Source of the DNA: Treponema sp. J25
GTDB taxonomy: Bacteria > Spirochaetota > Spirochaetia > Treponematales > Breznakiellaceae
Direction of reading: 5' to 3'
DNA length: 34,092 nt
Assembly (NCBI RefSeq): GCF_004343725.1
Contig: NZ_PTQW01000015.1
Coordinates: 1 to 34,092 of the forward strand
Shown: positions 1 to 34,092 of the stretch, one piece after another
Layout: every line of letters starts with the position of its first letter
Position numbering within the stretch: the first letter of the stretch is position 1
The notes under the pieces: generated by a model
Seen by the model: the letters and a program-made list of their open reading frames with translations, nothing else
Databases searched by the model: none
Told to the model about the DNA's origin: nothing
Translations under genes and position numbers: made by a program

Positions 1-2
1 AA

Positions 3-92
3 GGTGGCCCTAAAACGTGGAAGGTTCAGCGGGTTGTGTACTTAAATCCATCCAATGAGACCAAGAAAATAATTCATAGAAAGGGTGCATAA
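3..92 (+). CDS. C-terminal end of an upstream gene (partial)
   Basis: An open frame enters from the left edge and ends at TAA 90-92, giving 29 residues (GGPKTWKVQRVVYLNPSN, then a basic tail). Its composition looks like a real protein C-terminus, and a strong intrinsic terminator follows 43 bp after the stop, as expected for the end of a transcript. The protein cannot be identified from this piece. Confidence 0.4.
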   Translation, partial: GGPKTWKVQRVVYLNPSNETKKIIHRKGA

Positions 93-134
93 ATAGGTGA
101 CAAATTTGTTGACAAATAGCGGTGAGTCTGTTTT

Positions 135-177
135 AAGCCTATCTAGCTTCGCCTTCTTCACTAGATAGGCTTTTTTA
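135..177 (+). terminator. Intrinsic terminator
   Basis: A perfect 12-bp inverted repeat AAGCCTATCTAG (135-146) and CTAGATAGGCTT (161-172) with a 14-nt loop runs into a T-tract to 177. It terminates the gene that enters from the left and insulates the small lipoprotein gene downstream. Confidence 0.9.
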
Positions 178-210
178 TTGGAATTATTCTTTTCTAGAAA
201 TGAGCATCCT

Positions 211-239
211 TTGTTTTTCTCCCCCCTCCGTGCTATAAT
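211..239 (+). promoter_or_regulatory. Promoter of the small lipoprotein gene
   Basis: A consensus -10 TATAAT (234-239) lies 17 bp after a weak -35 TTGTTT (211-216). The predicted start near 246 leaves a ~26-nt leader that carries the GGAGG site at 262-266. Confidence 0.65.
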
Positions 240-271
240 CTACCATAGCACATAATGAAATGGAGGATTGT

Positions 272-646
272 ATGAAAAGAAAAATCTTACTTTTTACTCT
301 CGTAATTTGTACCTTCTTGCTATTTACTCAGTGCGACATATTCTTTTATGCGCCAAAACTGGAATATGTGATTACGGGGAGTAACATTTCTGCGAATATC
401 GAATACAATGATTATAAGGCAGGGAAGATTGTACGGGTTTATAATATAAGTGGCCAGTATTGGTCCTCGGGGGTGCAGACCATACGGGATGATGATTGTC
501 CGTTCCTGGCATACATAAAGGTAACAAATACAAGCTCAGAACAAAATAATTCAATCCGGGTAAGTATTAAGGTCGATGGTGATGAAGTAAAATATGCAAA
601 TGTGTCGACAAACACCTCTACCGAGTTAACGTATATCGTAGAATAA
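272..646 (+). CDS. Small putative lipoprotein, function unknown
   Basis: The 124-aa product starts MKRKILLFTLVICTFLLF and has a Cys about 21 residues in, preceded by FTQ. This is a relaxed, spirochaete-style lipobox, so export and lipid anchoring are inferred. The ATG at 272 is chosen over the in-frame ATG at 260 because GGAGG (262-266) sits 5 nt before 272 and the signal peptide begins there. The mature part is short, rich in Asn, Tyr and Thr, with alternating hydrophobic residues suggesting a single beta-sandwich. No family is recognised. It is monocistronic, between a terminator upstream and a hairpin downstream, and convergent with the protease gene. Confidence 0.75.
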   Translation: MKRKILLFTLVICTFLLFTQCDIFFYAPKLEYVITGSNISANIEYNDYKAGKIVRVYNISGQYWSSGVQTIRDDDCPFLAYIKVTNTSSEQNNSIRVSIKVDGDEVKYANVSTNTSTELTYIVE

Positions 647-671
647 GACGGCTATAAGGGAATAGCATGGG

Positions 672-718
672 GGCATCATTCTTTTTGGGGCCCCTGGCCA
701 TACAAAGAGAATGATGCC
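672..718. terminator. Hairpin between convergent genes
   Basis: GGCATCATTCT (672-682) is perfectly complementary to AGAATGATGCC (708-718), and a few further U-A pairs extend the stem inward. It lies between the stops of two convergent genes. No U-tract follows on either strand, so it may be a factor-dependent or 3'-end-protecting stem rather than a classical intrinsic terminator. Confidence 0.55.
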
Positions 719-726
719 TGTCCTGC

Positions 727-2715
727 TTATTGATTGATTTCGATGCTGAGAAGGGCTTTTTTATAATCTTCTAGAATTTTTGCCTCTTCTACTGTTCCTG
801 TTTTTACAAGAAAAAGGGTGTACAAGGTATGTACCTCTTCTGGTGTGGTGTAATACTTTTTGATAACCGAGGCTACTTGGGTGGTCTTGTTATGAACAAA
901 GGGTTTCATGGTGTATGGATGTTCCTCATTCACGATATTTTTCCAAAAGGTAATATAATCTTTTGGTAATCGTGGATCGGGGCTAACCCAGTTAGTAAGT
1001 TCTATGTAGTTGTCTTTCTGATATTCACCGATAAGAATCCGTCGTATGTCCCAGGATACGTTTCCTTTTTTTGTAAGGTATCCCATGTTTATACCTAGTC
1101 GAATCTCATCGTTGATGGGGAAGATGTTGTTATTAAGATTGATAGAAATATTGGGGGTCTTTATGGCTAATCTTTGTTGTTCTGTATAGGTCATGTCTAT
1201 TTTCTTGAATATCTGGGGCAGGTATTCTTTTAGAGCAAGGAAATCTTTCCAGTTCTTAAGGCTAGCATAGTAAGATAACTGGATATTATTAAGGGTCTTA
1301 AGAGCATCATATTTGTACAGTTCTATTTCATCCGTATTACATACAAATATAACTGCTGAAATGCCTTCCGGGGTGGGGGTGCTGCACGCAATTACGGCCT
1401 CGTCTGAAAAATCAAGTATCCATGTTGCTATCTGCCACTTTCGTTCATAGGCATCTATATAGGATTCTGTTTTTACTGGTTGACCAAAAGATAAGATCCT
1501 GATTTTCACATTACTGAAATCACGATTTATATTTTTCCCTTGTAAGAAAAGATCTAACCATGTTTTTTGATCTTTTATCATTTCCTCGAGGGATATATTA
1601 TCAGGTCGCGTAATATCAACAAAGAATACACTGTTATCTGGATTCGCCACTCGAACTACACCGTTGTTTTGAATTTTGGTCTCTGTATATGAAATGTTGG
1701 ACATATACCATCTATTGTTATCGTTGTTGAGGTAATTAACCTGTAAAAGAAAGCTATCAGCAAAATCAAAAAGAGGGATAAGAGATTCTTCCCCTTTGGG
1801 GAATAGTCCCTTGCCCTGAGTTTCGAATAGTTCCTCCATAGCTTTAATATATTCTTTCTCATAGGCTGCCTTATATTCTTTTTTGATTTCCTTATAGTTT
1901 TGGGGAAGTTTCGTAGAATAATCAAAGCTTTTTGCTAATCTCTTCTGTGGAAGTAAGAGAAAGCCGTAGGTATGACGGACATGAAATATCCCTTCGCCCT
2001 TATTTTTTTCTGCTTCTACGATAGGCAAAGAATAGGCAATGTTATCTTTTCTTTGAATAACTATCCCGATAACATTCCCTTTGCTATCAACCAGGGGGCC
2101 ACCGCTGTTCCCAAAATTCACATCCGAAGAGCTCTTAAGTAAATTAAAACGACCTTCTTCTTCTTCTGGATAGGTCCCAATCAGCTCTCCGCCCCGTAGT
2201 ACTATCCCTTCTCCGTATGCATTCCCGACGGCATATACGGTTTCTCCCACCGCATAGGAATTCCTTAGGTTTAGGTATGTAGTGAATTTTTTATCCTTTA
2301 CCGTAAAACGAATGAAATCTCTGTGGTTATCAAAAGAGACTATCGAATCGATCTCGTATACTTTGCCTTCTCTATCTCTAATATAGAAATCTTTGTAAAC
2401 CTGTGAATCACTTTTTAGATCAAGGACATGAAATGCTGTGTACAGTTCGGTAGGTGAAACTGCAAAGGCTGTGCCAATAGAATAATATTTATCGTTACGG
2501 ATGTTATAGGGGATAAGATCCCAGGGAAGCTCTTTTTCATAGGAAAGGGTATCCTTTTCAGGTTTATTTACGACTATTTCATAACAGGCTTCACTGACTC
2601 TTTTCCTGGTTTCTGGATCCATCTGGTTATTTACTGAGGTTGGTACACTTCCGCACGAAATAAAGCTTGTTAGAAGGAAGGCTCCAATTAAAGCTCCGAT
2701 ACGCCACATTTTCAT
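727..2715 (-). CDS. Trypsin-like (S1C/HtrA-type) serine protease lipoprotein
   Basis: The 662-aa product begins with a basic, hydrophobic leader ending FISC, so Cys21 is the likely lipidation site. Residues about 78-220 form a trypsin-like domain: TAFHV with H96, NHRDF with D133, and GNSGGPLV with nucleophile S204. The full catalytic triad is therefore present. There is no PDZ domain. Instead about 430 C-terminal residues of unrecognised sequence follow, which makes it longer than ordinary DegP/HtrA proteins. It probably cleaves proteins in the periplasm or at the cell surface. The ATG at 2715 is preferred over the GTG at 2721 because AGAGG lies 7 nt upstream of it. Transcription diverges from the receptor gene at 3158. 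Confidence 0.85.
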   Translation of the reverse strand: MKMWRIGALIGAFLLTSFISCGSVPTSVNNQMDPETRKRVSEACYEIVVNKPEKDTLSYEKELPWDLIPYNIRNDKYYSIGTAFAVSPTELYTAFHVLDLKSDSQVYKDFYIRDREGKVYEIDSIVSFDNHRDFIRFTVKDKKFTTYLNLRNSYAVGETVYAVGNAYGEGIVLRGGELIGTYPEEEEGRFNLLKSSSDVNFGNSGGPLVDSKGNVIGIVIQRKDNIAYSLPIVEAEKNKGEGIFHVRHTYGFLLLPQKRLAKSFDYSTKLPQNYKEIKKEYKAAYEKEYIKAMEELFETQGKGLFPKGEESLIPLFDFADSFLLQVNYLNNDNNRWYMSNISYTETKIQNNGVVRVANPDNSVFFVDITRPDNISLEEMIKDQKTWLDLFLQGKNINRDFSNVKIRILSFGQPVKTESYIDAYERKWQIATWILDFSDEAVIACSTPTPEGISAVIFVCNTDEIELYKYDALKTLNNIQLSYYASLKNWKDFLALKEYLPQIFKKIDMTYTEQQRLAIKTPNISINLNNNIFPINDEIRLGINMGYLTKKGNVSWDIRRILIGEYQKDNYIELTNWVSPDPRLPKDYITFWKNIVNEEHPYTMKPFVHNKTTQVASVIKKYYTTPEEVHTLYTLFLVKTGTVEEAKILEDYKKALLSIEINQ

Positions 2716-2721
2716 GATCAC

Positions 2722-3120
2722 ACCTCTGTTTCTTTGCTTTTTGCGGGATGAAAAAGCTAGAATTCCTCTCTAGGGCAGGCAGGCTCAAACGAATTGCTTC
2801 GGAAAAGCTTGCTTTTTAGGATAAAGCAGCAACGCTGATTATGTATCAGTCTAAGAGCCTATTTTTAAACTGTCAAGGAGGAAGTCCTTGAACAAAGTGA
2901 CGGGCTTTCAACAGGGGGCGATGGTACGAAGGGGAACTCTTGCCATGAGCCTCCTTCCAACTCATGGGTGAAACCTATACTACCGTACCAGGAAAAGTGC
3001 TCGTGTTTTCACTGATAGCGTTTACCAATCCGCTGGTTCAATACAAATCTGAACGTGCGTAATGACTACCTAATTCTGACCGTGTATCTTAAAAGACCGT
3101 AAAAACTTCTCTGTATTTCC
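2722..3120. other. Non-coding divergent intergenic region rich in inverted repeats
   Basis: This ~400-bp stretch has no credible gene. It contains ordered complementary segments: CAAGGA/TCCTTG (2874-2879 with 2885-2890), TGGTACG/CGTACCA (2922-2928 with 2984-2990) enclosing CATGAG/CTCATG (2944-2949 with 2961-2966), GAAAA/TTTTC (2992-2996 with 3006-3010) and AGCG/CGCT (3017-3020 with 3031-3034). This nested layout resembles a structured RNA, but no known family was recognised. A decayed gene or regulatory leader is also possible. Confidence 0.4.
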
Positions 3121-3149
3121 TTGAAATCTTGAAAAAGACTGGCTATCCT
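3121..3149 (+). promoter_or_regulatory. Promoter of the 7TM receptor gene, close to the ATG
   Basis: TTGAAA (3121-3126), a 17-bp spacer, then TATCCT (3144-3149), ending 8 nt before ATG 3158. No SD sequence precedes the ATG, so the mRNA is predicted to begin at or within a base or two of the start codon. Confidence 0.55.
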
Positions 3150-3157
3150 TAAGCTTA

Positions 3158-5476
3158 ATGAAAAGTACGAAGTATCCCTTAAACCTTTTGTTATTTTTAG
3201 TGCTGATACCAGCGGTTCCCCTTATTGGTTATGGAGAAGAGAAAATCTTCTTCATAGATCTCAATAAGTATCCCCTTTATGTGCGGCAGGGGTTTGATCC
3301 TGTGTATTGTAAGATACCCCCTGACCTTTCTGAACCCGCATGGAAAGTGTGGAAACCTGCGCCAGATAGGGTAGTGCGCTTTATTGATATAGATGAAGCG
3401 CACCATCATAGCTTTATGGAACTTAAGCAGTATCCGGTACTTGAGTATACCTATGTTATCCCCTTTAAGATACCCGAAGAAATGTTCCCGTTTCTCATGG
3501 AGACCCCTTCGTTAGTGCCCGGCTTGTATCTGGAAGGAATCGGTGATAACTGGGAGATTTACCTAAATGGTGCTCTCCTCCGGCGTGAAGTATATCTTGA
3601 TGCGCAAGGGAAGTTAACATCCCATCGCAGTTATCGTCAGGTGGCGCTTCCCTTTGATAAAGGGATTCTTGCTAAAGGGGTAAACCTGTTAACCATCCGA
3701 ACTATTGGTGAAGATAGTCATACTGCAACAGGTTTCTGGCTCGCAAAGCCCTTCTTTATTGGAGACTCTACAACGGTCCAGAAAACGAGAGATGAGACCT
3801 GGACCCTTGTGCTCTGCGGGATCTATTGCTTTATAGGTCTTTATTATATATTTCTTTTCTTTATCCGACGGCAAGATAAATACAACTTTTACTATGGGCT
3901 TTTTTCTATTATCCTTAGTTTTTATTATTTCACCCGTACCCACACTATATATTCTTTTATTCCCAATACGGATATAACCTTCCGGATGGAGTTTTCCTTC
4001 CTTTATTTTGTCATACCTGCCGTATCCGCTTTTATCGACAATCTTCATGAAAACAGGACAAGTCTTGTTACTCTTATCTATGCCAGTTTTTGCGCTCTCC
4101 TTGTGGCTTTTACTGCGTGGGTACCGATGCCTTTTGCTCATGATTTATTGCGAATCTGGCAGTTTTCGGCCCTTGCAATGATTTTATATATCTTTTTTTA
4201 TAGTTCTTCGTTCCGTTTTTTGGGGATGGTGTATCGGCGATGGCATCGTTTACAGCAGATGGGTAATCCTCCTTCGTACTGGGCTGTTCTGGGGGATCAA
4301 CTTATCCATAGTCCGCAGGGTAATGTGTTTTTAGGAACCCTGCTTCTTTTTTCTACGGCCCTGTACGATGTGATAGATGCTATTTTTATTTTAAGTAACC
4401 GTCTCTATTCTCCCTATGGCTTGTTTTTCTTCACCATAGGATGTGCAGGGGTCCTCGCAAATCGATATAATTTTGTGTTTAAACAGTTAAGCATGTCAAA
4501 CCAGAAATTAGAAGAAACAATCGAGCAACTTACTGTTTCCAAAGAGCAGATGGCCCTCCATGCCCAAAAGTATCGCAGCCTTTTTGAAGGAACCACCGAT
4601 GCGGTGGCTCTCCTGGATATGAACTTTTGCATGGTGGAATACAACCCCGCGGCTCAAAAATTATTCAATCTTACGGTCAAAGAAAAGCCGGGGCCAGTAA
4701 ATCTCATGGATACGTTATATCAGGATGAACGGACGACCCACATAATGCAAGAGCAGTTTAACGAACTTAAAGAACGGTTAAAACGTTCCTCAGAGCCGGT
4801 TGAACTCTTAGTTCAATTGGCAAGTCCCCTCGGAGAACCGATTCCCTGTACCTTAAGATTCGAGAGAATTAGGTATGCAAATGCCCATGAGATTATTCTT
4901 CGGGCTATGCCAGAAACGCATAATAGCCTGGTAGAAGCCTTCCTGGAAGGACGGGAACATTATTCCATTGAAAATACGCTGACGGCGGCCGATGAAATTT
5001 GTCGGCATATATGTTCAAAATTAGGGCGGTATATTTCGCAAGAAGAGGTTACCCTGGCGATGATGGGACTCCGGGAAATGGTGATAAACGCAATTGAACA
5101 CGGGAATCTCGAAGTGAGTTACGAAGAAAAAACCAGGGCCCAAAAGGAACAACGGTATTTTGAATTCCTGGCGGAACGAAAAGAGCATCCTCGATATAAG
5201 AATCGACGGGTTCGCATTGAGTATTCTATTACCCCCGAACGGGCTGTATACCGAATTACCGACGAAGGAAAGGGCTTCAATCATGCACGTTACCTTAAAG
5301 GCCCTTTGCCTGATCCCCTTTTTCAGGAAGAACAGCCCTTGGAGCATGGCCGAGGGATCATGATGAGTACGTTAGCATTTGATCGTATCGTGTACAATGA
5401 GAAGGGAAATCAGGTAACCTTAGAGAAACGTTTTAATAAGAACATGGCGGTAGATAAAATGATGCAGCTTACTTAA
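3158..5476 (+). CDS. 7TM receptor with PAS domain and RsbW-like ATPase
   Basis: The 772-aa protein reads as a membrane sensor. Residues 1-26 are a signal peptide. Residues about 90-200 look like the jelly-roll ligand-binding domain of 7TMR-DISM receptors (IGDNWEIYLNG). About seven hydrophobic helices span 214-440, a short coiled coil covers 447-472, and a PAS domain about 472-590. The C-terminus (about 610-760) is a HATPase of the RsbW/anti-sigma type, with N-box EMVINAIEHGN (639-649), DEGKGF (702-707) and HGRG (730-733). There is no His-phosphoacceptor domain, so it should act like a Ser/Thr kinase in partner switching rather than as a histidine kinase. The likely target, an STAS-type anti-anti-sigma factor, is not in this window. 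The start is supported by the signal peptide. Confidence 0.85.
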   Translation: MKSTKYPLNLLLFLVLIPAVPLIGYGEEKIFFIDLNKYPLYVRQGFDPVYCKIPPDLSEPAWKVWKPAPDRVVRFIDIDEAHHHSFMELKQYPVLEYTYVIPFKIPEEMFPFLMETPSLVPGLYLEGIGDNWEIYLNGALLRREVYLDAQGKLTSHRSYRQVALPFDKGILAKGVNLLTIRTIGEDSHTATGFWLAKPFFIGDSTTVQKTRDETWTLVLCGIYCFIGLYYIFLFFIRRQDKYNFYYGLFSIILSFYYFTRTHTIYSFIPNTDITFRMEFSFLYFVIPAVSAFIDNLHENRTSLVTLIYASFCALLVAFTAWVPMPFAHDLLRIWQFSALAMILYIFFYSSSFRFLGMVYRRWHRLQQMGNPPSYWAVLGDQLIHSPQGNVFLGTLLLFSTALYDVIDAIFILSNRLYSPYGLFFFTIGCAGVLANRYNFVFKQLSMSNQKLEETIEQLTVSKEQMALHAQKYRSLFEGTTDAVALLDMNFCMVEYNPAAQKLFNLTVKEKPGPVNLMDTLYQDERTTHIMQEQFNELKERLKRSSEPVELLVQLASPLGEPIPCTLRFERIRYANAHEIILRAMPETHNSLVEAFLEGREHYSIENTLTAADEICRHICSKLGRYISQEEVTLAMMGLREMVINAIEHGNLEVSYEEKTRAQKEQRYFEFLAERKEHPRYKNRRVRIEYSITPERAVYRITDEGKGFNHARYLKGPLPDPLFQEEQPLEHGRGIMMSTLAFDRIVYNEKGNQVTLEKRFNKNMAVDKMMQLT

Positions 5477-5542
5477 AATAGATATCTCTAAAGTATTCTA
5501 TTGAGTGGTGATAAAAGAAGAAAAACCGCCGGAGGGAATAGC

Positions 5543-6889
5543 ATGGAAGAATGTTTTGGGGGGCACGGCTCTAAAGAAAAGCGTTTTTTCTCAGTAAGAG
5601 AAACGAGAGGCCGTGTTAAAAATGCTGATGTGCTTTGTGGAAAAAATAGAACTTCCTTCTGGTTTCTCGCGTTTTTCTCCTTGGGTAAGGCTCTGAGGAT
5701 TTTCATTATCCTGGGAATGGGGTTGGCGCTTGTTCCTTTGCAGGCTGAACAGTTCCGATTTTCCTACGTAAAGGGTGACAAGTTCCGTATTTTATCAGTA
5801 GTACAGGAAGATGTGTATATTAATCGTAGATTAACTCATCAGGCGGAGATTCTAAATCGCATTGCGGTTACTATCACGGATGTATCTGCCAATGGTACGG
5901 GACGGCACGATGCCATTTTCCAGACCTCGGAGCGAACCAGCAGCGTTGCGGGATGGGGAAGTTTTAGCTGGAGTCGAGAGTATCGTTCTGTTTTTGATAG
6001 GGATCCCCTCGGACGTTACACCATTGGCAAAGAATACTACATGCCAGTGGTACGGGATGTCCCCCTTTTTCCTGACCGGGAACTTGCGCCAGGGGATATC
6101 TGGTCTGCACCGGGGGAAGAGGTCCATGATTTTCGCGATAGTTTTGGAATTGTCGAACCTTACCGTATCCCTTTTGTCGCCCATTATACGTATGTCGGAA
6201 CTCAGCCCTATCAGGGGAAAGATTACCCAACCTTCACGGTCCGATATACTATTTTTTATGAGGGACCCCCAGTGCGGGGAACCCTGTATCCCCTGCGGAT
6301 TATGGGATCCTCTGACCAAAGCGTTTATTGGTCTAAGGAACTGGGCCAGCCGGCGGCCTATCGAGAAACCTTTCGAATTGTGATAGAGCTTTCTAATGGG
6401 CAGACTGTTGAATACCGTGGAACGGCCCGGGCCGATCTCTATGAAGCCGAGCCCATGAATCGAGAACAGGTAGCTCAAGATATACAAAAGGCCCTTTCGG
6501 GGGAAAAAATAGAAAATACCTCGGTGCGAGTTAGCGAAGAAGGGGTGGTAATTAGCCTGGAAAACATCCAGTTCGAGGCCGAATCGGCGGTTCTCCTGCC
6601 ATCGGAACAGCAAAAATTACGACAGATTGCTCAGATCCTGCAAAAATACCCTGATCGGGACCTCTTAATTGCAGGTCATACAGCTCTGGCCGGTACAGCC
6701 CAGGGCCGCCACCGTTTGTCGGAAGAACGGGCCCGGGCGGTGGCGGATTTTCTTCTTACGTTAGGAGTTCGTCGACCTGAACAGGTGATTACGAGGGGCT
6801 ATGGAGCAGAACGCCCCATTGCAGATAATAGTACCGAAGCGGGCCGCAGTAAAAACCGCCGGGTAGAAATTATTTTGCTTGAAAATTAA
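5543..6889 (+). CDS. OmpA-family envelope protein
   Basis: The start at 5543 is fixed by GGAGGG (5531-5536) 6 nt upstream; an in-frame TTG at 5501 lacks such a site. The 448-aa product has an unusual ~45-residue polar stretch before a hydrophobic segment ending VPLQA-EQF, so either the signal peptide is atypically long or translation begins further in. The middle (~65-320) is beta-rich and unassigned. The last ~110 residues are an OmpA/MotB peptidoglycan-binding domain: FEAES, GHTALAG, LSEERA, ITRGYGAERPIADN and RSKNRRVEI. The usual GHTD aspartate is replaced by Ala. It probably tethers the outer envelope or periplasm to peptidoglycan. It lies 66 bp downstream of the receptor on the same strand, so co-transcription is plausible. 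Confidence 0.85.
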   Translation: MEECFGGHGSKEKRFFSVRETRGRVKNADVLCGKNRTSFWFLAFFSLGKALRIFIILGMGLALVPLQAEQFRFSYVKGDKFRILSVVQEDVYINRRLTHQAEILNRIAVTITDVSANGTGRHDAIFQTSERTSSVAGWGSFSWSREYRSVFDRDPLGRYTIGKEYYMPVVRDVPLFPDRELAPGDIWSAPGEEVHDFRDSFGIVEPYRIPFVAHYTYVGTQPYQGKDYPTFTVRYTIFYEGPPVRGTLYPLRIMGSSDQSVYWSKELGQPAAYRETFRIVIELSNGQTVEYRGTARADLYEAEPMNREQVAQDIQKALSGEKIENTSVRVSEEGVVISLENIQFEAESAVLLPSEQQKLRQIAQILQKYPDRDLLIAGHTALAGTAQGRHRLSEERARAVADFLLTLGVRRPEQVITRGYGAERPIADNSTEAGRSKNRRVEIILLEN

Positions 6890-7001
6890 ACGTGATATCC
6901 TGTTGAATAGAAGTAGAAAATGGGCAATCAAATTTGGCCACGACGTTGTTTCCTGTTATGGAAGCAAGATATTTGTACCAGATGCTCTGATAAAATTAGG
7001 A

Positions 7002-7031
7002 TTGTATGAATCTTTAAGAACATGATAAAAT
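7002..7031 (+). promoter_or_regulatory. Possible ribA promoter
   Basis: TTGTAT (7002-7007), an 18-bp spacer and TAAAAT (7026-7031), ending 9 nt before ATG 7041. A second -10-like TATACT (7035-7040) abuts the ATG. No SD is present, so a leaderless or near-leaderless mRNA is predicted. Confidence 0.4.
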
Positions 7032-7040
7032 AACTATACT

Positions 7041-7757
7041 ATGCTGGTACGACCTACGGTAGAAGAGATAGTACAACAGGATTTAGAGGCTTTAAGACGG
7101 TGCCCGTACAAGTTAGATTGCGAGCACTGTGAAGAAGAAATCTGTGTAAAACTGGTATCGGTGGCGGATTTCCCTACCCGGTTTGGCCATTTTTCTATTC
7201 TCGGTTTTGTAAATAATCGGGACCGAAAGGACCATATCATTATTTTGAAGGGAGACATAGGAGACGGAGAGGGAATCCTTACAAGGATTCATTCGGCCTG
7301 TCTTACGGGAGATGCCCTCGGAAGTCTCCGCTGTGATTGTGGCCCCCAATTGCATCGGGCCCTCGAACTTATTGAGCAAGAAGGGCGGGGAATCGTGTTG
7401 TACCATCAAGAAGAAGGCCGGGGAATAGGGTTAGTGAATAAAATCCGGGCCTATGCCCTTCAGGATGCGGGATATGACACCTACGATGCAAACATTGCCC
7501 TGGGCTTTGCGGCGGATGAACGGGACTTTCGGGTCCCCGCGGCGATGCTCCAGAAAATTGGGGTAACAAGTGTGCGGCTCCTTACCAATAATCCCAAGAA
7601 AGTGGAGGAATTAGAGGCGGCGGGAATGCGGGTCATTGAACGGGTCCCCCTGGAATTACCTGCCCAGGAACATAACCGTTTTTACCTCGCTACCAAGAAG
7701 GAACGGTTTGGTCATTTCCTGTCCCTTGATCATACTCAGGGGCCTGTTACCCATTAA
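7041..7757 (+). CDS. ribA: GTP cyclohydrolase II with Cys-rich N-terminal extension
   Basis: The 238-aa protein matches RibA, which opens GTP to 2,5-diamino-6-ribosylamino-4-pyrimidinone phosphate, the first committed riboflavin step, in the cytoplasm. The zinc cysteines are present in CLTGDALGSLRCDCG, followed by EEGRGIGLVNKIRAYALQ and LLTNNPKKVEELEAAGM. The usual HSEC reads HSAC here. It is ~35 residues longer than E. coli RibA at the N-terminus, and that extension holds C21, C27, C30 and C35 (C-x5-C-x2-C-x4-C), a possible second metal site. It stands alone, without ribB, ribD or ribE nearby. There is no SD; the promoter sits just before the ATG. Confidence 0.9.
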   Translation: MLVRPTVEEIVQQDLEALRRCPYKLDCEHCEEEICVKLVSVADFPTRFGHFSILGFVNNRDRKDHIIILKGDIGDGEGILTRIHSACLTGDALGSLRCDCGPQLHRALELIEQEGRGIVLYHQEEGRGIGLVNKIRAYALQDAGYDTYDANIALGFAADERDFRVPAAMLQKIGVTSVRLLTNNPKKVEELEAAGMRVIERVPLELPAQEHNRFYLATKKERFGHFLSLDHTQGPVTH

Positions 7758-7987
7758 ATCCCTTGCTCTGTTTTTTAGCGGCCAATGTTCAGGTAAGAAT
7801 CAGTTCTCTATCCCCTCAGAGGGCCTTTTCTTTATTTTCCCTGGGTTTTTGATTTTTCTGAAAATTTCAGTAACCGTACCCGCTGCCATGAGCGCATCTG
7901 TACAAGGTGAGGAGGTGTGATAAGCTCGGTGGCGGAGGATACGAGCATGAAGCGATACACCGACAGTAACCTATAGAATCCTATTTT

Positions 7988-8016
7988 TTGCTATTTCTTG
8001 AAAAAAATCGTATATT
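7988..8016 (+). promoter_or_regulatory. Promoter of the 56-aa protein gene
   Basis: TTGCTA (7988-7993), a 17-bp spacer and TATATT (8011-8016). Transcription would start near 8023, leaving a ~20-nt leader carrying GGAGG (8035-8039). The 287-bp gap between ribA and this gene otherwise shows only a weak CCCT/AGGG hairpin followed by T-rich sequence near 7814-7840. Confidence 0.6.
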
Positions 8017-8044
8017 TAAAATGAAGGGTTTAATGGAGGTTTGT

Positions 8045-8215
8045 ATGGCAGAGATTATTTCAGGGGCCGATACCTCCTTGGTAGGGATTACGACCCCGCC
8101 GCCACCCCAAGAAACGGTAACGGTTCCCCAGGAAGCGCCGGAGCCTTCAGGAGAAGAAATTCAACCCGCCCCCTTGCCCCCCTATCAAGGGACAAGGATT
8201 GACGAAGAGGTGTAG
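8045..8215 (+). CDS. 56-aa proline-rich small protein
   Basis: ATG 8045 lies 5 nt after GGAGG (8035-8039), with a good promoter upstream; an in-frame upstream ATG at 8018 has no SD. The product (MAEIISGADTSLVGITTPPP...) is acidic and Pro/Glu-rich, without a signal peptide or membrane segment, and ends YQGTRIDEEV. It looks intrinsically disordered. No family is recognised. The clean promoter, SD and stop support a real gene. Confidence 0.6.
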   Translation: MAEIISGADTSLVGITTPPPPQETVTVPQEAPEPSGEEIQPAPLPPYQGTRIDEEV

Positions 8216-8272
8216 CAAAAGGGCTGGCCCTGAAGGTGGGGAACAATCCTTTCGCAAATAAAGTAGGGGATC

Positions 8273-8289
8273 CTTTTCTTTTAGAAAAG
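8273..8289. terminator. Short AT-rich hairpin between convergent genes
   Basis: CTTTTCT (8273-8279), TTT loop, AGAAAAG (8283-8289). It lies between the 56-aa gene and the end of glgP. The stem is weak and lacks a U-tract, so terminator function is uncertain. Confidence 0.25.
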
Positions 8290-8352
8290 AAGGGCCCTTG
8301 AAGGTAAGAGCGTGTTGCTTTTGGCTCCCGTGCGAATGTAAAGATGTCTGGG

Positions 8353-10890
8353 TTATCCCCATTTGATAAAACCGGGTAGATAAGGGTGCACCAACGCCGG
8401 GTGTTTAGGGAGAATTCGTACGGTATGTCCCTGCCTTCCGGTTTGGGTACATTGCACCCGCACCTGGAAACGATAACAGTCCCCCTCTTTCTGAACCGGT
8501 TTCATTTCGTCCCGCTGGGCCTCTTCGATAACTCCCTGATTAGACACCGTTCCATGGTATAGTTCTACCCGCACTTCCTCCGGTTGAAGGTTGCCCAGGC
8601 GAATACAAGCGCTTACGGTAAGGGAGTCGCCCCGCTGCATCACTGGCCGAGCGGTAGAGCTCATCGAGAGAACGGCAATCTGGGGCCAGTTGAGCTTAAG
8701 TTTCTGGAGATAGGCCGCGAGGGATTTGGATTCTTCATAGTTACCCGCCCGGATGCGCCGGTAGTTTTTAAGGGCCGGAAAATAATAATTCTGGGAATAT
8801 TCCATCAACATGCGATGACTCGACATGGATTGGCCAATCGTTCGCATGCAGTTTTTCATCCTCCGGATCCACTCCCGGGGGAGCCCATCCCGGCCCCGTT
8901 GGTAAAAGAGGGGAATAATTTCCCGCTCCAGTAGATCGTAGAGGGCCCGGCTTTCTACATTGTCTTGGAGTTCCATGTCGGTGTACTGTTCCCCCCGACC
9001 AATTGCCCAGCCAATGTCGGGGGCATAGGCTTCGTCCCACCAGCCGTCGAGGATAGAGCAGTTAAGAACCCCATTCATGGCGGCTTTCATCCCACTGGTC
9101 CCTGAGGCTTCCAGGGGACGGCGGGGTGTGTTAAGCCACAGGTCGGCCCCACTGGTAAGGTACTTGGCCATGGTCATATCATAGTCTTCAAGAAAAACGA
9201 TCTTACTGGTTACGTCGTATTTTTCGGCGAAGTGGATTATTTCCCGGATTAAATCCTTACCTGGTAGATCATGAGGATGGGCTTTGCCCGCAAAAATAAG
9301 TTGAATGGGGCGCTCTGAGTCCTTGAGTAGCCGGAGTAAGCGCTCCGGGTCCCGGAGCAGGAGATTCCCCCGTTTATAGGTGGCGAAACGACGGGCAAAT
9401 GCGATGGTAAGGGTGTAGGGCGAAAGGGCATCCTCTGCCTGCTGAATGCGACTGTCGGTGGCGCCATTCCGTTCCAGTTGTCGGCGAATGCGGTCCCGGG
9501 CAAAGGCCACGAGTCGTTCCCGACGTCGTTCGTGGGTTCGCCATAGCTCTTCGTCGGAAATTCGATCCATCCTATTCCAGATAGAAAGGTCGGTGGGTTC
9601 TTCTTCGAAATGGGGACCGAAATAGCGGTCCAGGAGTTCCACCATGTTGTTGGAGACCCATGTGCGGGGATGGACGCCATTGGTAATATGCCCAATGGGC
9701 ACTTCTGAGACAGGGAGCCCCGGCCACAGGCCTTTCCACATTTCCCGGGAGACCCTGCCGTGAAGCCGCGCGACGCCATTGCAATAGGCCGAGAGTCGCA
9801 GGGCTAAAACGGTCATGCAGAACTGTTCTCCTTCGTTGTCGGGATTTTCTCGGCCCAGGGCAAGAAACTCTTTCCAGGATAAGCCCATGTGCTCTGCCCA
9901 GGAGCGGAAGTATTTTTCCATGAGATCGATACTGAACCGCTCATTACCGGCAGGTACCGGGGTATGGGTAGTAAATACATTTGTAGGCCACAGGGCTTCT
10001 TTGGCTTCATAAAAAGTAAGCCCCTCTTGTTCCATGAGCTCCCGGATCCGTTCGAGACCCAGGAACGCTGAGTGCCCTTCGTTCATATGGGCTACGGCAG
10101 GATTTATGCCGAGGGCCCGGAGCGCCCGGATCCCCCCAACGCCTAAAAGAATTTCCTGGCGGATGCGGGTTTCCCGGTCGCCCCCATAGAGGGTGGCGGT
10201 AATGTCCCGAAGGTCTGGGGCATTTTCTTCGATGTTCGTATCGAGAAGATATATGGAATTTCTCCCCACCTTTACTTCCCAGATCTGGGCTAAGGTAACC
10301 CTCCCCGCGAGGTCTACGGAAATCAGGAGGGGTTTTCCATCCTTCTTGAGCTTCCGTTCTACCGGCATGTTATACCAGTCATTTTCGGGGTAGGATTCCT
10401 GCTGGAAACCGTCTGCATTCAGGTATTGTTTAAAGTATCCCTGTCGGTACAAAAGCCCCACCCCTACCAGGGGGAGTCCCAGGTCGGAGGCGGTCTTCAT
10501 GTGATCCCCGGAAAGAATTCCTAAGCCCCCTGAATAAATGGGAAGGGATACATCAAGCCCATATTCCATCGAAAAATAGGCTATCACGTCTCGATGGGAA
10601 CCTCGATACCAGCGTTCCCCCTTTTTGTACCGCTGAAAGTGGTTATACACTTCCTTAAGGGCGGCGAGGTAAGAATCGTCCTGGGCCATTTTTTCAAGCC
10701 GTTCCTGGCTTACCATGCCCAGCATCCGAGCCGGGTTCTGTTGTGAGTGGAGCCAGGTGTCGTAGTCCAGGCGGATAAAGAGCATGACCGCATCAAAATT
10801 CCAGGAAAGCCACAGGTTATGGGCCAGCTCCTCCAGGGGTTGTAACGGGGCGGGTAACTTTGGTTTTACCGTATAGGTCGTGATATTCAT
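8353..10890 (-). CDS. glgP: Alpha-glucan (maltodextrin/glycogen) phosphorylase
   Basis: The 845-aa protein belongs to the GT35 phosphorylases of the archaeal/Thermotoga type, with the N-terminal DUF3417-like segment (LEELAHNLWLSWN, residues 20-32). It releases glucose-1-phosphate from alpha-1,4-glucan using inorganic phosphate. Markers include YFSMEYGL (105-112), the glycine-rich PIYSGGLGILSGDH (117-130), HMNEGHSAF (268-276) and the PLP site EASGTSGMKAAMNG, with Lys602 as the likely Schiff-base residue. The ~100 C-terminal residues form an extra beta-rich part. No other glycogen gene is adjacent. Translation begins at ATG 10890, 6 nt after a -10 element, with no SD. Confidence 0.93.
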   Translation of the reverse strand: MNITTYTVKPKLPAPLQPLEELAHNLWLSWNFDAVMLFIRLDYDTWLHSQQNPARMLGMVSQERLEKMAQDDSYLAALKEVYNHFQRYKKGERWYRGSHRDVIAYFSMEYGLDVSLPIYSGGLGILSGDHMKTASDLGLPLVGVGLLYRQGYFKQYLNADGFQQESYPENDWYNMPVERKLKKDGKPLLISVDLAGRVTLAQIWEVKVGRNSIYLLDTNIEENAPDLRDITATLYGGDRETRIRQEILLGVGGIRALRALGINPAVAHMNEGHSAFLGLERIRELMEQEGLTFYEAKEALWPTNVFTTHTPVPAGNERFSIDLMEKYFRSWAEHMGLSWKEFLALGRENPDNEGEQFCMTVLALRLSAYCNGVARLHGRVSREMWKGLWPGLPVSEVPIGHITNGVHPRTWVSNNMVELLDRYFGPHFEEEPTDLSIWNRMDRISDEELWRTHERRRERLVAFARDRIRRQLERNGATDSRIQQAEDALSPYTLTIAFARRFATYKRGNLLLRDPERLLRLLKDSERPIQLIFAGKAHPHDLPGKDLIREIIHFAEKYDVTSKIVFLEDYDMTMAKYLTSGADLWLNTPRRPLEASGTSGMKAAMNGVLNCSILDGWWDEAYAPDIGWAIGRGEQYTDMELQDNVESRALYDLLEREIIPLFYQRGRDGLPREWIRRMKNCMRTIGQSMSSHRMLMEYSQNYYFPALKNYRRIRAGNYEESKSLAAYLQKLKLNWPQIAVLSMSSTARPVMQRGDSLTVSACIRLGNLQPEEVRVELYHGTVSNQGVIEEAQRDEMKPVQKEGDCYRFQVRVQCTQTGRQGHTVRILPKHPALVHPYLPGFIKWG

Positions 10891-10896
10891 ACCATA

Positions 10897-10925
10897 AGGG
10901 TAAAACAGAGGGAAAACTTCGTCAA
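10897..10925 (-). promoter_or_regulatory. glgP promoter, leaderless geometry
   Basis: Reading the minus strand: TTGACG (10925-10920), 17-bp spacer, TACCCT (10902-10897), then 6 nt to ATG 10890. No SD is present. Confidence 0.65.
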
Positions 10926-11087
10926 ATTTTGTTTGAGGGCCCGTGTTAAGCCCGTGGTAAGAAAGGGGGACCCTGAAGGGCTTGTAAAAAGCATAGCTTA
11001 AAGGTGCAAAATCAATTACGATATGTAAATAAAGCTAAAAATATTTAAAATATCTATATTGAAATAGAAAAAAGCTCTCTTCTGTGG

Positions 11088-11093
11088 TACAGT
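11088..11093 (+). promoter_or_regulatory. Possible -10 element before the 186-aa gene
   Basis: TACAGT (11088-11093) ends 7 nt before ATG 11101. No clear -35 stands at 17 bp, but a very AT-rich stretch (11030-11070) precedes it and could act as an UP-like element. No SD is visible. Confidence 0.4.
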
Positions 11094-11100
11094 AAAAAGC

Positions 11101-11661
11101 ATGAAAAAGTTTGGAGTGTTTCTTTTGCTTGTAGTAGGAGTTGGGTTCGTTTTCTCTATGGGGAAACGAGATGAAGATACCTCAGCGGGGCCTCTCTTAG
11201 GGTCCGCTGAGATGCGGGGAATACCGCGGGTTCTTTCAGTATATACCCTGGCGCTTACAAAAAATGATGATTTTAACGAGCAAGCCTATCTTGCTCCTTC
11301 CCTTATGGCCTATGTACCGGTCCAGTTCTCCTATTCGGGAGATAAGCGTCGTTTTGAGTATCCCCAGAACGGCGGCTTTCGGATCCTAAAACGAGAAAAG
11401 CTAGATACGGAAATTCAACTGTATACGGTGGAATTATATGCTCAACGCTGGGAAATGCCGGCTGGTAAGGTGTATCGGGTAATTTTTAGTCGGGACCAGC
11501 TAGGTCCCCCACAAGGGGAAGCCCTCCAACCAGCCATGTATGCTATAGAGCGGGCGGTCCGTTTGTCTGGTTGCAGAAAGGGGTATGCCCAGATTCAAAG
11601 TCTTACCTACGATGAAAAGAATCGTCGCTTTACCGCAGAGGTAATAGTGAGTGCTTCTTAA
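11101..11661 (+). CDS. Secreted hypothetical protein
   Basis: The 186-aa product starts with a clear signal peptide (MKKFGVFLLLVVGVGFVFS) followed by MGKRDED. There is no lipobox Cys, so it is probably periplasmic or cleaved rather than lipidated. The remainder is predicted to be mixed alpha/beta, with two-strand stretches such as YVPVQFSYSGDKRRFEYP and IQLYTVELYAQRW. No family is recognised. Transcription diverges from glgP across a 210-bp gap. Confidence 0.75.
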   Translation: MKKFGVFLLLVVGVGFVFSMGKRDEDTSAGPLLGSAEMRGIPRVLSVYTLALTKNDDFNEQAYLAPSLMAYVPVQFSYSGDKRRFEYPQNGGFRILKREKLDTEIQLYTVELYAQRWEMPAGKVYRVIFSRDQLGPPQGEALQPAMYAIERAVRLSGCRKGYAQIQSLTYDEKNRRFTAEVIVSAS

Positions 11662-11796
11662 AAAAAGCGAGGGATCATGATGCAGGCATTCCGATTAAGT
11701 AAAAACACATCGGGGGCCTTAATAAAGGTATATCTTGCATAGTTCTTGTCGGGGCGCTTTGGGGTATCATTTTTTGAAAGACTCCTAAGTTCCCTG

Positions 11797-12270
11797 TTAC
11801 TCTAAAATAAGAAATTCACTAAAATGAAGGTCCTGGATTTTTCCGAGACGAAAGAGACTGTTCCAACGGGAAAGGATTTCTTTCTTTAGAGGTTCTTCTC
11901 CTTTTTCCTGAAGTTCCTTTTTGGTCTGATGATGTACCATATCCTGGACTATCTCTTTCATCCGCGGAATATGGTTGCTCAGTTCCTCCACAAAAGCCCG
12001 GTCTCCAGGAGTATAGGGGAACACCATAAACAGAACTACCACCGCCGGGGGATTATCCGCTGTGGTAAGACGCATCCTGCCCAATCCCTGAAAGTAGGCC
12101 ACTTCTTGAGAGGAGGGATTTTTCTCCTGGGTGTTTCTAGTGGGCTGGGCCATTTTGGTAATACCAGTGATAAGGGTCCCCCCACCAATGATAATGACAA
12201 GAATAAGGGTGATTGCCAGGAGGATGCGGTAAGACCAGAGAAGGAAGGGGCTTGCCTCATCGTACTTCAT
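11797..12270 (-). CDS. FliL-like inner-membrane protein
   Basis: The 157-aa product has one N-terminal membrane helix (about residues 13-36) and a periplasmic domain. Its C-terminal half has the pattern of the flagellar basal-body protein FliL: a hydrophobic strand (VVVLFMVFPYTP), helices with KKEILSRWNSLFRLGKI, and the end DLHFSEFLILE. FliL associates with the stator and modulates torque. This copy is not in a flagellar operon, so the flagellar role is inferred; a stomatin-like membrane role is possible. ATG 12270 is chosen because a promoter ends 7 nt upstream; the in-frame TTG at 12306 coincides with its -35. Confidence 0.6.
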   Translation of the reverse strand: MKYDEASPFLLWSYRILLAITLILVIIIGGGTLITGITKMAQPTRNTQEKNPSSQEVAYFQGLGRMRLTTADNPPAVVVLFMVFPYTPGDRAFVEELSNHIPRMKEIVQDMVHHQTKKELQEKGEEPLKKEILSRWNSLFRLGKIQDLHFSEFLILE

Positions 12271-12277
12271 AAAAGGT

Positions 12278-12306
12278 ACTGTACATTTTTTATTGAGTCT
12301 GAACAA
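12278..12306 (-). promoter_or_regulatory. Promoter of the FliL-like gene, leaderless geometry
   Basis: Minus strand: TTGTTC (12306-12301), 17-bp spacer, TACAGT (12283-12278), 7 nt to ATG 12270. No SD is visible. Confidence 0.55.
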
Positions 12307-12412
12307 GGGTTTTTCTCAAAGAGCTTCGCGCCTGCCCAAGGAAGTCACACTAAACAGAGACCGTGAATCCTTTATTGAAGGGCCCACAGGCTAACACGGG
12401 GCGGCATCAGTA

Positions 12413-15091
12413 TCATCTTTTCTGTGCTGGGGAATGAAGTACTGTGTCGATCAGTTCTTTTAACTGGGGGTCCAGGTTGGTTGAAGGTTCAGAATCAACA
12501 AAGAGCTGGTACGCTATGTAGGAGACCCCTTCTTTTTCTTCTATGATGGGGGACGACGAGAGATTTATCTGACTTTCCTCCTGGGTATACGGGTCAGCAG
12601 AAAGGGGTTCCACCTCCGCTGCTTCTTCTAGCTCTTCTAACTGACCTTCTTCCGGGAGGGCTCTCTTTGTTCCGTCTTTGCCATTTTGTTCTTCCTCCGC
12701 AGGGGTTAACAGCGTCACGTCGCCAGGTTTTACCAGGAAGGGAGAAAATAGAATATCCCCCCTAAAGGAAGCGCCCAGGTCTTCCAGATATGCCTCTTCT
12801 TCTGTGGAAGCCTCCGCTGCGGGAAGGTCCTCTTCTGATAGTGGGGGAATTTCGGGGATGGGCTCTTCTCTTGTTTGGGCATCCTCTTCTGATTCCAGTG
12901 TTTCCGCATGGGGAATTTTTAAATCCGAGAATAATGTTTTGAATGGAGATTCCACCTCGATCGGAAAATCACTAAAGGAATCAGTCTCTGTTGCAGAGGT
13001 CGCTTCTTTTTCAGTCGCAAACTCGATAGAACGGCTAATAGTATCGAGGGGCTCTTGTTCAAGGATTTCAAGGGAGGAATGCTTTTCTTCTCCTCCTTTG
13101 GGAAAACCTTCGATGGAGGTACTCTCCTCTGCGGGGGAAGCCTCTGAAGTTGCCTGGATATCTTCCTCCAGGGGGATTTCTTCGATAAAGGGTGAGGTTC
13201 CTCCCCCTTCGATGCTTTCTGTTCCTGGTTCTAGCAACGTGCCCAGTTCGGGGATTTCTTCAAGGCTTTCTAATGCTTCTACCGTTTCTAAGAGACTGGA
13301 ATCCCCTGTTTCTTTTTGTATTTCTTCTTCGGGGGCGAGTTTTGCTATTTTCCCTTCTTCTCTTGTGATTTCTCGTAATTCTTCCCCTTCTTCCGGGAAT
13401 TCTTCTACTTCTTCTGCGGGGGCAACCTCTTCTAGGCTTTCCACCTCTTCCACGGATGCAACTTCTTCAAGACCTTCCGCTTCTTCTACAGGGGTAACTT
13501 CTTCGGGGCTTTCCGCTTCTTCCGCGGGCGGGACTTCCTCGAGATTTTCTACTTCTTCTATTGGCGCAGTGTCTTCAAGGTTTGCTACCTCTTCTATGGG
13601 AGCGACCTCTTCGATGCTCTCTAGTGCTTCTGGTTCTGTCTCAGAATCGGCGTCGGGTAGTTCCTCGAGGGAATCCAGTTCTTCCACAGGTTCTGCCCCC
13701 GTTGTATCCGCGGTATGATAGGCCCCTGGCGCCGTTTTTTTAGGAAGGGGTGTAGGGGCTTTTGGGGCTGTTACCCGTTGTTGTAAAGCTGCGGTGCCGC
13801 CGGCCCCTGTTCCAGTAAGATAGAGGGGCAGCTTTGAGGCCAAGACCCGCTCAAAGATTTCCTGCAGTTTCTTTTCGTCCCAGGTAATGGTTGGACTTTG
13901 TTCTTTCTTTGCCCCCAGGGCAGAGAGAATTTCGTCCCACGATTTATCAATCAAGGCATCGATATCCGGGGCTTTCCTTTTTTTCTTTTTTAGGCCCCGG
14001 GTCAGTTCTTTACGGATTTCATCCCGGCGTTGCTCCAGTTCCTGGAGCCAGCGGTTCCAATCAATCTCCTGTTTTTTCTCCAGATACTCCTGAAGCAGGG
14101 CGAGCTGTAACCGTTTTAAACGCTGGTAGATGAGGGAAAGATTGTCCTGTCGGAGGTTTAATATTATAAGGGTAATAAGGAACACGGTGGAGTAAAACGA
14201 GAGAAGTAAAATGCCTTTAAAGATCCAGGGGAATTCGAAAAATTGGGATGGAACGATGCGGCCCACAAAGAAGCCCCGGGGGCTTTTTACAGAAACCAAC
14301 ACAAAGCGAGTAGCTGTAGTCCCGGAGATAAGGGGGATGGGGCCGAGAATTCCCTGGGTCCAGGCGCTTTGGACAGTTTCGGAAAGATTTTGCTCGGCGT
14401 TGTGGGGGAAAAGGGTGATGAGACCCCCCGGGTTCCCAATGAGGGCTACATCCTCTCCTATTTTAAGGCGGCCGGTTTGTACCAGGTGCTCCACCAGTCC
14501 CCTACTGGAAAGGGTAAAGAGGATGGTTCCTTTGTATACCTCCAGGTCATCAAAAAAAGGATAGGCTATCAGAATACGGTCAAAGGTCCCATCAAAGCGA
14601 ATCAAGGGAGAATCACCGGTAGCACGGTGAATTTGTTCGTAGGGTACGTCCCGTTCATTTTCGCCGTAATTCTTATAGGCGATAGACTGGGCATCCTGTC
14701 GGAGTATATCCTCTTTAAGGGTAGAGTAATGAATGCGCTTCCCATTGCTATCGATACAGCGAATCGATTGAAGCCCCGCGGTGGTTTCCATAAGAGCGTT
14801 GGAAAGGCGTTCCCGTTCCAGAATATCTTCCCGATTCTGGTTGGTTAAAAAACTCCGGCGAAGGGCCCCTTCTTTAAGAAAGCGTTCAAACCGCTGTTCA
14901 AGCTCAGTGATATACTGGTCCGTCGTTTCTGCATCTAAGGTAACCTGGTCGCGGATATTTTGGGTTATTCGGGGATTATAAAAACGGGCTTCAATGGTAT
15001 CGAAGATACCCATGAAAGCTACAACGGCAAAGATGGTACCGAGAAGAGTGGCGATTAAGAGACTGATGATTACCTTTTGTGCACCGCTCAC
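12413..15091 (-). CDS. Two-TM sensor-like membrane protein with long acidic repeat tail
   Basis: The 892-aa product starts at GTG 15091, with AAGGAG 6 nt upstream. A first membrane helix (about 7-29), a ~260-residue extracytoplasmic domain resembling a single-Cache or CHASE-type sensor, and a second helix (about 290-313) are followed by a basic coiled-coil segment (315-375, with KKKKRK). From ~465 to ~880 the chain is extremely Glu-rich and low-complexity, including six 12-residue units of the type VEEVESLEEVAP. No kinase, GGDEF or methyl-accepting domain follows, so it is not a standard signalling protein. A scaffold or cytoplasmic tether is a guess. The composition of the tail makes homology there unreliable. 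Confidence 0.7.
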   Translation of the reverse strand: MSGAQKVIISLLIATLLGTIFAVVAFMGIFDTIEARFYNPRITQNIRDQVTLDAETTDQYITELEQRFERFLKEGALRRSFLTNQNREDILERERLSNALMETTAGLQSIRCIDSNGKRIHYSTLKEDILRQDAQSIAYKNYGENERDVPYEQIHRATGDSPLIRFDGTFDRILIAYPFFDDLEVYKGTILFTLSSRGLVEHLVQTGRLKIGEDVALIGNPGGLITLFPHNAEQNLSETVQSAWTQGILGPIPLISGTTATRFVLVSVKSPRGFFVGRIVPSQFFEFPWIFKGILLLSFYSTVFLITLIILNLRQDNLSLIYQRLKRLQLALLQEYLEKKQEIDWNRWLQELEQRRDEIRKELTRGLKKKKRKAPDIDALIDKSWDEILSALGAKKEQSPTITWDEKKLQEIFERVLASKLPLYLTGTGAGGTAALQQRVTAPKAPTPLPKKTAPGAYHTADTTGAEPVEELDSLEELPDADSETEPEALESIEEVAPIEEVANLEDTAPIEEVENLEEVPPAEEAESPEEVTPVEEAEGLEEVASVEEVESLEEVAPAEEVEEFPEEGEELREITREEGKIAKLAPEEEIQKETGDSSLLETVEALESLEEIPELGTLLEPGTESIEGGGTSPFIEEIPLEEDIQATSEASPAEESTSIEGFPKGGEEKHSSLEILEQEPLDTISRSIEFATEKEATSATETDSFSDFPIEVESPFKTLFSDLKIPHAETLESEEDAQTREEPIPEIPPLSEEDLPAAEASTEEEAYLEDLGASFRGDILFSPFLVKPGDVTLLTPAEEEQNGKDGTKRALPEEGQLEELEEAAEVEPLSADPYTQEESQINLSSSPIIEEKEGVSYIAYQLFVDSEPSTNLDPQLKELIDTVLHSPAQKR
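13382..13597 (-). repeat. Six tandem 36-bp in-frame repeats
   Basis: These encode residues 499-570 of the acidic membrane protein as six 12-aa units: IEEVANLEDTAP, IEEVENLEEVPP, AEEAESPEEVTP, VEEAEGLEEVAS, VEEVESLEEVAP and a degenerate AEEVEEFPEEGE. A half unit precedes them. The units differ at DNA and protein level, so the array is old or under diversifying drift, but it could still vary in copy number. Confidence 0.8.
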
Positions 15092-15197
15092 ACAAAACTC
15101 CTTGGGTACTCCTCTTACAGCAGGGGGTGCCGTTCCTACCCCTCGTTTTGAACTTTTTAAGGTATCTCCTAGTACCTATCGGCAAAAATTCTCTTCA

Positions 15198-15226
15198 ATT
15201 GTAGAATTTTAAGGGCTGAAAAGCAA
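15198..15226 (-). promoter_or_regulatory. Promoter of the acidic-tail membrane protein gene
   Basis: Minus strand: TTGCTT (15226-15221), 17-bp spacer, TACAAT (15203-15198). This predicts a start near 15191 and a leader of about 100 nt ending in AAGGAG before GTG 15091. Confidence 0.65.
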
Positions 15227-15325
15227 TTACATCAGGATGATAGTAGGGGAGGGCGTACTGCAAAGATGATCAATTAGTATCTGTTCCGTTCTGAAAACCT
15301 CCTTACCGAAAGTCTCGGGGCTTGG

Positions 15326-15378
15326 GGAAAGTGGACCTCCTGTTTCCCTTGTATCGGTATTCACGAGGCTCTCTTTTC
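15326..15378. repeat. Flanking repeat, copy 1
   Basis: GGAAAGTGGACCTCCTGTTT begins a ~50-bp element repeated at 20201-20250. Its first 22 bp are a split palindrome (GGAAA..GGA..TCC..TTTCC). It lies just upstream of the SNF2 operon. Confidence 0.7.
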
Positions 15379-15403
15379 AAGGGTACTCATAATAGGGTAC
15401 AAC
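15375..15403 (+). promoter_or_regulatory. Weak promoter of the SNF2 operon
   Basis: TTTCAA (15375-15380), 17-bp spacer and TACAAC (15398-15403), ending 7 nt before ATG 15411. No SD is visible. The -35 match is poor (3 of 6) and overlaps the end of repeat copy 1. Confidence 0.35.
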
Positions 15404-15410
15404 ATTCCCG

Positions 15411-18284
15411 ATGGGACGGGTGTTAAAAATACAGGAAACCGTAGGTAAAGGAGATGGGGCAAAGCCTTTCTATTTTTGTCTTTTAATACAACCGGAACAT
15501 GCTGTTCTCGTTGTACTGGATGATAAGGGGAATCCCTCTATCCCTGATTACCGGCAATATCCCGGGAATGTACGGCTTGCCCTACGGGAGTATGTGACCC
15601 AGTTTCAGCAAGAGATGGGGCAGAAAGGGAATTCTCTCTGGGGCAATACTGTCATTTTCCCATTTTCTGATAAAAAAGATCCTCAGGATTCTCAGGGTAT
15701 TAGTGATCCCTCCTCGACTCTCCTTGACCTTGTAATTTCCACAGGACTTTTGGTAGATGCTTCCTTTTCTCCCCTTAAAAAAGCGGAAGGGACCTATCGA
15801 TTGTTCCTCCAATTAACAAAAGAAACAGACGAAAAAGTGGCGTTTCATATTGGTTTACAGAATCTGGATGATGAGTCCGTGCTTATCGTCCCAAGAGAAG
15901 CCGTTCAGAGCCGCCAATTCTTCCCTGTTCATCGGGAACGGATACTCTGCAATGGACTTTTATATCAGGTCGAAGATCTAGGTCCCCTCTGGAAACAGGT
16001 ACCGGCAATAGAAGGGGCATGTAAAGAGCAAGATCTTTCTATTCATCTTTCTCTTGTGGTAAGCAATTTCCCTAATTTGGGCATTCAGTATGAAGGATTC
16101 ACCCTCTATCAGGGCGAGCAGAGGATAACCCAAGGGGCTCTTTTGTTCAAAGAGGTAGATCCCTATGGGTATCTTCATCTGAGGCCGGTGTATTATCTTG
16201 AAGGATATCCTCCTGGTTTCCTGGAGGAGCAGGATATCATAAGATTGGCAGAAATCGATAGGGATTTTAAAACGATCAAAATTGCAGAGGTTCTGTATGG
16301 ACCTAGCCCAGTGCAGTCGTTTAAAAACCTTTTATATAAACAGGGGAAAAGTATCGAAAAAGGTGTTTTCCAGGAAGAAAGTTACTTTATTCTAACCCCT
16401 GAGGTTGCAGAAGATCTCATAGCTAATCATTTTGTGGAATTGATGAATCATTTTGTGCTTCTTCAATCAGAAGTGCTTCATCGGTATAAGGTCCGGCTGA
16501 GTAGACCCTTGCTGAAAATGCGACTTTCCTGGGGGATTGATTTTTTGGGAGGAGAAGCACGAATCGAGATAGAAGGAAAGGATTTTTCTTTTCATGAGTT
16601 TGTTCATAGTTATGTAAAAGAAGGATATATAAAACTGGCCGATAATACCCGGCTTTATGTGCTCCCAAGGGAAATAGAGCGTCTTCGGCGTCTTGTTTCA
16701 GTAAATTCGAGGGAGAAAGAAAAAGTAGCAATTTCCTTTTTCAACTATCCGGCTCTTATAGCATTGCCAAATATTCAGGCCGAAGGGGATGGTTGGGAAA
16801 AGGCCCGGGAATTTTACGTGGGGCTCAATCATTTAGCAGAAAAAGAGGAAACATACCCTCTGGCAGAAGGATCCCTTCGTCCCTATCAAAATTATGGAGT
16901 ACGGTGGCTTGCCCATGTAACTTCCCATAGACTCGGGGCTTGTCTGGCGGATGATATGGGGCTCGGAAAAACGGTCCAAGTTTTAGCACTCCTCAGAAAA
17001 CATTACCAGAAGGCACCTTGTCGGCCCAGCCTTATTCTTATGCCCCGATCCCTTTTGTACAACTGGGAAGCCGAATTGAAGCGCTTTGCTCCGGAACTGG
17101 GTTATCGAATTTTCCACGGTTCCCAAAGAGATAAAGAAGATCTTCAGGATCCGTCACTCCGGGTTGTTTTATCTACTTATACCACGGCTCGGATCGATCA
17201 GGAACTTTTCCAGGCAATTCAATGGGAATATATAATCCTGGATGAATCCCAGAATATAAAAAACATGGAAAATAAAACAAGCAGGGCAATTTTAAGTTTT
17301 TCCTCACAGTATCGGATAGCCATGAGTGGAACACCGATAGAAAATAATCTAGGAGAATTATATAGTCTCTTTGCGTTCCTGAATCCTTCTCTTTTTGGTA
17401 GCTGGTCTGACTTTGTGCATACCTATATGCAGCCTATCCAGGAAAACAAAGACGCGGAAGTAGCCCGGGAATTGCGGCTTAAAATTTATCCCTTTATTTT
17501 GCGCCGACTAAAAGAGGATGTCCTTTTAGAACTCCCTAAAAAGACAGAACAAACTATGTTAATAGAGTTGGATCCCCAGCATTTGAAGCTGTATCAAATG
17601 ATAGAAAGAGAACAACGGGAAGCGGTGAATGAATGTTTTGAACGAGGAGATGTGGTAAAGGGATTATTCTTACTGCTCCGGGCTATGACCGTCCTTCGGC
17701 GGCTCGCGGGTATTCCGGAAGAAGAATCTGCTTATCCGGGGATTTCGGCAAAACGGGAATATCTTCTTGACATGATAGAAAATTTGGCCGCAGAGGGTCA
17801 TAAATGTCTTGTCTTTACGAATTTCATTGCCGCGGTGGAAACTCTATCGGAAGATTTGTCCCGGCGCGGCCTGGCGCACCTGGTAATGACCGGAGCTACC
17901 GTGGACCGTCAATCCCTGGTTCATCGCTTTCAAACCGATCCTTCAATAAAAGCTTTTATCATGACCCTTAAAACCGGTGGCGTGGGGCTTAATTTAACCG
18001 CCGCAGATTATGTGTTTATTTTTGACCCCTGGTGGAATCGATCTGCCGAAGCCCAGGCAATAGATCGGGTGTATCGAATAGGGCAGACAAAGCCCGTCTT
18101 TAGTTATCGTCTTATTGCAAAGGATACGATCGAAGAACGGATTCTGCAACTCCAGCAACAAAAGGTAGATTTGGTAAACACCATCCTTAATAACGATGGC
18201 GATCTGGTAAAGTCTCTAACCCCTGAAGATATCCAATTCCTGTTAGGGGGAAAGCGAAAAGATAAGGGAGTTACCGTTCTATGA
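15411..18284 (+). CDS. SNF2-family helicase/translocase
   Basis: The 957-aa protein has a complete SNF2 ATPase core in its C-terminal half: DDMGLGKT (514-521), DESQNIKN (611-618), MSGTPIENNLGELYSL (638-653), VFTNF (801-805), TGGVGLNL (855-862) and IDRVYRIGQT (884-893). Such enzymes use ATP to translocate on double-stranded DNA and displace proteins. The first ~470 residues resemble the bacterial SNF2-associated region (YVKEGYIKLADNTRLYVLP, 401-419), but no SWIM zinc finger is apparent. Its TGA overlaps the ATG of the next gene (ATGA, 18281-18284), so the two are translationally coupled. The actual substrate, whether repair, transcription recycling or defence, cannot be told from sequence. Confidence 0.9.
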   Translation: MGRVLKIQETVGKGDGAKPFYFCLLIQPEHAVLVVLDDKGNPSIPDYRQYPGNVRLALREYVTQFQQEMGQKGNSLWGNTVIFPFSDKKDPQDSQGISDPSSTLLDLVISTGLLVDASFSPLKKAEGTYRLFLQLTKETDEKVAFHIGLQNLDDESVLIVPREAVQSRQFFPVHRERILCNGLLYQVEDLGPLWKQVPAIEGACKEQDLSIHLSLVVSNFPNLGIQYEGFTLYQGEQRITQGALLFKEVDPYGYLHLRPVYYLEGYPPGFLEEQDIIRLAEIDRDFKTIKIAEVLYGPSPVQSFKNLLYKQGKSIEKGVFQEESYFILTPEVAEDLIANHFVELMNHFVLLQSEVLHRYKVRLSRPLLKMRLSWGIDFLGGEARIEIEGKDFSFHEFVHSYVKEGYIKLADNTRLYVLPREIERLRRLVSVNSREKEKVAISFFNYPALIALPNIQAEGDGWEKAREFYVGLNHLAEKEETYPLAEGSLRPYQNYGVRWLAHVTSHRLGACLADDMGLGKTVQVLALLRKHYQKAPCRPSLILMPRSLLYNWEAELKRFAPELGYRIFHGSQRDKEDLQDPSLRVVLSTYTTARIDQELFQAIQWEYIILDESQNIKNMENKTSRAILSFSSQYRIAMSGTPIENNLGELYSLFAFLNPSLFGSWSDFVHTYMQPIQENKDAEVARELRLKIYPFILRRLKEDVLLELPKKTEQTMLIELDPQHLKLYQMIEREQREAVNECFERGDVVKGLFLLLRAMTVLRRLAGIPEEESAYPGISAKREYLLDMIENLAAEGHKCLVFTNFIAAVETLSEDLSRRGLAHLVMTGATVDRQSLVHRFQTDPSIKAFIMTLKTGGVGLNLTAADYVFIFDPWWNRSAEAQAIDRVYRIGQTKPVFSYRLIAKDTIEERILQLQQQKVDLVNTILNNDGDLVKSLTPEDIQFLLGGKRKDKGVTVL

Positions 18285-20122
18285 AAACCTCGATGCTCAT
18301 GATTCCTCCTACAAAAAAGGAACTCCTCCAAATTTTTGAAGGACTTACTCTGGTAACATTAAAACCGATGATCCAATTTTTTGCAGGGAAGGATGTGTTT
18401 AAACGAATCTCCACCAAAGAAAAGTTAGTTTCGTTTTTTGCAGATTTCCTGATGAGTTTTAATAAGGAAAGGCTAGACTTGTTTCTGGCCCAGCAACCAC
18501 TCTGGCTCAAAGAGGCAATCTACAGGGGGACCTTTGAGATTTTTGTGAATTATGCGGAACTAGAAAAAAAATATGGGGTTCATCTTACGAAGGAAAAGTC
18601 CTATTCTTATTTTGGTGAACCGGATTCTCTTGATGTAGCAAAAGAACCCGGCCTAAGCCTTTTTGTTGTTCTCCGATCAGGCTTTTGCTGGATGCATGAG
18701 ATATTTCGTCGTATCTTTTTCCAGTATTTAGACAAGCCAGAAGGATATGTCTACACGGGAGAAGAAAAGGAACCCACCACTTTCTGGAGTAATGAAAGTT
18801 TTATTCTCGAGAATGGTTCTTTGTTGGTCCGAGTCTGTGAAGAAGTATATACTGAAAATTCTGATAAAACCGTTGTGGAGTGGCTTAAAAAAGGACTTAA
18901 AAAAGAAACTATCCGGAAAATGCGATCCCTTTCGGGGCAACCTGAATTCCCCATCGGAGGTACCTTAGGCCTTGATCCGATCGAACTATTTTTCAGGTGG
19001 TACGTTCCCTTTCGAAAGGAACTTAAATTTCAAGAGAATGATATGCTTGCCATGGTTCAGCAATTGTTTTATTTGTTTTTCCCTGTACAGGGAAAACAAA
19101 ACCTGGTATCTCTTAAAATGGGGAGCTTTTTTGAATTCCTTGTGCTGGCGGAGCATCTTTCCTTACGACGTATTAATGATGGAGACTTACCTCTTAGTAT
19201 ACCTCAGTGTCGCTTCCTCTTTTCTGAAGTCTTTACCGAATGTGCTCAAAATGGTGGATGGTATTCGGTAGAACGCCTGTATCGTTCTCTTTTTTTACAG
19301 GGGTATCGATTTAGTTTTGCTGATCCTTATATTGAACAGTATGCTCTTCATAAGGTTGCCCAAGGGGTAGTGATTGAGGGTGATAAAATTATAGAGTCCA
19401 ACTATACTGGATCAATATGTGTGTGGGGTCCCCAGGCCCATCGCCTTTTATATTTACCCCTTTTTAAAGGATATTGGTATTTGCTTGCTCTTTTAGGACT
19501 GGTAGAAATTGTAGAAGAAATCCCGGAGCCTTCTCTTATCACTGGACAGACGAATACCCGAAAGGTTTGTTCGGTCTATGATGGACTTTCCATGGTTCGG
19601 GTTACGAAGTTGGGGCAGTATTGCCTTGGTTTACTCCAATCTTACCAGATTCCCGATCGAGGTTCCTATGAAGTTCTGGCAGATAAGGACCTACTCTTAA
19701 TCACGTTTCGGGGTACATCTTTGGAACGGAAACTCTTTCTGAGTCAAATTGCCGAACCGCTGGGAAACGAGCGGTATCGAGTGACTGAAGCTTCTTTTGT
19801 GCGGGGTTGTAAAAACTTTAAAGATGTGGAAAAAAGAATAACTACCTTTAAACGACTTATAGATCCCGAACCTTCTGAACGCTGGCAACGGTTTTTTAAG
19901 GGACTTCGAGATCGGGCTGCTCTGTTGAGTCGTTCTGAAACAGCAATGGTTTTTGATGTCTCAGGACAGATAGAAACAGCTTATTTGCTTTTGCAAAATA
20001 AGAAGCTTCGCCATTTGTGTTATCTTGCAGAAGACAATCATATTGTAGTGCTTTTTCGAAATCGGCAAAAATTTCTCCAGATTGCGGAATCAGAGGGTTT
20101 TTTTACTGGTCTTTCTGAGTAA
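18281..20122 (+). CDS. 613-aa partner of the SNF2 helicase, XPB-N-like C-terminus
   Basis: Coupled to the helicase by a 4-bp ATGA overlap, so the two proteins are probably made in fixed ratio and may form a complex. It has no signal peptide or membrane segment. Residues about 400-455 look like a winged helix (LLALLGLVEIVEE, then VRVTKLGQYCLG). Residues about 463-527 resemble the XPB N-terminal-like/helicase-associated domain (YEVLADKDLLLITF, then ERYRVTEASFVRGC). The first ~400 residues are helical and unassigned. The XPB-N assignment is by eye and tentative. The gene appears more AT-rich than glgP or the 24-29 kb activase gene. Confidence 0.7.
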   Translation: MKTSMLMIPPTKKELLQIFEGLTLVTLKPMIQFFAGKDVFKRISTKEKLVSFFADFLMSFNKERLDLFLAQQPLWLKEAIYRGTFEIFVNYAELEKKYGVHLTKEKSYSYFGEPDSLDVAKEPGLSLFVVLRSGFCWMHEIFRRIFFQYLDKPEGYVYTGEEKEPTTFWSNESFILENGSLLVRVCEEVYTENSDKTVVEWLKKGLKKETIRKMRSLSGQPEFPIGGTLGLDPIELFFRWYVPFRKELKFQENDMLAMVQQLFYLFFPVQGKQNLVSLKMGSFFEFLVLAEHLSLRRINDGDLPLSIPQCRFLFSEVFTECAQNGGWYSVERLYRSLFLQGYRFSFADPYIEQYALHKVAQGVVIEGDKIIESNYTGSICVWGPQAHRLLYLPLFKGYWYLLALLGLVEIVEEIPEPSLITGQTNTRKVCSVYDGLSMVRVTKLGQYCLGLLQSYQIPDRGSYEVLADKDLLLITFRGTSLERKLFLSQIAEPLGNERYRVTEASFVRGCKNFKDVEKRITTFKRLIDPEPSERWQRFFKGLRDRAALLSRSETAMVFDVSGQIETAYLLLQNKKLRHLCYLAEDNHIVVLFRNRQKFLQIAESEGFFTGLSE

Positions 20123-20200
20123 AAAGCCTTTACATTCCCTCAAATGATATCCTTTTACGCCTATCTATTCTTATAACAATAAAATTTCCCTTCTTTTTTT

Positions 20201-20250
20201 GGAAAGTGGACATCCGGTTTCCTTGTACCGACATTCACAGGTCTCTTTCC
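20201..20250. repeat. Flanking repeat, copy 2
   Basis: GGAAAGTGGACATCCGGTTT starts a ~50-bp segment matching 15326-15378 in the same orientation, through the TTGTA-CG-ATTCAC-CTCTTT positions with one 1-nt gap. The palindromic core (GGAAA..GGA..TCC..TTTCC) is kept although loop bases differ. It lies just downstream of the SNF2/613-aa operon. Confidence 0.7.
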
Positions 20251-20278
20251 TCTCCCCCTTTGTTTTATTCAGAGACCT
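20239..20278 (-). terminator. Inverted repeat downstream of bcp
   Basis: AGGTCTCT (20239-20246) pairs with AGAGACCT (20271-20278), an 8-bp stem with a 24-nt loop, starting 10 nt after the bcp stop on the minus strand. No U-tract follows, so a role in termination is uncertain. It overlaps the end of repeat copy 2. Confidence 0.35.
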
Positions 20279-20288
20279 TCACAAACCC

Positions 20289-20753
20289 TCATTTCGAATT
20301 TTTTAAAAAATTCAGGACCTCTTCCCCATGACCTTCCGGTTGTACCTTGGGGAATACCTTTCTAATAATGCCGTCTGGCCCAATGATATAGGTACAACGG
20401 ATGGTCCCCATCACTTTTTTGCCATACATAGTCTTTTCTCCCCAGGCCCCGTAGGTTTGCATGGTCTGGGTACTCTCATCGGACAAAAGATAAAAGGGAA
20501 GGTTGTACTTTTGTTTAAATTTCTTGTGGCTTTGGGGACTATCTTTACTAATCCCGATTACCACCGCTCCTTGAGCAAGAAGGGCGTCGTAGACATCCCG
20601 TACCGAACAGGCTTCAGTGGTACAGCCCGGCGTGTTGTCTTTGGGATAAAAATAAAGAACAACCCATTTCCCTTTAAAGTCTGATAGACTGTGCAAATTC
20701 CCTTCTTCGTCCGGTAAGGTGAAAGAAGGGGCCTCTGTACCAACGACTAACAT
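20289..20753 (-). CDS. bcp: Thiol peroxidase / atypical 2-Cys peroxiredoxin (Bcp/PrxQ)
   Basis: The 154-aa protein reduces hydrogen and organic hydroperoxides with thioredoxin as reductant. TPGCTTEAC gives the peroxidatic C44 and resolving C49 at the classical Bcp spacing, in a thioredoxin fold (WVVLYFYPKDN, then VVIGISKDS). Length is typical of the family. AGGAGG lies 4 nt before ATG 20753. Only 8 nt separate it from msrA upstream, so the two form an oxidative-damage operon: peroxide removal plus methionine sulfoxide repair. Confidence 0.95.
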   Translation of the reverse strand: MLVVGTEAPSFTLPDEEGNLHSLSDFKGKWVVLYFYPKDNTPGCTTEACSVRDVYDALLAQGAVVIGISKDSPQSHKKFKQKYNLPFYLLSDESTQTMQTYGAWGEKTMYGKKVMGTIRCTYIIGPDGIIRKVFPKVQPEGHGEEVLNFLKNSK

Positions 20754-20761
20754 ACAGCCTC

Positions 20762-21325
20762 CTACTGAATGTGTTTCTGATGTATCATATCTTTTTGCCT
20801 TAACAAGGCATGGCTTTTAATCTTTTCTACCTTTGGGCTGATAACAAATTGACAGTATGAATTATAGGGATGATTACGGTAATAGTCCTGGTGATATTCT
20901 TCCGCTTCCCAGAACGTTGTGAGGGGTACTACTTCGGTTACGATGGGGCGATGCCAATAGGCCTGATGTTCCTGGATCTTCTGTCGGGCTATGGTCGCTT
21001 CTTCTTCGGTTTGATACAGAATTATGGAACGGTATTGGGGCCCCACATCGGCTCCCTGGCGATTTTCGGTGGTTGGATCGTGGCTGGTAAAGAAGATATC
21101 TAAAAGTTCGGCGTAACTAATCTGCTCTGGATCATAGGTAATTCGTACCACTTCAGCATGGCCTGTTTTGCCGGTGCATACCGCCTGATAGGTTGGTTGT
21201 GGAGTCGTTCCGCCGGCGTATCCATTGGTTACGTCGATAACCCCCGGAACCATTTCGAAGACCGCTTCCATGCACCAGAAACATCCGCCTCCCAGGTATG
21301 CCTGGGCTCTTTCTTTCGTTTCCAT
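20762..21325 (-). CDS. msrA: Peptide methionine sulfoxide reductase A
   Basis: The 187-aa enzyme reduces methionine-S-sulfoxide in proteins and free Met-S-O. The active-site motif GGCFWC contains catalytic C15. GYAGGTTPQPTY, TGHAEVV and the run ISYAELLDIFF then SHDPTT are all family signatures. The C-terminus ends with a basic tail (LLRQKDMIHQKHIQ) rather than an MsrB fusion. It is the first gene of the operon with bcp. No SD is apparent; a -10 element stops 6 nt before the ATG. Confidence 0.95.
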   Translation of the reverse strand: METKERAQAYLGGGCFWCMEAVFEMVPGVIDVTNGYAGGTTPQPTYQAVCTGKTGHAEVVRITYDPEQISYAELLDIFFTSHDPTTENRQGADVGPQYRSIILYQTEEEATIARQKIQEHQAYWHRPIVTEVVPLTTFWEAEEYHQDYYRNHPYNSYCQFVISPKVEKIKSHALLRQKDMIHQKHIQ

Positions 21326-21331
21326 GATTAT

Positions 21332-21337
21332 AATATA
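21332..21337 (-). promoter_or_regulatory. -10 element of the msrA-bcp operon
   Basis: TATATT (21337-21332, minus strand) ends 6 nt before ATG 21325; an overlapping TATAAT lies even closer to the ATG. No convincing -35 is seen at 17 bp. The geometry again predicts a leaderless mRNA. Confidence 0.45.
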
Positions 21338-21422
21338 CTGAATTTAGAGAAATAAATGACTAAAAGAGTAAATAAAAAGGGACAGGGCATCCTTTGCAAA
21401 AAGAGTACTACAGGAGGTCGCT

Positions 21423-22463
21423 GTGGAGAATAGAAAAGGCATTCGGGGGCCCGAGGAAAAACATGCAGAATTTTCTCTTGTGTATCCCGTGTATTCCCGT
21501 CGCAGCGGGGGCCTCTCCTTAGGCATTAACCTTTTCCTCTCTGAAAAGGTGTGTTCCTTTGATTGTCCCTACTGCGAAGTATTCCCTCCGGTTTTGCCAG
21601 AACAGAATCTGGAAAAAGATTTTCCATTCGGGGCCTCGGGATATGGAAGCCCTAATGTTACCCTTTCCTCCAACGAAAGAGACGCCTTTTTAATAAGCCT
21701 GGAGCAACAACTTCGGCATCACATATCGTTACTGGATAGCGTAAAGGGCGAAGGAAAGGCCCTCTCTGGACGGAACTCTATCAGAGACATCTCCTTTTCC
21801 GGTAATGGAGAGCCGACCCTTTCGCCTTTTTTTGTCCCCGCCCTTGAAATGGTTCACCGGGTCCGAATGGAACTGGTGCCTTCTGCTGCTCTGGTACTCA
21901 TTACCAACGGAACTGGCTTTCTGCGGCCTGAAATTTTTGATGCCCTGGTGGTGGCGGCCTGCGGGGAGTTTAATCTGGATATCTGGCTCAAGGTGGATGC
22001 GGTCACCGATGACTGGTTTCGTCGTATGAGTGGGAGTTCCATACCCAGGGAGAGCCTTCATAAGGCCTTTCTGCGGTTTGCTGCCCACGCCCCCTTTACG
22101 GTGCAAACGATGGTATGTAGCATAGACGGCGTATTACCACCCGATACCGAAGTTATTGCGTGGGAACACTTCATTCTCCGTCTTTGTCAGGCGGGGCAGA
22201 ATGAACGGGGTAAGGAATCTTTTGAAAAGGGAACGCTGAATCCAGCCTCTGGTGAAAATGGGGTATCTGTTTCCTGCTTTCAAAACACACCCCCTGTGCG
22301 GGGACCCCGACGGGTCCACCTCTATGGGAAAGCCCGTCCTTCCCCTCATGACCCCCGGGCAGGGATGGCTCCTCCCGCCTATCTGGAAGAGCGGGCCGCT
22401 TCGTTGCGGCAGTTCCTTCAACAAAATGGCTATGCCCACATTCCCGTAGAAGTCTTCCCGTAA
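21423..22463 (+). CDS. Radical SAM protein, COG0731-like
   Basis: The 346-aa protein has the 4Fe-4S/SAM-binding CSFDCPYC (C44, C48, C51) preceded by SRRSGGLSLGINLF, the layout of COG0731 enzymes related to TYW1 wyosine synthases. FSGNGEPTLSP and LVLITNGTGF are further core motifs. The substrate is not known for bacterial members of this family. GTG 21423 is the start: AGGAGG lies 5 nt upstream, and no ATG gives a complete core. Between residues ~255 and 305 there is a low-conservation insert rich in Glu, Asn and Pro. It is divergent from msrA. Confidence 0.8.
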   Translation: MENRKGIRGPEEKHAEFSLVYPVYSRRSGGLSLGINLFLSEKVCSFDCPYCEVFPPVLPEQNLEKDFPFGASGYGSPNVTLSSNERDAFLISLEQQLRHHISLLDSVKGEGKALSGRNSIRDISFSGNGEPTLSPFFVPALEMVHRVRMELVPSAALVLITNGTGFLRPEIFDALVVAACGEFNLDIWLKVDAVTDDWFRRMSGSSIPRESLHKAFLRFAAHAPFTVQTMVCSIDGVLPPDTEVIAWEHFILRLCQAGQNERGKESFEKGTLNPASGENGVSVSCFQNTPPVRGPRRVHLYGKARPSPHDPRAGMAPPAYLEERAASLRQFLQQNGYAHIPVEVFP

Positions 22464-22624
22464 GGAACTATTCAGCAAATAACAAATATCTCTAGAAAAG
22501 CTGGAAACCACCAGACTAAGATTAAGAAATCTTTTTCTAAAAAGCTTTTATATTGTTTTAGTCCTTCCTTAATAATTCCTTAATATTTTACTTTTACAGT
22601 AATAAAAAATGGAAAGGGGGAACT

Positions 22625-23062
22625 ATGATAAAGGTTTTGTTTCTCTGTGTGCATAATTCAGCCCGTAGCCAGATGGCAGAGGCCTTTTTAAAAAAATACG
22701 GCGGAGAGTATTTCGATGTGGAGAGTTCGGGCCTTGAACCGGGGAAACTAAACCCCTATGTGGTCCGGGCCATGGCTGAGGTAGGGATTGATATTTCCCA
22801 TAATCCGGTCAAAGATGTTTTTGACCTCTATCGAGCGGGAAAACACTACAACCTTGTTATCACCGTATGTTCTCGAGAGGCGGCGGAAAAATGTCCTATT
22901 TTCCCCGGAATTCATGAACGGTTGTACTGGCCTTTCCCGGATCCTTCTAGTTTTACCGGAACCGATGAAGAAATCATGGAACAGGTACGCCAGGTTCGAG
23001 ATATGATCGAAGCTAAAATCAAAGAATTTGTGGCTACCTATCGGGAAAGGACTCAAAAATAA
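22625..23062 (+). CDS. ArsC-type low-molecular-weight phosphatase / arsenate reductase
   Basis: The 145-aa protein has the LMW-PTP P-loop CVHNSARS (C8-x5-R14) and a second redox pair C82 and C90 ([10 protein letters not shown]), the arrangement of thioredoxin-coupled arsenate reductases. The DPSS region (WPFPDPSS) supplies the catalytic Asp. Arsenate reduction to arsenite is the likely activity, but there is no arsenite pump or ArsR regulator in the window, so phosphatase or other redox use remains possible. SD AAGGGGG precedes ATG 22625. The AT-rich upstream region contains a -10-like TACAGT (22595-22600). Confidence 0.8.
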
Positions 23063-23081
23063 GATCCTTTTGCAAGAGGGC

Positions 23082-23127
23082 CCCCCTGAGGAGGTCCCTT
23101 CTACTTCCCTGCTTCAGGGGGATTTTT
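23082..23127 (+). terminator. Intrinsic terminator of the arsC-like gene
   Basis: CCCCCTGA (23082-23089) pairs with TCAGGGGG (23114-23121), followed by ATTTTT. Flanking TTGCAA words at 23070 and after 23126 can extend the base of the stem. Confidence 0.75.
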
Positions 23128-23163
23128 GCAACCCCTTTTTTTATAGGAGGATAAACTAAGCTT

Positions 23164-24099
23164 TTATATTTCCCTCCGGGGTGGGGCTTTTTTCTCAGAA
23201 TGTATCAATCTGAAAAGCTTTCGGACGAGCCCTATCTTGCCGAAAGAAAGATACCAGACAAAGGCGCCTATCAGAAGCAGGGGAATGCCGTATACCACAA
23301 GGCCAATTATGACGATAACTATGTTTCCCAGGGTTTCCCCATAACTGGCAAAGAACTCCTGGAGTTTTTCTAGAAACGTGCTTTTTTCTGAGCCCGTTGG
23401 CATCAGGGGTTCTAAAACAAGATTGATGGTGCTGTACGCTATTTGTTGGCTGAGCTGGGTAAAGGAACCTTCCAGGCGTTCCAGTTCGTAGGTTGCGTCG
23501 GACAGGGCCTGTTCCACCTTAAGGATTTCCTCGATATTTTTTGCGCTTTTAAGGTACTCCCGGTACCGTTCTACCAGGGTGCGTTTGTTTTTGATCCGTT
23601 GTTCCAGATCAAAATAGGTGTCGGTTACATCCTCGGTAAAGATATTTTTTGTCCGTACTTTGCCGAGTTGTTCCAATCGGGTAAGCATGTTCTGAAACTG
23701 TTCCCGGGGCACCCGGATTTCGGCGGTAATGGATTCCTCCGTGGTGGTTTGATGGGCTAGATATGCCCCAAAGCTTTTGAGCAAATCCGTGACTTCGCTA
23801 AAGGCCTTTTGTATGTCCGATACCCGAAGCTCTACCTGAGCCCGGTAGATGAGTTTCCGTTCCTTGGGGACCGTTTCGCCGGCCACAGGGCCACCACTCG
23901 TGGAATCGTCAATACGTTGAGGAAGGCCTTCCTGGGCATCCAGCAAAAGTCCCTCTGCTTCAGGGCTCGGAGCCACCATCGGTCGGGCGGCCGCAAGGGC
24001 CTTTTCTGTTCGGACTGCTCCGGCGCTGTTTTTTGCACAGGAAAAAAGAAATACCCCCGTTACCATAGCTATAAAAACACGCCGACGTACGGTTTTCAT
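23164..24099 (-). CDS. DUF4349-family membrane lipoprotein
   Basis: The 311-aa product has a lipoprotein signal (VFLFSC, C21), a ~50-residue disordered linker, then a DUF4349 domain (about 80-240). The domain begins RKLIYRAQVELRV, has a long coiled-coil helical part (QRIKNKRTLVERYREYLK) and a returning strand (AYSTINLVLEPL). A transmembrane helix follows (about 258-285) with a short basic tail. Function in the family is unknown; envelope localisation is expected. The start at 24099 is set by a GGGGGG SD 5-6 nt upstream. It is probably the last gene of a minus-strand run after the activase gene, separated by 131 bp with a hairpin. Confidence 0.8.
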   Translation of the reverse strand: MKTVRRRVFIAMVTGVFLFSCAKNSAGAVRTEKALAAARPMVAPSPEAEGLLLDAQEGLPQRIDDSTSGGPVAGETVPKERKLIYRAQVELRVSDIQKAFSEVTDLLKSFGAYLAHQTTTEESITAEIRVPREQFQNMLTRLEQLGKVRTKNIFTEDVTDTYFDLEQRIKNKRTLVERYREYLKSAKNIEEILKVEQALSDATYELERLEGSFTQLSQQIAYSTINLVLEPLMPTGSEKSTFLEKLQEFFASYGETLGNIVIVIIGLVVYGIPLLLIGAFVWYLSFGKIGLVRKLFRLIHSEKKAPPRREI

Positions 24100-24122
24100 C
24101 TATCCCCCCTTTAAAATAAATC

Positions 24123-24146
24123 TACCCCCTTTGCGCAGAGGGGGTA
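24123..24146 (-). terminator. G/C stem-loop in the leader of the DUF4349 gene
   Basis: TACCCCCT and AGGGGGTA form a perfect 8-bp stem with an 8-nt loop, followed on the minus strand by GATTTATTTT. It could terminate the activase transcript. Its C-run could instead pair with the GGGGGG SD of the next gene just downstream. Confidence 0.55.
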
Positions 24147-24230
24147 CAGAAATCCTGTTGGGTGGCCCCTTTCTTGTTACGAGGGGCTTATCCACGAAAC
24201 TTGCCGTGACGGAACTCGCCCCAAAACTCC

Positions 24231-27200
24231 CTAGGTGCCGTATTTTGCCAGGTATGGTTCTACGAGGTCGTTCTTGTAGGCCCCCGTCCCATCGTAGGTG
24301 ATGGTCAGGACCGGTACCCCCGTCAGGTTTTCGATGGCCTGGCTCATCCCTTCCGTTACCAGCGAGGCGCAACAGAAGGCCGGCGCCGCCTGAACAAACA
24401 GGTTGATGTCGGGATACTCGTCCAGTAATTTGAGCACCTTAAGGGCATTGTCGTAGTTTTCCCCTGACATTTCCGGACGCAACCCCAGGTAGGTGTATGC
24501 CAGGTGTCGCTTTTTGTTGGTCCAACTCCCCTCGCTGAGACGAACCCCGGTTCCGCGGGCAAGCCGCCGTTCTACCGAACTGATGGCCGCCATAACAGTT
24601 CGATAGGCCATCCAGGGCCCGTACCGCCGTTCAATCAGGAGCCGCTCAAAGAAGGCATCCACCGTGGCCTTAAGGTATTCCACGTAGGAGGTAACCACCA
24701 CTTCTCCACCCGCTTTTTCTATCGCCTTGATAAGGTCCTGGTTGAAGATTTCGTTGTCCCGCACATAAAAGTCGCCAAAGATAGCCACCTTTGGCCGGGG
24801 CTGCTCTGACCGTTCAATATACTGCATGGCAGTCCCAATTTCTTGGATGAGGGCGGTCATGGACTGGTGTTTTTCTAAGGCTTCGATACATCGCCCCAGG
24901 GCTTTCTGGATGAAACTATCGGTGCTCCCTGGTATTTTTTCGTAGGGTCGGATGCGACAGCCGATTTTTCGGAGTGAGCCCCCCAGGGCAAAGGCGTAAT
25001 AGGCATCCAGGGTCATCCGGGGCGATACATCAAAGAACACCATATCCCCATTATAAATCTGCACCTTCTCAAGACCATTCCCCTCTCGTTTAAAGAGGGT
25101 CTCCAATTGAAGCGGATACAGGGGGATATTGCAGGGCCACAGGGCCCGCACCATCCAGAGGGCAGTTCTGGCGGGATCCAGTCTATGGTGTTCAATGTAG
25201 GTCTTAGTTTCATAGGCGATCACGCTGACGGGGATACACTGGCCTGAGTTATAGGTCATGGCCCGCTGAATGTATTCCCGCTTTTCTTCGAGCACATGGG
25301 CATCTATGCCATTACCCCGCAGGGCCGCGGCAAGGAGCTGGCACACCAGGGGATCCCAGCTGGGAAGAAGCACCGTCTTATCCCGGGGAAAGATCTTCGC
25401 CGGCGGGGCGCTTCCCTTAGAACCGGGGGAACTGGCTGCATCCACCGGTTCGCCCTGGGGGTCAGGTTTTTTCTGGCCCCGGGATTCTGACGTGGCGGTT
25501 CGTTGCAGGGTCGAAAAATGATTGCGGAAGGCCCGAACTGCCGCCTCTACCCGGGTTTCGTAGCCCACCGCCGAGTCGTGTTCGTCTACCTGCAGGATAA
25601 GATAGGGTTTTTCCGCTTCGTCCAGGATCCGTTTAAAGGTTTCCATTGCAAAAGAATCGGGTCCGCATTTGAAGGATGTTACCAGTACAGGGTACACCTG
25701 GGGATTATCCCGGCAGTACAAGGCGGTTTCCACCACCTTTGAAGCATAGTACCAATGGTAGGCCTGGAGTTGATGTTCCTGCTGCCACTGTTGAGATGGG
25801 GGGAGCATGTCGTGGAAAAAGACTTTAAGGCCGTGTTCCGCAAAAAGATCGGGAATTCCCTTATTCATCCCCTTACTCAGGGCTGTATAGGGTCGCCCCG
25901 TAAGAACGATGGCAAACTCCTCTTCTTCCGGTCGTACCTTGGTGTACAGTTCTTTCAGGGTTTCATCGTAGGCCCGCTTTATCCGGTGAATGTCCCGGAG
26001 AAGTTTTTCAATAAGAGAGGGTCGGGGAAGTTCAATCCCTAATTTCTGGTAGAGGGGGCGGAGGCTTTCCCGCAGTTCTTCTACCGCCTGTTCGCTTTTC
26101 CCAAAGGGGGCGTACACCAGGGGGCGCAAAAGGCGTTCCGGCGCACCGGTAGCCACGGAGATCAGCATGGGAACGTACTGAGAATAATTGCAGTAAAAAC
26201 GGCGTTCCCCATCGTTGGTGGCGGGTTTTTGGTCCTGCCGCGGAGGGGCTTCAAGATAAATGGGCATGAACACGTAATCACAGGTTTGGAGCAGCGCCGC
26301 CGTCTGACCGTGGATCATCGAAATAGGGGCACAGAAGTCGGCCCCCGCAATTCGCTTGCCCTCGATAAGGCTTGTGCTGGTATCTTCGCCCGGGACAACC
26401 GTAAAACCGAGGCTCTGGAAAAAGTATTGCCACAGCCGCCAATCTTCCTGCAGGTAGAGGGCCCGGGGGATTCCTATTTTGATATGCTTAAGATCTTCTG
26501 GCCCATGGCGGTCCTGTGGGGTTTCTTTTGGGGAAAGCCCCTGGAGGGCCCGTTCCGCCGCCTGGTGAAGATAATCGTTAAAGAGATCGATGGTACCGGT
26601 GGAAAATCCTACCACCGCGGAGGAAAGCCTTTCTACCAGATTCTGGGGCTTTGGGCTCTGCGAAGGATTCCCAATCCGTTGAATACATCGCTCCAGAAGG
26701 GCCCGCCGCTCCCGGATGAGATCAAAGCCCGATCGATTCCGGGATACATACGTGCGATCTCCCGCTCCCCGGCCGCAGAGGTAGCCGTACACAATTTCTT
26801 CGCCCTGAACGGTGATGATATGGAGTTTACAGTGGTTGGGGCATCCCGAACAGAGGTCGTTCCGTTGTTCTATGTTCTCATAGGCTAGCTGAAAACCTTT
26901 AAAGGCACTCTTTTGCGCCGCTGTCCCCTGGAGAGCATAATGGGGCATTCTTTCTTCTTGGGAGGTATCCCCTTGGACCAGGTTTTTCTCGTCGATGTTC
27001 GAAGAAGTCCCGGCTTTCTGAACGGCATTTGGGGTCCCCTTTGCCCGGCAATCTTCTTGGTACTGCAGGATGGCCCCCATCGCTCCCGTAAGATGACAAT
27101 AGGGGGATACCGCGATGGGTTTTCCCAGACGTCGTTCAAAGGCTGCGACCAGAGCTTTGTTTTTTGCGGTAGCCCCCTGGAAGACGATGTGGTCCCCAAT

Positions 27201-28853
27201 CGATCCTTCCATGGCAACCTTGGAAAGATAGTTGTCGCATACCGAAAAGAGGGTGGCCACGAGCAATTCTTCCACCGTGTAGCCTTCATTTTGATAGTTG
27301 TTCAGGTCCCGCTCCATGAACACGGTACAGCGATCACTCGTGGCAGGAGCGGGGTGCCCAAAGGCTCGATCCGCGTAGTCCCGGATGGGAACCCCTAATT
27401 TATTGGCCTGCTCTTCGATAAAGCTCCCCGTCCCGGCAGCACAGACCGTATTCATCTGGCTGAAGACCACCACCCCATCTTTTAAAACGGTGAACTTGGA
27501 ATCCTGCCCCCCGATTTCGATTATCGTATCTACCCGGGGATCGAGGGTGACGGCGGCCCGGGCATGGGCGGTAATTTCGTCGATAATGCCGTCGGCCCCG
27601 ATAATGGCGCCGATAAGTTTTCGCCCCGAACCGGTGGTGGCACAGGAAAGGACGGTAAAGGGAATCCGGTACGTCTTCTGGATGTGGTTAAGGGTATCCA
27701 GAAGCCCCTGTACCGCCCGGATGGGGTCCCCGGCAGTACGGGTGTAGAGCCCCAGCATCATGTGATTATCCTGATCCATGATGGCGGCTTTTGTACTGGT
27801 GGAACCGATATCAATCCCCACATGGACCCCCACGGCTCCCGTCTCTTCTTTCGCGGTGGTATAGGTTCCCAGATCCTGGTAGATATCCACTTCCACCGGG
27901 TTCTTTTCTCCCAAAAGGGGTGAAACATACAGTTCACTTTTCCAGGCTGTAAAAGATGGATAGTTCCCCCGGGTCCCTTCCAGGGGCGCATGGACATAGG
28001 ACCGTTTTTGCTCCTGGTGTCCTAGAATTTCTTGAATGCTGCGGACCTGAAAACCGGCAAGCCCCTTTGAATTTGGCGACTGCTCCGCCGCCTGGGCCCG
28101 CCATAGGGCTCCCAGGGCCCCATAAAAGGGGGCTAGTTCATCGGTCTGGATGGGGCAGTGGGCAAGTTGTGAGAGGTGGGCCACAACCCGCTGGTTCAAA
28201 GCGACGCCCCCAACCATGATGACGGGCGCTTCCAGGGTTTCGCCGGGGAAAAGGGTGTCCGCGATGTTTCGGGCAAGGCCGCTGCAGAGGCCCTCTGAAA
28301 TTTCTGCCAGGGACCAGCCTTCTTGTTGCGCATGAATCAGGTCTGTTTTGGCAAAGACGGAACAGCGGCTTGCAATCCGGGGAATTGGTTCCCCCGCCTG
28401 GCTGGCCAGTTCTGCGAGTTTCGCCGCCGAACTAATTCCCAGGCGGACCGCCTGCTGGTCCAGGAAGCTCCCGGTTCCCGCTGCACAGGTTGAATTGGCC
28501 CGGATTTTTCGGTACGAACCCTGTTCATCAAAAATGATGCGGGCGAATTTCTCTGACCCCACGAGGAGAATGTTTCGAACAGAGGGATATCGTCGTTTTA
28601 CCGCCTCGATAAAACAAATCTTATTTTCCCCTCGATAGTCCGCGTGGACAAAATAGGGAGTGCTGGTGGTGGCTCCCACAAGGCTGAATTTTTGATAGGG
28701 GCTTTCGCTTAATAGGTGGTGTAACACTTCATAGGGTTTCCCCCGATGATAGGCGTACTCTTTGTGGAGAATTTCCCCTGTCTCATCGGTAATAATGATT
28801 TTTGCGGTGGTAGAACCACAGTCGATGCCGAGAAATAACGCTTTTTCTTTCAT
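24231..28853 (-). CDS. Fused double acyl-CoA dehydratase activase / HgdB-like protein
   Basis: The 1540-aa protein carries two BcrAD/BadFG (HgdC-type) ASKHA ATPase domains in tandem: 1-255 (GIDCGSTTAK) and ~344-600 (GIDIGSTSTK). Each keeps the two cysteines used by HgdC for a bridging 4Fe-4S cluster: C123/C164 and C471/C509. One chain thus mimics the HgdC dimer. The second domain has IGGQDSKF, while the first has the divergent VGSEKFARI. A cysteine cluster CSGCPNHC (668-675), a DUF2229 region (~790-1030) and a region resembling the 2-hydroxyacyl-CoA dehydratase subunit follow. Such fusions are predicted ATP-driven electron-transfer proteins, but no separate dehydratase genes lie nearby and the substrate is unknown. 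ATG 28853 is chosen: the longer frame begins inside the -35 element. Confidence 0.88.
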   Translation of the reverse strand: MKEKALFLGIDCGSTTAKIIITDETGEILHKEYAYHRGKPYEVLHHLLSESPYQKFSLVGATTSTPYFVHADYRGENKICFIEAVKRRYPSVRNILLVGSEKFARIIFDEQGSYRKIRANSTCAAGTGSFLDQQAVRLGISSAAKLAELASQAGEPIPRIASRCSVFAKTDLIHAQQEGWSLAEISEGLCSGLARNIADTLFPGETLEAPVIMVGGVALNQRVVAHLSQLAHCPIQTDELAPFYGALGALWRAQAAEQSPNSKGLAGFQVRSIQEILGHQEQKRSYVHAPLEGTRGNYPSFTAWKSELYVSPLLGEKNPVEVDIYQDLGTYTTAKEETGAVGVHVGIDIGSTSTKAAIMDQDNHMMLGLYTRTAGDPIRAVQGLLDTLNHIQKTYRIPFTVLSCATTGSGRKLIGAIIGADGIIDEITAHARAAVTLDPRVDTIIEIGGQDSKFTVLKDGVVVFSQMNTVCAAGTGSFIEEQANKLGVPIRDYADRAFGHPAPATSDRCTVFMERDLNNYQNEGYTVEELLVATLFSVCDNYLSKVAMEGSIGDHIVFQGATAKNKALVAAFERRLGKPIAVSPYCHLTGAMGAILQYQEDCRAKGTPNAVQKAGTSSNIDEKNLVQGDTSQEERMPHYALQGTAAQKSAFKGFQLAYENIEQRNDLCSGCPNHCKLHIITVQGEEIVYGYLCGRGAGDRTYVSRNRSGFDLIRERRALLERCIQRIGNPSQSPKPQNLVERLSSAVVGFSTGTIDLFNDYLHQAAERALQGLSPKETPQDRHGPEDLKHIKIGIPRALYLQEDWRLWQYFFQSLGFTVVPGEDTSTSLIEGKRIAGADFCAPISMIHGQTAALLQTCDYVFMPIYLEAPPRQDQKPATNDGERRFYCNYSQYVPMLISVATGAPERLLRPLVYAPFGKSEQAVEELRESLRPLYQKLGIELPRPSLIEKLLRDIHRIKRAYDETLKELYTKVRPEEEEFAIVLTGRPYTALSKGMNKGIPDLFAEHGLKVFFHDMLPPSQQWQQEHQLQAYHWYYASKVVETALYCRDNPQVYPVLVTSFKCGPDSFAMETFKRILDEAEKPYLILQVDEHDSAVGYETRVEAAVRAFRNHFSTLQRTATSESRGQKKPDPQGEPVDAASSPGSKGSAPPAKIFPRDKTVLLPSWDPLVCQLLAAALRGNGIDAHVLEEKREYIQRAMTYNSGQCIPVSVIAYETKTYIEHHRLDPARTALWMVRALWPCNIPLYPLQLETLFKREGNGLEKVQIYNGDMVFFDVSPRMTLDAYYAFALGGSLRKIGCRIRPYEKIPGSTDSFIQKALGRCIEALEKHQSMTALIQEIGTAMQYIERSEQPRPKVAIFGDFYVRDNEIFNQDLIKAIEKAGGEVVVTSYVEYLKATVDAFFERLLIERRYGPWMAYRTVMAAISSVERRLARGTGVRLSEGSWTNKKRHLAYTYLGLRPEMSGENYDNALKVLKLLDEYPDINLFVQAAPAFCCASLVTEGMSQAIENLTGVPVLTITYDGTGAYKNDLVEPYLAKYGT

Positions 28854-28860
28854 GCCCCCA

Positions 28861-28889
28861 AGCTTAGTCAGGAATACAGGATGGGTCAA
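28861..28889 (-). promoter_or_regulatory. Promoter of the activase gene, leaderless geometry
   Basis: Minus strand: TTGACC (28889-28884), 17-bp spacer, TAAGCT (28866-28861), then TGGGGGC and ATG 28853. The G-run is a poor SD at best. The -35 sits at the edge of the first of three direct repeats. Confidence 0.6.
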
Positions 28890-29111
28890 GATGTAAGAGT
28901 TGGACGTTTGTCCTGGGCCTTTTTCCCCACTAAAGACCCGATGGGGCTTTCAAGATGTAAGCCTGGGGCTTGTATCACTTTGTAAAATGTGTGGCGCCTC
29001 CTATCGGTCCGGGGCGTTCCTCTTAATAAAGGTCCGGCTTGTCTATCAAGATATAAGAATAGGGAACTTGTTCTCTTGTAAGGTTGATGGCGCTCCCTAT
29101 CGGTCCGGGGC
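28886..29111. repeat. Three direct repeats of ~66 bp
   Basis: Units at 28886-28947 (diverged, 62 bp), 28950-29015 and 29046-29111 all begin TCAAGAT-TAAG on the plus strand and end in GGGGC. The two 66-bp units share GGCG then CCTATCGGTCCGGGGC exactly at their ends, and about two thirds of all positions. A partial word GGTCCGGCTT at 29031 hints at a degenerate fourth. They fill the gap between the hydrolase stop and the activase promoter. Confidence 0.75.
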
Positions 29112-29121
29112 TTACAAAAGT

Positions 29122-30198
29122 TCAGGGGGCGGTAAAAAATTGTTCAATAGTCGTCAGGAGTTCTTCTACGGGAGCACGGGAATCGAGCTCAAAGTGATCA
29201 ATGTTTTTTAATCGAACACGCTGAACATGGGGAGCCCTCGCCGTAATATACCGGGCGTTATACTCGCTATTCACCACCTCATCATGGTCCGGTTGAATCA
29301 GGATGGTTGGGGGAAGCCGCAAATCCTGAATTTTTTGCGCCCCCCTTTCCCATGTAACCAGTTCATCGAACCAGTGGACAGGAAAGACCCGGAGCCCCAG
29401 GGGACTGGCAGAATAGGCGGCGGTGTGGTGCAAAAAAGGTTTGGTGAAGAAACGAACCCCCTTTGCCAGGTTCCACCAGGCTGTTCGCACAAGGGGGGCG
29501 TATAGGGCAAGTCGTTCAAAGGGGGCGGTGTAACGGCTACAGTAGTCCAACAAGGCAAGTCCTCCTGTGCTGTGCCCCAGGGCCATCCAGGGGCGGGGCA
29601 AGCGGGGGAGCAATTCTTCTACTAAGCACTGCACCATATCTCCATAAAGATGAAAACCTGGCACATCACCTCGCTTCCCCGTGGAAAGACCGTGGCCAGG
29701 AAGGTCGGTAAGCAGGACCACCCATCCCCGGGAAAGGAAATACCCCGCCGTCGGGCTGAGGCGGCTACTATCCGATACATAGCCGTGGAGCATAAGGATA
29801 GTTCCCCGTGAAGAAGGGTCGGATGGTATCAATATATGGACAAAAAGCTGGTAATCTCCCCAGGGCGAAGGAAGGGGGATGAACCCATACTGATGGGTAA
29901 AGGGACTTTTTATGGCAAGGCGCTCATAAAATTCAGTAAGATATGTGTGAAGAGCTGTTTTCCCCTGGGAAGAAAACTCTGCCGTGGCCTGTGGTGCTCC
30001 CTCGAATTCTTTTGTAGAAAGAGGAAAAGTTGTAAAAGGGCTCGGCGGCTGTGATTCCCCTCCTTCCTTAATCGAAACATCGGTAAGATTTTCCCAGATT
30101 GCATCCCGGAAGGCCACGGAAGGATCCTGCGCCGGCGGCAGCGTCGCGCAAGAGACAATAACGAAGGAAAAACAAAGCACCCCTATGATACATTTCAT
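29122..30198 (-). CDS. Alpha/beta-hydrolase lipoprotein (monoacylglycerol-lipase-like)
   Basis: The 358-aa product has a lipoprotein signal ending IVSC (C17). The hydrolase domain (about 110-355) has the oxyanion region LMLHGY (136-141), DLPGHGLSTG, the nucleophile elbow GHSTGG with S210, an acidic residue in IQPDHDEV (D304 or D306) and H335 in NIDHFEL, so the triad is complete. It matches the serine aminopeptidase S33/monoglyceride lipase group. Lipid or ester hydrolysis at the cell envelope is inferred. A TATACT -10 ends 9 nt before ATG 30198 and there is no SD. Confidence 0.85.
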   Translation of the reverse strand: MKCIIGVLCFSFVIVSCATLPPAQDPSVAFRDAIWENLTDVSIKEGGESQPPSPFTTFPLSTKEFEGAPQATAEFSSQGKTALHTYLTEFYERLAIKSPFTHQYGFIPLPSPWGDYQLFVHILIPSDPSSRGTILMLHGYVSDSSRLSPTAGYFLSRGWVVLLTDLPGHGLSTGKRGDVPGFHLYGDMVQCLVEELLPRLPRPWMALGHSTGGLALLDYCSRYTAPFERLALYAPLVRTAWWNLAKGVRFFTKPFLHHTAAYSASPLGLRVFPVHWFDELVTWERGAQKIQDLRLPPTILIQPDHDEVVNSEYNARYITARAPHVQRVRLKNIDHFELDSRAPVEELLTTIEQFFTAP

Positions 30199-30207
30199 GA
30201 TGGAGGT

Positions 30208-30213
30208 AGTATA
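30208..30213 (-). promoter_or_regulatory. -10 element of the hydrolase gene
   Basis: TATACT (30213-30208, minus strand) ends 9 nt before ATG 30198. No good -35 is seen at 17 bp. Confidence 0.4.
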
Positions 30214-30364
30214 CTATGCTTTTCTTGTGAAAGGGGACTCCTTGTTTGATTTTCGAAGTCCTATTGTTCCTTATTGCTTGCCTCCTGGCGGGGCCTGAAA
30301 AAATAGCCGTTTTTTCATTTCTGACGATTCCCCCGATTATCCTTTTTTGTCTTTCAAAAACTCC

Positions 30365-30393
30365 TTGACCCCCCTTTCCTTTCTCCGTAGAAT
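30365..30393 (+). promoter_or_regulatory. ychF promoter, leaderless geometry
   Basis: TTGACC (30365-30370), 17-bp spacer, TAGAAT (30388-30393), then 6 nt to ATG 30400. This is the clearest case in the window: both boxes match at five of six positions and no SD is present. Confidence 0.75.
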
Positions 30394-30399
30394 GCCTGC

Positions 30400-31509
30400 A
30401 TGGCGTTAAACTGTGGCATTGTGGGACTTCCGAACGTAGGAAAGTCCACCATTTTTTCTGCCCTTACCTCGGCCCCCGCCGAGGCGGCGAATTATCCCTT
30501 TTGTACGATTAACCCCAATGTGGGCATTGTGGATGTCCCCGATTTTCGTTTAAAAAAATTGGCGGAAATTTTTAATCCCAAACGGGTCGTCCCCGCTACG
30601 GTAGAATTTGTGGATATCGCCGGACTGGTAAAGGGGGCAAGTAAAGGAGAGGGTCTGGGAAATCAATTTTTATCCCATATTCGAGAAGTGGGGGTTATCG
30701 CCCATGTGGTTCGCTGCTTTGATAACCCTGACATTATTCATGTGGCCAACCGGGTAGACCCCTGGGATGATATAGAAACCATCAATACAGAACTGGCCCT
30801 GGCGGACCTCGAAACCCTTCAGAAGCGCCGGGAGCGGGCCGAGCGGGCCCTCAAGGTCCAGGGAAAGGACCAGCAAAAACAGGCGGAACTTACTCTTCTT
30901 GCAATCCAGAAGGTTCAGGCGGTGCTGGAACAGGGAAAGCCCGCTCGCAGTGCGCCCCTTTCGGAAGAAGAGCGAGTTGCCCTCTATGATGCCCATCTTA
31001 TCACCATGAAGCCCCAAATTTATGTGTGTAACGTGGATGAACAGGGAATGAGGGGCGACAATCCGTACGTGGCCCAGGTGCGTTCTATTGCCGCTGCGGA
31101 GGGGACGGAGGTAATTAAGATTTGTGGCAAATTCGAAGCGGAACTGGCGGACCTCGAAAGCGAAGAGGAAAAACGGGCCTTTTTAGCGGAATTGGGCCTC
31201 GAAGAATCGGGCCTTTCGCTCCTTATCCATGCGGCTTATCGGCTTCTGGGATTACGGACCTTCTTTACGGCAGGAGAGGATGAATGCCGGGCCTGGACCA
31301 TCCATGCGGGCGATACGGCTCCAAAGGCCGCCGGGGTTATCCATTCAGACTTTGAGAAGGGGTTTATAAAGGCCGAGGTTTATTCCTTCGAAGATCTCAT
31401 CACCTATGGATCGGAAGCAAAAATAAAGGAGGCCGGGAAGTACCGAATCGAAGGGAAAGAATATGTAGTCCAGGATGGGGATATCATGTTCTTCCGCTTC
31501 AATGTGTGA
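30400..31509 (+). CDS. ychF: Redox-regulated ATPase YchF (OLA1 family)
   Basis: The 369-aa P-loop protein has GLPNVGKS (9-16), the switch segment DIAGLVKGASKGEGLGN and, in place of the guanine-specific NKxD, NVDE (in YVCNVDEQG). That change gives YchF its preference for ATP. The last ~85 residues form the TGS domain (the terminal FFRFNV motif is typical). It binds ribosomes and acts in stress and translation quality control. Length is standard. It is followed after 47 bp by the HD-domain gene, probably in one transcript. Confidence 0.96.
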   Translation: MALNCGIVGLPNVGKSTIFSALTSAPAEAANYPFCTINPNVGIVDVPDFRLKKLAEIFNPKRVVPATVEFVDIAGLVKGASKGEGLGNQFLSHIREVGVIAHVVRCFDNPDIIHVANRVDPWDDIETINTELALADLETLQKRRERAERALKVQGKDQQKQAELTLLAIQKVQAVLEQGKPARSAPLSEEERVALYDAHLITMKPQIYVCNVDEQGMRGDNPYVAQVRSIAAAEGTEVIKICGKFEAELADLESEEEKRAFLAELGLEESGLSLLIHAAYRLLGLRTFFTAGEDECRAWTIHAGDTAPKAAGVIHSDFEKGFIKAEVYSFEDLITYGSEAKIKEAGKYRIEGKEYVVQDGDIMFFRFNV

Positions 31510-31556
31510 GACGGTAACCGTTGCAGGCTACAAAATATCGTACCACGGAGGAATGT

Positions 31557-32114
31557 ATGATTCCTACAAGAGAACAGGCGGAACGTTTGTGGCGAACCTA
31601 CAACGATGATGTGGCTTTGTGGCGTCATGCCCTGGCGGTGGAAGCGGCCATGCGACACTTTGCGGGTCTGTTTGGAGAGGATCCAGACCTCTGGGGAGTG
31701 GTAGGCCTGTTGCATGATATCGATTATCAACGGTATCCCGACCAGCACTGCAAAGTTGTTCGGGGCCTTTTACAGAAAGAAGGAATAGATGAACTGACTA
31801 TTCGGGCTATAGAAAGCCACGGCTGGGGCATCTGTACCGATGTGGAACCCCAAAGTCTTTTAGAGAAAACCCTGTATGCGGTGGATGAACTTACCGGTTT
31901 TGTCACTGCCTGCGCCCTGGTGCGGCCCTCCAGAAGTGTTATGGACCTCGAAGTGTCGTCGGTGAAAAAGAAATGGAAGACCGCGGCCTTTGCGGCAGGG
32001 GTAAATCGGCAGGTAATCGAAAAAGGGGCCGAACGACTGGGGATGCCCCTGGATCAACTTATCCAGGAAACGATCCTGGCGATGCGCAAGGTGGCCCCTG
32101 CGATTGGCTTATAA
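31557..32114 (+). CDS. HD-domain hydrolase-like protein
   Basis: The 185-aa protein has an HD fold: H24 (LWRHALAVE), H53-D54 (LLHDIDYQRYP) and D110 (YAVDELTGF), the metal ligands of HD phosphohydrolases. It resembles the small uncharacterised HDIG proteins that act on nucleotides or are of unknown substrate. ATG 31557 is chosen because GGAGG (31547-31551) lies 5 nt before it; another frame's ATG at 31553 is not used. It follows ychF closely on the same strand. Confidence 0.82.
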   Translation: MIPTREQAERLWRTYNDDVALWRHALAVEAAMRHFAGLFGEDPDLWGVVGLLHDIDYQRYPDQHCKVVRGLLQKEGIDELTIRAIESHGWGICTDVEPQSLLEKTLYAVDELTGFVTACALVRPSRSVMDLEVSSVKKKWKTAAFAAGVNRQVIEKGAERLGMPLDQLIQETILAMRKVAPAIGL

Positions 32115-32342
32115 AAAAACGCCCCATTGGCTTGTAAAAAGTCCCTTGATTGGTCGGATTTTTGATCAAGCGGATTTTAGATATTTAAAAACGGCCGTTC
32201 TTTCTGGTACTGGTTCGGCGCTGGTTTACTCGTGGCCCTCTTTTTACCAGCTGCCCTGGCAGGTCCCCGTTCAATGCTGTTCAAGTCGGGCCACCCTTTT
32301 CCCCACAAGGACCACTGTGGAATTCCCCGTTTTCTGCAAGGG
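32115..32342. other. Intergenic region with possible gene remnant
   Basis: No complete gene is supported in these 228 bp. Two overlapping plus frames look partly protein-like: one gives WLVKSPLIGRIFDQADFRYL before losing coherence, the next gives a signal-peptide-like FGAGLLVALFLPAALAG, without a start codon of its own. A decayed, frameshifted membrane or secreted protein would explain this; chance is also possible. Confidence 0.3.
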
Positions 32343-33134
32343 TTACGCACGGTTCTTTTTAATGAGTCCCGCTTGAGAAAGAAAGTAGTACAGCTTGTCC
32401 CCAATCGATATAAACACGATAAGGGCCGCCCCTATTTCGAGTATATCGATAAAAGGAATAAGGAATTTTGCTTTTGGCACTAGTCTCAGGGGCTCCATAA
32501 CAAATAATACCATCACAGAGGCAATCGTCATCTTCCCGAGAATGGTGGGCCGCGGTTCAAAGGTTTTATACTTTGTAATAAGGATGAGCATGCTCAGGGC
32601 CTGAAAAAACAGGCGGAACATAAGCAATATAAAAAACCAGGGTTTGATAATCTGGAAACGGACATAACTGATAGCAATAACTATAAGGAGCGAGTAATCC
32701 CCCACCGAATCCAGCACCTTTCCCATAAGGGTTACCTGATGGAAAAGCCGGGAGATTCTTCCGTCGAGCAGGTCTGTTATAAAGGTGATGCAAAGGGCGG
32801 CAATTAATACCGGCCCCAGGGGCTTCTCTTTGCTTAATAGAATAATGAAAAGGATAAGAGGCAACGATGAAAGACGGAAGAGGGTTATCTTGTTAGCCAC
32901 GTTAATATGATCGAGGGGATGCTGGGTTTCTATTATATAGAAGAAAGAACGAAGCTTGATAAGAAAAATAATAATTCCCCCGTGGAAAACTATCTGGGCC
33001 AACAAAAAAAGCCCAATACTTCGAAGGGTAAATGAATACATCCTGTGCAGAAAGAAAAATATCCCTATTTCAATAAGGGCGTATATTGAGACGGTTAGCA
33101 AAATAGAATGGATAAGCTTTCTTTCTTCCTTCAT
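32343..33134 (-). CDS. CDP-alcohol phosphatidyltransferase family protein
   Basis: The 263-aa integral membrane protein has several hydrophobic helices and the CDP-alcohol phosphatidyltransferase signature: D121-x2-D124-G125-x2-S128-R129, then G138-x3-D142-x3-D146 (ITDLLDGRISRLF, then LMGKVLDSVGD). The only deviation is Ser for the usual Ala. It should transfer a phosphatidyl group from CDP-diacylglycerol to an alcohol in phospholipid synthesis; which alcohol cannot be told. The N-terminal ~80 residues (two helices) are extra relative to PgsA. ATG 33134 is preferred because the frame upstream runs through the promoter. It is divergent from a second family member. Confidence 0.82.
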   Translation of the reverse strand: MKEERKLIHSILLTVSIYALIEIGIFFFLHRMYSFTLRSIGLFLLAQIVFHGGIIIFLIKLRSFFYIIETQHPLDHINVANKITLFRLSSLPLILFIILLSKEKPLGPVLIAALCITFITDLLDGRISRLFHQVTLMGKVLDSVGDYSLLIVIAISYVRFQIIKPWFFILLMFRLFFQALSMLILITKYKTFEPRPTILGKMTIASVMVLFVMEPLRLVPKAKFLIPFIDILEIGAALIVFISIGDKLYYFLSQAGLIKKNRA

Positions 33135-33168
33135 GCCTGAAACAGCCTTTTCCGTATCCGCTAGTACG

Positions 33169-33197
33169 ATATTATTACTTGACATGAGGGTTGTCAA
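33169..33197 (-). promoter_or_regulatory. Minus-strand promoter of the divergent pair
   Basis: Minus strand: TTGACA (33197-33192), 17-bp spacer, TAATAT (33174-33169). The predicted start is near 33162, giving a ~28-nt leader before ATG 33134. It overlaps the plus-strand promoter at 33179-33207. Confidence 0.7.
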
Positions 33198-33207
33198 ATC
33201 CCATACT
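33179..33207 (+). promoter_or_regulatory. Plus-strand promoter of the divergent pair, leaderless geometry
   Basis: TTGACA (33179-33184), 17-bp spacer, CATACT (33202-33207), then 6 nt to ATG 33214. It shares 19 bp with the opposed minus-strand promoter. The two TTGACA boxes form an inverted repeat 7 bp apart. Confidence 0.7.
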
Positions 33208-33213
33208 GTGTTT

Positions 33214-33801
33214 ATGACAGTAGCGGATAAAGTAACCTCTTTCAGGCTCGTGGTGGGGCCTGTTTTTTATATCGTGTATTTTTTTCATTCCTGGCTTGGT
33301 ATTGTTGCTCCCGCGTGGACGGTGCCGGTCCTATGGATTCTTTTTATCACCGGCGAGGTGAGTGACGCCGTGGATGGTTTTGTAGCCCGTGCGCGAGGGG
33401 AAGTAGGTGATTTTGGAAAGCTCTATGACCCCTTTGCGGATGTCCTGTTTCGGCTTACCTACTTTTTTTGTTTTACCTTAGATGGAATTCTCCCAGCCCT
33501 TCTTTTGGGAATAATTGTATACAGGGAATTTGCCATCCTTTTTTTACGGACCCTTTTTATGCAAAAAGGAATTAGCCAGGGGGCCCGCAAGGGAGGTAAG
33601 ATAAAAGCCCTTACCTATATGGTAACGGGGACGCTGGCATTGTTGGTGGTAAGTCTAGAGCGCTTCTCTGTGGATGGCCCCTTTGTGACGCTCATAAGAA
33701 ATGGGGCCCTCTTCTTTTTTGTGGGGGCTGTTTTTTTATCCCTCTGGTCCTTCGCAGATTATGTAAAAGTTTATTTTACTATTAGTAACGAAAAGGCGTA
33801 G
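33214..33801 (+). CDS. PgsA-like CDP-alcohol phosphatidyltransferase
   Basis: The 195-aa membrane protein starts DKVTSFRLVVGP after the Met, matching the NxLTxxRxxxxP entry of PgsA enzymes, so ATG 33214 is preferred over the in-frame ATG at 33184 or earlier. The catalytic signature is complete: D51-x2-D54-G55-x2-A58-R59, G68-x3-D72-x3-D76. The likely reaction is phosphatidylglycerophosphate synthesis from CDP-diacylglycerol and glycerol-3-phosphate in the inner membrane; other alcohol acceptors are possible. Four to five helices follow. It is transcribed divergently from its larger paralogue, with a shared promoter region. Confidence 0.85.
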   Translation: MTVADKVTSFRLVVGPVFYIVYFFHSWLGIVAPAWTVPVLWILFITGEVSDAVDGFVARARGEVGDFGKLYDPFADVLFRLTYFFCFTLDGILPALLLGIIVYREFAILFLRTLFMQKGISQGARKGGKIKALTYMVTGTLALLVVSLERFSVDGPFVTLIRNGALFFFVGAVFLSLWSFADYVKVYFTISNEKA

Positions 33802-33817
33802 CAGGTTTGTAAACTTT

Positions 33818-33979
33818 CTATTGAACTTTTCCCTTTAATCGATAATCGATGGGCGCTTCCTTGGTCCAGTTTTTGCTTTTATCATATCCCCGCCAAGGAC
33901 CGATGACGAGCAAACAGGTGAGCATGTACCAAGACTTTCCGCGGAGATCAGGGTCAGGAATATCGTTTATGTTGATACA
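33818..33979 (-). CDS. Doubtful small reading frame or gene remnant
   Basis: On the minus strand a frame reads NDIPDPDLRGKSWYMLTC, then LLVIGPWRGYDKSKNWTKEA to a TAG at 33820-33818. The composition looks protein-like, with one possible membrane segment. A TATAAT (33984-33979) lies just upstream. There is no ATG before the internal one at 33925, which would give only 35 residues. It could use a non-ATG start, be frameshifted, or be chance. Confidence 0.3.
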   Translation of the reverse strand, partial: CININDIPDPDLRGKSWYMLTCLLVIGPWRGYDKSKNWTKEAPIDYRLKGKVQ

Positions 33980-34015
33980 TTATACCTCATAAATACCGTA
34001 ACAGGGCTAGTTCAT

Positions 34016-34063
34016 TGGGTTTTTGGGGTAGGCCCCAGGGATACTTCTATACTTAAAAACCCA
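34016..34063. repeat. Inverted repeat near the right edge
   Basis: TGGGTTTTT (34016-34024) and AAAAACCCA (34055-34063) are perfect complements, enclosing GGGG-TAGG-CCCC (34025-34036). A TTGACA at 34085-34090 looks like the -35 of a gene beyond the window. Confidence 0.45.
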
Positions 34064-34092
34064 CAAATTTTCTTTCAAAAACCCTTGACAGG

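Follow-up and report, generated by a model that had tools for sequence, protein, structure and literature searches.

The intergenic DNA between two CDP-alcohol phosphatidyltransferase genes of Treponema sp. J25 very probably carries two genuine opposed sigma-70-type promoters, which are threaded through each other to form a compact divergent promoter. The window, that is, the whole stretch of DNA that was analysed, is 34,092 nucleotides long, and the coordinates of its relevant features are collected in Table 1. All four hexamers were found where the sequence-only reading had placed them, both spacers measured 17 bases, and the interpenetration that it had described was confirmed. Each -35 element falls inside the 17-base spacer of the opposite promoter, with 7 bases separating the two -35s; the -10 hexamers are the outer elements, with 27 bp between 33169-33174 and 33202-33207. 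Both strands possess a near-consensus -35 and -10 at a spacing within 16-18 bp, and the core elements of both promoters occupy the same DNA, which makes the locus a probable member of the class of overlapping divergent sigma-70 promoters. On both sides, the -35s are consensus and the -10s are weak. The predicted plus start lies 7 bases past the plus -10 and coincides with the A of the pgsA ATG, and the predicted plus and minus starts are approximately 52-53 bp apart. Taken together with conservation, these positions support the view that each of the opposed, interlocked promoters is placed to drive one phosphatidyltransferase gene; the arrangement is confirmed as real at the level of promoter sequence, and more strongly than from the single stretch of DNA alone.

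Table 1. Promoter elements and flanking genes in the window
Feature	Position	Strand	Remarks
Plus-promoter -35, TTGACA	33179-33184	+	hexamer scan; placed to drive pgsA
Plus-promoter -10, CATACT	33202-33207	+	17-base spacer; predicted start 33214
Minus-promoter -35, TTGACA (TGTCAA on the plus strand)	33197-33192	-	within the plus spacer
Minus-promoter -10, TAATAT	33174-33169	-	17-base spacer; predicted start ~33162
Palindrome TTGACA-N7-TGTCAA	33179-33197	both	formed by the two -35 elements
pgsA-like gene, CDP-diacylglycerol--glycerol-3-phosphate 3-phosphatidyltransferase, 195 aa	33214-33801	+	TIGR00560, 7drj
Divergent CDP-alcohol phosphatidyltransferase (PF01066), 263 aa	32343-33134	-	predicted leader ~28 bases

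The claim that two different CDP-alcohol phosphatidyltransferases flank the promoters held, as both genes match PF01066, and the genome contains no other PF01066 gene. The product of the plus-strand gene scored 111.5 bits against TIGR00560 (cut-off 109.1) and retained an intact CDP-alcohol motif (DxxDGxxARx8GxxxDxxxD), the key residues of which are invariant among relatives; the curated cut-off and the motif together identify it as a PgsA, and its nearest solved structure is 7drj, a PGP synthase. The minus-strand partner fell below every curated family cut-off (51.9 vs. 240 bits for the ClsA-type model NF053678, 50.6 vs. 109.1 bits for the pgsA model), and by these scores it fits no characterised head-group family, while its motif residues D121, D124, G125, R129, G138, D142 and D146 vary little or not at all among relatives. 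A cardiolipin-type role is possible for this protein; PLD-type domains are confined to two long frames in the genome. A phosphatidylserine decarboxylase was not found in the genome search. Because the family models leave the partner unassigned and this decarboxylase was not found, the two phospholipid head-group pathways of the earlier proposal are not established. The partner gene runs towards a gene for an HD-domain protein (PF01966, 31560-32114), the latter preceded by a ychF-type GTPase gene (30400-31509). On the other side, the contig ends approximately 290 bases past pgsA (33802-34092), with a TTGACA at 34085-34090, and the contigs of many relatives likewise end near the downstream side of pgsA. 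In three relatives (G027, G033 and G028), a 16S-23S-5S operon begins approximately 0.5-0.7 kb downstream of pgsA, and the contig break therefore probably falls at an rRNA operon.

Conservation of both promoters in related genomes, the check that the sequence-only reading had named, was evaluated at 95 pgsA loci from the order to which this genome belongs, the locus of the window included. Thirty-five of these loci are paired with a divergent partner, and 60 have no adjacent divergent partner; the paired loci come from four families (f1, f2, f4 and f5). The plus TTGACA was perfect in every paired locus (35/35) and in 40/60 unpaired ones. The minus -35, TGTCAA at N7 or N8, was perfect in 32/35 paired loci, and one more presented AGTCAA, whereas not one of the 60 unpaired loci had a perfect TGTCAA and only two matched it at 5 of 6 positions. 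Among the 33 paired loci that keep a minus -35, the two -35s are separated by N7 in 21 and by N8 in 12, and a minus -10-like hexamer with 3 to 5 of 6 matches occurs at a spacing of 16-18, although several genomes have a weak version (TAAGCT, 3 of 6). The plus spacer of the N8 loci is 18 bases long, which is consistent with one insertion having lengthened both spacers. In the column profile of the paired loci, both -35s are conserved at or near 100%, while the intervening bases reach only 33-66%. The profile of 38 unpaired loci that keep TTGACA and a 17- or 18-base spacer displays the plus elements only, the minus elements being absent.

The loci that depart from divergent pairing follow the same pattern, with two exceptions. 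In four further genomes (G042, G056, G047 and G041; loci L040, L043, L045 and L052), pgsA and its partner stand in tandem with pgsA first; here, pgsA retains a promoter that ends 6 bases ahead of the ATG, and the minus -35 has gone. The exceptions are L109 and L110 (genomes G154 and G155), in which an intact divergent partner stands beside a degraded minus promoter. In neither of these two genomes did a good sigma-70 site turn up in its place, and since both keep an intact partner without a recognisable minus promoter, this gene can evidently be driven otherwise. On the short and weakly supported PgsA tree, built from this gene alone, pairing switches at least 11 times with TGTCAA following, and the independent contrasts contained no opposite case. 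When the contrasts were restricted to starred, that is, well-supported, branches, a mean of 3.6 of 4 agreed and 0 disagreed, which does not reach significance in a sign test (p 0.125-0.25). Judged from these alignments, the minus -35 disappears along with the partner gene.

The position of the pgsA promoter also bears on translation. The pgsA -10 ends 5-8 bases ahead of the start codon in 34/35 paired and 50/60 unpaired loci and therefore leaves no room for a ribosome-binding site, and the pgsA mRNA is predicted to be leaderless. In a sub-clade of eleven genomes, both genes are predicted to be leaderless, a gap of 50-53 bases separating their start codons; no report of leaderless divergent gene pairs was found in the open-access literature. 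Outside the order, both mRNAs are probably leaderless as well, because the predicted separation of the starts is close to the gap between the start codons in most loci. Leaderless translation of pgsA might thus be old in these spirochaetes. The pattern TTGACA-N17/18-NATANT-N5-7-ATG had 10 matches in the home genome vs. 0 in the reversed control; all ten came out on a single strand, a skew that may be an artefact of the search tool.

Beyond this order, the gene pair keeps its divergent orientation; where promoters could be recognised, most loci have them separate and back-to-back, with the minus TTGACA upstream of the plus one at offsets of -10 to -247. Because the outgroup loci mostly have separate promoters, the interlock is best read as derived within this spirochaete order, and the ancestral layout was most likely two separate back-to-back promoters; from the outgroup layouts we infer the direction of evolution. 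Once the promoters were interlocked, an indel between the -35s would alter both spacers together, and the arrangement would be held fixed. This accounts for the fixed N7/N8 distance without a switch.

We suggest that transcription from the interlocked promoters proceeds as follows. A polymerase on the plus strand would start on the pgsA ATG or one to two bases from it and yield a leaderless mRNA, while one on the minus strand would start approximately 52 bases away and transcribe the paralogous phosphatidyltransferase gene. The core of approximately 50 bp would hold one polymerase at a time, and the two genes would thus share one initiation site. This agrees with the earlier statement that RNA polymerase cannot bind both promoters at once, as simultaneous binding would be ruled out by geometry with predicted starts 52 bases apart. 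The two fixed -10 elements, together with promoter escape, would be the main determinants of the outputs, and the promoters would compete only when firing is frequent. From the DNA we infer steric exclusion, start sites, constitutive use and coupling strength alike. Because the -35s are consensus but the -10s weak, competition could be consequential or negligible, either outcome being possible. It is unlikely, in our estimation, that selection has fixed the arrangement as a regulator-free homeostat, in which exclusive capture of polymerase at the matched -35s would set the ratio of PgsA to its partner together with the noise. If this were true, two steps of phospholipid synthesis would be coupled across a spirochaete order, and the minimal form of the device would be two complete leaderless promoters in approximately 52 bases between start codons.

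The sequence-only reading had also suggested that a built-in switch could set the balance between two phospholipid head-group pathways. The evidence did not support this: the outgroup promoters are mostly separate, and neither a regulator nor a bistable or condition-dependent element was found for the promoter pair. Many relatives, moreover, have no partner or have it in tandem. Since outgroups mostly separate the promoters and many relatives lack the partner or place it in tandem, the pair does not in general need mutual exclusion. We consider it quite improbable that a graded form of the switch operates, in which mutual occlusion of polymerases makes the genes compete and so fixes how much PgsA is made relative to the partner enzyme. 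Such a switch would fit the perfect consensus of both -35s in 32/35 paired loci and the constancy of the N7/N8 geometry across four families; in addition, strengthening one -35 of E. coli bidirectional promoters created competition in most cases (PMC12825309), and the pLS20 conjugation switch includes, as one of its layers, divergent promoters that overlap and differ in strength (PMC4207663). However, at the five E. coli bidirectional promoters tested, basal transcription was too weak to cause competition, and none was seen at any of them (PMC12825309), and with weak -10s on both sides, firing at our locus may likewise be modest. The mostly separate promoters of the same genes outside the order and the lack of a regulator or condition-dependent element weigh in the same direction, and the shared spacers alone account for the frozen spacing.

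A different explanation is that the palindrome is chiefly the operator at which a dimeric repressor controls both genes, its match to promoter elements being secondary. The perfect dyad symmetry and the fixed spacing in paired loci would suit such a role, repressor operators within divergent promoters are common (Tn10 tet is an established example), and dimeric regulators can bind -35-like inverted repeats too, which counts against a pure promoter reading. However, where the partner is gone, only one arm of the palindrome is lost, and the arm that stays is the -35 with the correct spacing to its -10 and start codon. The shift to N8 in some lineages accompanies the promoter spacer, and the palindrome is generally absent elsewhere in the same genomes. 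As to the marks of a tet-type repressor-operator system, neither divergent gene encodes a regulator, both being PF01066 enzymes, and the palindrome is neither kept independently of promoter geometry nor repeated in the genome. The operator explanation is therefore very unlikely, and interlocked promoters remain the preferred reading of the palindrome. Nested inverted repeats surround the promoter core at 33135-33145/33237-33247 (11 nt, 91%) and at 33155-33163/33221-33229 (9 nt, perfect), so that both transcripts would begin with similar sequence; these nested repeats are not evident in the relatives G027 or G021. Phase-variable inversion of the promoter, which they suggested, was rejected and the repeats were treated as coincidence, the 9-base repeat not being evident in G027 and G021.

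The hexamer scan of the window found 4 promoter-like sites vs. 4.5 +/- 2.2 in shuffles, and because this count is at the chance level, the hexamer motif alone is not significant. TTGACA-N6-8-TGTCAA has 2 copies in the 3.18 Mb genome, and the pgsA site is usually the sole TTGACA-N7/8-TGTCAA in genomes possessing one. The second copy (L063, G000:C33:44169-44187) is inside a chemotaxis-type coding region, identified by eye. Its 19-mer, TTGACATTCATGATGTCAA, was also found in G035, G031 and G053, and because the home-genome copy sits in this coding region, it is probably a conserved codon run. The evidence above chance is comparative, namely that the partner hexamer is conserved in the paired loci while the intervening 7-8 bases vary. 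That the plus promoter alone is functional and TGTCAA coincidental is almost inconceivable, since, although the shuffle test by itself does not speak against coincidence, TGTCAA is perfect in 32/35 paired vs. 0/60 unpaired loci across four families and is accompanied by a minus -10-like hexamer at the correct spacing.

Overlapping divergent promoters are already known, and the tet and pLS20 cases are single loci with a regulator. In tet, the promoters answer to TetR operators, and the regulator is itself the product of one of the two genes. The overlapping divergent promoters of Tn10 tetA/tetR (Bertrand et al. 1983, cited in PMC11686294) share the same intergenic DNA and are opposed, as in our locus; here, however, neither of the two genes encodes a regulator, nor was an operator found. 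In pLS20, the core promoters of Pc and Pr overlap as well, with the Pr start 6 bp upstream of the Pc -35 box, and the promoters are of unequal strength and under RcoLS20 and DNA looping (PMC4207663), whereas our locus has two enzyme genes, matched consensus -35s and no known regulator. The bidirectional promoters of the Warman type resemble it in that one short stretch receives polymerase in two orientations, singly, and gives rise to divergent mRNAs (PMC12825309). Those promoters, however, share or overlap their -10s, with starts usually 10, 18 or 23 bp apart, and separate divergent promoters were excluded from the class by its authors (PMC12825309). Our locus falls outside it, as the -10s are on the outside, the -35s cross in the spacers and the predicted starts are approximately 52-53 bp apart. 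The predicted leaderless transcripts have a counterpart in Leptospira, where such mRNAs are common: in the transcription start site map of Leptospira interrogans, approximately 440 mRNAs begin on or close to their start codon, with a leader under 10 nt (PMC5243855); in contrast, leaderlessness here is predicted from promoter position alone, and one sub-clade has both divergent genes so. What sets the locus apart from these systems is one geometry across four families of an order, accompanied by natural controls in the form of lineages without the partner, lineages with a tandem partner and outgroups with the promoters apart. With these controls, the locus lends itself to comparative study of whether shared promoters exploit competition between polymerases or only tolerate it.
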